Origin: Verrucomicrobiales bacterium
Lineage (GTDB): Bacteria > Verrucomicrobiota > Verrucomicrobiia > Limisphaerales > UBA9464
Assembly: GCA_027488845.1 (NCBI GenBank)
Contig: JAIYBC010000055.1
Coordinates: 141,301-205,300 of the forward strand
Reading direction: 5' to 3'
DNA length: 64,000 bases
Shown here: positions 1 to 64,000 of the stretch, piece by piece
How positions within the stretch are numbered: position 1 is the first letter of the stretch
How the letters are laid out: every line of letters begins with the position of its first letter
Notes under the pieces: generated by a model
Told to the model about the DNA's origin: nothing
Database searches by the model: none
What the model saw: the letters and a program-made list of their open reading frames with translations, nothing else
Position numbers and translations under genes: made by a program

Positions 1-2835
1 GGTGGCGTCCACGCTCGCCGTGGCGAGGATCCGGGAGTCCGGCGAGAACACGGCGGAACGCACCTGGTCGAGGTGTCGGTCCAGTTGCCGCGGCTCACCG
101 CCGCCAATCGGGACCAGCCAAGCCCCGTGTTCCTCCGCGGCGAGCGCCAGCCACCGGTTGTCCGCGCTGAAGGAGGCCTCGGCGACCAAGGTGGCGGGAA
201 TCCGTGTCCGATGCCGGATGCGGCCATCGCGGGTGTCCCAGACCTTCACCCCGCCTTCCGCGTCGACGGCGGCGAAGTGGCGCAGGTCCTGGGAGACCGC
301 CGCCTGCAGGAAGTTCGGCGGCGTGGAGCCGACGGTCTCCAGTTCGAGGATGCGGCTGGTGGCGCCGGCGATCCCACCGGGGATCCATGCGAGAAGCCCG
401 GGCCGTTCCTGGACCAGCCAGTCGCCGTTCCTCCCGATGGCGAGCGGCGTCCCATGGGGTCCGGCGGAAGCGGTTGTCGGTTCGGAGAGGGATTGGATGC
501 GGCTACCCGGGTCGGCTCCGGTTCCGGGAAGCGTCACCAGCAGACTTCCGTCTTCGGAGAAGACCGGCCGCAACGGACTTCGATGCGGCAGCGTCAGGTC
601 GGCCCGGGGCGGTGCGGACGGCCAGCGGAACACGGCCCGGTCCTTGCCGCCGCTGGCGATCTGTCGGCCATCCGGACTGAAGGCCACGCACCACACCTCG
701 CCGCCATGTCCGCGGGCGACTCCGAGGGATTCCCCGCTGCCGGCGTCCCACCAGCGGAGGGTCTGGTCGGAGGACGACGTGACGAGCCGCAATCCGTCCG
801 GGCTGAACGCGGCCTTCCAGGTTGAGAGCGTGTGGCCCGAGAGCAGTCGGGGAGTGTCAGAAGCTTCCCCGAGGTTCCAGAGCCGCACTTCGGGACGCCA
901 GCCGGTGGCCACGAGCCGGTTGCCGTCCGGGGAGAATTCCAGTGACCAGAGCCTTCCCTGCGACTCCAGCGAGCGGATCGTGGAACCGTCGCGGCCGTCG
1001 AGGATGTGGATCACCGTGATGGCGTCGCTCACGGCGACACGGCTTCCGTCGCGGCTCACGGCCACCGTCCGGGAGTCGGGAAGCCTCCTGGCCGGGGCGC
1101 CGGATCCGGGATGCCGGAGCCAGGTGGGTCCGGCCGGGGTCGAGCCCCACGGGAACGGGTTGCCTTCGCAGGTCACCCACGTCGAGGCGTCCGTGGACAT
1201 CGCCGCGGAGTAGCCGGACACTTCCGAAACCACGCGGCCCTCGTCGGCGTTCCAGGTGCGGATCCGACCGTCGACGTGGGCGGCGAGGAACCGGATGCCG
1301 TCCGGGAACCAGGCCAGGCTGCGGGCGCCATTGGTGCCGAGGGACCGCGTGGGGCCGTCGGGCGAAAGCGGCGTCAGGTGCAGGGCGTCGCCGACCGTGC
1401 CGGAACCCACCGACGCCGAGAGCAGCCGGCTGCCGTCGGGCGAGAACGCGACGCCGTTGACGATCCACGGATGCCGGTCGACCGGCGTGCGGGGATCGCC
1501 CTCCGCCATGCGTCGGAGCAGCCTCCAGGCGAAGTCCGGGGAAGGCGCGCGGTGGCGGTCCAGCAGCTCGCGGGCGAAGCCCAAGTCGCCTTCCGTTACC
1601 GACTCGGAGGCGATGTGGAGGTCGGCGGCGTAGAGGTCCAGCCGGTTGGCCCTGGCCTGCGAGAGCGTCACGGCGACGCCGGTCGCAACGGCCGCGGCGA
1701 ATGCCAGCAGGGCGAGGGTGAGGTAGGGGTTGCGACGGGTGTGCCGGAGCAGGGTTTCCGAGAGGGACTCGGGCCGGGCCAGGATCGCGTCGCCCCGGAG
1801 CCAGCGGTCCAGGTCGTCGGCGAACTCCGCCGCGCTCGCATACCGATCCGCGGGTCGTGCCGATAGGCACTTCAGGCAGAGCAGGTCGAGCCGTCGTTCC
1901 GCCCCCGAGGGACGTCGGTCCCGCGGCGGTCCGCGGCGTGAAGGCGGCACGGCGCGTTCCTCCGAGGCGCGGCGCAGCGTCTCCAGCGGTGTGGGTGACG
2001 AGAACGGCGGGCTTCCGCCGAGCAGTTCGTAGAGGACCGCGCCGAGGCCGTAGACGTCGCTGGCGACGGTGGATTCGGCGGCGCCTCCGCGGGCGACCTC
2101 CGGGGCGAGGTAGTCGGGCGTGCCCAGCAGCGCCTGGGTCCGTGTGAGGCCGCTCTCCTCGTCCAGGAGCCGGGCGAGGCCGAAGTCGGCGACATGCGGC
2201 TGCCCGGCGGTGTCGAAGAGGATGTTGGCGGGCTTGATGTCGCGGTGGAGGACGCCGTGTTGGTGGGCGTGATGCACCGCCCGGGCCACGACGGACATCC
2301 AACGCGCCGCGGTCTCCAGACGTTCCTCGGTGCCCTGGGGAGGCAGGCCGGAGATCCGGTCGGCAAGCGTCCCGCCCTCGAGCAGCGGCATCGCCAGGAA
2401 ATGGCGTCCGTCGTCCTCGCCCGCGTCGTGCACGGGGACGATGTGCGGATGTCCGAGCCGGGCGACGGCGCGGGCCTCGGTGTAGAACCGCTGCACCTGC
2501 TCGGGCCGGACCAGGCGGCCGGCGCTGATGAGCTTGAGGGCGATGTCGCGGCCGAGTCCCTCCTGGCGTGCGCGGTAGACGACCCCCATGCCGCCCGCCG
2601 CGATCGGGGCGATCAGCTCGTAGCCACCGATGCGTTCCGGGATCCGTTCGGCGCCGCGGCGGTCCAGCACCTCGGTGTCGCCCGCGAGGTCCAACAGGCA
2701 GGCCGCGCAGTTCCCGTGCAGCCTTCCGCCCGGAAGCGGACGCCGACAGCGGCGACAGGCGGGCGCTGGATGCGGATCCATCCCTTCGTTCAGCAGCGGA
2801 TCCGGCGGAAGGTTACCGCCGTTTTCGGGGTTCAT
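1..2835 (-). CDS. Ser/Thr protein kinase with C-terminal WD40 repeats (partial, runs off left edge)
   Basis: Transmembrane signalling kinase of the PVC type. The 945 codons present start at an ATG that overlaps the sigma-factor stop (ATGA), so the two genes look translationally coupled. Visible in order: a zinc ribbon (Cys27-x2-Cys30 and Cys43-x2-Cys46); a Hanks-type kinase with GGMGVVY glycine loop, HRDIKPAN (catalytic Asp199), DFG (Asp217) and a GTPDYLAPE activation segment; one transmembrane helix; then many WD40-like repeats with 'FSPDGxxL' and 'xVxLWN' signatures reaching the window edge. The kinase core looks catalytically intact. Family knowledge suggests the cytoplasmic kinase answers to, or acts with, the paired sigma factor while the beta-propeller binds an unknown partner. 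The partner and signal are inference; the C-terminus is not in the window. Confidence 0.9.
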   Translation of the reverse strand, partial: MNPENGGNLPPDPLLNEGMDPHPAPACRRCRRPLPGGRLHGNCAACLLDLAGDTEVLDRRGAERIPERIGGYELIAPIAAGGMGVVYRARQEGLGRDIALKLISAGRLVRPEQVQRFYTEARAVARLGHPHIVPVHDAGEDDGRHFLAMPLLEGGTLADRISGLPPQGTEERLETAARWMSVVARAVHHAHQHGVLHRDIKPANILFDTAGQPHVADFGLARLLDEESGLTRTQALLGTPDYLAPEVARGGAAESTVASDVYGLGAVLYELLGGSPPFSSPTPLETLRRASEERAVPPSRRGPPRDRRPSGAERRLDLLCLKCLSARPADRYASAAEFADDLDRWLRGDAILARPESLSETLLRHTRRNPYLTLALLAFAAAVATGVAVTLSQARANRLDLYAADLHIASESVTEGDLGFARELLDRHRAPSPDFAWRLLRRMAEGDPRTPVDRHPWIVNGVAFSPDGSRLLSASVGSGTVGDALHLTPLSPDGPTRSLGTNGARSLAWFPDGIRFLAAHVDGRIRTWNADEGRVVSEVSGYSAAMSTDASTWVTCEGNPFPWGSTPAGPTWLRHPGSGAPARRLPDSRTVAVSRDGSRVAVSDAITVIHILDGRDGSTIRSLESQGRLWSLEFSPDGNRLVATGWRPEVRLWNLGEASDTPRLLSGHTLSTWKAAFSPDGLRLVTSSSDQTLRWWDAGSGESLGVARGHGGEVWCVAFSPDGRQIASGGKDRAVFRWPSAPPRADLTLPHRSPLRPVFSEDGSLLVTLPGTGADPGSRIQSLSEPTTASAGPHGTPLAIGRNGDWLVQERPGLLAWIPGGIAGATSRILELETVGSTPPNFLQAAVSQDLRHFAAVDAEGGVKVWDTRDGRIRHRTRIPATLVAEASFSADNRWLALAAEEHGAWLVPIGGGEPRQLDRHLDQVRSAVFSPDSRILATASVDAT

Positions 2836-3560
2836 CCGCGCAGGACCTCCTGGAGATGCCCCAGTTCCGCGTCGATGGCCTCAGCCCGGTCGTCCACCGT
2901 GCGGCCGATCTCGGCCCGGACGAGTTCGCCGTATCTCCGGCGCATGCGGTGGGCCGCGACCTTGAGGGATCCCTCGGTCATCCCGAGCGGCGGCGCGAGG
3001 TCGGCGAACATCGCGGCGTCGGGATCCCCGGAAAGGTGGGGTCTCAGGGCCTCGAAGAGGGCCCGTTTCCCGGAAGCGCCACATTCGGACTCCAACGCGA
3101 GGAACGCGCCCTCCAGCACGGTCATCGCCCAACGCCGTTCATAGAGGGTTTCCGGCGTGACGGTCTCCGCGCGCTCCAGCCGGTATCGTTCCTCGGCTTC
3201 CAGCGCGTCGAGGGCCAACGGCGTCCGCCCGCCGCCGCGCTTGATGCGGCGCGACCGGTTCCAGTCGTTGGAAAGGAAGTGCCCCAGCGCGGTGAGGAGG
3301 AAGGTCCGGAACCGACCCTTCTCGGGGGAGACCGACCTCAGCCACTCCTTCTCGATCAGCTTCTCGAAGAACGACTGCGTCAGGTCGGCGGACTCCTCCG
3401 GGTCCCGTCCCTGCCTGCGGACATAGGCGTACAGCGGATACCAGTAGCGACGGCACAGCTCCTCGAGGGCCTGCAGGGCCACCGCCTCGTCGCCGCCGCG
3501 GGCGTCGAGGATCAGGCTCCAGCGGGTGGCTGAGAACTCGGGTTTCCGGTGTGTCGGCAT
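2832..3560 (-). CDS. ECF-type RNA polymerase sigma factor
   Basis: 242-residue sigma-70 family protein of the long ECF type common in Verrucomicrobia and Planctomycetes. Region 2 is seen in the 'ATRWSLIL', 'RRYWYPLYAYVRRQG' and 'DLTQSFFEKLI' stretches with the 'SPEKGRFRTFL' core, and region 4 in the C-terminal helix-turn-helix 'LGMTEGSLKVAAHRMRRRY'. It starts 16 bp after the stop of the upstream E1/ketosynthase fusion and its stop overlaps the kinase start, so the three genes probably form one transcript. It should direct polymerase to a dedicated promoter set; the target is unknown. A near twin sits at 9151-9903, also followed by a kinase-WD40 gene. Confidence 0.9.
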   Translation of the reverse strand: MPTHRKPEFSATRWSLILDARGGDEAVALQALEELCRRYWYPLYAYVRRQGRDPEESADLTQSFFEKLIEKEWLRSVSPEKGRFRTFLLTALGHFLSNDWNRSRRIKRGGGRTPLALDALEAEERYRLERAETVTPETLYERRWAMTVLEGAFLALESECGASGKRALFEALRPHLSGDPDAAMFADLAPPLGMTEGSLKVAAHRMRRRYGELVRAEIGRTVDDRAEAIDAELGHLQEVLRG

Positions 3561-3576
3561 CGGTGGGGTGCCGCTT

Positions 3577-6500
3577 CTATCGCCCCGGGGCCGCCGCCGG
3601 CTCGAGGACCGCCAAGGCCGCCCCGAAGGTGAAGCCGCCGCCGAAGGCGCAAAGCCCGGCGGTTCCCCGATGTCCCGCGGCGAGCATTTCCGCGAGGGCG
3701 ATCGGCAGCGTGCTCGACGAGGTGTTGCCGTGGTGGGCGACGTTGTTGAAGAGGCGCCCGGGGGCGATGCCGGTCTGACGTTGAACGGCCTGGAGGATCC
3801 TTCCGTTGGCCTGGTGGGGGACGATCCAGTCCAGGCTCTCCATCGGGATCGCGGCTTCGGTGCAGGCCCTCTCCAGGACCGCCGGCATCTGGCGCACCGC
3901 CAACTGGAACACCTTGAGTCCGTCCATCGCCACCGGCGTGCAGGCCGCTCCCGGCGACATGCGGCCCAGGCTCAGTATCGTGCCGTCCTCACCGCGGGCC
4001 CCCAGCACCGGACGACGCAGGCGGATCCACCCCGCCTCCGCGGACGGTCCGGACGCGGCCGCGCCGTGGACCACGGTGGCGGTGGCGGCGTCGCCGAAGA
4101 CGATCGCGGTGTCGAAGTCGAGCGGGTCCACGAAATGGGACATCGCCTCCGTGGTCACCACGAGGATCCGCGATCCCGGCCGCGCCACGCAGGCGTCGAA
4201 CGCCGCCTGCAGCGCATAGAGGTATCCGGAGCAGGCGGCGAAGAGGTCCACCGCCGGGAAATCCGCCGAGGCCGTGGAACCCCCGCCGAGGACCTGTTGC
4301 AGCCGACAGGCAAGGCTCGGGCTGACGGCCAGGGGCGTGGATGTCGAGACGTAGAGGCCGTCGAGGTCCGCCGGGGTCAGTCCCGCGGCGTCCAAGGCCC
4401 TGCGGGCGGCCGCGGTCGCCAAGGTCAATGCGTCCTCGCCGGGACCGCAGTGGAAGCGTTCCACGATTCCGGTCCGCTGTTCGATGTCCCCGGGAGTCCT
4501 TCCCGGGAAACGGGAGACCAGCTCGGCATTCGAGACGCGGTTCGATCCCTGCACGAACACCGGCACGGAAAGGGTTACGGTCCCGGAAGCCGACTCCTGC
4601 GGACCCGTCCGTGATGCGGTGTCGTCCGCGGCGGATCTCCTGGAGGCTGGCGTGCCCCGGGCGCTGCGGGCCAGGTGGAAGCGCGGTTCCCTAGGAATCC
4701 GCCGACCCGATCGCGGCGCCGACTCGAGGCGTATGCGCGCAAGGGGGGAACCCACCCTCAGCCTTTCACCTTCCTCGACGCGGCCGGTCAACACGCCCGC
4801 GACCGGGGAACGCAGGTCGAACGACGCCTTGTCCGCCTCGCATTCCGCCAACAGGTCGCCAGCCTGCACGCGGGACCCCTCGCCGACCTTCCATTCGGTC
4901 ACCGAAACCGACTGGTCCGCGGGACTCGATCCCACGGCCTCCAAAACGTGGAAGCCCTCGTCGACCCGGCCATCCCGAGCCTCCTCCACGGATAGCTCAA
5001 GTCCACACAGGCCGGCGGCCGCCTCGAGGATCCTTCGGACCGAGGGAAGGACCTCGAGCTGGTTGCCGAAATGGCACGGGATGTAGGTGTCGGCCCGGGT
5101 GACGCGGCGGATCTCCACCGGCACGCCGGCCTTCTCCGCCACCGTGGCGGCCACTTCGGCACCGAAGCCGCAGGTGTGGTTGTCCTCGTGCACCACCACC
5201 AGCCGGCGGGACCGTCGCACCGCCTGCAGGACCGCGTTGGAATCCCACGGCGCCAGGGTGCGGAGGTCGAGGACCCCGGCGGCCACGCCCACGTCGGACA
5301 GGTGTTCCGCCGCCCGTCGGCACAGACCCACCGTCGCACCCCAAGACACCAGCGTGAGGTCGTCCCCCTCCATCACCGTGCGCGCGGTACCCGGCACGAC
5401 GAAGGCCGCGGCCGGATCCAACGGCGCCGCCGCCGTCGGATCGTTGAGCAGGACCTTCGGATAGAGGAACAGCGTGGGACGTCCCGAGGCGAAGGCGGCG
5501 TTGAGCAGGCCCGCGGCGTCCGCGGCGTTCGAGGGGAGGAATACGTCCAATCCGGGCACATGGGCGTAGGTGCCCTCGGCGGAGCTGGCATGGAAGGGGC
5601 CGAGGCCCGGTCGATATCCGCCGCAGGGCGAAAGCAGCACCAGCGGCGCCTGCCATTCCCCCCGGGTGCGCCAATGCAGGCTGCCCAGTTCGCTGGCGAT
5701 CTGGTTGTAGGCCAGCGGAAGGAAGTCGGCGAACTGGACGAACCCCACCGGCCGTCCCCCGGCCAACGCGCGGCCGATCCCGGTTCCCACGATGGTGCTC
5801 TCGCTCAAAGGCGCGTTCAGGACCCTTCCCGGAAACCGCGTGCTCAGCCCGCGGGTGAGCCCGAAGACGTCGCCCTTCGGATCCTCGATGTCCTGGCCCG
5901 AAAGGGTCGCCCGCGGATCGCTCGCCAGACGGTGTTCCAAGGCCTCTCGCAGCGCCTCCAGCAGTGTCCGGGGACGTCCGTCCCCGCCCGGCGTGGAGTC
6001 GCCCGCGGGGAATCCTTCCGGCAGCGGGGCACGGGCGTCGAAGTCGGGCAGGGGATCGGTTCCGACCAGGGCCGCCTCCGCCTCGTCTCGCAGGCGCCGA
6101 CGCACCGTTCCCGCGATCCGTTCCAGTTCCGAGGCCGGGACGCCCGTGGACCTGAGATGCGCCTCGAGCCGTGCCAGCGGATCGGCCTCCACCTTCACGG
6201 ACTCGATCTCCGAGGGCGTCCGGTAGACGCGTTCGTCGTCGGCGTTGGTGTGGTGTGTCAGGCGCTCCACCCGCAGCACCACGATCGTCGGGCCTCCGTC
6301 GCGCCTCATCGCGGAGACGATCCCGCCGAACCGGCCGTCGCAGGCGAGCACATCCCGTCCGTCCAGCCGGACCAGCGGCAGGCCGTAGAATCCGTCGGCC
6401 GGGCCTTGGGGAAGGTCGAAGAAGGTGCGCCCGGCGGTGGTGGTGGAGATGGCGTAGCGGTTGTCCTCGACGAGGAACAGCACCCGGAGCCGGTTCCGGA

Positions 6501-7068
6501 CCGCCTCGGCGACGGCCTCCAGGAACTCGCCCTGCTGGGTCGTGCCGTCGCCGACCGAACAGACGGTCACGGTGTCCCGGTCGGGATGACGACGGGCCTC
6601 CTCGAGGGCGACTCCCACGGCCTGGAGCGCGCCGTTGCCGACGGGACCGGGAAGGCTGAGCAGACGCAACGGCGCCGAGGACGGATGCGCGCACATCTGG
6701 CGGCCGCCCGAGGACGATTCCGCGTTGCAGACCAACGCGTCGAAGAACGAGCGCGAGGGAAGTCCCCTTGCGAGCATCAGGGCCTTGTCGCGGTAGTGCA
6801 GGTGCAGCCAGTCGTCGGGACGCAGGTGGGCCGCGAGCGCGGCCGAGGCCTCATGGCCGGCTCCGCCGACATGGAAGAACGCCTCGCCCCGGTGGATGAG
6901 TTCGAGTTCCAGGCGGTCGAGTTCCCGGGCGGTGCGGAGGATCTCCAACAGTTCCAGGGCGCGGGAGTTGGAGCTCGGATGGACGTTGCGGGCGGGAATC
7001 GGAGTCGGAGTTGGGGGATTCAAGGCGGGCGGCAGGCACGGGGATTCCGCATTCTGGGCCGACGGCAT
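3577..7068 (-). CDS. Fusion: 2-oxoacid dehydrogenase E1 alpha + E1 beta + lipoyl domain + FabH-like 3-oxoacyl-ACP synthase III
   Basis: A 1163-residue multidomain enzyme. Residues about 35-345 are E1 alpha, with the thiamine-diphosphate motif GDG at 173-175 closing at Asn203. About 366-690 are E1 beta (transketolase-like pyrimidine and C-terminal domains, with Glu423 where the cofactor-activating Glu is expected). About 706-772 are a lipoyl carrier domain with modifiable Lys747 in 'EADKAS'. A low-complexity linker leads to a KAS III domain, about 828-1160, with the Cys946-His1085-Asn1115 triad. All catalytic residues appear intact. E1 enzymes decarboxylate 2-oxoacids and acylate lipoamide; KAS III condenses an acyl-CoA with malonyl-ACP. 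The fusion suggests delivery of a branched or aromatic acyl starter into lipid or polyketide synthesis (inference). I chose the ATG at 7068 because the longer frame would run into the divergent gene at 7187. No E2 or E3 gene is nearby. Confidence 0.88.
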   Translation of the reverse strand: MPSAQNAESPCLPPALNPPTPTPIPARNVHPSSNSRALELLEILRTARELDRLELELIHRGEAFFHVGGAGHEASAALAAHLRPDDWLHLHYRDKALMLARGLPSRSFFDALVCNAESSSGGRQMCAHPSSAPLRLLSLPGPVGNGALQAVGVALEEARRHPDRDTVTVCSVGDGTTQQGEFLEAVAEAVRNRLRVLFLVEDNRYAISTTTAGRTFFDLPQGPADGFYGLPLVRLDGRDVLACDGRFGGIVSAMRRDGGPTIVVLRVERLTHHTNADDERVYRTPSEIESVKVEADPLARLEAHLRSTGVPASELERIAGTVRRRLRDEAEAALVGTDPLPDFDARAPLPEGFPAGDSTPGGDGRPRTLLEALREALEHRLASDPRATLSGQDIEDPKGDVFGLTRGLSTRFPGRVLNAPLSESTIVGTGIGRALAGGRPVGFVQFADFLPLAYNQIASELGSLHWRTRGEWQAPLVLLSPCGGYRPGLGPFHASSAEGTYAHVPGLDVFLPSNAADAAGLLNAAFASGRPTLFLYPKVLLNDPTAAAPLDPAAAFVVPGTARTVMEGDDLTLVSWGATVGLCRRAAEHLSDVGVAAGVLDLRTLAPWDSNAVLQAVRRSRRLVVVHEDNHTCGFGAEVAATVAEKAGVPVEIRRVTRADTYIPCHFGNQLEVLPSVRRILEAAAGLCGLELSVEEARDGRVDEGFHVLEAVGSSPADQSVSVTEWKVGEGSRVQAGDLLAECEADKASFDLRSPVAGVLTGRVEEGERLRVGSPLARIRLESAPRSGRRIPREPRFHLARSARGTPASRRSAADDTASRTGPQESASGTVTLSVPVFVQGSNRVSNAELVSRFPGRTPGDIEQRTGIVERFHCGPGEDALTLATAAARRALDAAGLTPADLDGLYVSTSTPLAVSPSLACRLQQVLGGGSTASADFPAVDLFAACSGYLYALQAAFDACVARPGSRILVVTTEAMSHFVDPLDFDTAIVFGDAATATVVHGAAASGPSAEAGWIRLRRPVLGARGEDGTILSLGRMSPGAACTPVAMDGLKVFQLAVRQMPAVLERACTEAAIPMESLDWIVPHQANGRILQAVQRQTGIAPGRLFNNVAHHGNTSSSTLPIALAEMLAAGHRGTAGLCAFGGGFTFGAALAVLEPAAAPGR

Positions 7069-7186
7069 GTCGAAGGGGTAGCAAGGGCCACCCGGCACCG
7101 CCAGACTTTGGTGGTCGACGCGCCGGGCGTTGGGGCGCAAGAGCCAGCTTGCCCGGGGTGGTCCCGGCCGCCTTTCATTGGCCCGG

Positions 7187-7897
7187 ATGAACCGCCGCCA
7201 GTTCCTGTCCACCTTCGTCGTCGTCCCGGCCACCGCCGCGGGCGTGCTCGGGTGCCGCCGCAAGCTCCGCCCCGAACTCATCCGAATCGAGGACTACGAG
7301 GACCGCAAGGGCGGCTGGCGTCCGATCCGTGTCGCCTGCGTCGGCGACAGCATCACCTTCGGTGCCGGCGTCGAGGACCGGGAGAAGTTCTGCTACCCGG
7401 CCCAGCTCGCGGAACTGCTCGGCAACCGTTTCGAGGTGCGCAACTTCGGCCGCAGTGGCGCCACGATGTCGTCCACCGGCGACCTGCCGTACGTCTCGAC
7501 GGACGAGTTCAAGAACGCCAACGCCTGGCAGCCCGACGTGATCCTGCTCATGCTCGGCACCAACGACACCAAGCCCCAGAACTGGAAGGGGCCGAAGGCG
7601 TTCGAGCAGTCCACCAAGGATCTCATCGCCGCGTTCCGGGACCTGAAGTCCAAGCCCAAGATCTGGCTCTGCCTCCCGGTCCCGATCTACGGAGACCAAT
7701 GGGGCATCAACGCCCAGGTGCTCGAGGACGGCATCATCCCCGTCCTCATGGAGGTGACCAACTCCAAGAAGATCCCGGTGATCGACCTCAACGACGCCCT
7801 CACCGGGCATCCGGAACTGTTCCCGGACAAGATCCATCCCGACGGCAACGGCGCCGCGCTGATGGCGAGGACCATCTTCCAGGCGTTCCGTCCGTGA
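7187..7897 (+). CDS. SGNH/GDSL hydrolase, exported (Tat and lipobox-like signal)
   Basis: 236-residue secreted esterase-fold protein. The N-terminus carries a twin-arginine 'RRQFL' followed by a hydrophobic stretch ending 'GVLGC', so it may be Tat-exported and lipidated at Cys23. SGNH blocks are clear: GDSIT (nucleophile Ser55), a conserved Gly/Asn region, GTND, and the C-terminal 'DKIH' (Asp214, His217). Such enzymes hydrolyse acyl or acetyl esters, often on polysaccharides; the substrate cannot be read here. The ATG at 7187 was preferred to the upstream 7130 because it begins exactly at the signal peptide. The stop overlaps the GTG start of the following methyltransferase (GTGA), implying coupled translation. 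Confidence 0.86.
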   Translation: MNRRQFLSTFVVVPATAAGVLGCRRKLRPELIRIEDYEDRKGGWRPIRVACVGDSITFGAGVEDREKFCYPAQLAELLGNRFEVRNFGRSGATMSSTGDLPYVSTDEFKNANAWQPDVILLMLGTNDTKPQNWKGPKAFEQSTKDLIAAFRDLKSKPKIWLCLPVPIYGDQWGINAQVLEDGIIPVLMEVTNSKKIPVIDLNDALTGHPELFPDKIHPDGNGAALMARTIFQAFRP

Positions 7898-8991
7898 TCC
7901 CCGCGCAGGTCCAGTCGGGCGGGCCCGGAGCCGTCGGGGAGACCCGGACGCCGACCTCGCCACCCCAGGCGGATCCGGCTCCGTGGTTCGAGATCTTCCG
8001 TGGCAGTTTCGGCACCGAGCTGTTCGTCGCCGCGGTCGCGCACTTCGGCCTGTTCGACCGTCTCGCCACCGGCCCCCGGTCCTTCGGAAGCCTTTCGGAG
8101 GAACTCGGCCTCGCGCCGCGAGCGCTCAACGTCCTCCTGACCGCCGTCCGCGCCATGGGCGCCGTGGCCCGCGATCCGGACGGGAGCTTCCGGCTCACGG
8201 AATCCGCCCGGGAGCAGCTCGTGCGGACCTCGCCCCACTTCATGGGCGACTACTGTGCGCTCGCCGCGGGATCCCCGGGCGTGCTGGAGATGGTGGAACG
8301 GTTGCGCACCAATCGTCCCAAGGGCTCCGACGAGGGCGGCTCCGGGGTGGGATTCATCTACCGGGACGGCCTGAAGTCGGCGATGGACAGCGAGTCCATG
8401 GCGCGGCATTTCACGCTCTCCCTCGCCGGCCGGGCCCGCAACGTGGCGCCGGCCTTGGCGGAACGCCTGCCGATGGCCGGAGCGCAGCGGTTGCTCGATG
8501 TCGGCGGCGGCACGGGCATCTATTCCGTCGCCCTGCTGCGCCGGAATCCGGGATTGCGGGCCGTGGTCTTCGACCGCCCCGAGGTGCTGCGTGTGGCGGC
8601 CGAGTTCGCCGCCGGCTCCGGCGTCGCTGATCGGCTCGAACTCCGGCCCGGCGACTTCTTCACCGACCCGTTCCCCGCCGGGGCGGACGCCATCCTGCTG
8701 TCGAACATCCTCCACGATTGGGATGTGCCCGAATGCCAGGTCCTGTTGCGACGTTGCGCGGAAGCCCTGCCGTCGGGTGGGAGGTTGATCCTGCAGGACG
8801 TCTTCCTCGACGACGACCTGGGTGGCCCGCTGCCGATCGCGCTGTATTCCGCGGCGTTGTTCAGCGTGACCGAAGGGCGGGCCTATTCGGCGTCGGAGTA
8901 TTCCGGGTGGCTTCGGGAAGTCGGACTGCATCCCATCGAGCGCATCCCGACCCTGGCCCATTGCGCCGCCCTCGTCGCGGTGAAGAGGTGA
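7894..8991 (+). CDS. SAM-dependent O-methyltransferase (Methyltransf_2 type)
   Basis: 365-residue class I methyltransferase with the two-part build of plant-type O-methyltransferases such as hydroxyneurosporene (CrtF) or acetylserotonin methyltransferases. Residues about 30-110 form the winged-helix dimerisation domain ('FDRLATGPRSFGSLSEELGL'); the Rossmann domain follows, with SAM motif 'LDVGGGTG' (Asp202) and the 'HDWD' motif whose His274 is in the general-base position. The GTG start is supported by the 4-bp overlap with the preceding stop; the next in-frame ATG falls well inside the dimerisation domain. Substrate unknown: likely a phenolic, polyene or carotenoid hydroxyl. Adjacent partner is an exported SGNH hydrolase, an unusual pairing. 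Confidence 0.83.
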   Translation: MIPAQVQSGGPGAVGETRTPTSPPQADPAPWFEIFRGSFGTELFVAAVAHFGLFDRLATGPRSFGSLSEELGLAPRALNVLLTAVRAMGAVARDPDGSFRLTESAREQLVRTSPHFMGDYCALAAGSPGVLEMVERLRTNRPKGSDEGGSGVGFIYRDGLKSAMDSESMARHFTLSLAGRARNVAPALAERLPMAGAQRLLDVGGGTGIYSVALLRRNPGLRAVVFDRPEVLRVAAEFAAGSGVADRLELRPGDFFTDPFPAGADAILLSNILHDWDVPECQVLLRRCAEALPSGGRLILQDVFLDDDLGGPLPIALYSAALFSVTEGRAYSASEYSGWLREVGLHPIERIPTLAHCAALVAVKR

Positions 8992-9000
8992 GTGGGGGAC

Positions 9001-9040
9001 GGTTGAAGGGCTGAAAGGTTGAAGGGTTGAAGGGTTGAAG
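9001..9040. repeat. 8-bp tandem repeat, unit GGTTGAAG, 5 copies
   Basis: Five consecutive 8-bp units; the second is a variant (GGCTGAAA). It lies between the methyltransferase stop and the sigma-factor start. The same unit recurs in a degenerate array at 18096-18167, so this is a dispersed intergenic family rather than a chance run. Confidence 0.9.
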
Positions 9041-9150
9041 GGGGCAACGCTCGCTGAAACGGGCCTGTGCGGATCCTTCCAATCGGGGATGGAACGGGTC
9101 AGGCTTGGCCAGCGGTTGAATCCCTCGACGAGCCTTCCTTTCGAAGGCCC

Positions 9151-9903
9151 ATGGACCCAATGGAAACCGGCCCGCATCCTCCTGGAAATCCCCGGGAGTT
9201 CGTCACGACCCACTGGAGTGTCGTCGTCCATGCCGCGGATCCCGGCTCGCCTCGGTCGGCTGCGGCCCTGGAGCGTCTTTGCCGCGAATACTGGTTCCCC
9301 CTGTATGCCTTCGTCCGTCGGACCGGACTGCGACCGGAAGACGCTGCGGACCTGACCCAGGAGTTCTTCTCCCGGCTTCTGTCCGGAGGCGGGCTGGCGA
9401 CGGTTTCGCCCGAGAAGGGCCGGTTCCGGTCGTTTCTCATCGCATCGATCCGGAACCTGCTCTCCAACGAACGCGAACGGGCCCAATGCCTCAAGCGTGG
9501 TGGAGGTGTGCGGGCCTTCTCGATCGACGAAGCCGAGGCGGAAGGACGGTACCTGACGGAAGGCGTCGACGGATGCAGTCCCGACCTGCTCTTCGATCGC
9601 CATTGGGCGGAGTCGATCATCGCCCGGTCCCTTGCGCAGCTGAGGCGGGATTGCGACGGCGAGGACGGTTTGCGGCGCTTCGACGAGGTGAGGACGTTCC
9701 TCCTCGGGGAAAGGACGGAGGACACGGTCGCGGCGGCCGCGGCCCGCCTCGACATGAGCCTCCCTGCGACCAAGGCGCTGATCCACCGGCTGCGTCGCCG
9801 GTTTGCGGAACTCGTCCGCAACGAGGTGTCCCAGACCATGGATTCCCCGACATCGAGCGAGATCGACCGTGAAATCCGGGAGCTGTTCTCGGCGTTCGGC
9901 TGA
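9151..9903 (+). CDS. ECF-type RNA polymerase sigma factor (second copy)
   Basis: 250 residues from the ATG at 9151 ('MDPMETG'); 9160 is an equally possible start and an upstream ATG at 9067 gives an unlikely leader. Paralogue of the sigma factor at 2832-3560: same 'TTHWSVV', 'CREYWFPLYAFVRRTG', 'DLTQEFFSRLL' and 'SPEKGRFRSFL' region-2 landmarks, and a region-4 helix-turn-helix 'LDMSLPATKALIHRLRRRF'. It is followed 77 bp later by its own kinase-WD40 gene, repeating the arrangement at the left edge. Expected to recruit RNA polymerase to specific promoters, probably controlled by the partner kinase (inferred from genomic pairing). Confidence 0.88.
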   Translation: MDPMETGPHPPGNPREFVTTHWSVVVHAADPGSPRSAAALERLCREYWFPLYAFVRRTGLRPEDAADLTQEFFSRLLSGGGLATVSPEKGRFRSFLIASIRNLLSNERERAQCLKRGGGVRAFSIDEAEAEGRYLTEGVDGCSPDLLFDRHWAESIIARSLAQLRRDCDGEDGLRRFDEVRTFLLGERTEDTVAAAAARLDMSLPATKALIHRLRRRFAELVRNEVSQTMDSPTSSEIDREIRELFSAFG

Positions 9904-9922
9904 CCTTTCCCAAGCCGGATTC

Positions 9923-9946
9923 CGAAACCCCGCATCGAAACCCCGC
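9923..9946 (+). promoter_or_regulatory. 11-bp direct repeat between sigma and kinase genes
   Basis: CGAAACCCCGC occurs twice with a 2-bp spacer in the 77-bp gap between the sigma-factor stop and the kinase start. A 13-bp period places the two copies slightly more than one helix turn apart. It could be a protein-binding site or an ECF promoter element; function is not shown. Confidence 0.35.
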
Positions 9947-9980
9947 CGATCCTGTAGGACCCGGGTGTAGAAGCCGTTCC

Positions 9981-12900
9981 ATGACACCGGACTCCACCAA
10001 GTGCCCCGACTGCGGCCGGTTCCTGTCCACCTCCGCGTCGGAGGGATTGTGTCCACGATGCCTCTGGGAATCGCTGCTCGCGGGCGCGGAGGAGGCATCG
10101 GAAACGACGGAAGCGGCCTTGTCTCCGGGATCGGGTCTCGCGGACTACGAGGTGCTGGGGGAAATCGCCCGAGGTGGGATGGGTGTGGTGTACCGGGCGC
10201 GTCAACGGAGCCTGAACCGCGAGGTGGCACTCAAGATGGTCCTCCGGACCCGGTTGCCCGGGGAGGCTCCCATGCGGCGATTCCGGGCCGAGGCGGAGGC
10301 GGTCGCCGGATTGGAACACCGGCATGTGATCCCGATCCACGATGTCGGCGAGGACCAGGGGCGCCCGTTCTTCACCATGAAGCTGGTTCCGGGTGGAAGC
10401 CTGGCCGACCAGCTCGCGGACCGGCGCGCCGCCGGCAGGGGTTTCGAACCCGGCAGGGCTGCGGTCCTGATCTCCAAGGTGGCGCGGGCGGTCCACCACG
10501 CGCACCAGCGCGGCATCCTCCATCGGGACCTCAAGCCGGCCAACATCCTGATGGACGAGGACGGCGAGCCGTTGGTGTCCGACTTCGGGCTGGCCTTGCC
10601 CCTGGAGCCCGACCACCGCCTCACCCTCACCGGAGCCCTCGTGGGAACCCCGGCCTATCTGGCGCCGGAACAGGTGGAAAACGCCGAACGCCTGTCCACC
10701 GCGGTGGACGTCTACAGCCTCGGCGCGATCCTCTTCGAGCTGCTCTCCGGTTCCCCGCCGTTCTCGGGCCAGGGACTCCTTGAGGTGCTGCGCAAGGTGA
10801 CCCAGGAGGAACCCCGTCTCGATTGCGGGGACCGCGATCTCGAGACGATCTGCCTCAAGTGCCTCCGCAAGGAACCGGAAGGCCGGTACGCGTCGGCGGA
10901 GGCCCTGGCCGACGACCTCGACCGTTGGTCGCGCCATGAGCCCGTCCTCGCGCGACCCAGCAGCGGACCGGAGCGGCTGCGAAAATGGGCGCGTCGCAAT
11001 CCCGCCGCCGCACTGGGCCTTGGACTGGGTGTGCTCGCCGTCACGACGATCCTGGCCGTGCTCGCCATGGCCAACCGCGAGGTGGGCCTGCAACGGAACA
11101 CGGCCCGTCTGGAGGCGGGGAAAGCCCGGGCCGCGGCCGCACTTGCGGAACGGCTCCGGAGCGAGACCCGCCGTCAGCTCTACGCCGCGGACCTCCTTGT
11201 CGCGCAGCGATCCCTCGACGAAGGGAACCTCAAGCTGGCCCGCCGCATCGTGGAGTCCTACAGGCCCTCCACCAACCGGTTGGACGAAGGGACGGTGACG
11301 GAACACGAGGACCTCCGAGGCTTCGAATGGCGGCTCATCTGGAAGCGTTGCCAAGGCGATCCCCACACGCTCTTCCACCGCTTCCCGGATCCCGTCCAGT
11401 CGGTGACGCTTTCGGGCGACGGCCGACGTCTGGCCGTGGGCGGGCTCTCAGGACGGGTCTCGGTGTGGGACTTCCCCTCGCGTACGCAACTCTCCAGCTG
11501 GACCGTCTCGCAGGCTGCCGTCGAGAAGGTCAGCCTGACCCATTCGGGCGACCTGCTCGCCACCGCCGACGCCGACGGACGTACCCGCATCTGGGACACC
11601 GCGGCCTCGGCCGAGGTCTGGAGCCACCAGGGCCGGAATCCCCGGGGTGTCCAGATTTCGTCCGATGGACGATCCATCGGCGTCACCGAGGCGATTTCGA
11701 CCCGGGAAGGGCTGGTGTCGTGGGCCCGCGTGCTCGAATGGCGGACCGGAAGGGAACGACTCCGGTTGGGCCCCATCGCCGAGTTCGAATCGTTCACCCC
11801 GGATGGCACGGGCGCCCTGGTCTCCCGTCATCGCGACATCGGCACCGAATGGTGGGAACTCGACCGGGACCGTCGGGTCCGCGTGGTCCCCGAGAACAAC
11901 GGATGCCTGGCCGTTTCCGGCGACGGCCGGTGGTTCGCCTCCTCGGGCATGGAGAAGGGGGTTCTCCTCGGTTCCCTTGTCCCAGACCTCAATTCCGCAT
12001 GGCTGAAGATGAAGGCCTCCAGCAGCGAGTCGCTGGCGTTCTCGCCGGATGGGCACTGGCTCGCGAAGTCGGGACAGGACCAAACCCTCCAGGTTTGGAA
12101 TCTCCGGGAAGGCCGCATGGAACGTCGACTGGTGGGACACACCGACTCGGTGACCTCCGTCGCGTTCTCTCCCGACGGGCGATGGTTGGTGAGCGGTGGA
12201 AAGGATCGGGAGGTCCTGCTCTGGCCGATTCCGTTCACCCAGGATGGGATGGTCATCACCAACATCTGGCCGCCGTACGCCGTGGATGCCGGTGGCTCTC
12301 TGCTTGCCGCCCAAGAGGAACCCGTTCGAAGGATGCGGAAGAATGGACGCATCTGGGGACTCAATCCCGGGAAGCCTCCGCTTTCCGGGTTTCCAACCGG
12401 CGGACTGGTTCCTGTCGGCTTCCGCGGCGATGGAACGGAACTGTGGTGCGTGGGACGGGGCGACGACGGGGGAAGTCTTAGGCTCGTGAGTTGGGATCCG
12501 ACCCGCCCGGATCCATTGGACCGGACCTTGGTGCTGCCTGTCGGACAAACGGATGTCTTTGCCGCCACCGCCTTGGATCCTTTGGGCACAAAGCTTGCGG
12601 TGTGGAATCATGTCCATCCCGACATCGAGCTCTTCGATCTCACCAGGGGAGCGCGTATCGGCCGTTTTCGGACTCCCGACGGTTCCCCTCCCGGGGAACC
12701 GACCGTCTTCCATCCAAGCGGACGGAAACTGCTGAGCATCGTGAGGCCGAATGGCCTTTGGCTCTGGGACCTTGAGAATCCGGAACGCAGTGTCCGAGGC
12801 AAGGTGGACACCCTCTCGATCGGGAGTCCGGTTTTCTCGCCGGAAGGAGACACGGTCGTGGTTCCTTGCGCGGACCATGGTATCCGGATCCTTGAAACTT

Positions 12901-13178
12901 CGTCGTTGGCCGAGAAGGGGATCCTCCTCGGCCACCAGCATGCGGTCGACGCGGTCGCGTTTTCGTCGGACGGCCGGACGCTCGCGGCCTGCTCGAGCGC
13001 GGGCGAGGTGAAGCTCTGGAGTTGGCCCGCCCGCCGGGAAGCCGCGACAGTGGTCGGCGGCGGCGTGTACGCGTTCGTGCGTTTCGCAGAGAACGACAAC
13101 ACGCTGGTGCTGGGCGGGTGGGGTGCCGCCTTGGTGATCCGGATTCCGCCCATGGAAGCCGCCACCCCCTTGGAATAG
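9981..13178 (+). CDS. Ser/Thr protein kinase with C-terminal WD40 repeats
   Basis: 1065 residues, complete. A zinc ribbon (Cys8-x2-Cys11, Cys24-x2-Cys27) precedes a Hanks-type kinase at about 56-315 with glycine loop 'GGMGVVY', Lys85, HRDLKPAN (Asp183), DFG 201-203 and 'GTPAYLAPE'. A single transmembrane helix at about 341-363 is followed by WD40-type repeats to the end, with clear blades such as 'SVTSVAFSPDGRWLVSGG' and 'AVDAVAFSSDGRTLAACS'. All catalytic residues are present. Topology would put the kinase in the cytoplasm and the propeller across the membrane. Paralogous to the partial kinase at 1-2835; both follow an ECF sigma gene, so sigma-kinase partnership is likely but unproven. Confidence 0.92.
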   Translation: MTPDSTKCPDCGRFLSTSASEGLCPRCLWESLLAGAEEASETTEAALSPGSGLADYEVLGEIARGGMGVVYRARQRSLNREVALKMVLRTRLPGEAPMRRFRAEAEAVAGLEHRHVIPIHDVGEDQGRPFFTMKLVPGGSLADQLADRRAAGRGFEPGRAAVLISKVARAVHHAHQRGILHRDLKPANILMDEDGEPLVSDFGLALPLEPDHRLTLTGALVGTPAYLAPEQVENAERLSTAVDVYSLGAILFELLSGSPPFSGQGLLEVLRKVTQEEPRLDCGDRDLETICLKCLRKEPEGRYASAEALADDLDRWSRHEPVLARPSSGPERLRKWARRNPAAALGLGLGVLAVTTILAVLAMANREVGLQRNTARLEAGKARAAAALAERLRSETRRQLYAADLLVAQRSLDEGNLKLARRIVESYRPSTNRLDEGTVTEHEDLRGFEWRLIWKRCQGDPHTLFHRFPDPVQSVTLSGDGRRLAVGGLSGRVSVWDFPSRTQLSSWTVSQAAVEKVSLTHSGDLLATADADGRTRIWDTAASAEVWSHQGRNPRGVQISSDGRSIGVTEAISTREGLVSWARVLEWRTGRERLRLGPIAEFESFTPDGTGALVSRHRDIGTEWWELDRDRRVRVVPENNGCLAVSGDGRWFASSGMEKGVLLGSLVPDLNSAWLKMKASSSESLAFSPDGHWLAKSGQDQTLQVWNLREGRMERRLVGHTDSVTSVAFSPDGRWLVSGGKDREVLLWPIPFTQDGMVITNIWPPYAVDAGGSLLAAQEEPVRRMRKNGRIWGLNPGKPPLSGFPTGGLVPVGFRGDGTELWCVGRGDDGGSLRLVSWDPTRPDPLDRTLVLPVGQTDVFAATALDPLGTKLAVWNHVHPDIELFDLTRGARIGRFRTPDGSPPGEPTVFHPSGRKLLSIVRPNGLWLWDLENPERSVRGKVDTLSIGSPVFSPEGDTVVVPCADHGIRILETSSLAEKGILLGHQHAVDAVAFSSDGRTLAACSSAGEVKLWSWPARREAATVVGGGVYAFVRFAENDNTLVLGGWGAALVIRIPPMEAATPLE

Positions 13179-13401
13179 GAACGCATTTCCAGTGGCTGGA
13201 AGGGCGCCTGCGGCCGTCCGTGCCGCAGTCCGGATCCTCGCCGACTTGTCCCGGAGGTGGCTTGGCACCCCTCCGCTCCGGTTTGCGGGCCCAGCGGGCA
13301 AACGGAGGTTTCTTGGGAATGCCGTCGGTTCCGCCGATGGCCTCGGGATTTTCCGCATCCTTTCCTGCCGTTTCCTTTTTGGACTCCGAGGAACCCAAAC
13401 C

Positions 13402-16400
13402 ATGAAAGTCCAAAGAGCCCTCTTCCACATCGCCCAGATGCCAAGGCTTCTGGCGGCGATCGCCGCATTCGCCTGTGTGCTCCTGTCGGGTTCCCTCCAT
13501 GGGGCCCGGTTTATCAAAGAATCCGATCTGGACCGGGCCAAGGGGGCCGGTGGCCCGCCTGTCTCATGTTTCCCAGGGGAGGACTGGGCTGCGCACGAAA
13601 CCAACCGGATCTGGACCGCCACTGCCGCCAACGAGGACGGCTCATTCCTCGTGGCCACCGCCAATGGGGACTTCGTCTACACTTCCACGGACCATGGGAT
13701 GACATGGGTCCCGCAGACCGGAAGCGGCAGTCGGGGTTGGTGGGCCGTGGCGACATCCTCCTCGGGACAGCACGTCATCGGCGCCGTCACCCATGCGCAA
13801 CTCCACGTTTCCCACGACTTCGGGGTCACCTGGACCGCCACCGAATCCGCCCGGCCGTGGCAGGCCGTCGCGATGTCCGCGAACGGGTCGAGACTCCTGG
13901 CTGCGACCGACAACGGATCGCTCTACACCTCGGACGATTCCGGTGCGACCTGGACGGCCCGGATCTTCGCACCCCACTGGCGGAGCGTGGCGATGTCCGC
14001 TTCCGGCATGGTCCAAGTGGCCGGCGACATGGGGGGATTCGTCTACCTTTCGACCGACGCCGGGCTGACCTGGTCGCCGCAGACGTCTCTCGGTACCGGC
14101 AATTGGCTGCATGTGGCCTGTTCCTCCGACGGCATCCACGTGGCGGCCGCGGCCTTCAACGGAATCCTCTACCTTTCGCACGACTCCGGCGCCACCTGGG
14201 TCCAGGGCCAGCCGTTCAACTCATGGCATGCGCTTTCCATGTCCGGCAGCGGCAGCCAGATCGTGGCCGCGGCCTTCAACGGCCGGATCTACGTGTCCAA
14301 CGACTTCGGCGTCATCTGGACCCAGACCGAATCGACCCGCAACTGGCATGGTCTCGCGATGTCCGGGGACGGCAGCATCATCCTGGCCGCGGACTACGGT
14401 GGGCAGCTCCACACCTCGGAATGCCAGCGGGCGTTGGAGGTCGTCTGTCCTGCGGATTTCAGCGTGGAATGCGGAGTGGCCTGGGAATTCGGCATTCCCA
14501 CGGCCAGCTGGAACTGCGGCGGGAACGTCACGATCGTTGAAGCCGGCACGGTCACCAACGGCCTTTGCCCTCGGGTGGTGACCCGGACCTGGGCGGTGTC
14601 CGACCCGTGCGGGAACACGAACCGATGCCAGCAGTCGGTGACGATCCTCGAGCTCCGCCCTCCGGTGTTCCAGGGGGCCACCAACCGGGTGGTGCCCTGC
14701 GGAACCGCATGGGACTTCGAGACACCGTCCGTCTCCACGGCCTGCGGCGGGACCAACGTTTCCCTGCGGATCGTCACGACCTCCACCAACGGCGTCTGTC
14801 CGGTGACCTTCATCCGGACCTGGGAAGCCATGGACCTCTGCGGCAATGTCTCCACTTTCAGCCAGTCGGTGCAGATCGTGGACGTGGCTCCGCCCGTGAT
14901 GGAATGCGGTCCTGACAGGATCGAGGTTCCGCTGGGACCGAACTGCAAGCTGGTGATCCCGGAGCTCCGTCCCTTCGCCAAGGACAACTGCACACCGGAG
15001 GAATTCCTGGCCTATTCCCAGGATCCGCCTGCGGGGACGGTCGTGGATGGACCGTGCAGGCTGGTCTCCGTGAGGGTCACCGACCTCTGCGGGAACTTCG
15101 CCCGCTGCCAGGTGACGGTTTGCGGCAAGGACAGCACGCCGCCCCAACTGGACTGCCCGAGGGTCATTGAGGTCTCCGGTTGCGAGGTCCCCGAGGTCTT
15201 CCGGCGTGTGAGGGCCGTCGACAACTGCACGTCGGAAAGCGACCTGCACTGGAGCCAGAGCCCCCCGGCCGGGACACCGATCGCCCCGGGTGTCACCTCG
15301 GTGACCGTCACGGTGACCGACGCCGCCGGCAACACCAGCTCCTGCACGATCCCCATTGCGCTCGACGCGACCCACTCCTTCCTCGATCGCCTGTTCAACA
15401 CCGGGGTCGATCCCAACCGTGTCGTCCTGCCCAACTACAGCGTCGATCCCCACTTCGAGCTGTCGCTGGTGCCGGCGGGTACGCCGACCACACCGGGCTA
15501 TTACCAGTTTCCGGATGCGGTGGCGGTGAATGCCCCGTGGGGATTCCTGGGTTCGTCGGCCTCGAAGTGGATCCGTCCCGGCATCCTCAGCTCCAGGTAT
15601 CCGATCGGCGAATACCTCTACAGCACCCGCTTCGTCCTGCCGCCCGGAGTCGATCCGGCGACCGCCTCCATCTCGGGACGATGGGCCGCGGATGACCAGG
15701 CGCAGATGTTCCTCAACGGACTCAACCACACCGATTTCGTCGCCTCCATCGCCACCGCTCCACCCGCCGGATTCTCCGGCTGGACCCCGTTCCAACTCCA
15801 CGGGGGACTCGTCGCCTTCCCGGCAACCAACATCCTCCACCTTCGGGTGAGGAACCTGGATTCGGTCCGCGGTCACACCGGTGTCCGGCTGGAGTTCAGA
15901 GAAGCGATCGTCGGTTGCCACGACTGTGCACCTCCGACGATCACGGTGTCACCGCGGTCGCGTTGGCGGCCGTGGTCCGGGGTCGCGACGATGTCGGTCG
16001 GCGTCTCTGGAACCCCGACCCTGACCTACCAGTGGTACTTCAACGGCCAGCCTCTCACCAACGGTGGCGCCATCTCCGGTGCGACCAGTGCCAACCTCGT
16101 GGTGTCGCCGCTTCAGTTCTCGCATTCCGGACAGTATTCGGTGGTGGTCTCGAACGCCTGCGGCACGGCACGGAGCCGGCCCGCCGCGCTCCGTGTCTAT
16201 CGTCGGTTCACCTGGAATTGGGGCTGGTGGACGGGTTCGTTGAACGGCCGTCTGCTCGCCGCGCTGCACGGTTCCGAGCTCGGGGGTTCCGAGTCGACGG
16301 CCCCGGGGAATGCAACGGGTTCCAGTGAGGAGTTCGGGCTGCCTCCGCTCCACGGCCAGGCGGCTCCGGTGTTCCAACCCGGTGCCTCCTCCGGTGGCGA

Positions 16401-17154
16401 CGGCTGGCGGATCCCGAGGGATGGATCGGCTGCCGGCTACTCCCTGCTGATGGACCTCCACGCCTCGGCTTCCACCAACGGATCCCGCGTCCTTTTCGTC
16501 CTGCCCTACACGGCGGGCAAATCGGGCGCGCCGGTCCACCTGGTGCTTGGGTCGGATCTTCGGCTTCGCCTCACCCGCCGCGGCGAAGGCGGCATGGAGG
16601 TCGACTTGATGCCCCCTTTGACCCTCGACGGTGCCGGGTGGAACCGAGTGGGTCTGGTACGCTCCGCATCCATGGACCCCGTTGGCGGACCGCGACTGGG
16701 TGTCTACCTGAACGGCCGGCCCGCGGGGGAGGTTCGGAACCTGCCCTCGATTTCGACCTCAGGTCCGGATGGGGGCCTGTTGTTCCCAGCCGGTTCCGAG
16801 GAGACCGGTGATCTCTTCGTCTCGGGAATCCAGTTTCATGAGAAGGCGCTGCCCCCGGAATGGTTCCTGGGTCTCGGTGCGCCCAACGAATCGGAATTGG
16901 GCTCGCTGCAGTCCGGCCCCGCGGATCCCACACCCATGCTGCGTGGCTCGATGTCCGGGGGGATCCTGAAGTTGGACTGGATGGGGGAAACCAGCCGTCT
17001 CCAGGAGACTTCGGACCTGGCTTCCGGGGAATGGCGGGATTCGGAACTGCCGTTCTGGTCGGACGAAGGCGCCTTCGGGATCCGGACCCGTTCGGAAGCG
17101 ATACCGGACGCCGCGAATGGCATCCGCTACTTCCGCCTCATCGCCCCCCGCTGA
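13402..17154 (+). CDS. Secreted multidomain protein: Asp-box propeller, Cys-rich HYR-like modules, Ig-like and LamG-like domains
   Basis: 1250 residues from the ATG at 13402, which has a GAGGA about 10 bp upstream and begins a signal peptide ('LLAAIAAFACVLLSG'). Residues about 50-345 hold six Asp boxes (S-x-D-x-G-x-T-W, for example 'SDDSGATW', 'SHDSGATW') typical of BNR/sialidase-type propellers. Next come Cys-rich repeats with 'DLCGN' and 'DNCT' motifs resembling HYR modules, a beta-sandwich with 'GRWAADDQAQMFLNG', an Ig-like domain ('LTYQWYFNGQPL ... HSGQYSVVVSN') and a LamG/concanavalin-like C-terminus. Likely an extracellular or surface adhesion or polymer-binding protein. No catalytic site or sorting motif is evident. 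Confidence 0.85.
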   Translation: MKVQRALFHIAQMPRLLAAIAAFACVLLSGSLHGARFIKESDLDRAKGAGGPPVSCFPGEDWAAHETNRIWTATAANEDGSFLVATANGDFVYTSTDHGMTWVPQTGSGSRGWWAVATSSSGQHVIGAVTHAQLHVSHDFGVTWTATESARPWQAVAMSANGSRLLAATDNGSLYTSDDSGATWTARIFAPHWRSVAMSASGMVQVAGDMGGFVYLSTDAGLTWSPQTSLGTGNWLHVACSSDGIHVAAAAFNGILYLSHDSGATWVQGQPFNSWHALSMSGSGSQIVAAAFNGRIYVSNDFGVIWTQTESTRNWHGLAMSGDGSIILAADYGGQLHTSECQRALEVVCPADFSVECGVAWEFGIPTASWNCGGNVTIVEAGTVTNGLCPRVVTRTWAVSDPCGNTNRCQQSVTILELRPPVFQGATNRVVPCGTAWDFETPSVSTACGGTNVSLRIVTTSTNGVCPVTFIRTWEAMDLCGNVSTFSQSVQIVDVAPPVMECGPDRIEVPLGPNCKLVIPELRPFAKDNCTPEEFLAYSQDPPAGTVVDGPCRLVSVRVTDLCGNFARCQVTVCGKDSTPPQLDCPRVIEVSGCEVPEVFRRVRAVDNCTSESDLHWSQSPPAGTPIAPGVTSVTVTVTDAAGNTSSCTIPIALDATHSFLDRLFNTGVDPNRVVLPNYSVDPHFELSLVPAGTPTTPGYYQFPDAVAVNAPWGFLGSSASKWIRPGILSSRYPIGEYLYSTRFVLPPGVDPATASISGRWAADDQAQMFLNGLNHTDFVASIATAPPAGFSGWTPFQLHGGLVAFPATNILHLRVRNLDSVRGHTGVRLEFREAIVGCHDCAPPTITVSPRSRWRPWSGVATMSVGVSGTPTLTYQWYFNGQPLTNGGAISGATSANLVVSPLQFSHSGQYSVVVSNACGTARSRPAALRVYRRFTWNWGWWTGSLNGRLLAALHGSELGGSESTAPGNATGSSEEFGLPPLHGQAAPVFQPGASSGGDGWRIPRDGSAAGYSLLMDLHASASTNGSRVLFVLPYTAGKSGAPVHLVLGSDLRLRLTRRGEGGMEVDLMPPLTLDGAGWNRVGLVRSASMDPVGGPRLGVYLNGRPAGEVRNLPSISTSGPDGGLLFPAGSEETGDLFVSGIQFHEKALPPEWFLGLGAPNESELGSLQSGPADPTPMLRGSMSGGILKLDWMGETSRLQETSDLASGEWRDSELPFWSDEGAFGIRTRSEAIPDAANGIRYFRLIAPR

Positions 17155-17193
17155 GTCGGACGCGCCTTCGGCGGGCCATCCGCCGGGCCGTTT

Positions 17194-17224
17194 CGGGTGT
17201 CGGTGGTGAAGGCACCGACACCCG
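17194..17224. terminator. Strong hairpin between convergent genes
   Basis: Perfect 12-bp stem (CGGGTGTCGGTG with CACCGACACCCG) and 7-nt loop, in the 85-bp gap between the stops of the secreted protein and hemQ. No U-tract follows on either strand, so it is a candidate bidirectional 3'-end structure rather than a classical intrinsic terminator. Confidence 0.6.
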
Positions 17225-17239
17225 ACGGTTCGTCATCCG

Positions 17240-18058
17240 TCAGGCGGCCCCGAGGCGCAGGTGCGACCAGAGGGCCGCCGGTTGCAGCCGAAGGTTGATG
17301 TAGAACGGGCCGAACTCGCCGAAGCGGGCGCTGACCTCGTCGAAGCGCATCTCGTACACGATGCTCTTCACGTCGTCCAAGCGGTGCGCCAGCAGCGTCA
17401 CGCCCCATTCCCAGTCGTCGATGCCGGTCGAGCCGGTGATCAGTTGGCTGATCTTCCCGGCGTACTTGCGTCCGGTGCGCGCGTGGGTGCCCATGAGCTT
17501 CTTCCGGGCGTCGAAGTCGAGGGAGTACCAGTTGTCCGGCCCCGAACGCTTCTTGTTCATCGGGTAGAAGCAGAGGATCTCCCAATCCTCCATCTCCGGG
17601 TTCAGCCGGTAGAACTTGGCGTCTTCGTTCCGCTTCTTCGCGGCCTCCAAGGCGGCATCGAACTCCGGGGTGCCCGGGGCGAGTTTCCGTTCGCCGTGCT
17701 CGATCATCCGCCGCAGGTCGTCGTCGGTCGCCACGTACTCCGGAAGTTCCGTGACGCTCAGGTAGGAATAGACGGTGGAGACGGTGCCCGGCGGAAAGAC
17801 GGACTCGAGGTCCCGATGCAGTTCGCCCAAACCGTCCAGGGTGGCGTGGAACAGGACGAAGCCGAGGTCCGCCTTGCCGCCGACGTTGGCCAGGGTCATC
17901 AGCCTCGGATGCGCCGGTCCGGGGAATCGGGCGCAAAGGGATTCCAGCCGGGCCAGGGCGGCCGCGGATTCCCCAGACGGCAATGCGCTCCACCGGACCC
18001 GGTCGACGCGGAGGAACAGGTGCATCACATGGATGCCTTGGTTCAATGGGATCGGCAT
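17240..18058 (-). CDS. hemQ: Coproheme decarboxylase (HemQ/ChdC, chlorite dismutase family)
   Basis: 272-residue heme-pathway enzyme that converts Fe-coproporphyrin III (coproheme) to heme b with peroxide, the last step of the coproporphyrin-dependent route. The C-terminal half is nearly diagnostic: 'CFYPMNKKR', 'DNWYSLD', 'GRKYAGK', 'DDWEWGVTL' and 'EMRFDEVSARFGEFG'. By spacing, Tyr165, Lys169, Trp177 and proximal His192 occupy the Listeria HemQ Tyr147/Lys151/Trp159/His174 positions. The start at 18058 gives the usual family length; the longer frame would translate the upstream repeat array. It is divergent from the MBL-fold gene. hemA and hemC lie 30 kb away in this window; hemH and hemY are not seen. 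Confidence 0.92.
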   Translation of the reverse strand: MPIPLNQGIHVMHLFLRVDRVRWSALPSGESAAALARLESLCARFPGPAHPRLMTLANVGGKADLGFVLFHATLDGLGELHRDLESVFPPGTVSTVYSYLSVTELPEYVATDDDLRRMIEHGERKLAPGTPEFDAALEAAKKRNEDAKFYRLNPEMEDWEILCFYPMNKKRSGPDNWYSLDFDARKKLMGTHARTGRKYAGKISQLITGSTGIDDWEWGVTLLAHRLDDVKSIVYEMRFDEVSARFGEFGPFYINLRLQPAALWSHLRLGAA

Positions 18059-18095
18059 GGTCCGAGGATGAAGGCGGAGAGGGGAGGGGGGAAGG

Positions 18096-18167
18096 GTTGA
18101 AGGGGGGAAAGGTGGATGGGTTGAAGGGTTAAGAGGTTGAAGCGGTGAAGGGTTGAAGGGTTGAAGG
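18096..18167. repeat. Degenerate 8-bp tandem repeat, unit GTTGAAGG, 9 copies
   Basis: Nine in-register 8-bp units (for example GTTGAAGG, GTTAAGAG, GTTGAAGC, GGTGAAGG), four of them perfect, filling most of the 179-bp divergent promoter region between hemQ and the MBL-fold gene. It is the same unit, rotated, as at 9001-9040. Confidence 0.88.
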
Positions 18168-18237
18168 GGAAGGGGGGATGGGTGGAGGGCATCCGGCTTG
18201 CAATCAGGGGGGGCGGCAACCAGTTTTCCCCATCCCG

Positions 18238-19041
18238 ATGGCGGCAGCGGCAAAGAGAGCGTTGGAACTGACCTGTTTCGGTGTGGGCGAGGGTTGGCCT
18301 TGCTCGGACCGTAGGCATTCCTCATTCCTGTACTCGATCGGCGGAGCCCACATCCTCGTGGATGCCGGTGAGGGTCTGTCCAGCGCCTACAAGGCCAGCG
18401 GCCGGTCTTATGAGCAGGTCGACCGTGTCCTCCTTTCCCACCTCCACAGCGACCATGTGGGCAGCCTTTCGATGTGGTTCCAGGGCCTGTGGCTCGAAGG
18501 ACGTCGCCGACCGCTCGCCGTCTCCGCGCCCGCCGGGGGAATCGATCCGATCCGCAACTGGCTGGAGGCGACGCTGCTGTTCCCGGATCTGATCCGCTTT
18601 CCGGTCAGCTGGGAGGCGATCGATCCCCGCCAGCCGGTCCAGTGTGGCGACGTCCGCATCCAAGCCTTCCCGACCACCCACCTCGAATCGCTGAGACGTT
18701 CGTTCCAGGCCAGGAACCCGCGGGGCGTCTTCGACTGCTTCAGCTTCGTCTTCGAACACGAGGGACTCCGCGTCGGGCACTCCTCCGACATCGGCGACGT
18801 CAACGACCTCGAACCGCTGCTGCAGGCGCCCCTCGACCTGCTGGTCTGCGAGCTTTCCCACGTGTCGCCCGCGGAGCTCTTCCTCAAGCTCCGGGGCCGG
18901 CCGATCGGGCGGCTCGTTCTGGTGCATCTCTCCCGTGAGCTCTGGGCCGGAAGGACCGCCCTGAAGTCCCAGGCCCGCCGCGCGCTCGGCTCCGCCATCC
19001 CCGTGTCCGTCGCCGGAGACGGCGACGTCTTCCGAATCTGA
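18238..19041 (+). CDS. MBL-fold metal-dependent hydrolase (RNase Z-like)
   Basis: 267 residues. Metallo-beta-lactamase fold shown by the metal-ligand motif HLHSDH (residues 68-73), preceded by 'HILVDAGEG', a later 'TTHLES', the 'GHSSDIGD' Asp-ligand region and 'LVHLSRE' for the last His. This set is typical of the RNase Z/arylsulfatase-type branch, which cleaves phosphodiesters or other esters with two zinc ions. Specific substrate not determinable; tRNA 3'-processing activity is possible but the protein lacks an obvious exosite arm. Start ATG 18238 is favoured over 18178 because it leaves the repeat array untranslated. It is followed after 7 bp by a Gfo/Idh/MocA gene, likely co-transcribed. 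Confidence 0.82.
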   Translation: MAAAAKRALELTCFGVGEGWPCSDRRHSSFLYSIGGAHILVDAGEGLSSAYKASGRSYEQVDRVLLSHLHSDHVGSLSMWFQGLWLEGRRRPLAVSAPAGGIDPIRNWLEATLLFPDLIRFPVSWEAIDPRQPVQCGDVRIQAFPTTHLESLRRSFQARNPRGVFDCFSFVFEHEGLRVGHSSDIGDVNDLEPLLQAPLDLLVCELSHVSPAELFLKLRGRPIGRLVLVHLSRELWAGRTALKSQARRALGSAIPVSVAGDGDVFRI

Positions 19042-19048
19042 TCCACCC

Positions 19049-20203
19049 ATGAAGTCCATCCGTCTGGGCCTGATCGGCCTCGGCAACATCGGTCGGCACC
19101 ACGCCAAGTACCTGCTCGCCGGACGCGTTCCCCGGTGCCAGTTGACCGCGGTCTGCTCGACCTCCCCGGCCAAGCTGGAGGAGTTCAAGCCGCTGGCGAT
19201 CTGGGAGGACGGCCTGAAGCTGATCCGGTCGGGGACGGTCGACGCGGTGTTGGTGGCGACGCCGCACTACCAGCACACGCCGCTCGGGATCGCGGCCCTC
19301 GAGGCCGGTGTCCACCTCATGGTCGAGAAGCCGATCTCCGCCCACAAGGCCGACGCCTTGAAGCTCATCGCGGCCCACGGGCGGAATCCCCGGACGGTCT
19401 TCGGTGCGATGTTCCAGCTGCGGGTCGAACCGCGTTACCAGAAGATCCGTCGCCTCATCGAGTCAGGCGACCTCGGCCGGGTCGTCCGGGTGAACTGGAT
19501 CAACACCGACTGGTTCCGCACCGACGCCTACTACGCGAGCGGCGGATGGCGTGCCACGTGGTCCGGCGAAGGGGGCGGCGTGCTCCTGAACCAGTGCCTG
19601 CACAACCTCGACGTGCTCTCCTGGCTGCTGGGGCTTCCTTCCGAGGTGCGTGCGCAGGTCACCCTGGGTCGCGACCACAACATCGAGGTCGAGGACAACG
19701 TCACCGCCCTCCTGACCTATCCGTCCGGCGCGACCGGCGTCTTCGTGGCCAGCACCGGCGAGGCGCCGGGCACCAACCGCCTGGAGATCACCGGGACCCG
19801 TGGCCGGGTGGTGTTGGAAGACGGCCGGCTCACGTTCATCCGCAACGAGGAGGACATGGCCGAGTTCTGCCGCAGTTCGCGGAGCGGCTTCGCGAAGCCC
19901 GGGGTCTGGAACGCGGCGATCCCCTTCGACAACGCCGAGGAACCCCATGCGCAGCTGATGCGGAACTTCACCGAGGCGATCCTCGACGGCGCCCCGTTGG
20001 TCGCGCCCGGCAACGATGGACTGGGGTCGCTGGAGTTGGCGAACGCGATGCTGCTGTCCGGACTCCAGGGGCGTCCGGTCGGCCTTCCGATGGATGCCGA
20101 GGCCTACGCCGCCGAACTGGGTCGCCGGATCGCGGAATCCCGGTTCGTGAAGACGACCACGGCGGTCGACGCCTCGGATTTCGCCCAGTCGTTCCGACGC
20201 TGA
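19049..20203 (+). CDS. Gfo/Idh/MocA family NAD(P)-dependent oxidoreductase
   Basis: 384 residues. An N-terminal Rossmann fold with 'GLIGLGNIGRHHAKYL' is followed by 'EKPIS', the conserved Lys-bearing motif of sugar and cyclitol dehydrogenases, and a C-terminal alpha/beta substrate domain including 'SGEGGGVLLNQCLHNLDVLSWLLG', where the His is the usual catalytic-region residue. Such enzymes oxidise or reduce hydroxyls of sugars, inositols or sugar nucleotides. Substrate unknown. It starts 7 bp after the MBL-fold stop and is followed by a small membrane protein 17 bp later, suggesting a three-gene operon. Confidence 0.9.
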   Translation: MKSIRLGLIGLGNIGRHHAKYLLAGRVPRCQLTAVCSTSPAKLEEFKPLAIWEDGLKLIRSGTVDAVLVATPHYQHTPLGIAALEAGVHLMVEKPISAHKADALKLIAAHGRNPRTVFGAMFQLRVEPRYQKIRRLIESGDLGRVVRVNWINTDWFRTDAYYASGGWRATWSGEGGGVLLNQCLHNLDVLSWLLGLPSEVRAQVTLGRDHNIEVEDNVTALLTYPSGATGVFVASTGEAPGTNRLEITGTRGRVVLEDGRLTFIRNEEDMAEFCRSSRSGFAKPGVWNAAIPFDNAEEPHAQLMRNFTEAILDGAPLVAPGNDGLGSLELANAMLLSGLQGRPVGLPMDAEAYAAELGRRIAESRFVKTTTAVDASDFAQSFRR

Positions 20204-20220
20204 CGGTCGAGGAACTCGAT

Positions 20221-20541
20221 ATGGAACTCGTCATCGGTGTCGTCCTGATCGCGATCGCGGCCTTTGTCGGCGCGATCAAGCTGTGGATGGTCCATCATGC
20301 GGCCCGCCTCACCGACCAGGACCGCGGGGTGGGTTTGGCGTCGGGCGTCTTCGTGCCGACCACGCTGTTGATGATCGGCATCTACTGCATCGACGCCTCG
20401 GACCGACGGCTGTGGTTCACCCTCCCGATGTACTTCGCATCGGCCGCCGGACTGGCCCTGGTCCTCCTGGGCGCCAACCTCGCCCTGCGTGCCTACGGGC
20501 ATCGGATCCGTACCGGGCGTTGGTCGCGTCACCGCAAGTAG
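20221..20541 (+). CDS. Small membrane protein of unknown function
   Basis: 106 residues with about three hydrophobic helices ('VIGVVLIAIAAFVGAIKLWM', 'GVFVPTTLLMIGIYCID', 'YFASAAGLALVLLGANLALRA') and a positive C-terminus. I do not recognise a family. The ATG start and 17-bp spacing after the oxidoreductase support it as the last gene of that transcript. Confidence 0.6.
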   Translation: MELVIGVVLIAIAAFVGAIKLWMVHHAARLTDQDRGVGLASGVFVPTTLLMIGIYCIDASDRRLWFTLPMYFASAAGLALVLLGANLALRAYGHRIRTGRWSRHRK

Positions 20542-20588
20542 CCCGCGGAATCCGGGCGAAGACGTGACTCACGGAAGAACTCGGAACT

Positions 20589-20644
20589 GGCATCTGGCAT
20601 CTGGCATCGGGCATCGGGCGACGGGCGACGGGCGACGGGCGTCA
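20589..20644. repeat. 7-bp tandem repeat, 8 copies (GGCATCT to GGCGACG)
   Basis: Eight consecutive 7-bp units: GGCATCT x2, GGCATCG x2, GGCGACG x3 and GGCGTCA. They drift stepwise along the array, as expected from local slippage. The array lies in the 192-bp gap between the convergent small membrane protein and prepilin peptidase genes; nothing else is evident there. Confidence 0.9.
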
Positions 20645-20733
20645 GGGCGGAGTTGGATTGTCCCCGTGGGAAAGGCTCTCGGGGATCCTTTCTCCTGTGG
20701 CTTGGAGCGGGTTCCCGTTCCCGATGTCCCGGC

Positions 20734-21846
20734 TCAGCGGCCGAAGATCCGATCCCACCAGGCCGAGGCGCCGAACAGCCAGGCCGTGGCCGCGGCGGCG
20801 ATGTAGGGACCGTAGGGAAGCCGACCGGACCAATGCTGGCGGCCGACCGCGATGAGTCCCACGCCGACCACCGCGCCGAGGACGGAGCTGAACATCAGGC
20901 TGAACAACGTCGCCTTCCACCCGAGGAAGGCGCCGATCGCCGCCATGAACTTCACGTCGCCAAGTCCCATCGCCTCCCTCGGCAGGGTCAGGTGCACGGC
21001 CTCCGCCGCGAGGTACGGTTCGGACATGGGGTCGAGCACGTCGCCATCCACCTTCAGCCGCTTCGGGGAAAGGCTCACCTCGGCGACCGGATAGCAGCGG
21101 TCGGCCAGTTCGACGCGACGCCCCTCGAGCTGGATGGCGTCGGAGTCGCGGTAGAAGATGTCGCCATAGGACAGTTCCCGGTCCGGAAGCCGGAGGCCCG
21201 TTTCATGGAGGACCACGCGTCCGCCTTCGGGGACCTCCACGCGTTCGCGTCCGAAGAGCAGCTTGCCGAGCCGCAGGACCAGGTAGACCACGCCGCCGCC
21301 GACGAGGATGCCGAGCCCGCTGTCGCGAAGGGCCGCGGCGACGGTGGCTTCGCCGTGGATTCCGGGGCCCGCCATGGAGAGGAGGAACCCCGCGGCGATG
21401 CCGCCCAAGGTGATCTCGTCCGGGATGATGAAGTGCTCGAAGTCGATGAACGTGGCGGCCGTGAATCCCGCGAGCAGGATCGCCGCGGCCACGGCGCCGC
21501 CGGGCGAGGTCTCGCCGAACCGCAGCCAGGCGGCGACGAAGAGCGCCCCGGTGAGGGCCTCCACGGCGATGTAGCGTGCGGAGATGGACTGACCGCAGCC
21601 GCGGCACCGCGCGCGAAGGAGGATCCAGGAAAGGATGGGCAGGTTCTCCCACAGCCGGATCGGCCGTTGGCACTTCGGGCAATGGGACGGCGGCGTCACC
21701 ACGCTCTGTCCCAGCGGCATGCGGTGGATCACCACGTTCAGGAAGCTTCCGGTGGTCGCCCCGAAGAGGAAGGCGAAGAAGGTCCAGAAATGGAACGGGA
21801 GCCCGAAAGGCCCGTGGTGCCGGTAGATCTCGTAGTCCCAGTCCAT
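20734..21846 (-). CDS. pilD: Type IV prepilin peptidase / N-methyltransferase, with internal insertion
   Basis: 370-residue polytopic aspartic protease that cleaves and N-methylates type IV pilin-like or type II secretion pseudopilin precursors. Seen: N-terminal 'GSFLNVVIHRMP', a zinc-binding pair Cys56-x2-Cys59 and Cys81-x2-Cys84, then the catalytic-Asp regions 'FIDFEHFIIPD' and 'GLGDVKFMAAIGAF'. About 100 extra residues (roughly 200-300, including 'GRRVELADRCYPVAEVSLS') split the usual core, making it longer than the common ~290 residues. Start ATG 21846, 8 bp after aroE, so the two are probably co-transcribed. Confidence 0.9.
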   Translation of the reverse strand: MDWDYEIYRHHGPFGLPFHFWTFFAFLFGATTGSFLNVVIHRMPLGQSVVTPPSHCPKCQRPIRLWENLPILSWILLRARCRGCGQSISARYIAVEALTGALFVAAWLRFGETSPGGAVAAAILLAGFTAATFIDFEHFIIPDEITLGGIAAGFLLSMAGPGIHGEATVAAALRDSGLGILVGGGVVYLVLRLGKLLFGRERVEVPEGGRVVLHETGLRLPDRELSYGDIFYRDSDAIQLEGRRVELADRCYPVAEVSLSPKRLKVDGDVLDPMSEPYLAAEAVHLTLPREAMGLGDVKFMAAIGAFLGWKATLFSLMFSSVLGAVVGVGLIAVGRQHWSGRLPYGPYIAAAATAWLFGASAWWDRIFGR

Positions 21847-21854
21847 GGGTCTTC

Positions 21855-22775
21855 TCAGTGTCCGTGGAGTTCCGAAACGAGGGCCGCCCGCATCGCCTCG
21901 AGCGGGGCCGCGCAGCCGGTCCACAAGGTGAAGGCCGCCGCCCCCTGGTGGAGGAGCATGCCGGTTCCGTTGGCCGTCCGGCATCCGACCTCCCGGGCCG
22001 CGCGGAGCAACGGGGTTTCGGCCGGGCGGTAGATCATGTCGTACACGCCGTCCGCACGCCGCAACGGGTAAAGATCCGTGGGCAGGGGCAGGGGATCCGT
22101 GGACTTCAGCCCGAGCGAGGTCGCGTTGACGATGATCTCGACGTCGGAGTCGGGCAGGCCGGTCTGGACCTCCACCGCGGGGAAGCGTTCCGCGATCTCG
22201 TCCGCGAGTTCCTGCGCCTTGGATTCCGTCCGGTTCAACAGCCAGAGGTTGTTCACGCCTTCGTCGGCAAGGCGGAGGGCCGCCGCACGTCCGGCGCCAC
22301 CGGCTCCCAACAGGAGCACCCGTGCGCCGCGCGGTTCGATGGCGAGGTCGTCACGGAGGGACTGGACCAGGGCGTCGGCGTCGGTGTTGTGGCCGCGCAT
22401 CCGGACCGGACCACGGATCTCGCGCTGACGCCCGACCGGCACCCACATCCCCTCGGGATCCTCGGCCTCGAACACCACCGTGTTGACCGCCCCCCAGGTG
22501 GTGGCGGAGTCGTCGAGGACATCCATCATCGGCAACGCCAGCAGCTTGTGGGGCACGGTGAGGTTGACGCCGCAGAATCCGAGGGAGCGTGCGCCGACCA
22601 GGGCTTCCATGAGCCGTTCCGGGGCCACCTCGCAGGCGACATAGCGCCAGTCGAGACCCAGCGTCGCGAATCCGGCGTTGTGCATGGCCGGGGACGCCGA
22701 GTGCCGGATCGGCGCACCGAAGACCGCGCAAAGGCGGGTCTGGGCCGAAATGGGGCGATGGGCGGACGGCGTCAT
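21855..22775 (-). CDS. aroE: Shikimate dehydrogenase
   Basis: 306-residue NADPH-dependent enzyme reducing 3-dehydroshikimate to shikimate in aromatic amino-acid synthesis. Shikimate-binding 'PIRHSASPAMHN' (Ser26, Ser28), catalytic Lys77 in 'NLTVPHK', Asp in 'HNTDADA', dinucleotide loop 'GAGGAGRAA', and 'NRTESKA' with Arg expected for NADP preference. Length is slightly above the usual ~275 because of an extra segment ('EDPEGMWVPVGRQREIRGPVRM') near residues 130-155. The ATG at 22775 was chosen because the family start falls there. Confidence 0.92.
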   Translation of the reverse strand: MTPSAHRPISAQTRLCAVFGAPIRHSASPAMHNAGFATLGLDWRYVACEVAPERLMEALVGARSLGFCGVNLTVPHKLLALPMMDVLDDSATTWGAVNTVVFEAEDPEGMWVPVGRQREIRGPVRMRGHNTDADALVQSLRDDLAIEPRGARVLLLGAGGAGRAAALRLADEGVNNLWLLNRTESKAQELADEIAERFPAVEVQTGLPDSDVEIIVNATSLGLKSTDPLPLPTDLYPLRRADGVYDMIYRPAETPLLRAAREVGCRTANGTGMLLHQGAAAFTLWTGCAAPLEAMRAALVSELHGH

Positions 22776-23134
22776 GGGCGGGAACAGTGGCGATCCGCCG
22801 TGTCCGGGACAAGCCGCCGGGCGGGGATTCCATACCGTTTGGCGAGATGCGTTGGGAATTCCTTGGGCCGGATTCCCGCAGAATGGATCCCGGCACCATG
22901 AAGCCACGTTTCGGAAAGGGGGTCACAACCAAGGGTGCCAAGGGTGCGAAGAAGATCCCTCGGATCCGGATGCCCGGCGTCCGACGCCGGGTTGCCACGC
23001 ATCGGCATGGGAACTCCCTTCGTTCCGATGAGGCCGATTCCTTGGAGGACAACCGCACGACAACCGGGGACAAACCCCCGACAATCCCGTTCCTTGCGGT
23101 GTCCGGGGTGGAACCGTAGCGTTCCTGACGAATC
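22776..23134. other. 359-bp intergenic region between aroE and feoA
   Basis: Divergent gap. It contains two perfect 9-bp direct repeats (CAAGGGTGC at 22930-22947) resembling other short-period repeats here, and the inverted repeat at 22973-22991. A short open frame crosses it but looks like repeat-derived sequence, so no gene is called. No clear Fur box was found by eye. Confidence 0.6.
22973..22991. promoter_or_regulatory. 9-bp inverted repeat upstream of the feo genes
   Basis: CCCGGCGTC and GACGCCGGG flank a single base; as RNA this gives a 7-bp stem with a 5-nt loop. It sits 144 bp before the first FeoA start. It could be an operator or the end of an unseen transcript; there is no U-tract. 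Confidence 0.4.
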
Positions 23135-23431
23135 GTGTCCGAATCCTGCGACAACCCGTCCTGCGCCACCGACCACTGCGCATCGCCTTCGATGTGCCCC
23201 CTGAGCGTCGTCCGGGCCGGCACCACCGTGGTGGTGAAGCGCCTCACGGCCTCGCCGGAGGTGAACCAGCGGCTGCGGGAGATGGGTTTCGGCGAGGAGC
23301 AACGGGTGAAGGTGATCACCCTGCAGAGCAACCTGTTGTGCCAGGTCTGCAATTCCCGTCTGGGCCTCAGCCAGAAGCTGGCCGCCAACATCCTGGTCGA
23401 ACCGGTCCGTCCGACCCGCCTGGCGGCCTGA
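23135..23431 (+). CDS. feoA: FeoA-domain protein with Cys-rich N-terminal extension
   Basis: 98 residues from a GTG start. Residues about 22-95 form the SH3-like FeoA fold ('RLREMGFGEEQRVKVI', 'LAANILVEP'), which acts beside FeoB in ferrous iron uptake. The first 21 residues hold four Cys (5, 10, 15, 21) and the domain adds a CxxC ('LLCQVCN'), an unusual density that suggests a metal or redox site (inference). If translation instead began at the ATG for Met20, the extension would be lost; the evenly spaced Cys residues favour the GTG. A second FeoA gene follows 45 bp later. Confidence 0.8.
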   Translation: MSESCDNPSCATDHCASPSMCPLSVVRAGTTVVVKRLTASPEVNQRLREMGFGEEQRVKVITLQSNLLCQVCNSRLGLSQKLAANILVEPVRPTRLAA

Positions 23432-23476
23432 ACGGCCTCCACCCCTTCTCCCGTGGCGCACCCTCCCGAACCGACC

Positions 23477-23701
23477 ATGGTCCCGCTCAGTTCCCTCCAG
23501 CCCGGCTCCAAGGGTGCGGTCGGTCGCATCGACATCCCAGTCACCCAGCGTGGGCGGTTGCTCGAGATGGGCCTGCTGGTGGGGACGACCCTGGAACTCG
23601 TCCGCTTCGCCCCGATGGGCGATCCCGTTGAAATCCGTCTCCGTGGCTACCACCTGTCGTTGAGGCGACACGAAGCCGACCAGATCTGGATCCGTACCTG
23701 A
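23477..23701 (+). CDS. feoA: FeoA domain protein (second copy)
   Basis: 74-residue classical FeoA: 'LSSLQPGSKGAVGRI', 'RGRLLEMGLLVGTTLELVRFAPMGDPVEIRLRGYHLSLRRHEA'. It should bind the FeoB nucleotide-binding domain and aid ferrous iron transport. ATG at 23477 puts the family N-terminus at residue 1; an in-frame GTG at 23453 would add eight residues. It lies between the Cys-rich FeoA and feoB in the same direction, so the three genes probably form one operon. Confidence 0.87.
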   Translation: MVPLSSLQPGSKGAVGRIDIPVTQRGRLLEMGLLVGTTLELVRFAPMGDPVEIRLRGYHLSLRRHEADQIWIRT

Positions 23702-23762
23702 CCCCGGGGATCCGCGCCGCGCCGCACCTTCGTCCGCGGCGGGTCCGTTCCCCGAACCGCCG

Positions 23763-25970
23763 ATGCCCAACCCACCGTCCAACCGGTCCCATCCGACCCC
23801 GTTCACCGCGGTCCTCACGGGCAATCCCAACTGCGGCAAGACGACGCTGTTCAACGCCCTGACAGGTCTCCGCGCCAAGGTGGGCAACTACGCCGGCGTC
23901 ACCGTCGAACGCAAGGAAGGCCCCTTGGTCGGTGCCGACGCGGCCCATCCGGTCACGGTCCTGGATCTTCCCGGGACCTATTCGCTGAGCCCTCAGTCAC
24001 CGGACGAACAGATCGCCCGCGACGTCCTGTTCCAACGCCTTCCGGAGGTCCCGGCGCCGGATCTCGTCCTGGTGGTCGTCGACGCCTCGAACCTCCAGAG
24101 GAACCTCTACTACGCCACCCAGGTCATCGAGTTGGGACATCCGACGGCGCTGGTGTTGAACATGGTCGACGTCGCACGCGCGAACGGGATCGAGATCGAC
24201 ATCCCTGCGCTTTCGAAGGCGTTGGGTGTGCCGGTGTTCCCGCTCGTGGCCAGCGAAGGGGAGGGAGTCGACGTCCTGCGTGCGGACATCCTGGGGCGGG
24301 CCACCCGGCCGGGGACGCGGCACGTCATCCCCCGCGAGTTCAACGAACTGCCGGAGGCTTTCGGTCTCGAGGCGCGGTCGATCGGCTCCGCCCTCCAAGG
24401 GCTGTTTCCCAACCGCCATCGGCTTGCCGCGGCGGAGGCCTTGCTGCTGCTGACCGATGACCAGGGGTTCAACGCCCATCCGGATGTCTATCCGGCCGCC
24501 ATCCGCGAACAGGTCGCGGCGGCACGGGTCCGACTGGAGGCCGCCGGCGTCGACTGGCGCAGCGCCGCGATCGAGGCCCGGTACGCCCGCGTCTTCGCCA
24601 TCCAACAGCACGTCTCCGTCGAGACCCTCGTCGAGGGCGAATCGGTCTCCGACCGGATCGACCGCGTGGTCACCCACAGGTATTGGGGACCCCTGATCTT
24701 CGTGGCGGTGATGGCGGCGATGTTCCAGTCGATCTTCCTGCTGGCGCAGTACCCGATGGACCTCATCGAAGCCGGGGTCGAATGGGTGGCGGGGCGGATC
24801 TCCGCCGGCATGCCGCCCGGGGACCTGAACGACCTGCTGGCCCAGGGAGTCGTCGCCGGCGTCGGCTCGGTCCTCGTCTTCCTGCCGCAGATCGGCCTGC
24901 TGTTCCTCTTCATCAGCCTGTTGGAGGACACCGGGTACATGTCCCGTGCCGCGTTCCTGATGGACCGCCTGATGAGCCGCGTGGGGCTCCATGGGAAGAG
25001 CTTCATTCCGATGCTCTCCTCGTTCGCCTGCGCGATTCCCGGGATCATGGCGACCCGGACGATCGAGACGCCCAAGGACCGGCTGGCGACGATCCTCGTG
25101 GCGCCGTTGATGAGCTGCTCGGCGCGGTTGCCGGTCTACACCGTCCTGATCGCGGCCTGCATTCCGCAACGCAACGGACTGCCGGGACTCACACTGCTCG
25201 GCATGTACCTGCTCGGGATCGTGGGGGCGCTGGGGATGGCCTGGCTGTTCAAGAAGACGCTCCTTCGCGGTGAACCCCCGCTGCTGATCCTGGAGCTGCC
25301 CGCGTACAAGAGACCCGTGCTCGGCGTGGTGCTCCGTCACATGTGGGAACGTTCCAAGATGTTCCTGCGCCGGGCGGGGACGGTGATCCTGGGCATCAAC
25401 ATCCTGCTTTGGTTCCTGGCGACCTATCCCAAGCCGTCGCCGGCATCCGCGGCGAAGACGGTTGTTTCGGCGGCTTCCGCTGTGACGGATGGGGCTGGGT
25501 CGACGGTGATGCCGGGAAATTCCCAGGAAGAGGCGGGTGCGGCGCTCCGTGACAGCTATGCCGGTCGGTTGGGCCGTTGGATCGAACCGGCCATCCGGCC
25601 GCTCGGATTCGACTGGAAGATCGGGATCGGCCTGGTGGCGTCCTTCGCGGCGCGGGAGGTCTTCGTGAGCACGATGTCGGTGGTCTACAACGTGGGGGAG
25701 CTGGACGACTCCGAGGCGGGCACCGCGAGCCTGGCGGAGGTGATGAAGAAGGAAAGGCACGCCGATGGCCGGCCGGTGTACACGCCACTGACCGGGGTGA
25801 CGCTGATGGTCTTCTATGTCTTCGCGATGCAGTGCGTGAGCACGGTTGCGGTGGTGCGGCGGGAGACCAATTCCTGGAAGTGGCCGGCGTTCCAGTTCGC
25901 CTACATGACGGCGCTGGCGTGGATCCTGGCGTTCGTGACCTTCCAGGTGGGCCGCTGGGCCGGTTTCTGA
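23763..25970 (+). CDS. feoB: Ferrous iron transport protein B
   Basis: 735-residue inner-membrane Fe(II) transporter. The N-terminal G domain has G1 'GNPNCGKTT' (residues 20-28), switch region 'GNYAGVTVERKEG', G3 'DLPG' (68-71) and G4 'NMVD'. The transmembrane part carries the Gate motifs, for example 'EDTGYMSRAAFLMDRLM', 'PMLSSFACAIPGIMATR' and 'LMSCSARLPVY', whose Cys residues are conserved in FeoB. The C-terminal half includes a hydrophilic loop before 'SFAAREVFVSTMSVVYN'. It is full length; two feoA genes precede it and no feoC follows. Confidence 0.96.
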   Translation: MPNPPSNRSHPTPFTAVLTGNPNCGKTTLFNALTGLRAKVGNYAGVTVERKEGPLVGADAAHPVTVLDLPGTYSLSPQSPDEQIARDVLFQRLPEVPAPDLVLVVVDASNLQRNLYYATQVIELGHPTALVLNMVDVARANGIEIDIPALSKALGVPVFPLVASEGEGVDVLRADILGRATRPGTRHVIPREFNELPEAFGLEARSIGSALQGLFPNRHRLAAAEALLLLTDDQGFNAHPDVYPAAIREQVAAARVRLEAAGVDWRSAAIEARYARVFAIQQHVSVETLVEGESVSDRIDRVVTHRYWGPLIFVAVMAAMFQSIFLLAQYPMDLIEAGVEWVAGRISAGMPPGDLNDLLAQGVVAGVGSVLVFLPQIGLLFLFISLLEDTGYMSRAAFLMDRLMSRVGLHGKSFIPMLSSFACAIPGIMATRTIETPKDRLATILVAPLMSCSARLPVYTVLIAACIPQRNGLPGLTLLGMYLLGIVGALGMAWLFKKTLLRGEPPLLILELPAYKRPVLGVVLRHMWERSKMFLRRAGTVILGINILLWFLATYPKPSPASAAKTVVSAASAVTDGAGSTVMPGNSQEEAGAALRDSYAGRLGRWIEPAIRPLGFDWKIGIGLVASFAAREVFVSTMSVVYNVGELDDSEAGTASLAEVMKKERHADGRPVYTPLTGVTLMVFYVFAMQCVSTVAVVRRETNSWKWPAFQFAYMTALAWILAFVTFQVGRWAGF

Positions 25971-26109
25971 TTCGTAGCGCTGCGGCCTGGGGAAGCGCGA
26001 CAGCGTCGTGGAGTGCCCGAGTCCGCTCGCGCTTTTCCGCCGTCGGGTAGCTCCCGAAATGCGTGCCCAGCCCGCCGACAAATCCCATCCGGACCACGCC
26101 GGGCGCCGG

Positions 26110-26706
26110 CTAGGGCTTCTGGCGCAATTGGGCTTCGAGTTCGGCGATGCGCACTCTCAGCGGTTGGATGGCCTCTTCCACCTCGGCGGCGGTGTACCGC
26201 GGGGTGATGTATTTCGGACAGTTCCAGTCGAACGACAGGACCTCGATGACGACCACCCTTTCGACGATCCCGCGTGTTTCCGGTCCGGCCAGTTGGGCGA
26301 CCAGCTCCGGATGCTCGCGGGCGTCTTCCACCCGGCCGTGGCCGAGGATCTTCAGGCGCTCGCGACGGGGGTAGTCCATGAGGAACAGGGCGACCCGATC
26401 CGAGCCGGCGAGATTGCCGGTGGAGAGCATCTGCCGGTTGCCCCTGTAGTCGGCGAAGGCGATGCGGTTCGGGCTCAACACGCGGAGGAAGCCGGGCTTG
26501 CCGCCGCGATGTTGCACATACGGCCACCCGCTCTCGCTGACGGTCGCCATGTAGAACGAATCGCGGGCTTCGACGAAGGCGCGCTCGTCGTCGGTCAGCG
26601 GGTCGCGTTCCGGTTGTGGCGGGACAACCTGGGCGCTTCCGAAGTAGTGCCGTTGGGAGGCGAGCACCTTCGGCGTGAAGTGGGTTTCGAGGTAGCGTCC
26701 GGCCAT
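26110..26706 (-). CDS. Pyridoxamine 5'-phosphate oxidase family (flavin/heme-binding split barrel) protein
   Basis: 198 residues. The split-barrel PPOX fold is suggested by 'FVEARDSFYMATVSESGWPYVQHRGG', 'GFLRVLSPNRIAFADYRGNRQ', 'RVALFLMDYPRRERLKILGHGRV' and a C-terminal helical tail. This type often binds FMN, F420 or heme, and many members are uncharacterised. Last gene of a leftward group with the DsrE-like and NTF2-like genes; ATG 26706 fixes the family start. A role in stress or redox defence is an inference from the sigma-54 context. Confidence 0.8.
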   Translation of the reverse strand: MAGRYLETHFTPKVLASQRHYFGSAQVVPPQPERDPLTDDERAFVEARDSFYMATVSESGWPYVQHRGGKPGFLRVLSPNRIAFADYRGNRQMLSTGNLAGSDRVALFLMDYPRRERLKILGHGRVEDAREHPELVAQLAGPETRGIVERVVVIEVLSFDWNCPKYITPRYTAAEVEEAIQPLRVRIAELEAQLRQKP

Positions 26707-26786
26707 GGTGGGAAGGGGTCGGGAGTGGAAGGGAAGGGTGGTGGGAGCGCGACCGACTGGACGGTGCGGCCGCGCCCCGGTGCGCT

Positions 26787-27158
26787 TCAGAACACCAGCG
26801 TCTGCCAGCCTTCGGCGAGATAGCGGCGGAGGCTCGCGAGCCCGGGGGTGCCGGGCAGCGCATGGTCCTTGATCCCGGGCAGTCCGCAGGCGGCGACGGA
26901 CTCCGTTGCGCCGAAGGCGGCGGAGCAGCCGCACGACGCACCCGTGATGACCGGACGCACCGCGTTGTAGAGGCCGTTCGCCGGATGCGAGAGCCGCGTC
27001 AGTTCGGCGGGCCAGCGGGTGCCGGCGCCGGCGAAGACGACGTTGACCTCGTCGTTCTGGGACTGGGCTTCGGCGGCGAGCGCCAGGGCGCTGAAGGCGC
27101 GTCCCAGCGCTTCTTCGCCGTTCTTGGGATCGGAGGTGATGATGATGGCCAGTTTCAT
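26787..27158 (-). CDS. DsrE/DsrF-like small protein
   Basis: 123 residues with 'MKLAIIITSDPKNGEEALGRAFSALALAAEA', an alpha/beta DsrE-type fold, and Cys residues in 'TGASCGCSAAFGA' and 'AACGLPG'. Members carry sulfur or act as small redox-linked modules; here the Cys-x-Cys pair could hold a persulfide, but this is not certain. It is the middle gene of the leftward cassette at 26110-27705. Confidence 0.72.
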   Translation of the reverse strand: MKLAIIITSDPKNGEEALGRAFSALALAAEAQSQNDEVNVVFAGAGTRWPAELTRLSHPANGLYNAVRPVITGASCGCSAAFGATESVAACGLPGIKDHALPGTPGLASLRRYLAEGWQTLVF

Positions 27159-27273
27159 GTGGGTCTCGTTGTTGGTAGTGTTTTTTCCTGCGTGAATCGG
27201 AAGAGGGGACTGCGGATTCGGAAGCTTTTGGCGTCGCGGCGAACTGCGTTGCCGGTGGAAATCGGAACCGCCT

Positions 27274-27705
27274 TCAGGGCGCGGGCCGTGGCCAGAGGAG
27301 TCTCCGTTCGGACTCGGTGATCCTCAGGTCGTTGATGCTGGCGAAGCGGCGTTGCATGAGGCCGTCGGCATCGAACTCCCAGTTCTCGTTGCCGTAGGCG
27401 CGCCACCACTGTCCGGAGTCGTCGTGGAATTCGTACTCGAAGCGCACGGCGATCCGGTTTCCGGCTGCCGCCCAGAGTTCCTTGCGCAGACGGTAGTCGT
27501 GTTCGCGCGCCCACTTGCGGCGGAGGAACCCGACGACCTGCTCCCGGCCCCTGAGGAACTCGGAGCGGTTCCGCCATTCGGTGTCCTCGGTGTAGGCCAG
27601 CGCGACCCGCTCGGGATCCCGGGTGTTCCAGGCATCCTCGGCCGCCTGCACCTTCCGGAGCGCGGATTCGAGGCTGAAGGGCGGCAAGGGCGGTCGGAGG
27701 TTCAT
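27274..27705 (-). CDS. NTF2-like (DUF1348/SnoaL-type) protein
   Basis: 143 residues; N-terminal '[40 protein letters not shown]' and '[25 protein letters not shown]' are typical of the DUF1348 branch of the NTF2 cone fold. Function of the branch is unclear; some NTF2 folds are small enzymes or ligand binders. It is the first gene downstream of the predicted sigma-54 promoter at 27756-27774, giving a leader of about 40 nt. Confidence 0.78.
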
Positions 27706-27755
27706 GGACTTCGGTTCGATCGGGTTGGTGGCGGTGGTCGCCTGGACGCCTCCCT

Positions 27756-27774
27756 GATGCGGGTGGCGTGCCAA
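27756..27774 (-). promoter_or_regulatory. Predicted sigma-54 promoter for the NTF2/DsrE/PPOX genes
   Basis: On the minus strand the sequence is TTGGCACGCCACCCGCATC. The GG of the -24 element and the GC of the -12 element start exactly 12 bases apart, as sigma-54 requires; the -24 half is consensus and the -12 half is weaker (CCGCA rather than TTGCA). It points at the leftward gene group and sits between it and a divergent sigma-54 activator gene. Transcription would begin near 27747. Confidence 0.7.
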
Positions 27775-27850
27775 AGAGCCCTTCGGGACGAAAACCGACG
27801 TTTCATTGGGGTTTTCGAGAATCCCGATCCATGGAAGCCGCGACGAATTC

Positions 27851-27863
27851 TCGTAGTCTACGA
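27851..27863. promoter_or_regulatory. Palindrome, candidate upstream activator site
   Basis: TCGTAGTCTACGA is a perfect 6-bp inverted repeat around one base. It is about 80 bp upstream of the -24 element of the leftward sigma-54 promoter, a suitable place for the adjacent activator to bind. Confidence 0.5.
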
Positions 27864-27905
27864 AGAGTCGTTGCGGTGGAAGACGACTTCCCGTAGTGCT
27901 CGATC

Positions 27906-29501
27906 GTGAATTGCGGCAGCTTGCCCGAAGTGATGGTGACGATGGCTGGGAACCGGTCGTTGACCGAGGTGCTGTCGGCGGTGGTCGGCGGAATCGCCCG
28001 GTGTCCCAACCTGGTCCTCGCCCGCATCTGGTTGGTCCAGGACGGGGACATCTGCGATTCCTGCCGGTTCCGTCCCGAATGCCCGGACCGGACGCGGTGC
28101 CTGCATCTCGTCGCCAGCGCGGGGAATCCGCGAGGCGGGTCCCAGGATTCCACGCGGCTCGATGGAGCCTTCCGTCGGTTTCCGCTCGGCGTCCGCAAGA
28201 TCGGCCAGGTGGGCGCCAGCGGCCAACCGCTGTTGCTTCCCGACCTGGAGGGTGCGGAGGAATGGATCGCCGATCCGGATTGGATCCGGCGGGAGGGCGT
28301 CAGGACGTTCGCCGCCCAACCGTTGGTCTTCCGCGGCGAGGTGCTCGGCGTGCTCGCCCTCTTCGACGCCGGGGTGTTGGGCCAGGCGGAGTTCGATTGG
28401 CTGCGGGTCTTCGCGGACCACGCGGCGGTGAGCATCGCGAACGCCCGGGCGTTCGAGGAGATCGGGATCCTCAAGGCGCGGTTGGAGGAGGAGAACCACT
28501 ACCTGCGCGCGGAGGTCAGCACGGCGTTGGGCCTCGGCGACATCGTCGGGAGCAGCCCCGGCCTGCAGAAGGTGATGCAGCAGATCGAGCTGGTCGCGCC
28601 GACGGACGCGTCCGTGCTGGTCACCGGCGAGAGCGGCACAGGCAAGGAACTGGTCGCCCGGGCCATCCACGAGAACAGCCGGCGAAGGGAGCGTGCCCTG
28701 ATCAAGGTGAACTGCGGCGCGGTGCCCGAGGCGTTGTTCGAGAGCGAGTTCTTCGGCCATGTGAAGGGCGCCTTCACCGGAGCGCTCCGGGACAAGCCCG
28801 GACGGTTCGAGCTGGCCGACGGTGGGACGCTGTTCCTCGACGAGATCGGCGAGGTGCCGTTGGCCATGCAGGCCAAGCTGCTGCGCGTGTTGCAGGAGCG
28901 GGAGATCGAGCGCATCGGCGACACGCGAACCCGCAGGATCGACGTCCGGATCGTCGCCGCGACCAACCGCGACCTGGGCAAGGAGGTCGAGGCCGGCCGC
29001 TTCCGGAGGGACCTGTACTACCGTCTGGGCGTCTTCCCCATCGAGATCCCGCCGCTGCGCGACCGACGTGACGACATCCCGCAGTTGGCCACCCATTTCG
29101 TGAGGCAGAGCGCCCGCCGGATGAACGGCCCGGCGCCTCGTGTCACCCAGGCGACGATGGCCCAGCTCGCGGCCCACGACTGGCCGGGCAACGTCCGCGA
29201 ACTCCAGAATGCCGTCGAACGCGCGGTGATCCTCGCCCAGGGCGGTCCGTTGCGATTCGAGTTCGCGCCGACTTCATCCCGGGATTCGGTGGGTGCGAAG
29301 GCGTTGCCGGGACCGGTTTCGCCGCTCCTGACCCGCGCGGAACTCAAGCGGCAGGAAAGGGAGAGCATCGTCGCCGCCTTGAAGCAGTCCGGCGGACGGA
29401 TCTTCGGCGAAGGTGGTGCGGCCGAACTGCTGGGGATGAAGCCGACGACCCTCGCCTCCCGCATCAAGGCGCTCGGCATCCGGCGCAACCCACGGGATTG
29501 A
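27906..29501 (+). CDS. Sigma-54-dependent transcriptional activator with GAF sensor domain
   Basis: 531 residues from a GTG (ATGs at 27933 and 27942 are alternatives). N-terminal GAF domain about 15-195 with a four-Cys cluster at 50, 53, 59 and 65 ('[11 protein letters not shown]...C'), fitting a metal or Fe-S site. The AAA+ domain has Walker A 'GESGTGKE' (Lys247), the sigma-54 contact loop GAFTGA (288-293), 'LFLDEIGE' and Arg-finger regions. A Fis-type helix-turn-helix ends the protein ('[22 protein letters not shown]'). It should bind upstream sites and drive sigma-54 promoters; the divergent cassette is the obvious target. The signal could be redox or gas (inference). Confidence 0.93.
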
Positions 29502-29524
29502 GTTCAAGGCTTTGCGACTGCCGT

Positions 29525-29554
29525 ACGTAGACACGGAGACACGTAGATACGGAG
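29525..29554. repeat. Two 14-bp direct repeats, 16-bp period
   Basis: ACGTAGACACGGAG and ACGTAGATACGGAG (one mismatch) lie in tandem in the 279-bp gap before the PEP-CTERM gene; internally they show an 8-bp rhythm. The rest of the gap shows no gene or clear promoter. Confidence 0.7.
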
Positions 29555-29780
29555 TGTGGAAGCACCCAGGAGGTGCGGAGATTGCGGCTCCCAAACTCGA
29601 CCGCCAACATCCCACGGCCGCGGGAGTCTCGTGAACCGGGAAACCGGCTGAGTCTCGTGACTTCGTCTCCTACGCTGCGTGAAGCGTCTCGAGGCAGGCA
29701 GTGGAGCGGGATGTGGAGTTCTCCCGACCCGTTCCATCAGTGGTCCAGGGGTCGGCATCATTTTTTGGTTTCGATGAAAG

Positions 29781-30815
29781 ATGTGGTCCCGGGACCGGTT
29801 ATCCGAGGGTGTGAAGACCCATCCACGATTCCTGCTGCCTGCAATCGTCCTCGGGGCGATCCAGGCGCATGCCTCCGCCTTCCACTTCGCCAACACGGCG
29901 ATCCAAACGGGGGCCGGGGCCGAATACGGCTTTGCCAACGCCTTCAATCCGGTGTCCTCGTCGGTTTCCCGTGAGTTCAGCCTGACCTATCCCTCGGTCG
30001 GTCCCGGCGGTGCCACCAACATCATCAATGCCGGCATCACCGCCGCGGCCGCGTGGGCGCGGTCGGAGCCGGGATCCCTCGGAGTCCGGGCACTGGTGTC
30101 TGTGGACAACCGTTCGAGCGCGATCACCCTGCGGTCGGACGCCGGGGTTCCGCCCGGTGGCGGGAGCTTCTTCCAGACGCCGGCGGCTTCCGCGGGCTTC
30201 TCCACGCAAGATGTCCGGTTCGAGGCGCTTCCCGGAGTCGTCGGAGGCGGGACGATTCCGGTCTCGTTGAATCTGCGATTGGACGGGGGCTTCACCGGAA
30301 GCTCCGTGTCGACACCGGGAGCCGGTGTGGGATCGAGCACGATGACCCTGAGCCTGCAGGGTCGGTTTGGGTACGTGGACCGCGAAACCCACTTCCAGTA
30401 CGGGACCTTCTTCTCCGGGACGGTGGTCGCCACCTCGACCGGCGGCTTGGTCACCTACGGTGCCGGGACAGGGCTGCTTTCCGGATACACCGGAGGCACT
30501 GTGGACCTGACGACGTCGGGATTCAGCATCCCGCTCGGGGTACCGGTGCAGGCGGAGCTGAGGCTGGAACTCTTCGGTTCGGCGACCTCGGCCGGCGGCC
30601 GGTTGGAGGGCATCGATGCGGACTTCCTCCATACGCTGACGTTCCCCACGGACGGCGACGTCTTCAACCTTCCGGAAGGCTATACGGCTTCGTCGGCTGG
30701 GCTCGGGGTCGCCGACAACGGATTCGCGCCGGTGCCGGAGCCGGGTGCGTGGGCCGCGGTCGGCTTGGCCGGCGCGGGACTCTTCGGTGTGGCACGGCGT
30801 CGCCTGCGGCATTGA
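29781..30815 (+). CDS. PEP-CTERM sorting-signal exported protein
   Basis: 344 residues. A signal peptide ('FLLPAIVLGAIQAHASA') leads into a Gly/Ser/Thr-rich beta-type body, and the C-terminus has the full PEP-CTERM tripartite signal: 'PVPEPGAW', a hydrophobic helix, and 'RRRLRH'. Such proteins are handled by an exosortase (EpsH-like) and end up in extracellular material. No enzyme motif is seen. The ATG at 29781 gives ten extra residues before the signal; GTG at 29811 is an equally good start. Confidence 0.85.
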   Translation: MWSRDRLSEGVKTHPRFLLPAIVLGAIQAHASAFHFANTAIQTGAGAEYGFANAFNPVSSSVSREFSLTYPSVGPGGATNIINAGITAAAAWARSEPGSLGVRALVSVDNRSSAITLRSDAGVPPGGGSFFQTPAASAGFSTQDVRFEALPGVVGGGTIPVSLNLRLDGGFTGSSVSTPGAGVGSSTMTLSLQGRFGYVDRETHFQYGTFFSGTVVATSTGGLVTYGAGTGLLSGYTGGTVDLTTSGFSIPLGVPVQAELRLELFGSATSAGGRLEGIDADFLHTLTFPTDGDVFNLPEGYTASSAGLGVADNGFAPVPEPGAWAAVGLAGAGLFGVARRRLRH

Positions 30816-30872
30816 GTGAGGACGTGAGTCGTCGTCGGGGCCGGTGCGGCGGGGGGCGCCGGGCCGGAATGG

Positions 30873-30902
30873 AAAAGGCGCGGTCCCGTTGGGGACCGCG
30901 CC
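30873..30902 (-). terminator. Intrinsic terminator of the groES-groEL unit
   Basis: Perfect 11-bp stem (GGCGCGGTCCC with GGGACCGCGCC), 4-nt loop, followed on the minus strand by TTTT. It lies 35 bp past the groEL stop. On the plus strand it could also end the PEP-CTERM transcript, but there is no U-run on that side. Confidence 0.88.
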
Positions 30903-30937
30903 TGTCAGTTTCAGGTTCCTCGGAACGGTGGCCGGAC

Positions 30938-32572
<1,635 letters not shown>

Positions 32573-32608
32573 GGATGTCTAGATGTGTGTGATTGAGTTC
32601 CGGGTGGT

Positions 32609-32902
32609 TCAGCCGACGACGGCGATCAGGTCGTCGGTGTTGAAGATCTTGTATTCCTTGCCATCGATCTTGATTTCGGAGCCGCCGTACTTGGAGACCA
32701 GCACGCGGTCACCGACCTTGACTTCGAAGGCAAGCTTCTTGCCGTCGTCGCCGGTCTTGCCGGTTCCGAGGGCGCGGACAACGCCTTCGCTGGGCTTCTC
32801 CTTGGCGGAGTCGGGGATGATGATCCCGCCCTTCTTGACTTCCTTTTCCTCGCCGAGCTCCACGAGGACGCGGTCTCCGAGGGGTTTCACGTTCAGTGCC
32901 AT
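32609..32902 (-). CDS. groES: Co-chaperonin GroES (10 kDa)
   Basis: 97 residues with '[11 protein letters not shown]', the mobile loop region '[18 protein letters not shown]', '[17 protein letters not shown]' and '[14 protein letters not shown]'. Caps GroEL. It lies 87 bp after dnaK on the same strand; whether dnaK and groESL share a transcript is unclear. No CIRCE element is visible upstream. Confidence 0.98.
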
Positions 32903-32989
32903 GTTGGTGACTGTGTGTTTTGTATTGTTGCTTGTGGATGCAGCCCGCCGCTCCTGCGGCCGGGCAAAATGGTGTGCCAGGACCGGAAC

Positions 32990-34915
32990 TCAGGGCTTCT
33001 TCTTCTCGTCGACGACTTCGGCGTCGATGACGGTGGAGTCGTCCTTCTTCTCGGCCTTGGGTTCGGCTCCGGGCTGTTGGCCGCCGGCACCGGCCCCGGG
33101 GGCTTCGCCGCCCTGGGGGTACATCGCCGCACCGGCCGCCTGGACGGTCTGGTTCAGCTTGTCGAGGGCCGCGCGGATCGCGGCGGTGTCGCTGCCCTTG
33201 AGGGCGTCCTTCACCGAGGCGACGGACGTCTCGATGCCGGACTTGGCGTCGCCGATCTTGTCGGCGTTGTCCTTCAGGAACTTCTCGGTGCGGTAGACGG
33301 TGTTGTCCGCCTCGTTGCGGAGTTCGACCTCCTCGCGGCGGGCCTTGTCCTCGTCGGCATGGGCCTCGGCGTCACGGCGCATCTTCTCGACCTCGTCCTT
33401 GGAAAGGCCGCTGGAGGCGGTGATGACGATCTTCTGGCTCTTGCCGGTGCCGAGGTCCTTGGCGCTGACGTTGAGGATGCCGTTGGCGTCGATGTCGAAG
33501 GTGACCTCGATCTGTGGAACGCCGCGCGGGGCCGGGGCGATCTCGGAGAGCTGGAACTTGCCGAGCGACTTGTTGTCGCGTGAGAACTGGCGTTCGCCCT
33601 GGAGGACGTGGATCTCGACGCCGGGCTGGTTGTCGCTGGCGGTGGAGAAGATCTCCGACTTGCGGCTCGGGATGGTGGTGTTGCGGTCGATCAGCTTGGT
33701 GAACACGCCACCGAGGGTCTCGATGCCCAGCGACAGCGGGGTCACGTCGAGCAGGAGCACGTCCTTGACCTCGCCCTTGAGCACGCCGCCCTGGATGGCG
33801 GCGCCGACGGCGACGACCTCGTCGGGGTTGACGCCCTGGTGGGGGGGCTTGCTGACGAGGCCGCGGGCGGTCTCCACCACCCGGGGCATGCGGGTCATGC
33901 CGCCGACCAGGACGAGTTCGTCGATCTTGTCGGTCGTGAGTCCGGCGTCGCGCAGACACGCCTTGGTCGGCGTGATGGTGCGTTCGAAGAGGGTGTCGCA
34001 GAGCTGCTCCATCTTCGCCCGGCTCAGCTTCAGGGAGATGTGCTTCGGGCCGGTCGCGTCGGCGGTGATGAAGGGCAGGTTGATGTCGTACTGCTGGGAC
34101 GACGAGAGGGCGATCTTGGACTTCTCGGCCTCTTCCTTGATGCGCTGGAGGGCATCGGGCTGCTTGCGGAGGTCGATACCCTGGTCGCGTTGGAACTCGG
34201 CGAGGATCCAGTCGATGATCGCGTTGTCCCAGTCGTCGCCGCCGAGGTGGGTGTCGCCGTTGGTGGCCTTCACCTCGAAGACGCCGTCACCGATCTCGAG
34301 CACCGAGATGTCGAAGGTGCCGCCACCGAGGTCGTACACGGCGATCTTCTCGTCCTTCTTCTTGTCCAGACCGTAGGCGAGCGAGGCGGCGGTGGGCTCG
34401 TTGATGATGCGGAGCACCTCGAGTCCGGCGATCTTGCCGGCGTCCTTGGTGGCCTGGCGCTGGCTGTCGTTGAAGTAGGCGGGAACGGTGATGACGGCCT
34501 GGGTGATGGTCTCACCGAGGCGGATCTCCGCGTCGGCCTTCAGCTTGCCCAGGATCATGGCGCTGATCTCCGGCGGGCTGAACGACTTGGGCTTGCCTTC
34601 GACCTCCACCTCGATGTGGGCGTCCCCGTTGGAGGCGCGCACCACCTTGTAGGGCACGCGCTTGATCTCCTCCTGGACCTCGTCGAACTTGCGTCCCATG
34701 AAGCGCTTCACCGAGTAGATGGTGTTGCGGGGGTTGGTGACGCCCTGCCGTTTCGCCGCGTCGCCGAACAGCCTCTCGCCGTTCTTCGCGAATGCGACGA
34801 CCGACGGGGTCGTGCGTTTCCCTTCCGAATTCTCCAGCACGAGCGGCTCGCCGCCTTCCATCACCGCCATGCAGGAGTTGGTCGTTCCGAGATCAATGCC
34901 CAAAACTTTTGCCAT
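32990..34915 (-). CDS. dnaK: Chaperone protein DnaK (Hsp70)
   Basis: 641 residues. N-terminal ATPase starts '[20 protein letters not shown]' and includes '[38 protein letters not shown]'; the substrate domain contains '[30 protein letters not shown]'; the tail ends in acidic/Lys residues ('[13 protein letters not shown]'). ATG 34915 is the family start; the longer frame is not credible. No grpE or dnaJ is adjacent. Divergent from recF across a 257-bp control region. Confidence 0.98.
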
Positions 34916-34981
34916 AGGTCGAAAATCTTCTTCCCACCCCCTGCAAGCCGAGTGCCGACAGGACGGATCGACGGCAAAAGG

Positions 34982-35000
34982 CTGAAATGGCGCCATTCAG
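34982..35000. promoter_or_regulatory. Palindrome in the dnaK/recF divergent region
   Basis: CTGA-A-ATGGCGCCAT-TCAG contains the perfect 12-bp palindrome AATGGCGCCATT (34986-34997). It is about 70 bp upstream of dnaK and could be an operator; it does not match CIRCE (TTAGCACTC-N9-GAGTGCTAA). Confidence 0.45.
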
Positions 35001-35073
35001 GCCTGTTTTCGAGGTGGACTGGATTGGGGTGGGCCAGCGCTTGTCGGCGCCGTTGTGCCGTGGATGGGGACAA

Positions 35074-35091
35074 TGTGTCGCATGTGACACA
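35074..35091. promoter_or_regulatory. Inverted repeat TGTGTC-N6-GACACA, candidate operator
   Basis: TGTGTCGCATGTGACACA has 6-bp arms and a CATG core inside the spacer, so 16 of 18 bases are symmetric. The half-site and spacing recall Crp/Fnr-type operators (TGTGA-N6-TCACA) with one changed base per arm. It lies about 80-100 bp before the recF start and about 160 bp before dnaK. Confidence 0.5.
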
Positions 35092-35172
35092 CGTCGGCGG
35101 GCGGGATGGCGCAGTTGGGAATCCCCTTCGAAGCCGGTCGACAAGTGGAGGTGGGAATTCCAAGACTGTCGC

Positions 35173-36255
35173 GTGCACGTGTCCCGGCTCCGATTGCGCG
35201 ACTTCCGGAATTATGTCCGGCTCGACCTGGAGCTGGGCCCGGGCTGCCATCTGTTCCTCGGGGACAACGCGCAGGGCAAGACCAACGTGCTGGAGGCCTT
35301 GTATCTCGTCGCCACATTGAGGTCGTTCCGCGGAGTCGGCGGGGCCCAGATGGTCCGTGAGGGGGCGCGCGGCTACTTCGTCGGCGCCACGATCGACAGC
35401 CAGGGGCTATCGGAGGTGAAGGCCTACTGGTCGTCCACGGAGCGGAGGCTGACGCTGAACGAAAGGCCCGTGCGACGTCTGTCCGAGTACTTCGGCGTCC
35501 TGCGGGCGGTGGTGTTCTGTTCCGAGGACCTGGCCTTGGTGAAGGGGGCGTCGCGGGGACGCCGACGGTTCCTCGACCTGATCCTGGCCCAGACCGAGCC
35601 CGGCTACCTGACGCTCCTCATGCGCTATGCCCGGGCGTTGAAGTCACGGAATGCGCTGCTCAAGCATCCGATGCCGGACGAGGCCCAGTTGGAGGGGTTC
35701 TCCCATGAAGTGGTCTCCGCCGGGACGGGCCTGATGGCGGCCCGCACGGCGTTGTTGCCCCGCATCACGCCCTGGATCCGGGACGCGTTCCGACGCATCT
35801 CGGGCGACGTCGACGAACTCGAGTTGCGCCATCGTCCTGGGGTTCGCGAGGACTTCGCGGTGGCGCTCTCCAATTCTCGGGCGCGGGAGCGGGTGATGCG
35901 GACGACCCTGGTCGGACCGCACCGTGACGACGTCGAGTTCCTCGTGAATGGACGGAACGCGTCCCAATACACCAGCGAGGGGCAGAAGCGGACCTTGGCG
36001 TTGGCCCTGAAGTTGGCCCAGGCCGAGTACCTTTCCTCGGTGGTGGGAACCCCACCGGTGCTGTTGATCGACGACGTGATGGGCGAGCTCGATGCCTCGC
36101 GGAGGGCGGCGTTCATGCCGCTGTTGGAACGGGCCTTCCGGGCCGGCGGGCAGGTTTTCATGACCTGCACCGAGGAGAATTGGCCGCAGGAGATGGGCAG
36201 GAACCTCACCCGTTGGTCGGTCCAGCGGGGCGGAATCGTCCCGGTGGCCGTGTAG
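35173..36255 (+). CDS. recF: DNA replication and repair protein RecF
   Basis: 360-residue SMC-like ATPase that loads RecA at gaps. Starts 'VHVSRLRLRDFRNYVRLDLEL', Walker A 'GDNAQGKTN', a middle coiled region, 'GPHRDDVEFLVNG', the signature 'SEGQKRTLALALKLAQAEYL' and Walker B 'PVLLIDDVMGELDASRR'. A GTG at 35173 (or 35179) matches the family N-terminus; the ATG at 34987 would add 62 unrelated residues across the control region. Not linked here to dnaA, dnaN or gyrB. Confidence 0.93.
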   Translation: MHVSRLRLRDFRNYVRLDLELGPGCHLFLGDNAQGKTNVLEALYLVATLRSFRGVGGAQMVREGARGYFVGATIDSQGLSEVKAYWSSTERRLTLNERPVRRLSEYFGVLRAVVFCSEDLALVKGASRGRRRFLDLILAQTEPGYLTLLMRYARALKSRNALLKHPMPDEAQLEGFSHEVVSAGTGLMAARTALLPRITPWIRDAFRRISGDVDELELRHRPGVREDFAVALSNSRARERVMRTTLVGPHRDDVEFLVNGRNASQYTSEGQKRTLALALKLAQAEYLSSVVGTPPVLLIDDVMGELDASRRAAFMPLLERAFRAGGQVFMTCTEENWPQEMGRNLTRWSVQRGGIVPVAV

Positions 36256-36265
36256 CCCCTCGTGC

Positions 36266-37330
36266 CTAGAACGAGATCCCGAGGGTCGTCTGGATGGTCA
36301 GGTCGTTGTTGTTGACCCCGATGACCGGATTCGTGTCGTACAGGTCGATGATGTTCAGGTTCAACGTGGTCCGTTTCAGGAGCGGGTAGGAGAAGTTCAG
36401 GGTGTACTGCGCGCGGAAATCGCCGAAGTCGGTGATGTTGGGCATGAAGGCGAGGGTCTGGCGGATCTTCAGCTTCGAGCTGAGTTCCCAGGTGAGGTCT
36501 TCGCCGAAGCGCACCGAGATCAGGTCGCGGTCCCGGGACGTGCCCACGAAATCGAACTGCTGGTATTGGGCACCGAGCTCCGCGTTCAGGATGAACCTGG
36601 GCTTCTCCAGCAGCTTGTAGCCGAAGCCGGCGCCCTCCTGGTATTGGAGGTCGAGACGGCGGATGTGGTCGAAGCCGGCGCCGGCGAGGTTGAAGGCGTA
36701 GACCTTCCTGCGCGAACCGAGATCGATGTCGGTCTTCAGGCTGCCGTCGAGTCGGTTGGCGGAATCGAAGCCGTTGAGCACGCCATAGGCCGCAGAGGCG
36801 GTTGCGGAGTTCCTCACGCGGTCCCAGCGGTGGATGGCGCTGGCGTTGCCGTAGAAGGTCTGTCGGTCGGTCGTGCCGAATCCGAGGTCGCTGCCCAACT
36901 GGATGTTCACGTTCCAGTTGGTGAGGAGTGGCCGGATCCATCCGGGGCGGTACCAGGGATTCTCCCCGAGCGAGGCCAAGTTGGTCCGGATGTCGACGGC
37001 GGGCGGAGGCGTGGATTTCACGACGCCCGACGCCGGGGTCGGGGCCGGCTTCGCGGCTGGGGAAGCCGGCTTCGGGGTTGCGACGACCGCGGGAGGGACC
37101 TTTTCCTCGCGCCGTTCGATCAGGTCCAGCGGGATGCGGACCTTCCCCGCCAAGGACCTGACCACCACCGCATCGGACTTGCGGGAAACCACCTCGCCGG
37201 TGATCCGATCGCCGTTCCGGAGGTGGAACACGACCGTCTCCGCGGCCTGCGTCGCAGTTGGGAGTCCACCCAGGAGCAGGAACGCGACGAGCCGGATCAG
37301 GAGACTACGGATTGGAGGGAGGTTTCGCAT
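36266..37330 (-). CDS. DUF481 family outer-membrane beta-barrel protein
   Basis: 354 residues. Signal peptide from the ATG at 37330 ('LLIRLVAFLLLGGLPTATQA'), a short SH3-like segment with 'FHLRNGDRITGEVVSRKSDAVVVRS', a Pro/Ala-rich linker, then a barrel of alternating residues ending in 'TLGISF', with terminal Phe typical of outer-membrane proteins. This matches DUF481/YdiY-type proteins of unknown function. Its first 26 bp overlap the end of the upstream hypothetical gene, so the pair is translationally linked. Confidence 0.82.
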   Translation of the reverse strand: MRNLPPIRSLLIRLVAFLLLGGLPTATQAAETVVFHLRNGDRITGEVVSRKSDAVVVRSLAGKVRIPLDLIERREEKVPPAVVATPKPASPAAKPAPTPASGVVKSTPPPAVDIRTNLASLGENPWYRPGWIRPLLTNWNVNIQLGSDLGFGTTDRQTFYGNASAIHRWDRVRNSATASAAYGVLNGFDSANRLDGSLKTDIDLGSRRKVYAFNLAGAGFDHIRRLDLQYQEGAGFGYKLLEKPRFILNAELGAQYQQFDFVGTSRDRDLISVRFGEDLTWELSSKLKIRQTLAFMPNITDFGDFRAQYTLNFSYPLLKRTTLNLNIIDLYDTNPVIGVNNNDLTIQTTLGISF

Positions 37331-38186
37331 CCGGGGCAGGGGAGGCGGCGGTGGCGGCCTTGGCGGTCTCGGGCGCGGGAATGTCCGAGGCGCTTGCCTT
37401 CCTGCGACCACGGATGACGGCAACCTCTCCCTCGTCATTCATGCCGAGTTCGGGGCGGCCGGTGCGGTTGCCATAGATGTGCCGGATCTCGACCTCGCCA
37501 TCCGGGCTGATCCGGTGGTGGACGAACTCGTCGGCGCCGACCTGATGGAGGACGTGGAGTCGGTTGGTCCGGTCGAGTCGGAATTCGGAGGGCGGATTGA
37601 AGGAAACGATGGAACCGAGGCGCACGACCTTGAGGATGGTCGCCCCGGTCGGGTCGGCGACCGAGGCGAAGATCTGGGGACGCTTGAGGTAGTTCGCCTG
37701 CTGGATCATGTACTTCCGGCGTTCACCCGAGCCTCCCGACAGCCCGAACTCGCGTTCCCAGAGGATGACGCCCCGCATGATCTCGAACTCGACGGGAGCG
37801 GTGACGACGTGCTCGTTGCCGCCTCCGGTGACGACCGTCGCGGTGACCCGGTATCGGCCGATGGTGTCGAGCTTGAAGAGGGGAGCCAGGTTGAAGCGGA
37901 GGGTGCCCCGGTTGGACGGCTTGAGTGAAAAGGCACCCGTTTCCTCGGGATCCCGCAGCCGGTTCACCACCGTGCCGTCGATGTTTTCGACGCTGAAGCG
38001 GATCCAGCCGGGCTGTTCCCCGAGTCGGAGCTGGGACCCGGTGTAGTTGATGATGCGAACGACCGCGATCGCCGGTTCCGACGGAAGGAACTGGTTCTGC
38101 TCGAACTCCAGCTTGATCTCCACCTGGGCCGACAAACCGAGGTGGCCCAACAGGAGAAGCAGGGGCATTAACAACCGTGATCGCAT
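37305..38186 (-). CDS. Secreted hypothetical protein, partner of DUF481 gene
   Basis: 293 residues with a signal peptide ('LLMPLLLLLGHLGLS') and a beta-rich body ('QVEIKLEFEQNQFLPSEPAIAVVRIINYTG', 'RFNLAPLFKLDTIGRYRVTATV'), then an Ala/Pro-rich tail. The first part resembles an immunoglobulin-like fold by strand pattern, but I do not recognise a family. Its stop lies inside the start of the DUF481 gene, so they are probably co-expressed. Confidence 0.7.
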   Translation of the reverse strand: MRSRLLMPLLLLLGHLGLSAQVEIKLEFEQNQFLPSEPAIAVVRIINYTGSQLRLGEQPGWIRFSVENIDGTVVNRLRDPEETGAFSLKPSNRGTLRFNLAPLFKLDTIGRYRVTATVVTGGGNEHVVTAPVEFEIMRGVILWEREFGLSGGSGERRKYMIQQANYLKRPQIFASVADPTGATILKVVRLGSIVSFNPPSEFRLDRTNRLHVLHQVGADEFVHHRISPDGEVEIRHIYGNRTGRPELGMNDEGEVAVIRGRRKASASDIPAPETAKAATAASPAPDAKPPSNP

Positions 38187-38335
38187 CGTCCGAATCTAGG
38201 TACTGCGGCGGATGAGGCAAGGCTGGGACGTCGCGGAGACGGTGCTTTCTCACTTCGTTAGAGACAAACCGTGTCCGCGGGCGATAGTCTTGGATCCACA
38301 CTTTCGCGGTTCCCGTTTCGTTTCCGCATTCCCAG

Positions 38336-39391
38336 ATGAAGAGTCTCCCAGCCTCCAAGCGCTCCGGCATCCTTGCCGGCGGCAACTGGATCATCGACCA
38401 GGTCAAGATCATCGATTCGTACCCGGCGCTCGAACAGTTGGCCAACATCCGCAGCCAGCATCAGGGCACCGGCGGATCGCCGTACAACATCCTCCTGGAC
38501 CTCGCCAAGCTGGGGGTGGAGTTCCCGCTCTTCGGCGCCGGACTGGTCGGGAAGGACGCCTTGGGGCAGTCCATCCTCGAGGACTGTGCCAAGCACAAGA
38601 TCGACACCAAGCACCTGAAGTCCACGGCCGAGGCCGCGACCAGCTTCACGGATGTCATGACCATCCAGGGCTCGGGCAAGCGCACGTTCTTCCACAATCG
38701 CGGTGCCAACGCGCTCTGGGACGGCAAGGACATCGACTTCACCAAGTCCAAGGCACGCATCTTCCACCTGGGCTACCTGCTCCTGCTGGACAAGATGGAC
38801 TTCGTCGGCAAGGACGGCCTGACCGGTGCCGCCAAGCTTCTCGCCGCGGCGCAGGCCGCGGGGCTCAAGACCTGCGTCGACGTGGTCAGCGAGGTGGGCG
38901 ACCGCTTCAAGGCGGTGGTCACCCCGGCCCTCAAGCACTGCGACTACGCCATCATCAACGAATACGAGGCGGGCATGGTCACGGGCTTCCGCATCCGCAA
39001 GGAAGGGGTGCTCGACACCGTCTCCCTCCGCCATGCGGCCGGAGCCATCCTGCAGTTGGGCGTCAAGGATCTCGTGGTGATCCATTTCCCGGAGGGCTGC
39101 TTCGCCCGCACCCGCGACGGCAAGGACCATTGGCAGCCTTCCCTGAAGGTTCCGGCCAAGGCGATCGCCGGCACGGCCGGGGCGGGTGATGCCTTCGCGG
39201 CGGGCGTCCTCCTGGGACTCCATGAGGGTTGGGATCTCCAGAAGTCGATGCTCACCGGCGTCTGCGCCGCAGCCGCCTCGCTCAGCGATCCGACCTGTAC
39301 GGGCGGCATGAAGCCGTTGGCGCAGGTGGAGGCCCTGAAGAAGAAGTACGGCGTCCGTCCTCCGCTCGAGCCGAACGAAGACGACTTCTGA
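38336..39391 (+). CDS. PfkB-family carbohydrate/nucleoside kinase
   Basis: 351 residues. Family landmarks: N-terminal 'GGNWIIDQVKIID', 'GGSPYNILLDLAKLG', and the PfkB signature 2 'GTAGAGDAFAAGVLLGL', in which Asp285 is the expected catalytic base. ATP-dependent phosphorylation of a sugar, adenosine or similar hydroxyl; the substrate is not decided by motifs. Single gene with its own upstream region; convergent with the HDOD gene. Confidence 0.9.
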   Translation: MKSLPASKRSGILAGGNWIIDQVKIIDSYPALEQLANIRSQHQGTGGSPYNILLDLAKLGVEFPLFGAGLVGKDALGQSILEDCAKHKIDTKHLKSTAEAATSFTDVMTIQGSGKRTFFHNRGANALWDGKDIDFTKSKARIFHLGYLLLLDKMDFVGKDGLTGAAKLLAAAQAAGLKTCVDVVSEVGDRFKAVVTPALKHCDYAIINEYEAGMVTGFRIRKEGVLDTVSLRHAAGAILQLGVKDLVVIHFPEGCFARTRDGKDHWQPSLKVPAKAIAGTAGAGDAFAAGVLLGLHEGWDLQKSMLTGVCAAAASLSDPTCTGGMKPLAQVEALKKKYGVRPPLEPNEDDF

Positions 39392-39639
39392 CGGGTTTCG
39401 GCCGGTCCCATCCCGTTGGCATTCCGACTGCCCGGGCCATGCCGGCGTGGTCTTTTGACCGTGATCTTCGCCGCCACTCCTTGAAGGGGCGGAATCCGGC
39501 CGAGCCCTTCGCGGCGACGCAGACACGAAGGAACGGAAGGCGTCACGACCCAAGGTGCCCAACGGGTGCATTCGGCGGACGCCTGACGCCCTTCCGGCTC
39601 ACCTCAGCGGCCTTCCGCTAGGCGCAACGCCGCAGTGCC

Positions 39640-40509
39640 TCATACGAGGCATTCGACCATGCCCGGCAACCGCTCCGCGGTCCGTTCCAACACCTTCAGC
39701 GCGAAATTCCGGTTCGTCTCCGTTCCTTCGGGGAAGAGGATCTCCCAGCCCGAGACGTCCAACCAGCGGGTCGAGGTGACGGTGGGCCCTTCGCCGGGAT
39801 GTCCGAGGCCGATCGAGTTGGTGAAATGGTCGGCGATCTGGACTGCCGCGGCCAACCGGTTCTGCCTTTCGGCCCCCGCTGGAGCATGGTGGTACTGGGT
39901 GGCCAGGACCAGCGACGGACTGAGTTCCTGGGTCTTCAGGTAGATCGCCCCGAGTTGCGCGTGGTCGCAGCCGAGAACGTCGTTTTCGACATGGCGTGCG
40001 GCGCTGGCCCCGGCCTGGAGCCGCTTCAGGATCTCCTGGTAGTGGTCGGGAAAGACCGTGCCGAGGACGATCCAGCCGACGTCGTGGACCAGTCCGGCGA
40101 CATAGTCGAGGTCGTCCCCCGGCTCGGGTGTCGCCAGCATCAGTTCCTTGGTGACCATGGCGGTCGCGATGCAGTGCTTCCAGAGGTCGCGCCAGTTGGA
40201 GTCCTTGGAACCGGTCAGGCGTTTGAAGTCGTCGATGACCGGGGTCATCATGGCCAGTTCCCGCACTTGGCGGACGCCGACGAAGAAAACGGCCTCCTCC
40301 AGGTTGGTGACCTTGTGGGCGAGGCCGAAATGGGCGGAGTTCACCAGGCGCAGCAGGCGCGCGGTGAGCCCGGGATCGCGGCGGATCACCTCGGAGATCT
40401 GGCCGGCATAACGTTGTTCGGCGGCCAGCAGTTCACGGAGGGCACCCTGGATGCTCCGCAGCGAGGGCAGACGGGGGCAGAGGCGGACACGGTTCTGTAT
40501 CTCCGCCAT
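39640..40509 (-). CDS. HDOD domain signalling protein
   Basis: 289 residues, a non-catalytic relative of HD-GYP domains. Helix-rich with 'RDPGLTARLLRLVNSAHFGL', 'EAVFFVGVRQVRELAMMTPV' and 'YVAGLVHDVGWIVLGTVFP'. HDOD proteins take part in chemotaxis, two-component and c-di-GMP related signalling. I prefer ATG 40509, which has a GAGG nine bases upstream; 40557 is the alternative and would add 16 residues. It is divergent from CheX, and the pairing suggests one signalling unit. Confidence 0.85.
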   Translation of the reverse strand: MAEIQNRVRLCPRLPSLRSIQGALRELLAAEQRYAGQISEVIRRDPGLTARLLRLVNSAHFGLAHKVTNLEEAVFFVGVRQVRELAMMTPVIDDFKRLTGSKDSNWRDLWKHCIATAMVTKELMLATPEPGDDLDYVAGLVHDVGWIVLGTVFPDHYQEILKRLQAGASAARHVENDVLGCDHAQLGAIYLKTQELSPSLVLATQYHHAPAGAERQNRLAAAVQIADHFTNSIGLGHPGEGPTVTSTRWLDVSGWEILFPEGTETNRNFALKVLERTAERLPGMVECLV

Positions 40510-40686
40510 TGTGAACGGCCTCGGCGCCGGCCTGGCCGGGATCGGTGCAGCGGTCATTTGAGCATGGATCGGCAGGAGTCCACCGGGACTGAAACGGATT
40601 CTTCCGGGGATCCGCGGCCGATCGGTGCCCCGGTCCGGAGGCTTGCAGCCGCTTCGGAGACATTCCCGCTCAAGTCCTTTCACGGG

Positions 40687-41187
40687 ATGCCGATCACGCC
40701 CTTGATGATCGCAGACATCGAGCAGTTGATCGGATCCTGTGTGACCGACGTGTTCGGCACCATGCTCAGCATGGACGTTCACCCTGCTGCCTCCAGCGAC
40801 CCGGCGGATCCTCCCAGCGAGGCCCACGTTGCGTCCGCTGTCGGCTTCAGCGGGGTGATCACCGGGGTCGTTTACATCTACACGTCGAGTTCCTTCGCCC
40901 GACGTTGTGCCGGATCGATGCTCGGGTTGACCGACGCCGAGATCGACGGTGACGAGATGGTCAACGACGTGATGGGAGAGATCGCCAACATGGTGGTCGG
41001 CAACCTCAAGTCGGGCCTTTGCGACCGCGGGCTGACCTGCGTCCTCACCATCCCCTCCATCGTCCGCGGCAAGTTCAGCATCGAACCGATCAGTTCGAGC
41101 GAGCGGAAGGTCTTCCACTTCACCTGCGAATCCCGGCCGCTCCTGGTCGAGGTGATGATCAAGCATTCCTCGGAACGCGCCGCCTGA
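40687..41187 (+). CDS. cheX: CheX-type chemotaxis phosphatase
   Basis: 166 residues. The CheC/CheX/FliY-family site is present as 'EIANMVVGNLKSGL' with the expected Glu and Asn, which remove phosphate from CheY-like receivers. Body 'ASAVGFSGVITGVVYIY' fits the CheX fold. Start may be ATG 40687 or an upstream ATG at 40564; the family N-terminus is near 40705. It is followed 34 bp later by a receiver protein that would be its natural substrate. Confidence 0.82.
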   Translation: MPITPLMIADIEQLIGSCVTDVFGTMLSMDVHPAASSDPADPPSEAHVASAVGFSGVITGVVYIYTSSSFARRCAGSMLGLTDAEIDGDEMVNDVMGEIANMVVGNLKSGLCDRGLTCVLTIPSIVRGKFSIEPISSSERKVFHFTCESRPLLVEVMIKHSSERAA

Positions 41188-41221
41188 TCCCAACCCGTTT
41201 TCCCCAAGCACCCGATTTCAC

Positions 41222-42367
41222 ATGAAGCCGAAAATCCTCACCGTAGACGACAGCAAGACGATCCGCCTGATCGTCGGGAAGGCGTTCAAGCCGTTCGATG
41301 TCGACGTCTTCGAGGCCTCCAATGGCGTCGAGGGACTCGCCGTCGCGTCCCGCGAGAAGCCGGACATCATCATCCTCGACATCACGATGCCGATCATGGA
41401 CGGCTCGGAGTGTCTCGCGAAGCTGAAGTCCAACCCGGACCTCAAGTCGATTCCGGTCATCATGCTCACCGCCGAGTCCGGCAGGGAGAACGTGCTCAAG
41501 ATCGCGAAGATGGGCGTGCGGGACTACCTGGTGAAGCCCTTCAAGGAGGATCTCCTGATCGAGCGCGTCGGCCGGGTGATTGAACTCAAGGCGAAGGGCG
41601 AGGGGATCAAGAAGGCGAAGCGCTACGACGATCCGCTCAGCGTGCTCGTGGTGGACGACAAGCCGGCCATCATCGAGCAGATCAAGTCCGCGGTCGCCGA
41701 TACCCCGTGGACAGTCCATGGCCGGACCCAGACCGGCGAGGCCGTCGATTTCTGTTCCCAGAACCTTCCCGACGCGATCCTGGTGAGCCTCACGTTGCCC
41801 GACAACGCGGGCTTCACGCTCTTCCAGATGTTCCGTGCGAGCGCCAAGACCAAGGCGACGCCGGTGTTCGGTATGTGCGTGAAGACGGCGTCCGAGGAGC
41901 AGCTCCGCGCCCAACAGGTGGGCTTCACCGGCGTGGTCACCAAGCCGCTCGATCCCGATGAGCTGAAGTCCAAGATCTGCCGTTCGCTGAACCTGGACAC
42001 CTCCTACAAATACTTCCAGCAGCGGGAGGGCGTCCTCGTGCTGTCGCTTCCCGCCACGCTGACCCCGAACGTGGCCAACGAGATCAGCCTCCAGCTCCGG
42101 CCGAAGGTGGCCGAGGCGGTGGATTCGGGTCTTGGGAAGATGGTCGTGGACATGGGCCAACTGCGCGTGGCGGACGTCAACCTCGTCCGTCTGGGCATCT
42201 CGGCGATCCAGCTTTGTGGCGAGCTTTCCCTGAAGCACCGGCTGGTCGGTTCCAGCCTGGTCCAGCAGGAGTGCCGCAACTACGAGGAAACCAAGGACTG
42301 GCAGTTCGTCGCCTCCTTCGAGGAGGCGGTGGCCGCCCTGAACGACCCCATGGCTGTGGCGGCCTGA
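41222..42367 (+). CDS. Response regulator with two receiver domains and C-terminal STAS-like domain
   Basis: 381 residues. Receiver 1 is intact: Asp9/Asp10, phosphoacceptor Asp53 in 'IILDITMP', Lys105 in 'YLVKPF'. Receiver 2 starts 'VLVVDDKP' but has Ser189 at the phosphoacceptor place ('ILVSLTLP'), so it is likely not phosphorylated. The last ~110 residues ('GVLVLSLPATLTPNVANEIS ... MVVDMGQLRVADVNLVRLG') look like a STAS/anti-anti-sigma fold. The CheX gene immediately upstream probably dephosphorylates receiver 1. Confidence 0.88.
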   Translation: MKPKILTVDDSKTIRLIVGKAFKPFDVDVFEASNGVEGLAVASREKPDIIILDITMPIMDGSECLAKLKSNPDLKSIPVIMLTAESGRENVLKIAKMGVRDYLVKPFKEDLLIERVGRVIELKAKGEGIKKAKRYDDPLSVLVVDDKPAIIEQIKSAVADTPWTVHGRTQTGEAVDFCSQNLPDAILVSLTLPDNAGFTLFQMFRASAKTKATPVFGMCVKTASEEQLRAQQVGFTGVVTKPLDPDELKSKICRSLNLDTSYKYFQQREGVLVLSLPATLTPNVANEISLQLRPKVAEAVDSGLGKMVVDMGQLRVADVNLVRLGISAIQLCGELSLKHRLVGSSLVQQECRNYEETKDWQFVASFEEAVAALNDPMAVAA

Positions 42368-42406
42368 ACGGCCGCACCACCGTGGTGGCGTCATCGCAAG
42401 GACGTG

Positions 42407-43012
42407 ATGCGCTCCACAATCAACCTGGGATTCGTCGCCGCGGTTTCCGCGGCGACGGTCCAATCCGCCCCGCAGGGGTATCTTGCCGTCGTCGGCCCGA
42501 AGCCGCTGATGTTCGCCAAGCCGGCGATTCCGCTGGCGCTGGCGATCTCGCGGCTGCCGTCGCTGGCCACCGTGACCCCGGATCCGCGGGTGCGCTACGC
42601 CGCGGCAACCAACGAGCCGGTGATCCTGCCGCCGCCGGGTTCCCCGACCAACACGGTCGCCAATCCCACCGTGGGGTCGGGTGCTTCCACGACGGAGGCG
42701 GGTTCCATGCCCGCCGGGACCTGGCCAGACGAGTTCCAGGGACCTCCTGCAGACCCCTCCGGGGGCGTCGCCCCAGGTGGATTTCCGGTTCCGTGGGGCC
42801 TCAAGGCACCGGGGGATCCGGGCTCCCAGTCCGATCGGGGGCTGCCGCTGCTGTCGCTCCAGATGCTGGTGCCGTTCTTCCGGGATCCCGCGACCACCAA
42901 CCGGACGAATCCGATCTTCCTGTCGGTTCCGTTCCAGCCGGGGCAACCGGCCGTCCCGGGGCCCGCCCCGGCTCCGGCCGCCTCCAGCACCGCCACCTAC
43001 GAGCAACACTGA
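42407..43012 (+). CDS. Secreted Pro/Ala-rich hypothetical protein
   Basis: 201 residues from the ATG at 42407, with AAGGA five bases upstream. Signal-like N-terminus 'RSTINLGFVAAVSAATVQSA', then low-complexity Pro/Gly/Ala-rich sequence. No known domain. First of three genes packed end to end (42407-44925): 3 bp to the TPR protein and then an ATGA overlap. Confidence 0.62.
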   Translation: MRSTINLGFVAAVSAATVQSAPQGYLAVVGPKPLMFAKPAIPLALAISRLPSLATVTPDPRVRYAAATNEPVILPPPGSPTNTVANPTVGSGASTTEAGSMPAGTWPDEFQGPPADPSGGVAPGGFPVPWGLKAPGDPGSQSDRGLPLLSLQMLVPFFRDPATTNRTNPIFLSVPFQPGQPAVPGPAPAPAASSTATYEQH

Positions 43013-43015
43013 TCC

Positions 43016-44473
43016 ATGAACCGTACCCGGACGAAACGGTCCTGCCTGAACCGCTGCAGCCTCCTTGTTGCGGCAGGCCTGCTCGGGGCCGGTCCCGGAC
43101 TTCTGGTGGGATCCGAGGCGACGACGGGGAAGCCCCACGGTTCCCCAGCCGGCCACGCCGCACCGCCGGCGAAGGTGGAGCCTCCACACGCGGCCCCGCT
43201 CAACTCGAACTCCGGCCATACCGCGCCGCTGGTCGATCAGGTCCACGACTCGCTCAAGGCCCCCTTCGAACCGGAGATACCGTTGCCGGCGGAGATCACC
43301 GCCTCGGGGAACCTGCTGCTGAAGCAGGTTCCACCCGTCACCGTCGACGAGTTGCGCCCGTGGCGCACCCAGGTGGAAGGCGCGCTCCGGATGCGGAAGG
43401 AGAAGAACCTCGTCGGGGCGGAGAACATGCTGATCGGGATCCTGCAGGCCGACGCCCCGCCGGTGATCCAAAGGGAGTGTCTCAAGCACCTCGCCCAGTT
43501 CGCCATCGAGGCGCGGCAATACAGCCGCGCGCAGCAGATCTATTCCCAGTTGGTCAGCCGTTTCCCATCGGACCCCGAATCCCCTGAGATCCTCTTCCGC
43601 CAGGGGATGCTCTTCCGCCAGATGGGGGCCGAGTCCATGGCGTTGGCGAAGTTCTACGCGGTCATGTCCTCGGCCATCAGCATCGCCGAGTCGAGTCTCC
43701 CCCGCTACAAGAGCCTCGTCCTCCTGGCCCAGACCGAGATCGCCGACACCTACTACCTCCAGGGCAAGCATTCCGCCGCCGTGGAGTTCTTCCGCAAGGT
43801 GCTCAAGCTCGAGCATCCGGAGGTCAACGAGGCGCTGATCCGATACAAGCTCGTCAAGTCGCTGTCGGCGCTGGAACGCCACACCGACGTCATCGCCGAG
43901 TCCGAGCTCTTCATCGCGCGCTGTGCGGCCGCGAACGAGTTGGCCGAGGTCCGTTTCCTCCTGTCCGAGTCCTTCCGCAAGGTCGGGCGCACCCGCGATG
44001 CGCTGGAGCAGACGCTGGCGCTCCTCAAGGCCGGACAGGCCGCCGCCGCGAAGGACCCGGAGACCTGGGCCTACTGGCAGCAGAGGACCGGCAACGACCT
44101 CGCCAACCAGCTCTACCGCGAAGGGGACTACGCCTCCGCGCTCCAGGTCTACGACACGCTCGCCCGCCTTCAGGATTCCCCCACCTGGCAGCTTCCGGCC
44201 TGGTATCAGATGGGTCTGGTGTACGAGCGGCTTGGCCATGTCGAGAAGGCGGTCGAGACCTATCGCAAGATCCTGCTCCGCCAGGCGGAGGTCACCAATG
44301 CCACCCCGGGCCTGGCACTGGTCTTCGAGATGTCCAAGTGGCGCTCGGAGAACATTTCCTGGGCGAATTCCGCGGAGAAGGAGTCCCGTGCCGCCATCCG
44401 CGGCGTTGACCTGCCTGAATCCACGAATGGCGCCGCGCCTTCGGATCTGTCACAGATCCGTCGGAAGCCATGA
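43016..44473 (+). CDS. TPR-repeat protein with signal/anchor
   Basis: 485 residues. Hydrophobic N-terminal segment ('NRCSLLVAAGLLGAGPGLLVG'), a low-complexity linker, then about 10 TPR-like helix pairs such as 'ARQYSRAQQIYSQLVSRFP', 'GKHSAAVEFFRKVLKLEHP' and 'GHVEKAVETYRKILLRQ'. Likely a periplasmic or membrane-bound scaffold. Starts 3 bp after the previous stop; its own stop overlaps the next start (ATGA). Confidence 0.8.
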   Translation: MNRTRTKRSCLNRCSLLVAAGLLGAGPGLLVGSEATTGKPHGSPAGHAAPPAKVEPPHAAPLNSNSGHTAPLVDQVHDSLKAPFEPEIPLPAEITASGNLLLKQVPPVTVDELRPWRTQVEGALRMRKEKNLVGAENMLIGILQADAPPVIQRECLKHLAQFAIEARQYSRAQQIYSQLVSRFPSDPESPEILFRQGMLFRQMGAESMALAKFYAVMSSAISIAESSLPRYKSLVLLAQTEIADTYYLQGKHSAAVEFFRKVLKLEHPEVNEALIRYKLVKSLSALERHTDVIAESELFIARCAAANELAEVRFLLSESFRKVGRTRDALEQTLALLKAGQAAAAKDPETWAYWQQRTGNDLANQLYREGDYASALQVYDTLARLQDSPTWQLPAWYQMGLVYERLGHVEKAVETYRKILLRQAEVTNATPGLALVFEMSKWRSENISWANSAEKESRAAIRGVDLPESTNGAAPSDLSQIRRKP

Positions 44474-44925
44474 CCGAGGTCCCGGACATCGTCGCAGATC
44501 TGCGCCATCACCTCGCCCTCCACACCGAGTTGCTGGGTTGGGTGGAACGTGAGTCCCAGGCGCTCCGTCAGCCGGACGGCAAGAGTCCCTTCGAAGTCTA
44601 CCAGGCCCGCAAGGAGGCTCTCCCGCGTCTCGAGGTGTCGCTGGCGAGGCTGCGTCACCACCGCGAGGCGTGGATGGCGATGACCCCGGAACAACGTTCC
44701 GCCTTTCCCGAGGTTCGGAACCTCCTCCGACAGAACCAGGACCTGATCTTGAGGCTGATCGTCCTGGACCGGGAGAACGAGCAGTGGCTGTTGCGACGGG
44801 GACTGGTGCCGCCAAAACATCTTCCGCCGGTGAATCGCCAACGTCCCCACTACGTGGCGGACCTCTATCGGCGGCAGTCGGGTGGCGCGTCTGCCGGAGA
44901 GCCGGGGGCAGGCACCCCGGGCTGA
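44470..44925 (+). CDS. Small helical protein, FlgN-like in pattern
   Basis: 151 residues, mostly helix: 'DLRHHLALHTELLGWVERESQAL ... FEVYQARKEALPRLEVSLARLRHHREAW'. Charged helices and a mid-protein 'YQARKEAL' recall FlgN/secretion-chaperone proteins, but similarity is only in pattern. Overlaps the TPR gene by 4 bp, so the trio is translated together. No flagellar genes occur in the window. Confidence 0.6.
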   Translation: MTEVPDIVADLRHHLALHTELLGWVERESQALRQPDGKSPFEVYQARKEALPRLEVSLARLRHHREAWMAMTPEQRSAFPEVRNLLRQNQDLILRLIVLDRENEQWLLRRGLVPPKHLPPVNRQRPHYVADLYRRQSGGASAGEPGAGTPG

Positions 44926-45017
44926 TCCGCGGACAGGTCCTTGCGATGGGGCCGCAACCGAACGTTTGGATTGCCAGCCGCTCGCTTCGCTGGCATTCAG
45001 TCCCGGACTGATGAGCG

Positions 45018-45102
45018 CCGGTGTGGCGAAATGGCAGACGCGATAGACTCAAAATCTGTTTCCCGCAAGGGAGTGGGGGTTCGAGTCCCTCCACCGGCAC
45101 CA
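45018..45102 (+). tRNA. tRNA-Leu (anticodon CAA)
   Basis: 85-nt cloverleaf with a 7-bp acceptor stem (GCCGGTG/CACCGGC), class II long variable arm (TCCC-GCAA-GGGA), anticodon loop CTCAAAA giving CAA (reads UUG), T-arm with TTCGAGT, and encoded CCA at 45100-45102. Confidence 0.97.
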
Positions 45103-45109
45103 TCTGTAC

Positions 45110-45138
45110 AACCGCGAGCGATCGCGGTTTTCGTTTTC
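45110..45138 (+). terminator. Intrinsic terminator after tRNA-Leu
   Basis: 8-bp stem (AACCGCGA with TCGCGGTT), GCGA tetraloop, and a following TTCGTTTT run, 8 bp after the tRNA. A classical rho-independent signal. Confidence 0.85.
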
Positions 45139-45428
45139 CTGGATTCGAGGCCGTCTCGGCCCGCCGATTCGCGGTCTGGGATTTTGCGCCGGGGGACTTC
45201 ACCCCAAGGTGCCGGGCCCAAGACGAGCGATGGGAAAACCTCGGCTTCCTTGGCGGCGAAGCCGACGCCGTGCGGGGGCGGCGTTCGCCTCCTCGGATCC
45301 GATTCACCGGCCGGCGTCTGGGCGCCTTCGGGTTCAGTCCTGCTTTCCTTGCGGGCCTTGGGACAAGTCGGTCGCCACAAAATCCCTTTCCCACGGAGGT
45401 CCGCCCGCCATCATGGCGGCCCGTTTCC
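45139..45428. other. 290-bp intergenic region before LRR gene
   Basis: No gene, RNA or clear promoter seen; several open frames cross it without codon support or credible starts. Confidence 0.5.
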
Positions 45429-46286
45429 ATGAGCAAGCTTCTCCCACGCCTTCTGTTGTGCATCGCAGGGTTCCTCCCGTCGGGTTTGGAGGCCGCGGAT
45501 GCCACCAATTCGCCGGTTTCCATCTTCGCCGACAAACGCCTTGAGGCGGCCGTCCGGCAGCAGGTCTTTGCGAAGCGCGGGACCCAGGAGCCGTTGACCG
45601 CCGCCGACGTCGGGAACGTGTCCACGGTTTCGGCTCCCTTCGCCGGGATCACCAACCTGTCCGGTCTCGAACACTGCCGGTCCCTCGCGATGTTGGAGGT
45701 CCCGGGCAACCGGATCGTCGACCTGCGTCCCCTGTCCGGATTGAAGCAGCTTCAGTTGGTCAACGTGGCGTCCAACAACGTGAAGGTGCTCAGCCCGCTT
45801 TCCGGCGTTCCTGCGTTGCAGTACCTGGAACTGACCCGGAACCAGGTCTCGGACGTCTCCCCGTTGGCCGGACTCACCAACCTCGCCTCGGTCTATCTCA
45901 CCGGCAACCGCCTGACCTCGGTGTCCGCTCTGACCAACCTGACCCGCCTCACCACGGTCTATCTCGATGGCAACAAGATCTCCAGCCTCGCGGGGTTCGA
46001 GTCGTTGCGGAGCATCACGTCGCTCTCCGCGTCGAAGAACCGGATCGCCGACCTCTCCCCGGTGGCGGGATTCCGCGCGCCGTTCCACCTGAACTTCTCC
46101 GGCAATCGCATCCGCGATCTGTCCCCCTTGGAGAAATGGATGGCCCCGGACCTCGCCGGTCCCCGTTCGTTCGCTCCCTTCGTCCGCGTCCATCTCGAGG
46201 ACAATCCGCTTTCCCGCAACTCGAGGAAGATCGCCGAGGGGTTGAAGTCGAAGGGGGCGCGCATCAATCCCACCGGATCGAACTGA
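45429..46286 (+). CDS. Secreted leucine-rich repeat protein
   Basis: 285 residues from the ATG at 45429 with signal peptide 'LLPRLLLCIAGFLPSGLEA'. About seven 22-residue LRRs of the bacterial (internalin-like) type, for example 'LTNLASVYLTGNRLTSVSAL' and 'LTRLTTVYLDGNKISSLAGF'. Such solenoids bind proteins. No anchor motif is seen, so likely extracellular or periplasmic. Confidence 0.84.
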   Translation: MSKLLPRLLLCIAGFLPSGLEAADATNSPVSIFADKRLEAAVRQQVFAKRGTQEPLTAADVGNVSTVSAPFAGITNLSGLEHCRSLAMLEVPGNRIVDLRPLSGLKQLQLVNVASNNVKVLSPLSGVPALQYLELTRNQVSDVSPLAGLTNLASVYLTGNRLTSVSALTNLTRLTTVYLDGNKISSLAGFESLRSITSLSASKNRIADLSPVAGFRAPFHLNFSGNRIRDLSPLEKWMAPDLAGPRSFAPFVRVHLEDNPLSRNSRKIAEGLKSKGARINPTGSN

Positions 46287-46419
46287 GACGGACTCCTTCG
46301 GAACCGCTCCGCCTTCGGGGCCGCGGAAACGCAGGGTGCCGCTTGGCACCGTGTGGCAAAGGGGAGGGAACGGGGGTGTCTCCCTCGTCCGGGCCGGTCA
46401 CCGGACCGTGTTTGACGGG

Positions 46420-47475
46420 TCAGCGTCGGAACGGATTGGAAGCCTTCCCCTTCCTTCCCGAGGAGCCGCCGTCCGGTTTCGCGGGTTGGGTGGCTTCCTT
46501 CGTACCGAACGGATTCGCGTGGCCGAGCTTCTTCCGTGCGGTTCGACCCTCCGGAGTCCCCGGAGCGGCGGAGGCGGCGCCGGCCGGCAGCTCGACGACC
46601 GCCCAGACCACCAGCAGAAGGGTGGCGATGGGATGGCAACTGACCGCAACGAGGAAGAACGGCCAAGGGATCCAGAGCAGCCCGTAACCGACGACGGCCG
46701 CTGCGACGCAGAGGCTTGGGGTGACCGTCGATGCCAGGACCACGCGGGCCGCTCCTCCCGCGGTCACTCCGCGTCCGAGGATCCAACCCAACAGCCAGGC
46801 GGGCAGGGTCAGCACCGCCGCCAGTGCGATAGCCACGATGGCCGCAGCGATCCCGCCGCCGATTCCCAGGGCGAGCAGCAGGGGGCGCTTCCAAGCTCCC
46901 CATCCCGCGACCGCGTCCCGACGATCCAGGGAAAGGTTCCATTCCGCGGGCCATGGGAACGCGACGAAGCCGGCGATCCCGGAAAGTCGGCACTCCGTCC
47001 GCCAGAGTTCCAGCTGGAGGTCTGCTATCCGCCCCGTCGAGGCCGGGGAGTCGGTCCGCAGCGCGATCGCAAACCTCGGGGCTTCGGAGAGGATGCGGGA
47101 CGGGTCCCCCTTCCAGTCGAGGGATCCGTTCCGAAGCTGGACCGGTGAGTCCGGGAAGGATTCGGCCGCGGCCGCGACCACCGGCCACCACGCCGACCAG
47201 AGCAACCAAGCCAGGGACAGTCCCGCCAACCCGCACGAAAGAAGGACCCAGGAACCCACCCTCCATGTCGGGGCGGCTGCAAAGGCACCGATCCCGGAAC
47301 CGGTGAAGGGCTGCCAGGCCCCGAGCCGGTTCCAGGGTCGGGACGTGCCATTCCCTTCGGCCGGCGAGGTCTTGGGCGTTTCGTCCACGAGGGGAGATTC
47401 AACCGGAACGGCTGCCGACGGCAATCCGTCCCCTCGGGCGATTTCCCATTTGCCCGGATCACCGGTCCACCACAA
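46420..47475 (-). CDS. Polytopic membrane protein of unknown function
   Basis: 351 residues with about five transmembrane helices ('VLLSCGLAGLSLAWLLW', 'LLLALGIGGGIAAAIVAIALAA', 'LCVAAAVVGYGLLWI', 'ATLLLVVWAVVELPA'), an outer loop after helix 1 ('DSPVQLRNGSLDWKGDPSRIL') and a basic C-terminus ('KGKASNPFRR'). The layout distantly resembles Yip1/DUF1189 proteins. Start is uncertain; 47475 is the longest. Divergent from the DUF1080 gene. Confidence 0.55.
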   Translation of the reverse strand: MWWTGDPGKWEIARGDGLPSAAVPVESPLVDETPKTSPAEGNGTSRPWNRLGAWQPFTGSGIGAFAAAPTWRVGSWVLLSCGLAGLSLAWLLWSAWWPVVAAAAESFPDSPVQLRNGSLDWKGDPSRILSEAPRFAIALRTDSPASTGRIADLQLELWRTECRLSGIAGFVAFPWPAEWNLSLDRRDAVAGWGAWKRPLLLALGIGGGIAAAIVAIALAAVLTLPAWLLGWILGRGVTAGGAARVVLASTVTPSLCVAAAVVGYGLLWIPWPFFLVAVSCHPIATLLLVVWAVVELPAGAASAAPGTPEGRTARKKLGHANPFGTKEATQPAKPDGGSSGRKGKASNPFRR

Positions 47476-47509
47476 CCTCGGCTGTTGTCAGTTCAAATCC
47501 GATCCGACC

Positions 47510-48211
47510 ATGAAATCCTCCCATTTGCTTCGAATTTCCGCGTTGGCGCTGCTCGCCGGATGCGCCTCCCAGTCTGGCAGTCCCACCGCCAAGAGCGTCC
47601 AGGTGGCCCCGTCGACCTCGGCGGCCGGAGTCCTCGGTTCCGTGGACAGCGAAGGTTTCACCCTCATCTCGGACGGTTCCTGGACCGGATGGAGGGTCAA
47701 TGAGAACTCCAAGGCCTGGACCACCGTCGACGGTGCGTTCCGCGCCCAGGGCGATCGGTCCCACAACTTCTACTACGGCCCTCTGGCCCCGTTTAAGGAC
47801 TTCGAGCTGAAGGTCGACGTCCTCACCGAGCCCGGTTCCAACGGCGGCATCTACATCCACACCAAGTACCTCGACACCGGTTGGCCTTGGGGCGGATACG
47901 AGACCCAGGTGAACCAGACGCAGGGTGACTGGCGGAAGTCCGGCAGCGTCTACTCCGTCCAGGACGTCAAGGAGGACAAGCTCAAGGGCGTGGTGCAGGA
48001 CAACCAGTGGTACACCCATCACGTCGTGGTGAAGGGCAACAACATCAAGATCTACCTGAACGGCACCCTGGTGAACGACTTCACCGAGGAGGCCGGCCGC
48101 CAGCCCGGCAAGGATTTCGAACGCAAGCTCAACGCCGGAACGATCGCTCTCCAGGCCCACGACCCGAAGTCGGTGGTGTTCTACAAGAACATCCGGGTCA
48201 AGAAGCTCTGA
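47510..48211 (+). CDS. DUF1080 lipoprotein (3-keto-disaccharide hydrolase family)
   Basis: 233 residues. Lipobox 'LLAGCAS' after a short signal, then the DUF1080 lectin-like jelly roll ('GFTLISDGSWTGWRVNEN', 'FKDFELKVDVLTEPGSNGGIYIHTKY', 'WYTHHVVVKGNNIKIYLNGTLVNDFTE', 'GTIALQAHDPKSVVFYKNIRVKKL'). Very abundant in Verrucomicrobia and Planctomycetes; members hydrolyse 3-keto-glycosides. Surface-exposed location is predicted by the lipid anchor. Confidence 0.88.
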   Translation: MKSSHLLRISALALLAGCASQSGSPTAKSVQVAPSTSAAGVLGSVDSEGFTLISDGSWTGWRVNENSKAWTTVDGAFRAQGDRSHNFYYGPLAPFKDFELKVDVLTEPGSNGGIYIHTKYLDTGWPWGGYETQVNQTQGDWRKSGSVYSVQDVKEDKLKGVVQDNQWYTHHVVVKGNNIKIYLNGTLVNDFTEEAGRQPGKDFERKLNAGTIALQAHDPKSVVFYKNIRVKKL

Positions 48212-48252
48212 ACCGAACGGTTTCCGGGAAACGTTCCCGGGCCCCGAAGCAG
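48092..48252 (+). terminator. Intrinsic terminator after DUF1080 gene (see 48252-48292 region)
   Basis: The stem GGCCGGGC (48252-48259) pairs with GCCCGGCC (48279-48286), with an inner CCGCGG palindrome, followed by TTGTTTCC. The end coordinate intended is 48292; it lies about 40 bp past the DUF1080 stop and separates it from the heme cluster. Confidence 0.5.
48225..48241. other. Small hairpin just after the DUF1080 stop
   Basis: CCGGGAA-ACG-TTCCCGG, a 7-bp stem with a 3-nt loop, 14 bp beyond the stop. Together with the larger GC-rich hairpin that follows it, it probably shapes the transcript end. Confidence 0.5.
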
Positions 48253-48311
48253 GCCGGGCGGCCGCGGTTCCGCGGTTTGCCCGGCCTTGTTTCCCCGTCA
48301 ACCTTCCTCCG

Positions 48312-49157
48312 GTGGACTTCCCGTCAGACAGGATGCTGTTCGCGGCCGCTGTGGCGCTCTACGCCGCTGCGGCGGTTTTCGCCGTCTCGCTCTGGCGACG
48401 CGGATTCCGGGACGAGTCCAAGCCGATCTTCGTCCTGATGCTGGCCGGCCTCGTCCTCCATACCGGGGCCATGTTCCGCCGGGGCTTCTCGCTCGACCGC
48501 TGTCCGATCACGAACCTCTTCGAGGCGACGATGTTCGTGGGTTGGACCATCTCCGCAGCCTACTCCGTGATTGGCGGATTCCGTCGTCTCCGTTTCCTCG
48601 GCGCGTTTGCGGCGCCGCTTCTGACGGTGCTGGGTGTTTTCGCCCTGATGCCGGCACTGGACCGGAACCGTGGGCTGCATCCGGACTTCTCCGCCGGCTG
48701 GGGACCGGTCCACGCGGCGCTGGTTCTCCTCGCCTACGGTTCCTTCGGCCTCGGCTCCGTCGCTTCGGGAATGTACCTGCGTCAGGAGCACAACCTGCGG
48801 TTCAACAAGTCGCAGGCCCTTTTCGCCCTCCTGCCGCCGATCGCCCGGCTGGAACTCACCGTCACCCGTCTTCTCTGGGTGGGGCTCGCACTGCTTTCGG
48901 CCGGCCTGTTCACCGGGTCGCTGTACCTCCGCCAGGCCCGCGGCGCCTGGTTCGTCCCGGACCCCTTCGTGGTCTATTCGGTTGCCACCTGGCTCGTCTA
49001 TGGAGGCCTGCTCATCGGGGCGTGGAGGTTCCACCAGCGAGGCCGGAGATTGGCCTGGGGCGCACTGCTGGGCTTCGCCGTGCTCATGCTCACCTTCTGG
49101 GGTGTGTACCTGCTCTCCGACATGCACAACCGGGGAGCCAACCCCGCGAACCTCTGA
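48312..49157 (+). CDS. CcsA/HemX-type membrane protein preceding hemA
   Basis: 281 residues, about eight transmembrane helices, of the cytochrome c assembly (CcsA/CcmC-like) fold; 'GWGPVHAALVLLAYGSFGLGSVASGMYL' is the family core with a His. It lacks the full heme-handling WWD motif, and its position directly before hemA with a 1-bp TGATG overlap fits the HemX branch, which modulates glutamyl-tRNA reductase levels in Bacillus. GTG start at 48312; ATG 48333 is the alternative. A role in c-type cytochrome assembly remains possible. Confidence 0.75.
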   Translation: MDFPSDRMLFAAAVALYAAAAVFAVSLWRRGFRDESKPIFVLMLAGLVLHTGAMFRRGFSLDRCPITNLFEATMFVGWTISAAYSVIGGFRRLRFLGAFAAPLLTVLGVFALMPALDRNRGLHPDFSAGWGPVHAALVLLAYGSFGLGSVASGMYLRQEHNLRFNKSQALFALLPPIARLELTVTRLLWVGLALLSAGLFTGSLYLRQARGAWFVPDPFVVYSVATWLVYGGLLIGAWRFHQRGRRLAWGALLGFAVLMLTFWGVYLLSDMHNRGANPANL

Positions 49158-50203
49158 TGCCCCTCGTCGTCGCCGGCACCAGCCACCGCTGCGCCTCCGT
49201 GGATGTCCGCGAGAGGTTGGCTTTCGCGGAAGCCGACCTCGTTCCCGCCGCCGCCCGGCTCCGTGCCGCGGGCATCGTGAACGAGGCGGTCGTGGTCTCC
49301 ACCTGCAACCGCGTGGAGATCTACGGCGCCGGCACGGGCGACGCCGCGGCGGTCGCCCGCAACGTCCGCGCGTTCCTCGCCGCCGACAGGGCTTTCGCCG
49401 CGGACATCGTACCGGTGACCTACCTCCATTCCGGTGCGGCTGCGCTCGAACACCTCTTCCGGGTCGTCTCCGGCCTCGACTCCCTGGTGCTGGGCGAGAC
49501 CGAGATCCTGGGCCAGGTGAAGAAGGCCTATTCGGCCGCCTTGGCCGGGGGCCACACCGGCGGTGAGCTGAACCGCGTCTTCCAGAAGGCGTTCAACGTG
49601 GCCAAGCGCCTCCGGACGGAGACCCAGATCCAACGCGGCAACACCAGCGTCGCCTCGGTGGCCGTGGAACTCGCCGAACGGATCTTCGATTCGTTGTCCG
49701 GCCATGACGTGCTGGTGGTGGGTGCGGGCGACACCAGCGAGAAGACCGCACGGGCCCTGCGCAGCCGCGGCGCCCGCAGCATCCTCGTCTCCAACCGCAC
49801 CTTCGACCGGGCCGCTGCCTTGGCGGAGGAGTTGGGCGGGACCGCCATCCGTTTCGAGGACTGGGAGAAGGCCTTCTCCCGGGTGGACATCGTGGTCAGC
49901 GCCACCGGCGCCCCGCACTACATCCTCGACCGCCCGCGCCTCGAGAGGCTGCTGCAGGTCCGAGGACGTCGGCCGCTGCTCCTGGTCGACCTCGCGGTGC
50001 CGCGCGACATCGACCCGGTCGTCGCCGGACTGCGGGACGTCTATCTCGCCAATGTCGACGACCTCCAGGCGGTCGCCGATACCGCGGCCCAGCAGCGCCG
50101 CGAGGAGCTGGCGCGGTGCGAGGAGATGATCCGCCAGACCGCGGCCGAGTTCTCGGAGGGACGTCGCTTCGGTCCCTTCGGCGTCCGTTCACCGGCTTCC
50201 TGA
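49157..50203 (+). CDS. hemA: Glutamyl-tRNA reductase
   Basis: 348 residues. Reduces glutamyl-tRNA(Glu) to glutamate-1-semialdehyde, first committed step of C5 tetrapyrrole synthesis. Catalytic Cys50 in 'STCNRVEIY', 'SGLDSLVLGETEILGQVKKAY', the NADPH domain 'DVLVVGAGDTSEKTARAL', 'VSNRTFDRA' and 'LVDLAVPRDIDP'. The C-terminal dimerisation helix is short: the protein stops after 'RREELARCEEMIRQTAAEF', about 70-90 residues less than typical homologues. Starts on TGATG with the HemX-like gene; hemC follows 9 bp later. Confidence 0.95.
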   Translation: MPLVVAGTSHRCASVDVRERLAFAEADLVPAAARLRAAGIVNEAVVVSTCNRVEIYGAGTGDAAAVARNVRAFLAADRAFAADIVPVTYLHSGAAALEHLFRVVSGLDSLVLGETEILGQVKKAYSAALAGGHTGGELNRVFQKAFNVAKRLRTETQIQRGNTSVASVAVELAERIFDSLSGHDVLVVGAGDTSEKTARALRSRGARSILVSNRTFDRAAALAEELGGTAIRFEDWEKAFSRVDIVVSATGAPHYILDRPRLERLLQVRGRRPLLLVDLAVPRDIDPVVAGLRDVYLANVDDLQAVADTAAQQRREELARCEEMIRQTAAEFSEGRRFGPFGVRSPAS

Positions 50204-50212
50204 ATTCCATCC

Positions 50213-51265
50213 ATGTCACTCGACCGACCCGTGGTCGTCGCGACCCGGGGCAGCGCCCTGGCGCTGGCCCAATCCAAACAGATCCTCGGCCATCTCGAGA
50301 TGGCCTTCCCCGCCATCGAGTTCCGCCTCGAGGTCGTCCGCACCACCGGCGACCACCTCCAGAGCGCGTCGCTCGCGAATCCGGACGCGGCCTTGCCCAA
50401 GGGACTCTTCACCAAGGAACTCGAAGTCGCCCTCCTGGAAGGCAAGGCGGACCTGGCGGTGCACAGCCTCAAGGATCTTCCCACCGAACTGCCGGAGGGC
50501 CTGACGATCGGGGCGGTCGGACCGCGGGCGGACGTCCGCGACGTGCTGCTCTATCGGGACCGCCGTCGGGTGGAAAGTGAGCGTCGGGCGGACGCGGAGT
50601 GGCGGCCCGGCATGAAGGAGAGGACCGGATTCGATCCCCACCTGTCCCTTGAGGAACTTCCGGAGGGCGCGGTGGTGGCCACGAGCAGCACCCGTCGTGC
50701 GGCGTTGCTGCAGCACCGGCGTCCGGACGTCCAGGTCGTCCCGATCCGCGGCAATGTGGGCACTCGCCTCCGGAAGCTCATGGAGGACGACGCGATCGAC
50801 GCGACGCTCTTGGCCGCCGCTGGTCTGTCGAGGTTGATGCTCGACCTCGATCCGCGTGGCGCCCTCCGGGTGGACCCGCGACTGGGACCCAGGGCGCGGG
50901 CTTCGGTCGAGGCCCCGCCTGAAGGCATCCTCGCCTCCATCCTCGAGCCCAACGAGATGATCCCCGCGGTGGGGCAGGGGGCGGTCGCGATGGAGATCCG
51001 CAGCGCCGATCCCGAGATCCTCGAACTGGTCTCCGTTCTCGACCACTTCAACACCCGCCAGGCGGTCACGGCGGAGAGGACCTTCCTCCGAGCCTTCGGC
51101 GGCGGTTGCCAGAGTCCCGTGGCCGGATACGCCCGCGTCCTCGGCCACCAATTGGAGCTTTCGGTCGCGGCGTTCACCGACGGCCGGGCCCGCTTCGCCT
51201 GCCTGCGCGCCCCGGTCCGCGAGGCGGAACGGCTCGGGCGCGAGGCGGCGGATGCCGTCCGCTGA
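50213..51265 (+). CDS. hemC: Porphobilinogen deaminase (hydroxymethylbilane synthase)
   Basis: 350 residues. Joins four porphobilinogens into hydroxymethylbilane. 'ATRGSALALAQSK', 'HSLKDLPTELPEG', 'STRRAALLQHRRPDVQVVPIRGNVGTRLRKL', 'GQGAVAMEIRSAD' and the cofactor-attachment Cys299 in 'FGGGCQSPVAGYA'. Slightly longer than the usual ~310 because of an insert near 110-145 ('RRRVESERRADAEWRPGMKER'). It lies 9 bp after hemA in the same operon. Confidence 0.97.
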   Translation: MSLDRPVVVATRGSALALAQSKQILGHLEMAFPAIEFRLEVVRTTGDHLQSASLANPDAALPKGLFTKELEVALLEGKADLAVHSLKDLPTELPEGLTIGAVGPRADVRDVLLYRDRRRVESERRADAEWRPGMKERTGFDPHLSLEELPEGAVVATSSTRRAALLQHRRPDVQVVPIRGNVGTRLRKLMEDDAIDATLLAAAGLSRLMLDLDPRGALRVDPRLGPRARASVEAPPEGILASILEPNEMIPAVGQGAVAMEIRSADPEILELVSVLDHFNTRQAVTAERTFLRAFGGGCQSPVAGYARVLGHQLELSVAAFTDGRARFACLRAPVREAERLGREAADAVR

Positions 51266-51349
51266 CCGAAACCGGCCCGCGGCGGCGGCTGGAATTGTCC
51301 CCGCGCTGCGGTGTTTGCCTGAAGGTCGGAATCTGTTCCGATTCGGCCG

Positions 51350-52120
51350 GTGAACGCCTCCGCCTTCATTCCGTTTGTCCACGAGCTCACAGAAGCCAGT
51401 GCCCAGGTGATCCGGCCCTATTACGGCGCCTGGGACATGGGACTGGAACTCAAGGGCGACTCCTCGCCGGTGACCCTCGCCGACCGCGGCGCCGAGAAGG
51501 TGATGCGCGAGATGATCCAGGCCCGTTTCCCCGACCATGGGATCGTCGGCGAGGAGTTCGGTACCGAGAAGGGGGACGCGGAGTTCGTCTGGGTGCTGGA
51601 TCCGGTGGACGGGACCAAGAGCTTCATCCTCAACGTGCCCCTCTTCGGCACGCTCATCGGGCTGTTGCACCGGGGCAAGCCGGTCTTGGGCTGCATCGAC
51701 CAGCCGATCCTCCGTCAACGGATGATCGGCGACGGCGAGACCACCACGCTCAACGGCCAACCGGTCCGGGTCCGCGCCTGCCCGAGGCTTTCGGAGGCGA
51801 CCATGCTGACCACGGATCCGCTGTTTCCGGCCAAGTACCAGAATGGACCCGGGTTCGACGCCTTGGCGAAATCCGTCCGGCTCTACCGGGGATTCAGCGA
51901 CTGCTACGGATATCTGATGCTGTGCTCGGGCTGGGTGGATGTGGTCGTCGATCCGATCATGAATCCCTGGGACCTGCTTCCCTTGGTTCCGGTGCTCAAG
52001 GGGGCCGGAGCCAGCCTCACCGACTGGCAGGGCCGGCCGGCCGACCACGCCGGCGCGACCTCCGCCATCGCCGCCACGCCGGGCATCCACGACGAGGTCG
52101 TCCGCCTGCTCAATTCCTGA
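51350..52120 (+). CDS. Inositol monophosphatase-family phosphatase (possibly HisN histidinol-phosphatase)
   Basis: 256 residues from a GTG. Mg-binding motifs: 'GEE' at 67-69, 'DPVDGTKSF' at 84-92 and 'NPWDLLP' near the C-terminus; all needed Asp/Glu are present. Family hydrolyses phosphate monoesters; the HisN branch has this length and 'KGDSSPVTLADRGAE'. Exact substrate uncertain (histidinol phosphate, inositol phosphate, or another). Separated from hemC by 84 bp. Confidence 0.85.
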   Translation: MNASAFIPFVHELTEASAQVIRPYYGAWDMGLELKGDSSPVTLADRGAEKVMREMIQARFPDHGIVGEEFGTEKGDAEFVWVLDPVDGTKSFILNVPLFGTLIGLLHRGKPVLGCIDQPILRQRMIGDGETTTLNGQPVRVRACPRLSEATMLTTDPLFPAKYQNGPGFDALAKSVRLYRGFSDCYGYLMLCSGWVDVVVDPIMNPWDLLPLVPVLKGAGASLTDWQGRPADHAGATSAIAATPGIHDEVVRLLNS

Positions 52121-52189
52121 ACCGCTGTTGGACGCAGCCGAAACGGAGGAATTCCGGCCCGCAATTTCCTGGGGGGCCGGACGTCCGTT

Positions 52190-53710
52190 TCAAGGTTTGC
52201 CCGACGCGGCCGCGCTCAGCTCGCGAAGGGCCGAATGCAGGATGCGCGCGGTCTCGGGCCCGACCGAGTTGACCTCGCCGTAGGGGGCTCCCTTGGCTCC
52301 GTAGTTGAAGGGCGCGACGGTGTCCCACTCGGACTTCGGGATGATGTAGCCGATCTCGTCGTTCGCGAGGCCGAATACGAACTTCACCTTGCCGGGCAGG
52401 AACTCCCGGATCGGTGGCACCTCCAGCGGCTCGATCCCGAAATCCCCGCCGTCGGTGCGGACGATCCCGCCGTTCACGATCTCCGGATAGATCTCCCCGG
52501 GAATCAGGGCCACGGAGACGTCCCCGATCCGCAGGAGCCCGACCTCCGAGCGCATCTTCATGAAGCCGGAATGGCCCCGGTCGAGAAGTCCGAGGAAGCC
52601 GGCGACGAGGAAACCCTTGTTCGCCAGGGGCAGGTCGAGCGTGCGGGCTTCGATACCCAAGGCCGCGGTCGAAACCGTCGGCACCGCATTGGTCGCGATG
52701 CGGTCGAGGATCTTCGCCGCGAGACTGTTCCCCAACGCGCGGGTCTTGTCGTGCGAAGGCGTCTTGAAGTCCTCGCCGAGGAACGGGTCGCGCACGGTGA
52801 CCGACGGATGGGTGGTCATCAGGCCACCCACGGCGCCGTTCACGAAAACGTGGATGCCGCCCAGGCCCGCCTTGCGGACGGTTCCGGAATAGCGGATTCC
52901 GGAACCGAGGGATTCCCGGATCACGCCGGGGAAGTCGGCGGTGATGTCGCGGTTGCCCGCCCACGGCGTCTCGGGGTGGTTTCCCCAGCCGACCACCGTG
53001 CCCACCGTCTTCCCGTCGGCGACCGATGTGAAGTGCAGCACCCGGAGGTCCGCATCGTACACTTCCGGTTTCCGGGTGTCGGTCACGAGGCCCTCCGGCG
53101 CGGTGCGGATCTCGTGGGCCGCCATGCGGACCTCCTGGAGCGACTTCACGGCGTCCGCGACCGCCGCGGCGGCATCCCTCAGGACACGGTTCCGGTACTC
53201 CGGATCGATGCCGGAGTGGAGGACGTCCGGTCCCCAGAGCCCCATCAGGTCCGGTGTGGAATGGTTGTGCGTGGAACAGAGCGTGACGTGGTCGAGACGG
53301 AGTTCCGCCGGCAGCGATTTGCGCAACCGGACCACGTCGTCGTGGAAGATGCCGATGGAGTCGATGGAGACGACCGCCAGCCGGTGGTGTCCGTCGTCGA
53401 GGGCGATCGCCACCGCCATCAGCGGGTCGTGGACGTTGGTCGCGGATCTTCCCTGGCTGAAGCCGGCGAGCCAGACGGGCTTGGACGGATCGGAGACGTC
53501 GGGCGTGATGTCGCGTTGTCCGAATCCGGCCCGCAGGGGCTTTGGATCAGCCGGAGCCGGGATGTGCAGATCGGCCCGGTAGCCTGGATGACGGTCACGG
53601 GTCATCCAGAGGAACCGCGAGATCATCCCGAGGACGAGCAGGGTCAGGAGGATTCCGAGAAGCCGGAGAAGCTTCCTCCAAAGGGGAAGGGAACCATCGG
53701 GGCGCGACAT
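52190..53710 (-). CDS. Neutral/alkaline non-lysosomal ceramidase-like protein, membrane-anchored
   Basis: 506 residues with an N-terminal transmembrane segment ('LLRLLGILLTLLVLGMISRFLW'). The N-terminal ceramidase-like core shows 'LRAGFGQRDITPD', 'STHNHSTPDLMGLWG' and 'NGAVGGLMTTHPSVTV', the metal- and substrate-site regions of this family, which cleaves N-acyl or related bonds. Substrate in this lineage is unknown and need not be ceramide. Isolated gene, convergent with the IMPase. Confidence 0.83.
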   Translation of the reverse strand: MSRPDGSLPLWRKLLRLLGILLTLLVLGMISRFLWMTRDRHPGYRADLHIPAPADPKPLRAGFGQRDITPDVSDPSKPVWLAGFSQGRSATNVHDPLMAVAIALDDGHHRLAVVSIDSIGIFHDDVVRLRKSLPAELRLDHVTLCSTHNHSTPDLMGLWGPDVLHSGIDPEYRNRVLRDAAAAVADAVKSLQEVRMAAHEIRTAPEGLVTDTRKPEVYDADLRVLHFTSVADGKTVGTVVGWGNHPETPWAGNRDITADFPGVIRESLGSGIRYSGTVRKAGLGGIHVFVNGAVGGLMTTHPSVTVRDPFLGEDFKTPSHDKTRALGNSLAAKILDRIATNAVPTVSTAALGIEARTLDLPLANKGFLVAGFLGLLDRGHSGFMKMRSEVGLLRIGDVSVALIPGEIYPEIVNGGIVRTDGGDFGIEPLEVPPIREFLPGKVKFVFGLANDEIGYIIPKSEWDTVAPFNYGAKGAPYGEVNSVGPETARILHSALRELSAAASGKP

Positions 53711-53931
53711 GGTGGAAGGCTAGCGGTCACCGGATCGGCGCGGCACTGAAATCGGCGTCCGGCGGACTCGTCGGGTCCGGTGGTTAGTCTGGAGTCCCCG
53801 GGGCTGGATCGGCTAGGAATGGCGCTCATCCGAAATCCGTGACCCCCAATCCGACATCCACCGTGAAGCCGTCAGGCCGAAGTCTGTTCGCGTTGGGGCG
53901 GAACCGCGCACACCTGCTGGCATGGATTCCG

Positions 53932-56900
53932 ATGCGGTCCGTCCGGTTGCTGTTGTCCTGGGTTTGGTTCGCGTCTTGCGGAACCCGGGCCGTCGGTGCC
54001 TTGGTGCCGTTGGAGCTGGGTGACGAGTACACGATCCGCAGCTATTCGGTGGACGAAGGGCTGCCGCAGAACTCGGTCACGCGGATCACGCAGACGCCAG
54101 ACGGCCACCTCTGGTTCTCCACCTACCGCGGGCTGGTCCGCTTCGACGGCGTGCGGTTCACCGTCTTCGACCGCTCGAACTCGCGGGTCATCGACGGCCA
54201 GGATTCGGTGAACACCTTCTTCAAGGACTCGAAGGGCCGCATCACGGTGGAGTTCAAGGGTGGCCAGTTGGTCTGGGTGCAGGATGGCGTGCTGACGCGG
54301 GGACTCGAGTACGGGTTGCCCAAGCAGTTCCCGAGCATCCGCGGCGAGTCCCCGGATGGTCGGCGGTACTTCGAGAACCCTTCCACCGGGACCTGGTACG
54401 CGGAAACGGAGGACGGACGCTACGAGGAGACCCGCCCGATCTGGGCCGACGGAAAGCGGCTGGTCGATCTCACCAGCCTCCACATCCAGGAAGGTGGGAT
54501 CCCGTGGCTCCGCCTGGACGGGCGGTGGGTTCAGGTCGTGCTCGATGAACTGGTCCGTTTGGTCCCGGGACCCAGCGGCAAGGTCCGGAAGTTGGTCCAG
54601 GCGGTGGCGTCCCGCGAAGGTGGCGCCTGGCTGGTTTCCGACTGGGGCATCCACCGCATCAGGGACGGACGCTTCCTTGCCGAGATCCCGTTCCCAGAGC
54701 CGATCGGCGACAGTTCCGCGGGCCTGGAGGACCGGGATGGCAATCTCTGGATCGGGAGTTGGGTGCAGGGGTTGTGGCGGTGTTCGCCCGACGGCGGGAT
54801 CCAACGCTTCGCGCTCGACCGGGGCGCCCCATCGGAGCCGGTGCGGTCCCTGTACGAGGATTCCGAGGGCAACATCTGGATGGGCATGGAAGGCAGCGGG
54901 CTTCATCGGCTGCGCCGCCGGGCGTTCAGGACCGCGAGGACCGGTTCCGACGCCGCATCCAGCATCACCCGTTCGGTGGCCGAGGACTCAAGGGGCCGCA
55001 TCTGGTTCGCAGGCCAGGAGGGCGTCTCGGTGGTCGACCCGACTGCGGGCGCAAAGCCCCGGCTGATCCTGGAGCAGGCCCTGTCCCGAAGCGTCCTGTT
55101 CGATTCGGCCGGCACGACCTGGGTCGGCACCTACAGCGGAATGATCCACCGACTCGACGCCGAATGGCGACTCCGTCCGGATCTCCTCGAGATGGAGGAA
55201 CGGCGCAATGTGGCCGTGCTCTTCGAGGAGCCTGGCGTCGGGATCTGGGTGGGACGCGAAGACGGTCTTTCCCGGGTCGTCGGAAACCGGCTGATGCGCG
55301 TGCCGCTGCCGGTTTCCCAGGAGGTCTCGGGCGTCCGGGCGATGGCGTTGGATTCGCGGAACCGCCTATGGCTGGGACTCGACGGGGGCGGGCTCCTGGT
55401 CAGGGAATCGGGTTCCTGGTCCCGGATTCCGCTGCCTGGGCTGCCCGAGCGGCTCACGGTTTCGGCCCTGCTCGTCGACTCGGACCAGACGGTCTGGGTG
55501 GCGATCGCCGCAGGCGGCCTGGTGCGGATCCGGGACGGGCAGGCCAAGCGGCTCCAGCCCGGCGAAGCAGGGCTGCCCAAATGGCCGTCCAGCCTCGAGG
55601 AGGACCGCCACGGACATCTCTGGATCGGATCCAGCGACGGCGTGTACCGGGTGGATCGGGCGATCTTGAACGGCTGGGCCGATGGGGTCGAGGTGACGGG
55701 GGTGCCGCGCCGGTTCGGTCGCGAGGACGGGATGGAGACCAGCGAGTGTTCCGCGGGCATCCAGCCTTCGGTGGTCCGCAGCCGAGGCGGGCAGATCTGG
55801 TTCGCCACCTTCGGCGGGGTGGCGGTGGTCGATCCGGACCGTCTCCCGCCTTCACCTTCGCCGCCTCGTGCTCAGGTCGAGGTGCTCGAGTACGGCGGCT
55901 CGCGTCGGCAAACCGTCTTCCTGAGCGGCGACGCCGATCGCGTCGACAGACCCGGCGTGCCTCCCATCGAGATCCCCACAGGAAGCCAATCCGTTGAGCT
56001 GCGGTACACGGCCCCGCGATTCATGGGGGCGGAGCAGGTCCGGTTCCGCTACCGCCTCGCCGGGCTGGAGTCGGAGTGGAATCCGGCCGGATCCCGGCGT
56101 GTCGCCTCGTTCCAAGGGCTGCCGCCGGGCGACTACCGATTCGAGGTGGCGGCCTGCAACGAGGATGGCGTCTGGGGACCTCCAAGCCACGGGGTGGAAT
56201 TCCGGATCCTGCCACGCTTCCACCAGACGTGGTGGTTCCGCGGCGGCATGGTCTTGGCGCTGCTCGGCCTGGCCGCCGCCGCCTACAAGGCCCGCATCCG
56301 CGGCTTCACTCGCGAGAACCTCGCCCGGAAGGCCTTTTCCCAGCGCCTCATCGATTCCCAGGAGGCCGAGCGGCAACGGATCGCCCGGGAACTCCACGAC
56401 AGCCTCGGCCAGAACCTGCTGGTCATCCGGAACCGCCTCGCCCTCGCGCAACAGCACCTCGGCAACCCGGATCGGGTCGCGGAACAGCTCCGCGAGGCGG
56501 CCGACGTCACCTCGGGTTCCGTCCGCGAGGTCCGCGAGATCTCGCAGAACCTGCGCCCTTTCCAACTGGATGAACTCGGCCTCGAACGCGCCTTGTCCGC
56601 CAGCCTGCAACGGATCGCCTCTTCCAGCGCCATCCAGATCCGTTGGAGCCTCTCCGGGGTCGGCGAACACATCCCGCGGGAACTTGGGATCCACCTCTTC
56701 CGGATCGTCCAGGAATGCGTCAACAACGTGGTGAAACACTCCCATGCCGCCACCTGCGAGGTCCTGGTCAGCCGGGAACCCGGCCGCGTCGTGGTGGAGA
56801 TCGTCGACGACGGATGCGGCTTCGATCTGGAACAGACCGAGTACGACCGCGCCATCGGCGGGGGAAACGGCCTTTCCAACATCCGGGAACGTGCCCGCCT

Positions 56901-57012
56901 GCTCGGTGGCTCGGTGGATATCCGGACGGCCGCGACCTTCGGGACCCGGATCGTCCTCGTCGTCCCCGACGTCGGGAGCAACCCGCCCGATGCCCAGCCG
57001 TCGCACGCCTAG
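53932..57012 (+). CDS. Propeller-type (HTCS-like) sensor histidine kinase
   Basis: 1026 residues from ATG 53932, which starts a signal peptide ('RLLLSWVWFASCGTRAVGA'); GTG codons at 53839 and 53863 are alternatives. Two-component regulator propeller repeats ('DGHLWFSTYRGLVRFDG', 'DGNLWIGSWVQGLWR') form the periplasmic sensor, followed by a Y_Y_Y domain, a transmembrane helix, then a HisKA_3 domain with phospho-His822 in 'ELHDSLGQNL' (codon 56395), and HATPase with 'DDGCGFD' and 'GNGLSNIRERA'. Such receptors sense polysaccharide fragments in Bacteroidetes. No response regulator gene lies next to it. Confidence 0.88.
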   Translation: MRSVRLLLSWVWFASCGTRAVGALVPLELGDEYTIRSYSVDEGLPQNSVTRITQTPDGHLWFSTYRGLVRFDGVRFTVFDRSNSRVIDGQDSVNTFFKDSKGRITVEFKGGQLVWVQDGVLTRGLEYGLPKQFPSIRGESPDGRRYFENPSTGTWYAETEDGRYEETRPIWADGKRLVDLTSLHIQEGGIPWLRLDGRWVQVVLDELVRLVPGPSGKVRKLVQAVASREGGAWLVSDWGIHRIRDGRFLAEIPFPEPIGDSSAGLEDRDGNLWIGSWVQGLWRCSPDGGIQRFALDRGAPSEPVRSLYEDSEGNIWMGMEGSGLHRLRRRAFRTARTGSDAASSITRSVAEDSRGRIWFAGQEGVSVVDPTAGAKPRLILEQALSRSVLFDSAGTTWVGTYSGMIHRLDAEWRLRPDLLEMEERRNVAVLFEEPGVGIWVGREDGLSRVVGNRLMRVPLPVSQEVSGVRAMALDSRNRLWLGLDGGGLLVRESGSWSRIPLPGLPERLTVSALLVDSDQTVWVAIAAGGLVRIRDGQAKRLQPGEAGLPKWPSSLEEDRHGHLWIGSSDGVYRVDRAILNGWADGVEVTGVPRRFGREDGMETSECSAGIQPSVVRSRGGQIWFATFGGVAVVDPDRLPPSPSPPRAQVEVLEYGGSRRQTVFLSGDADRVDRPGVPPIEIPTGSQSVELRYTAPRFMGAEQVRFRYRLAGLESEWNPAGSRRVASFQGLPPGDYRFEVAACNEDGVWGPPSHGVEFRILPRFHQTWWFRGGMVLALLGLAAAAYKARIRGFTRENLARKAFSQRLIDSQEAERQRIARELHDSLGQNLLVIRNRLALAQQHLGNPDRVAEQLREAADVTSGSVREVREISQNLRPFQLDELGLERALSASLQRIASSSAIQIRWSLSGVGEHIPRELGIHLFRIVQECVNNVVKHSHAATCEVLVSREPGRVVVEIVDDGCGFDLEQTEYDRAIGGGNGLSNIRERARLLGGSVDIRTAATFGTRIVLVVPDVGSNPPDAQPSHA

Positions 57013-57130
57013 GCGCGGCGCTGCCACGGCCGCTGTCGCCGGCATCCCGGACGCCCCCAAGCCTCCCGGCGGATTTCCATGGCTGTCCACCCGGGGTCCC
57101 GTCCAATCTTGGCGATCCACTTCCTGAATA

Positions 57131-57148
57131 ACTCCGGCTGACCGGAGT
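57131..57148. terminator. Short hairpin between kinase and PVC gene
   Basis: ACTCCGG-CTGA-CCGGAGT gives a 7-bp stem with a 4-nt loop, 20 bp before the ATG of the PVC protein. Without a U-run it could be a weak terminator or a leader structure; it is close enough to affect the ribosome site. Confidence 0.45.
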
Positions 57149-57167
57149 CCACAGGGGGACTTTTCAC

Positions 57168-60100
57168 ATGAATCCAATCCGTGCCTTCCTGCTTCTCATC
57201 CCGCTCTCCGGCCTGATCGCCTCCGGTGCCGGGTTCCGGCCGAACCCCGGCGACCACATCGCCATCGTGGGTGGCGCCATGGCCGACCGCATGCAGCATT
57301 CGGGACATTTCGAGACGCTCCTGCAGGACCGCTTTCCCGACCACCGGCTCGTGGTCCGCAACCTCGCCGCGGCGGGCGACGAGGTGGCCAACCGTCATCG
57401 CTCCGAGAACTTCGGTTCGCCGGACGACTGGTTGCGGCGGGTGAAGGCCGACGTCGTCTTCGCCTTCTTCGGATACAACGAGTCGTTCCAGGGCGCGGAG
57501 GGGCTCCCGAAGTTCCGCAAGGATCTCGACGACTGGGTCAAGCATGTGCGGGCGACGGACTACTCCGGACGTGGCGCGGCCCGCGTCGTCCTGTTCTCCC
57601 CCATCGCCAACGAGCGCCATCCGAACCCGGACTTCCCCGACCTTTCCGGGAACAACCCGGCGCTGCGCGCGTACACGGCCGCCATCGAACAGGTCGCGAA
57701 GGAAAACGGGGTGCCGTTCGTCGACGCCTTCAACCCCTCGCTGGAACTCTCCGCCTCCCTGAAGAAGGCGGGCCGCTCCCTGACCATCGACGGTTTCCTC
57801 ACCTCCGATGACGGTGATCGGGCCTTGGCGCCGGTCCTCTTCGAAGGCCTGATCGGCGAGAAGCCGCCGGCCGGCGACATGGAGAAGCTCCGCGCCGCGG
57901 TGAACGAGAAGAACTGGCAGTGGCATCAGCGCTACCGGACGGTGGACGGCTACAACGTGTACGGCGGCCGTTCGGCATTGGCCTACCAGCCCGGCAAGGG
58001 CGGCTTCGTGAGCGACCGCAACGCGTCCGAACCCTACATCTCCAACTACAAGGTCATGCAGGAGGAGATGTCGCAGCGCGACGTCCTCACCGCCAACCGC
58101 GACCAGCGCGTCTGGGCCGTGGCCCGGGACACCGACCTCGTGGTCGACGACTCGAACCTGCCGCCGGTCACCCGGATCGTCTCCAACAAGCCCGGCCCGA
58201 ACCCGGACGGCAGCCCGGTGTACATCGACGGCGAACAGGCCATCTCGAAGATGACCGTGCACAGCGGGATGAAGGTGAACCTCTTCGCCGACGAGAAGCG
58301 TTTCCCGGAGCTGAAGAACCCGCTGCAGATGGCCTGGGACACCCGCGGTCGGCTCTGGATCGCGACCTGGCCGAACTACCCGGAGCGGACGCCCACCAGC
58401 AAGGAAGGGGACCGTTTGCTCGTGTTCGAGGACACCGACCTCGACGGCAAGGCCGACAAGGTGACCACGTTCGCCGACGACCTGAACTGCCCGACCGGCT
58501 TCCAGTTCTACAAGGACGGCGTCCTCGTCGTGCAGGCGCCGGACCTGTGGTTCCTGCGGGACACCGACGGAGACGGCCGGGCGGATTCGCGTGAGCGGGT
58601 CCTGATGGGCCTCGATTCCGCGGACTCCCACCACACCGCGAACGCCATCTGCCTCGATCCGGGCGGCGCGATCTACCTCAGCGACGGCGTCTTCCACCGC
58701 TCCCAGGTGGAGACGGGCTTCGGACCGGTCCGCAACAACGACGCGGCCATCTACCGTTACGAGCCCCGCACCCACCGGTTCGAGACCTACATCCCGTACG
58801 GATTCGCCAATCCCCATGGCCGCGTGTTCGACCACTGGGGCAACGACCTCGTCACCGACGCCACCGGCAACAACACCTACTTCGGCGCGGCCATCAGCGG
58901 CCGCCTGGACCATCCGGCCAAGCATCCCGGAATGCGCGAGTTCTGGAACCGCCCGTCCCGTCCGTGTCCGGGAACCGGCATCCTCACCAGCCGCCACTTC
59001 CCCGAGGAGTTCCAGGGCAATTTCCTCAACCTCAACGTCATCTCCTTCCAGGGCATCTACCGGGTCAAGGTCTCCGAGGAGGGCTCGGGCCTGAAGGGCG
59101 AGACGCTGGAGAACCTCATCTCCTCCTCCGATCCCAACTTCCGTCCCATCTGCATCAGCACCGGGCCCGACGGCGCCCTCTACTTCGCGGATTGGCACCA
59201 GTCGATCATCGGCCACATGCAGCACCATCTGCGCGATCCGAACCGCGGCCATGAGCACGGACGCATCTACCGGATCACCTACGAGGGCCGGCCGCTGATG
59301 AAGCCGGCCAAGATCCACGGGCAGCCCATCCCGGCGCTGCTCGACCTGCTGAAGGAGCCGGAGAACCAGACCCGCGAGCTGGCCAAGATCGAACTCGGTG
59401 GACGTCCTGCCGAGGCGGTCGTCGCCGCGGTGAAGAAGTGGACCGCCGGACTGGACGCCAAGGACCCGGCCTACGAGCACCACATGATGGAGGCCCTCTG
59501 GGTCCACCAGTGGATGAACGTGGTGGATGCCGGACTGCTTTCGCGGATGCTGAAGTCGCCCGAGCCCCGGGCCCGGGCCGCCGCGGGTCGCGTGCTGTGC
59601 TACTGGCGCGACCGCGTGCCCGACGCCCTGGAACGGTTCTCCGAACTGGCCGTCGACGAGCATCCGCGCGTCCGGCTGGAGGCGGTCCGTGCGGCCAGCT
59701 TCTACCGTGAGCCCGCCGCCGCCGAGGTCGCCCTCGCCGCGCTGCGCAAGCCGCTGGACTACTACCTCGAGTACACCCTCAAGGAGACGCTCCGCCAGCT
59801 GGAGCCGGCCTGGAGGCGGTCCATCGCCGAGGGACGTCCGGTGGCGAAGGACAACCCGGCCGGTCTCGGCTACCTGCTGAAGTCCCTCGGCACCGCCGAG
59901 GTGATGAAGCTGCCGCGCATCGAACCGGTCGTGGCCGACCTCGTGACCCGGCCCGGACTCACCGACGCGGACCGTGCGACGGCCTTGGCCGAATTGGCGG
60001 CCTTCCGCAAGTCGGCGAAGACCGCGCTCATCCTGGAGATGCTGCGCAATCCCGCCGGCCGCACGGATGACGCCACCGCGAGCCTGGCCCGCCTGCTGCC

Positions 60101-61580
60101 CATCCAGCCGGCGTCGGAACTGAAGTCGGCCCGCGCCGAGCTGCTCGCCTTGGCCGGCGCCGAGGCCAGCCCTGCCGTGAAGCCCGCGGCTTGGGCCGCC
60201 CTTGTGGCCGCGGACGGTGGATTCGACGGCGTCTGGAAGGAGGCGACGGAGGCGAAGTCGCTCCCCGCGCTGGTCAACGGCATCCCGCTGCTCAACGACG
60301 CCGACATCCGGGCGAAGGCCTACGGTCCCGTTTCCGCCCTGCTCGGTGACGGCACCCGGAACGCGGTCGCGGCCAAGGGCGGTGCCCGGTATGTGCGCAT
60401 CTCCCTGCCGCGTCGCGGCACCCTGACCCTCGCCGAGGTGGAGGTCTTCGCCGACGGCGCCAACGTCGCCTCCCGCGGCCGGGCCCGGCAGTCGACCACC
60501 GCCAACGGCGCCGACGCTTCGCGGGCCATCGACGGCAAGACCCATGGCATCTTCGGGATGAACTCCCAGACCCATTCCGCGGAGAACGAGAACCAGCCCT
60601 GGTGGGAAGTGGACCTCGGCTCCGAGCAGCCTGTGGAGGGCGTCGCCGTGTGGAACCGCACCGAGGACAACCTCGGTCGTCGTCTGGACGGCTTCACCTT
60701 GACCCTCCTGGACGGTGCGCGTCAGGAGGTCTTCGCCCAGAAGGGCATTCCGGCGCCGGAACGCAGTGTCCGGATCCCCGTTTCGCTCGACCCGGCCGAG
60801 GGTCTGCGTCGCGCGGCCATCCGCGGACTGGTCAGCATGAACACGCACCAGGAAGAGCTGTTCGCGGCCTTCTCCGGCCTGATCGCCCGGGGGGAGAGCG
60901 TCACCGCGGCGGCCCAGGGCATCCGGCAGCTTCCGCGCGGTTCCTGGAAGCCGGCTCCGGCCTCCGAGGCGGCGAAGGCGCTGGTGGCCTGGGCCGGCAA
61001 GACCCCGGCCGACGCCCGCACCGCGCAACCGTTCATCGAGGCACTCCAGACCGCCGGCGACCTTGCCGGGCTGCTTCCTTCTTCGGATGCCGACGCGTTG
61101 AGGGCTCAGCTGAAGGCCCTGCGGGTCGACGTCTTCGTGTTGCGCACGGTCCGCGAGCAGATGCGCTACGACACCCCGCGCCTGGTCGTCGAGGCGGGCA
61201 AGCCGTTCGAGGTCATCCTCGAGAACGACGACTTCATGCCGCACAACCTCGTCGTGATGAAGCCGAACTCCCGGGAGCTGGTCGGCGTCATCGCCGACAT
61301 GATGCAGCCCACGCAGCTCGACGGACAGGGCAGGGCGTTCGTTCCGGCCAATCCGGCGATCCTCGGGGCGACCAAGCTGGTCGAGGCGGGCCAGAGCGCG
61401 CGGCTCAAGCTCACCGCGCCGGAAGCCGAGGGCGACTACGAGTACGTCTGCACATTCCCGGGCCACTGGCCCGTGATGTGGGGCCGCCTCGTGGTCACCA
61501 AGGACGTGGACGCCTATCTCAAGAAGAACCCGGTGGCTCCCGCCGTCGGGGCCGGACATGAACACAAGGACGGCGAGTAG
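57168..61580 (+). CDS. PVC-type membrane-bound dehydrogenase-like protein with SGNH-like, propeller, HEAT, discoidin-like and cupredoxin domains
   Basis: 1470 residues; ATG 57168 has AGGGGG nine bases upstream and a signal peptide. Order: SGNH-like (25-230; where GDS is expected it reads 'GGAMAD', so the nucleophile looks lost); six-bladed soluble-glucose-dehydrogenase-like propeller (about 361-705; 'QMAWDTRGRLWIATWPNYPER', 'CISTGPDGALYFADWHQSI'); HEAT repeats (715-1065); F5/8C-like beta-sandwich (about 1068-1195); C-terminal cupredoxin with type-1 copper ligands His1359, Cys1428, His1433 and Met1437. No CxxCH heme site. Exported electron-transfer dehydrogenase is the best guess; propeller substrate unknown. 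Confidence 0.9.
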   Translation: MNPIRAFLLLIPLSGLIASGAGFRPNPGDHIAIVGGAMADRMQHSGHFETLLQDRFPDHRLVVRNLAAAGDEVANRHRSENFGSPDDWLRRVKADVVFAFFGYNESFQGAEGLPKFRKDLDDWVKHVRATDYSGRGAARVVLFSPIANERHPNPDFPDLSGNNPALRAYTAAIEQVAKENGVPFVDAFNPSLELSASLKKAGRSLTIDGFLTSDDGDRALAPVLFEGLIGEKPPAGDMEKLRAAVNEKNWQWHQRYRTVDGYNVYGGRSALAYQPGKGGFVSDRNASEPYISNYKVMQEEMSQRDVLTANRDQRVWAVARDTDLVVDDSNLPPVTRIVSNKPGPNPDGSPVYIDGEQAISKMTVHSGMKVNLFADEKRFPELKNPLQMAWDTRGRLWIATWPNYPERTPTSKEGDRLLVFEDTDLDGKADKVTTFADDLNCPTGFQFYKDGVLVVQAPDLWFLRDTDGDGRADSRERVLMGLDSADSHHTANAICLDPGGAIYLSDGVFHRSQVETGFGPVRNNDAAIYRYEPRTHRFETYIPYGFANPHGRVFDHWGNDLVTDATGNNTYFGAAISGRLDHPAKHPGMREFWNRPSRPCPGTGILTSRHFPEEFQGNFLNLNVISFQGIYRVKVSEEGSGLKGETLENLISSSDPNFRPICISTGPDGALYFADWHQSIIGHMQHHLRDPNRGHEHGRIYRITYEGRPLMKPAKIHGQPIPALLDLLKEPENQTRELAKIELGGRPAEAVVAAVKKWTAGLDAKDPAYEHHMMEALWVHQWMNVVDAGLLSRMLKSPEPRARAAAGRVLCYWRDRVPDALERFSELAVDEHPRVRLEAVRAASFYREPAAAEVALAALRKPLDYYLEYTLKETLRQLEPAWRRSIAEGRPVAKDNPAGLGYLLKSLGTAEVMKLPRIEPVVADLVTRPGLTDADRATALAELAAFRKSAKTALILEMLRNPAGRTDDATASLARLLPIQPASELKSARAELLALAGAEASPAVKPAAWAALVAADGGFDGVWKEATEAKSLPALVNGIPLLNDADIRAKAYGPVSALLGDGTRNAVAAKGGARYVRISLPRRGTLTLAEVEVFADGANVASRGRARQSTTANGADASRAIDGKTHGIFGMNSQTHSAENENQPWWEVDLGSEQPVEGVAVWNRTEDNLGRRLDGFTLTLLDGARQEVFAQKGIPAPERSVRIPVSLDPAEGLRRAAIRGLVSMNTHQEELFAAFSGLIARGESVTAAAQGIRQLPRGSWKPAPASEAAKALVAWAGKTPADARTAQPFIEALQTAGDLAGLLPSSDADALRAQLKALRVDVFVLRTVREQMRYDTPRLVVEAGKPFEVILENDDFMPHNLVVMKPNSRELVGVIADMMQPTQLDGQGRAFVPANPAILGATKLVEAGQSARLKLTAPEAEGDYEYVCTFPGHWPVMWGRLVVTKDVDAYLKKNPVAPAVGAGHEHKDGE

Positions 61581-61624
61581 CCGTCGCCTCCACGGATCCG
61601 CGGAAGCGGCTCCGAGGAAAATGA

Positions 61625-61660
61625 GCGGCCGGAGGATTCCTTCCTTCGGCCGCCTTTTTG
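61625..61660 (+). terminator. Intrinsic terminator after PVC gene
   Basis: GCGGCCG (61625-61631) pairs with CGGCCGC (61647-61653), followed by CTTTTTG. About 45 bp past the stop; strong rho-independent signal. Confidence 0.88.
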
Positions 61661-61768
61661 TTGCCTCATCCGGGTGACTCCCCATCCAGCGGAATGCCCG
61701 GCAACCAGATGCGCCCCGCCTGCATGCACCTTCGGCTCAGCGCCGTGACACGATGTGGTCGTGACCCG

Positions 61769-64000
61769 ATGGGATGGTTTCTCCTGACCGTCGTTCTCCA
61801 TTTCGCCTTGTCCGGAGTCCTACGGTTGGTGGCGCAGTCTCCCCAACTGGTCGTCAGCATCGACCGCACGACCCGTGGTTGGGCCGACCTTGCGATGGGA
61901 GGGCCTTCTTCGGAGGACGATGCCGATGCGTCCCGCAATCCGGACGCCGCCTTCCGCCACGTCCCGGGTTTCGGCAATCCCCATGCGGACGCCGGGGCAC
62001 GCGGCTTGGATCTGCCGCGCCTGAACGACGGCAGGTTCGCCCTCAACGGGGACGATCCGGCGAACAGCACCTGGTTTGACACGAGGACCAATTCCCGTGT
62101 GTTCCTCGATCTCGGGGCGGCTCTCGAGATCGCGCGGATCAATGTCTTCTCGTGGCACTCAGGGGCGCTTTCGCCCCAACGCTACACGCTTTGGGCGGCC
62201 GACGGAGATGGGCCTCCGGACGTCGGGGTGGCTGTCCTCGGCCGGGGATGGAGGAAGCTCGCCGAGGTGGACACGAGAGCGCTGGGGGAAGGCGGCAAGC
62301 AGGGTTCCTGCATCCAGGCCAACGGAGGCGTGATCGGCCGGTATCGCTATCTCCTTTTCGACCTGGTGCCGAACAAACCCGAGTGGAGCCGCGGCGGATT
62401 CCTCTCGGAGATCGACGTCCATGCGGCCGGGCGGAAGCTCGATGCCGTCGTCGTGGTGCCGAGGGTGGCGGCGCAGCAGACGTTGTCCTTCGGGGACCTG
62501 CAGCGGTCCAAGCCGTTGAAGGACGAGACGGAGTTCCTCGTCGCGGGACCGAAGCTCTACGGGTTCGGCTCGATGGATGGGGATTTTCCCAAGGTCGGTC
62601 GGCTCGATGGAAACCAGGGAGGCGTCTGGTGTCACCCGATCAAGCTGTTGGATGCCTTCGGTTTTGTGATCCATGAAGACGGTCAGAAGGCGTGGCCGCT
62701 CCTGGGGCCATCGCGCTTCGAGCACGACTTCGTCTCGGCCCGGTTCCATTTCGAACGCAACGGCCTCGTGGTGACGCGGCGGGACTTCGTTCCCGAGGAA
62801 GAGCCGGCGTTGGTCTCGCTGCTCGATGTGCACAACGAATCGGATCGGCCGCGTGAATTGACCGTTCGGTTCTCGGCCGCCGTCCATCTCCTTCCCAGTT
62901 ATGGATCGGATCTGCCCGATGGGGCCGATGTCCTGACGTTTCAGGACGGCCTGATGGTTGGCTTGGATTCCGCAATGCCCGGAAAGTGGGGTGTGGTCGT
63001 CGGCAGCGATCCGTCGCCGATCGGCCACGGAATCGCGGGCAGCCGCGGCCACATGGACTGTCGAGTCCGCCTGCCGGCCAAGGCGGGCGCCAAGCTGAGG
63101 TTTCTTGTCGTCGGCGAACACCGTGGCGGCGCCGAAGCCGCTCGTGCCCGGTACCAGACCATCGCGGGCCGGACGGGGGAGTTGCTCGCGGCGAAGCGGG
63201 CTCTCTACCGCGGACGGATACTGGGTGGCGTGCGGTTCGAGTGTTCCGATCGTGCGGTCAATGATGCGTTCCTCAGCTCCAAGGCGAACGTCGTGATGTC
63301 GAAGATGGACCTCCGGCCCCACCATCCGGCCCCATTCCTCGCCGCCGGATTCCCGATCTACACCTGGCTCTTCGGCTGCGACAGCCTGCTCTCCACGGCG
63401 GGTGTTGCGGCCGCGGGATTCCAGGAAGAGGCCCGCGACACGCTGACCTGCCTGCTTCACCACTCGGACATCAAGAAGCAGGGGGCTCATGAGGTGGCCA
63501 GCAACGGCCGGCTTCTCGGTTGGGACCATGTCCAGGAGGGACCTCAGTTGGTGGCCGCCTGCTGGGAGCATTTCCTGTGGTCCCGGGACCTCGACTTCCT
63601 CAGGCGCGCCCAACCGGTCTGCGAGAGGATGATCGAACACATGGTGGCCACCGCCGACCGGGATCGCGACGGCTACCTCGAGGGTCCCGCCTTGATGGAA
63701 CAACCCGGGATGGGTTCCGAGCGGCTGGATTCCGTTTGCCACCTCCATGCCGCCTATCGGGCGCTGGCCGCCATGGCGGAGACGTTGGGGGCCGCGTCGG
63801 CCCACGACTACCTGGCCCGAGCCGATGACCTGAGGGGCCGGTTCAACCGGGACTGGTGGAACCCGAAGGAGGGCATGTGGGCGTGTTCCCTGCGGGAGGA
63901 TGACGTCCAGACGATGGACGACTTCTGGGCGGTGGTTTTTCCCCAGCGGACCGGGATCGCCGATCCCGCGAAGGCGGTCCGGGTGATGGACCGCATCCAA
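61769..64000 (+). CDS. Secreted six-hairpin glycosidase-like protein (partial at right edge)
   Basis: 744 codons, open at the window end. Signal peptide 'WFLLTVVLHFALSGVLRLVAQ' from ATG 61769 (in-frame ATGs at 61694, 61709 and 61724 are alternatives). N-terminal discoidin-like beta-sandwich ('STWFDTRTNSRVFLDLG', 'INVFSWHSGALSPQRYTLWAAD'), then a beta-rich region, then an (alpha/alpha)6 helical domain ('YTWLFGCDSLLSTAGVAAAGF', 'LEGPALMEQPGMGSERLDS', 'FNRDWWNPKEGMW') of the amylo-glucosidase/trehalase-like type. The catalytic acid cannot be assigned because the end is missing. Probably cleaves extracellular glycans. Confidence 0.8.
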   Translation, partial: MGWFLLTVVLHFALSGVLRLVAQSPQLVVSIDRTTRGWADLAMGGPSSEDDADASRNPDAAFRHVPGFGNPHADAGARGLDLPRLNDGRFALNGDDPANSTWFDTRTNSRVFLDLGAALEIARINVFSWHSGALSPQRYTLWAADGDGPPDVGVAVLGRGWRKLAEVDTRALGEGGKQGSCIQANGGVIGRYRYLLFDLVPNKPEWSRGGFLSEIDVHAAGRKLDAVVVVPRVAAQQTLSFGDLQRSKPLKDETEFLVAGPKLYGFGSMDGDFPKVGRLDGNQGGVWCHPIKLLDAFGFVIHEDGQKAWPLLGPSRFEHDFVSARFHFERNGLVVTRRDFVPEEEPALVSLLDVHNESDRPRELTVRFSAAVHLLPSYGSDLPDGADVLTFQDGLMVGLDSAMPGKWGVVVGSDPSPIGHGIAGSRGHMDCRVRLPAKAGAKLRFLVVGEHRGGAEAARARYQTIAGRTGELLAAKRALYRGRILGGVRFECSDRAVNDAFLSSKANVVMSKMDLRPHHPAPFLAAGFPIYTWLFGCDSLLSTAGVAAAGFQEEARDTLTCLLHHSDIKKQGAHEVASNGRLLGWDHVQEGPQLVAACWEHFLWSRDLDFLRRAQPVCERMIEHMVATADRDRDGYLEGPALMEQPGMGSERLDSVCHLHAAYRALAAMAETLGAASAHDYLARADDLRGRFNRDWWNPKEGMWACSLREDDVQTMDDFWAVVFPQRTGIADPAKAVRVMDRIQ

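Follow-up and report, generated by a model that had tools for sequence, protein, structure and literature searches.

A fused E1–lipoyl–ketoacyl synthase III protein of Verrucomicrobiota as a candidate CoA-independent starter enzyme for branched-chain fatty acids

The textbook start of branched fatty acids is via free acyl-CoA. A gene found in the window (the whole stretch analysed, 64,000 nt of a Verrucomicrobiales bacterium contig) raises the question of whether a starter could be passed directly from a 2-oxoacid dehydrogenase to a condensing enzyme on the same protein chain. The gene (3577..7068), with an ATG at 7068 taken as its provisional start, ends with a stop codon at 3577-3579 and encodes a protein of 1163 aa (P0001); an alternative start in the ORF list, upstream at 7281, would give 1234 aa. 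The gene and all the features described below are on the minus strand.

Six Pfam domains scored above their curated cut-offs in the translated ORF, in the order E1-alpha, E1-beta, lipoyl and ketoacyl synthase III (KASIII), bearing out the four-part fusion on one chain that had been proposed in the first-pass annotation. An E1 alpha-like ThDP domain (aa 47-332, 6073..6930; E1_dh, PF00676, E 3.8e-38) is followed by an E1 beta-like pyrimidine-binding domain (aa 370-542, 5443..5961; Transket_pyr, PF02779) and the C-terminal (transketolase C) domain of E1 beta (aa 560-667, 5068..5391; Transketolase_C, PF02780). The lipoyl domain (aa 721-779, 4732..4908; Biotin_lipoyl, PF00364) contains the motif EADKA, the lysine of which (Lys747, 4828-4830) is the predicted lipoyl acceptor. 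A linker of about 54 aa (4555..4716), variable in alignment A1, leads to the FabH-like KASIII domain (aa 843-1153, 3610..4542; NF006829, 6.6e-69), where the Pfam parts ACP_syn_III and ACP_syn_III_C cover residues 941-1004 and 1070-1152. The NF006829 score of P0001 is below the cut-off (232 versus 249 bits), while that of the Pontiella homologue (266) is above it. A Pfam search of the fusion at E <= 0.01 gave no match to E3_binding (the subunit-binding domain for E1/E3) or to the E2 acyltransferase domain (PF00198), the position of which is occupied by KASIII.

The genome containing the window is a draft of 69 contigs, as would suit an artefact in which assembly or sequencing had put separate genes together. 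Against this, full-length matches were obtained from 27 of the 288 genomes surveyed in the phylum (the window's own included), one of which (G081) is assembled as a single contig, and the fusion is split between contigs in two further genomes of the same 288. All but one of the 80 named loci kept, which come from several phyla, cover most of the protein; the match at L052 ends at residue 653 because of a contig end. Since the fusion recurs at full length across genomes and named loci, the artefact explanation is refuted, its probability being vanishingly small, and the gene join reported in the first-pass annotation is genuine, with no frameshift or false join. The same annotation had envisaged a trait of the PVC group, and the fusion does occur in the phylum, but it is not confined to PVC: it was found in six of 198 genomes of Spirochaetota (seed genome included), and named loci include MAGs titled Proteobacteria. 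No earlier description of an E1-lipoyl-KASIII fusion was found in the literature searched. No relative was confirmed by a scan of viral_contigs, and a scan of PHROGs returned one match, of unknown function.

Conservation was assessed in two alignments, A1 (P0001 plus 23 of the 26 further full-length matches) and A2 (P0001 and 45 of the 80 named loci). Three matches among the 27 genomes (L006, L015 and L026) have stop codons within the aligned range and were omitted. The combined 69 rows represent 64 distinct fusions after removal of five same-locus duplicates. The residues singled out at first pass, namely Lys747 and the KASIII triad of Cys946 (4231-4233), His1085 (3814-3816) and Asn1115 (3724-3726), were correctly identified and are invariant in all 64, as are Glu744 of the lipoyl domain and, in the E1 part, Glu423 (5800-5802), His273 (6250-6252) and His493 (5590-5592); the catalytic residues are kept in close homologues. 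Arg249 of FabH is an ACP-docking residue, and its equivalent (Arg1090) is found in 64/64 fusions, as is that of FabH Asn247, while Arg865, equivalent to the phosphopantetheine-holding Arg36, is present in 56/64. By motif, Glu423 (E1 beta) would serve in ThDP activation and His493 (E1 beta) in lipoyl acylation, and His273 (E1 alpha) matches the histidine of E1 alpha with an assisting role in lipoyl acylation. PMC2663715 assigns a glutamate and two histidines of E1 to ThDP activation and lipoyl acetylation.

Two residues of FabH, Trp32 and Arg151, stack on the adenine of CoA, as described in PMC4606726. In P0001 their places are taken by Asp861 (4486-4488) and Phe985 (4114-4116), and neither the Trp (0/64) nor the Arg (0/64) occurs in any fusion. 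Both are kept in 20/20 stand-alone FabHs from 20 fusion genomes, which were taken from the 26 stand-alone best matches. Among 21 other, mostly divergent, KASIII-superfamily proteins of fusion genomes, two have both residues, four have the Arg only and 15 have neither, so loss of the clamp alone is not diagnostic of the fusion.

A sister family (E1alpha-E1beta-lipoyl-E2) has the same single-chain E1 and lipoyl front but ends in an E2, the acyltransferase that loads the acyl group onto CoA, where the window protein has KASIII. It is represented in the same phylum (L031, L141-L152) and in Planctomycetota (L167). E2 ends were sought in 13 proteins of this group, a subset of the genome-survey match list, and were present in all 13 (L031 by Pfam PF00198, the 12 proteins L141-L152 by C-terminal motif); the E2 end of L167 was read by eye. 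Sister proteins are 35-39% identical to the window protein, and 41-42% over E1. In a quick E1 tree built from alternate rows of A2 (23 of 46), support was 99 for the KAS-type, 100 for the E2-type and 95 for the two as a pair.

Searches of the PDB with the E1 alpha half gave a Thermus 2-oxoacid dehydrogenase alpha chain as the best match (1um9_A, 127 bits), then human branched-chain (85) and human pyruvate (79) enzymes, with the P. putida branched-chain enzyme last of 28 (59 bits). For the E1 beta half the order was Thermus branched-chain, 1ik6 (titled pyruvate dehydrogenase), P. putida and human branched-chain, and then pyruvate E1. These rankings are mixed between branched-chain and pyruvate enzymes; the evidence overall leans toward branched-chain 2-oxo acids as the E1 substrate. 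The branched-chain 2-oxoacid dehydrogenase (BKD) complex likewise has a ThDP E1 with the Glu and two His residues, and a lipoyl arm, and it needs an E3, as the fusion presumably does. The fusion differs from it in having no match to an E2 catalytic or subunit-binding domain, and in being a single chain with a condensing enzyme. The KASIII domain in turn has the Cys-His-Asn triad and Arg249 equivalent in common with FabH, but is without both CoA-adenine stacking residues and is fused to its acyl source.

These comparisons suggest that the fusion is probably a one-protein starter enzyme for branched-chain fatty acids, primed through its lipoyl arm and independent of CoA. With ThDP, the E1 half would decarboxylate a branched-chain 2-oxo acid and use it in the reductive acylation of a lipoyl group carried by Lys747. 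The arm, now acyl-dihydrolipoyl, would then swing over the flexible linker and acylate Cys946, at the point where an E2 would serve CoA. Condensation with malonyl-ACP, the likely partner, would give a branched 3-oxoacyl-ACP, and the dihydrolipoyl arm would be reoxidised by the dihydrolipoamide dehydrogenase (E3) of the cell; genes for E3 and LipA are carried by the window's genome. Overall, starters derived from amino acids would reach the fatty-acid cycle with no need for a pool of free acyl-CoA, the products probably being branched membrane lipids. A hand-over of this kind, from 2-oxoacid to E1, lipoyl and KASIII without free acyl-CoA, was suggested at first pass, and it agrees with the sequence tests (invariant residues in 64/64, the clamp in 0/64 versus 20/20, and the E2-ended sister family).

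We see a little better than an even chance that this is a new initiation route, in which KASIII replaces the E2 of a fused dehydrogenase, the condensing enzyme is primed directly by acyl-dihydrolipoyl and E1 specificity sets the starter. If E2 is so replaced, the specificity of E1, and not the acyl-CoA pool, would therefore decide the starter (e.g., even-chain iso in Pontiella). E2 or KASIII parts are also put to new use in the handling of starters by the tetronate-type E2-like acyltransferases and the KASIII acyltransferases, which, to our knowledge, are not E1-lipoyl-KASIII chains. If the proposal is right, the transfer from lipoyl to condensing cysteine would be a separate way into lipid synthesis that needs no CoA. 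It would account for the means by which some members of the Verrucomicrobiota, Planctomycetota and Spirochaetota could choose their starters, and would allow defined iso fatty acids to be produced with one gene. The fusion gives a direct handle on whether a KASIII accepts acyl-lipoyl.

Besides the fusion, the window's genome has a single E1_dh match, which is partial and lies in a transketolase-like protein. The possibility that the fusion is usually a genome's only E1 was rejected: it is the sole E1_dh match in just three of 26 fusion genomes (G035, G087 and G032), the other 23 having additional matches, and several hold conventional E1 alpha/beta gene pairs. At least one E2 was found in each of the 26 fusion genomes searched. 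Stand-alone FabH, sought in 26 of the 27 fusion genomes (G245 omitted), was present in every one, so chains are not initiated by the fusion alone, and replacement of FabH by the fusion was likewise rejected. Clustering of the neighbourhoods of the named loci found no conserved operon tying the fusion to fatty-acid genes. Judged by position or frame, the largest clusters look to be the fusion gene itself with its shadow frames; of the clusters that clearly represent an outside neighbour, the biggest covers 10 of 81 loci. In the window, a GDSL hydrolase and an O-methyltransferase gene adjoin the fusion. A dialkylresorcinol or other secondary-metabolite role received no support from the literature search or from neighbourhood clustering.

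Even-chain iso fatty acids are isobutyryl-started chains. The published major fatty acids of Pontiella agarivorans are C18:0, i-C12:0, i-C18:0 and i-C14:0, and its genome (G035) has a single E1_dh match, the fusion, and a single E2 found, beside aceE; an absence from this genome is not proof, because it is a draft, 95% complete. For the fatty-acid phenotypes of other cultured carriers, the literature gave little beyond a spirochaete. Genome G428 is, we assume, that of Spirochaeta africana. As iso-C15:0 is reported for this species by implication, the starter specificity, if any, varies.

The fusion might serve for tethering only, with the KASIII still using acyl-CoA, a separate E2 taking the acyl group from the E1-lipoyl part (and giving it to CoA) and the fusion co-localising these steps. 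Such an arrangement is consistent with the E2 in all the fusion genomes searched and with the Arg36 and Asn247 equivalents retained near the pantetheine arm, but it fits poorly with the clamp missing from every fusion, the lack of a subunit-binding domain match, the aceE-linked location of the E2 of P. agarivorans and the E2 domain at the same position in the sister family; we regard it as quite improbable. It is also conceivable, though unlikely, that the product is not a branched-chain fatty acid of the membrane; the enzyme might instead provide 3-oxoacyl starters for, e.g., the synthesis of a secondary lipid or a pigment, or transfer acyl groups without condensation. The adjoining hydrolase and methyltransferase, the unconserved neighbourhoods and the stand-alone FabH of every fusion genome searched would all accord with this. 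Acyl-transfer KASIIIs, however, change the condensing Asn that all 64 fusions keep, the stand-alone placement of the gene across phyla suits a housekeeping use, and the fatty-acid profile of P. agarivorans fits a branched-chain role.

A rather unlikely alternative leaves branched starters to a 2-oxoisovalerate:ferredoxin oxidoreductase with FabH, or to a conventional complex where the genome has one, and has the fusion act on a different 2-oxo acid, which might be pyruvate. By published accounts both the Pontiella strains and Kiritimatiella live anaerobically, as would suit the oxidoreductase, which could be an isobutyryl-CoA source in Pontiella, and the E1 alpha/beta pairs in several fusion genomes would suit a conventional complex. 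The E1 parts also match pyruvate-dehydrogenase models of NCBIfam, all below cut-off. Two observations speak against this alternative. In the PDB both E1 halves come closest to the branched-chain E1 of Thermus, with further branched-chain chains making up most, though not all, of the matches that follow, and P. agarivorans already has an AceE pyruvate dehydrogenase.

The 1163-residue fusion protein is encoded on the minus strand, from an ATG at 7068 to a stop codon at 3577-3579. The first-pass annotation had read it as a four-part enzyme, and Pfam bears this out with E1, lipoyl and ACP_syn_III domains above cut-offs: E1_dh (aa 47-332), Transket_pyr (aa 370-542), Transketolase_C (aa 560-667), Biotin_lipoyl (aa 721-779), ACP_syn_III (aa 941-1004) and ACP_syn_III_C (aa 1070-1152). 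Neither an E2 catalytic domain nor a subunit-binding domain was found in the protein by Pfam (E ≤ 0.01). The C-terminal part matches beta-ketoacyl-ACP synthase 3 (NCBIfam, 6.6e-69; 232 bits, slightly below the 249-bit cut-off).

The E1-lipoyl-KASIII architecture is real and widespread. Full-length matches occur in 27 of 288 genomes of the phylum, including that of the window, and in two further genomes of this search the fusion is split over contigs. Six of 198 Spirochaetota genomes (seed included) have matches, as do two of 149 Planctomycetota genomes at full length (seed included); another two of the 149 match in the E1 part only, and the one of these that was read (L167) has an E2 end. Among the best 80 of 235 relatives, named contigs come from Verrucomicrobia, Kiritimatiellae, Lentisphaerales, Planctomycetes and Spirochaetes, and others are MAGs titled, among other things, Beta- and Deltaproteobacteria, titles that may be wrong. 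Lys747 and the triad Cys946/His1085/Asn1115, already singled out in the first-pass annotation, are invariant across 64 distinct fusions (the rows of two alignments, 69 minus 5 duplicates), as are Glu423, His273, His493, Asn1088 and Arg1090. A literature search, with most subscription papers outside it, found no paper describing this architecture, which is undescribed within the literature searched; an Akkermansia paper sets out the usual route, with the parts separate. The fusion is also present on two contigs that bear the title Akkermansia muciniphila (L052, L066), one copy being 91% identical to that of the window; the titles look doubtful.

A second group in the phylum carries E1alpha, E1beta, lipoyl and E2 domains in a single chain, as shown by Pfam for locus L031; 12 further members, all of those looked at, were assigned by a C-terminal E2 motif. 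This sister family has E2 at the place where the fusion has KASIII; the difference falls on the segment expected to pass the acyl group on to CoA. A quick tree of the E1 region (41 rows, SH-aLRT support), in which sampling beyond the two groups was limited and two of the outside branches were long, gives the KASIII-ended clade a support of 99, the E2-ended clade 100, and the two as sisters 95. The usual E2 motif is HxxxDG. All 13 sister-family proteins (L031, L141-L152) hold a 2-oxoacid dehydrogenase E1-E2 core within one polypeptide and read DHR/K..NG, with Asn at the usual Asp position.

Both E1 halves have as their top PDB match a Thermus 2-oxoacid dehydrogenase, called branched-chain in the title of its structure paper (as cited in the reference list of PMC2663715). 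The beta half then matches 1ik6 (titled pyruvate dehydrogenase), P. putida and human branched-chain E1, and bacterial and human pyruvate E1; for the alpha half, human branched-chain E1 is narrowly above pyruvate E1, and P. putida branched-chain E1 is last of 28 listed. Because this order is mixed, the matches lean towards a branched-chain type of E1 but do not prove it. According to PMC2663715, H128-beta and H271-alpha act in lipoyl acetylation and E59-beta in ThDP activation; matched by motif, they would correspond to His493, His273 and Glu423 of the fusion.

In FabH, Trp32 and Arg151 sandwich the CoA adenine, and Arg36 secures the pantetheine arm (PMC4606726). The fusions have Asp, Ala, Glu, Gly or Lys at the Trp32 position (Trp in 0/64), and at the Arg151 position Arg in 0/64 and Phe, Pro or Gln in 56/64. 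The Arg36 equivalent is retained in 56 of the 64. While both clamp residues of FabH are absent from the fusion, the equivalent of Arg249, the ACP docking residue, is common to both and is kept in 64/64. Stand-alone FabHs, one each from 20 fusion genomes, have the Trp and the Arg in 20/20. Among 21 further KASIII-superfamily proteins of the fusion genomes, 2 have both residues, 4 the Arg alone and 15 neither, and this wider control weakens the contrast with FabH. The clamp loss is therefore consistent with an acyl donor different from acyl-CoA, without proving one. Divergent KASIII-superfamily proteins (L169, 4231-5394, and L181-L188; open frames of about 370-500 aa) keep the CHN triad and are without the Trp32/Arg151 equivalents.

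A coherent mechanism is supported by several sequence tests. E1 would most likely decarboxylate a branched 2-oxo acid and acylate the lipoyl arm, which would hand the acyl group over to Cys946; KASIII would condense it with malonyl-ACP, and E3 would reoxidise the arm. Joining E1 to KASIII is geometrically simple, since fused alpha-beta E1 and KASIII are both two-fold dimers when active.

The genome of the window has one E2 with adjoining E3, LipA and one stand-alone FabH, and its sole other E1_dh match is partial, within a transketolase-like protein. In each of the 26 fusion genomes searched, a stand-alone FabH accompanies the fusion, and there is at least one E2. Three of these genomes (G035, G087, G032) have no E1_dh match other than the fusion; the remainder have additional E1_dh matches, some being conventional E1 alpha/beta pairs.

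Even-chain iso fatty acids start from isobutyryl. In genome G035 (draft, 95% complete), taken as Pontiella agarivorans NLcol2, the fusion is the only E1_dh match and the only E2 match adjoins aceE (TIGR00759), so no conventional branched-chain complex was found in this draft. The published data for this species give C18:0, i-C12:0, i-C18:0 and i-C14:0, in that order, as major fatty acids of galactose-grown cells under nitrogen gas; i-C14:0 and i-C18:0 are also reported for Pontiella desulfatans, P. sulfatireligans and Kiritimatiella. Family f25 holds seven fusion genomes and includes L096, titled Pontiellaceae. Genome G081 (one contig, 3,882,676 bases) fits Tichowtungia aerotolerans in size and base composition only; 3.88 Mb and C18:0, i-C12:0, i-C18:0 and i-C16:0 are reported for that species. 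G081 holds other E1_dh and E2 genes besides the fusion. A spirochaete with the fusion (G428) is presumably Spirochaeta africana. For that species iso-C15:0 is reported by implication, and the starter may therefore differ between lineages.

No widely conserved neighbour was found among the compared loci, and the fusion gene therefore mostly stands alone. A sigma-70 region 2-like gene (2832-3560, minus strand; slightly under the Pfam cut-off) lies 16 bases downstream of it, and a relative (L033, 90% identical) also has a gene of equal length downstream. Divergent from the fusion gene, on the plus strand, are a GDSL-like hydrolase (7130-7897) and an O-methyltransferase (about 7957-8991), and a sigma-70 region 2-like gene (9067-9903, plus strand; Pfam) has beyond it a gene whose product joins a protein kinase and WD40 repeats (9981-13178, plus strand). 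Two sigma-70-like plus kinase-like modules flank the fusion gene, the minus-side kinase-like partner (below 2832) resembling the plus-side one by eye only. In Spirochaete loci L060, L071, L081, L082, L093, L095 and L103 the fusion is adjoined by a divergent ORF of about 905-923 aa, whose cluster covers 10 loci.
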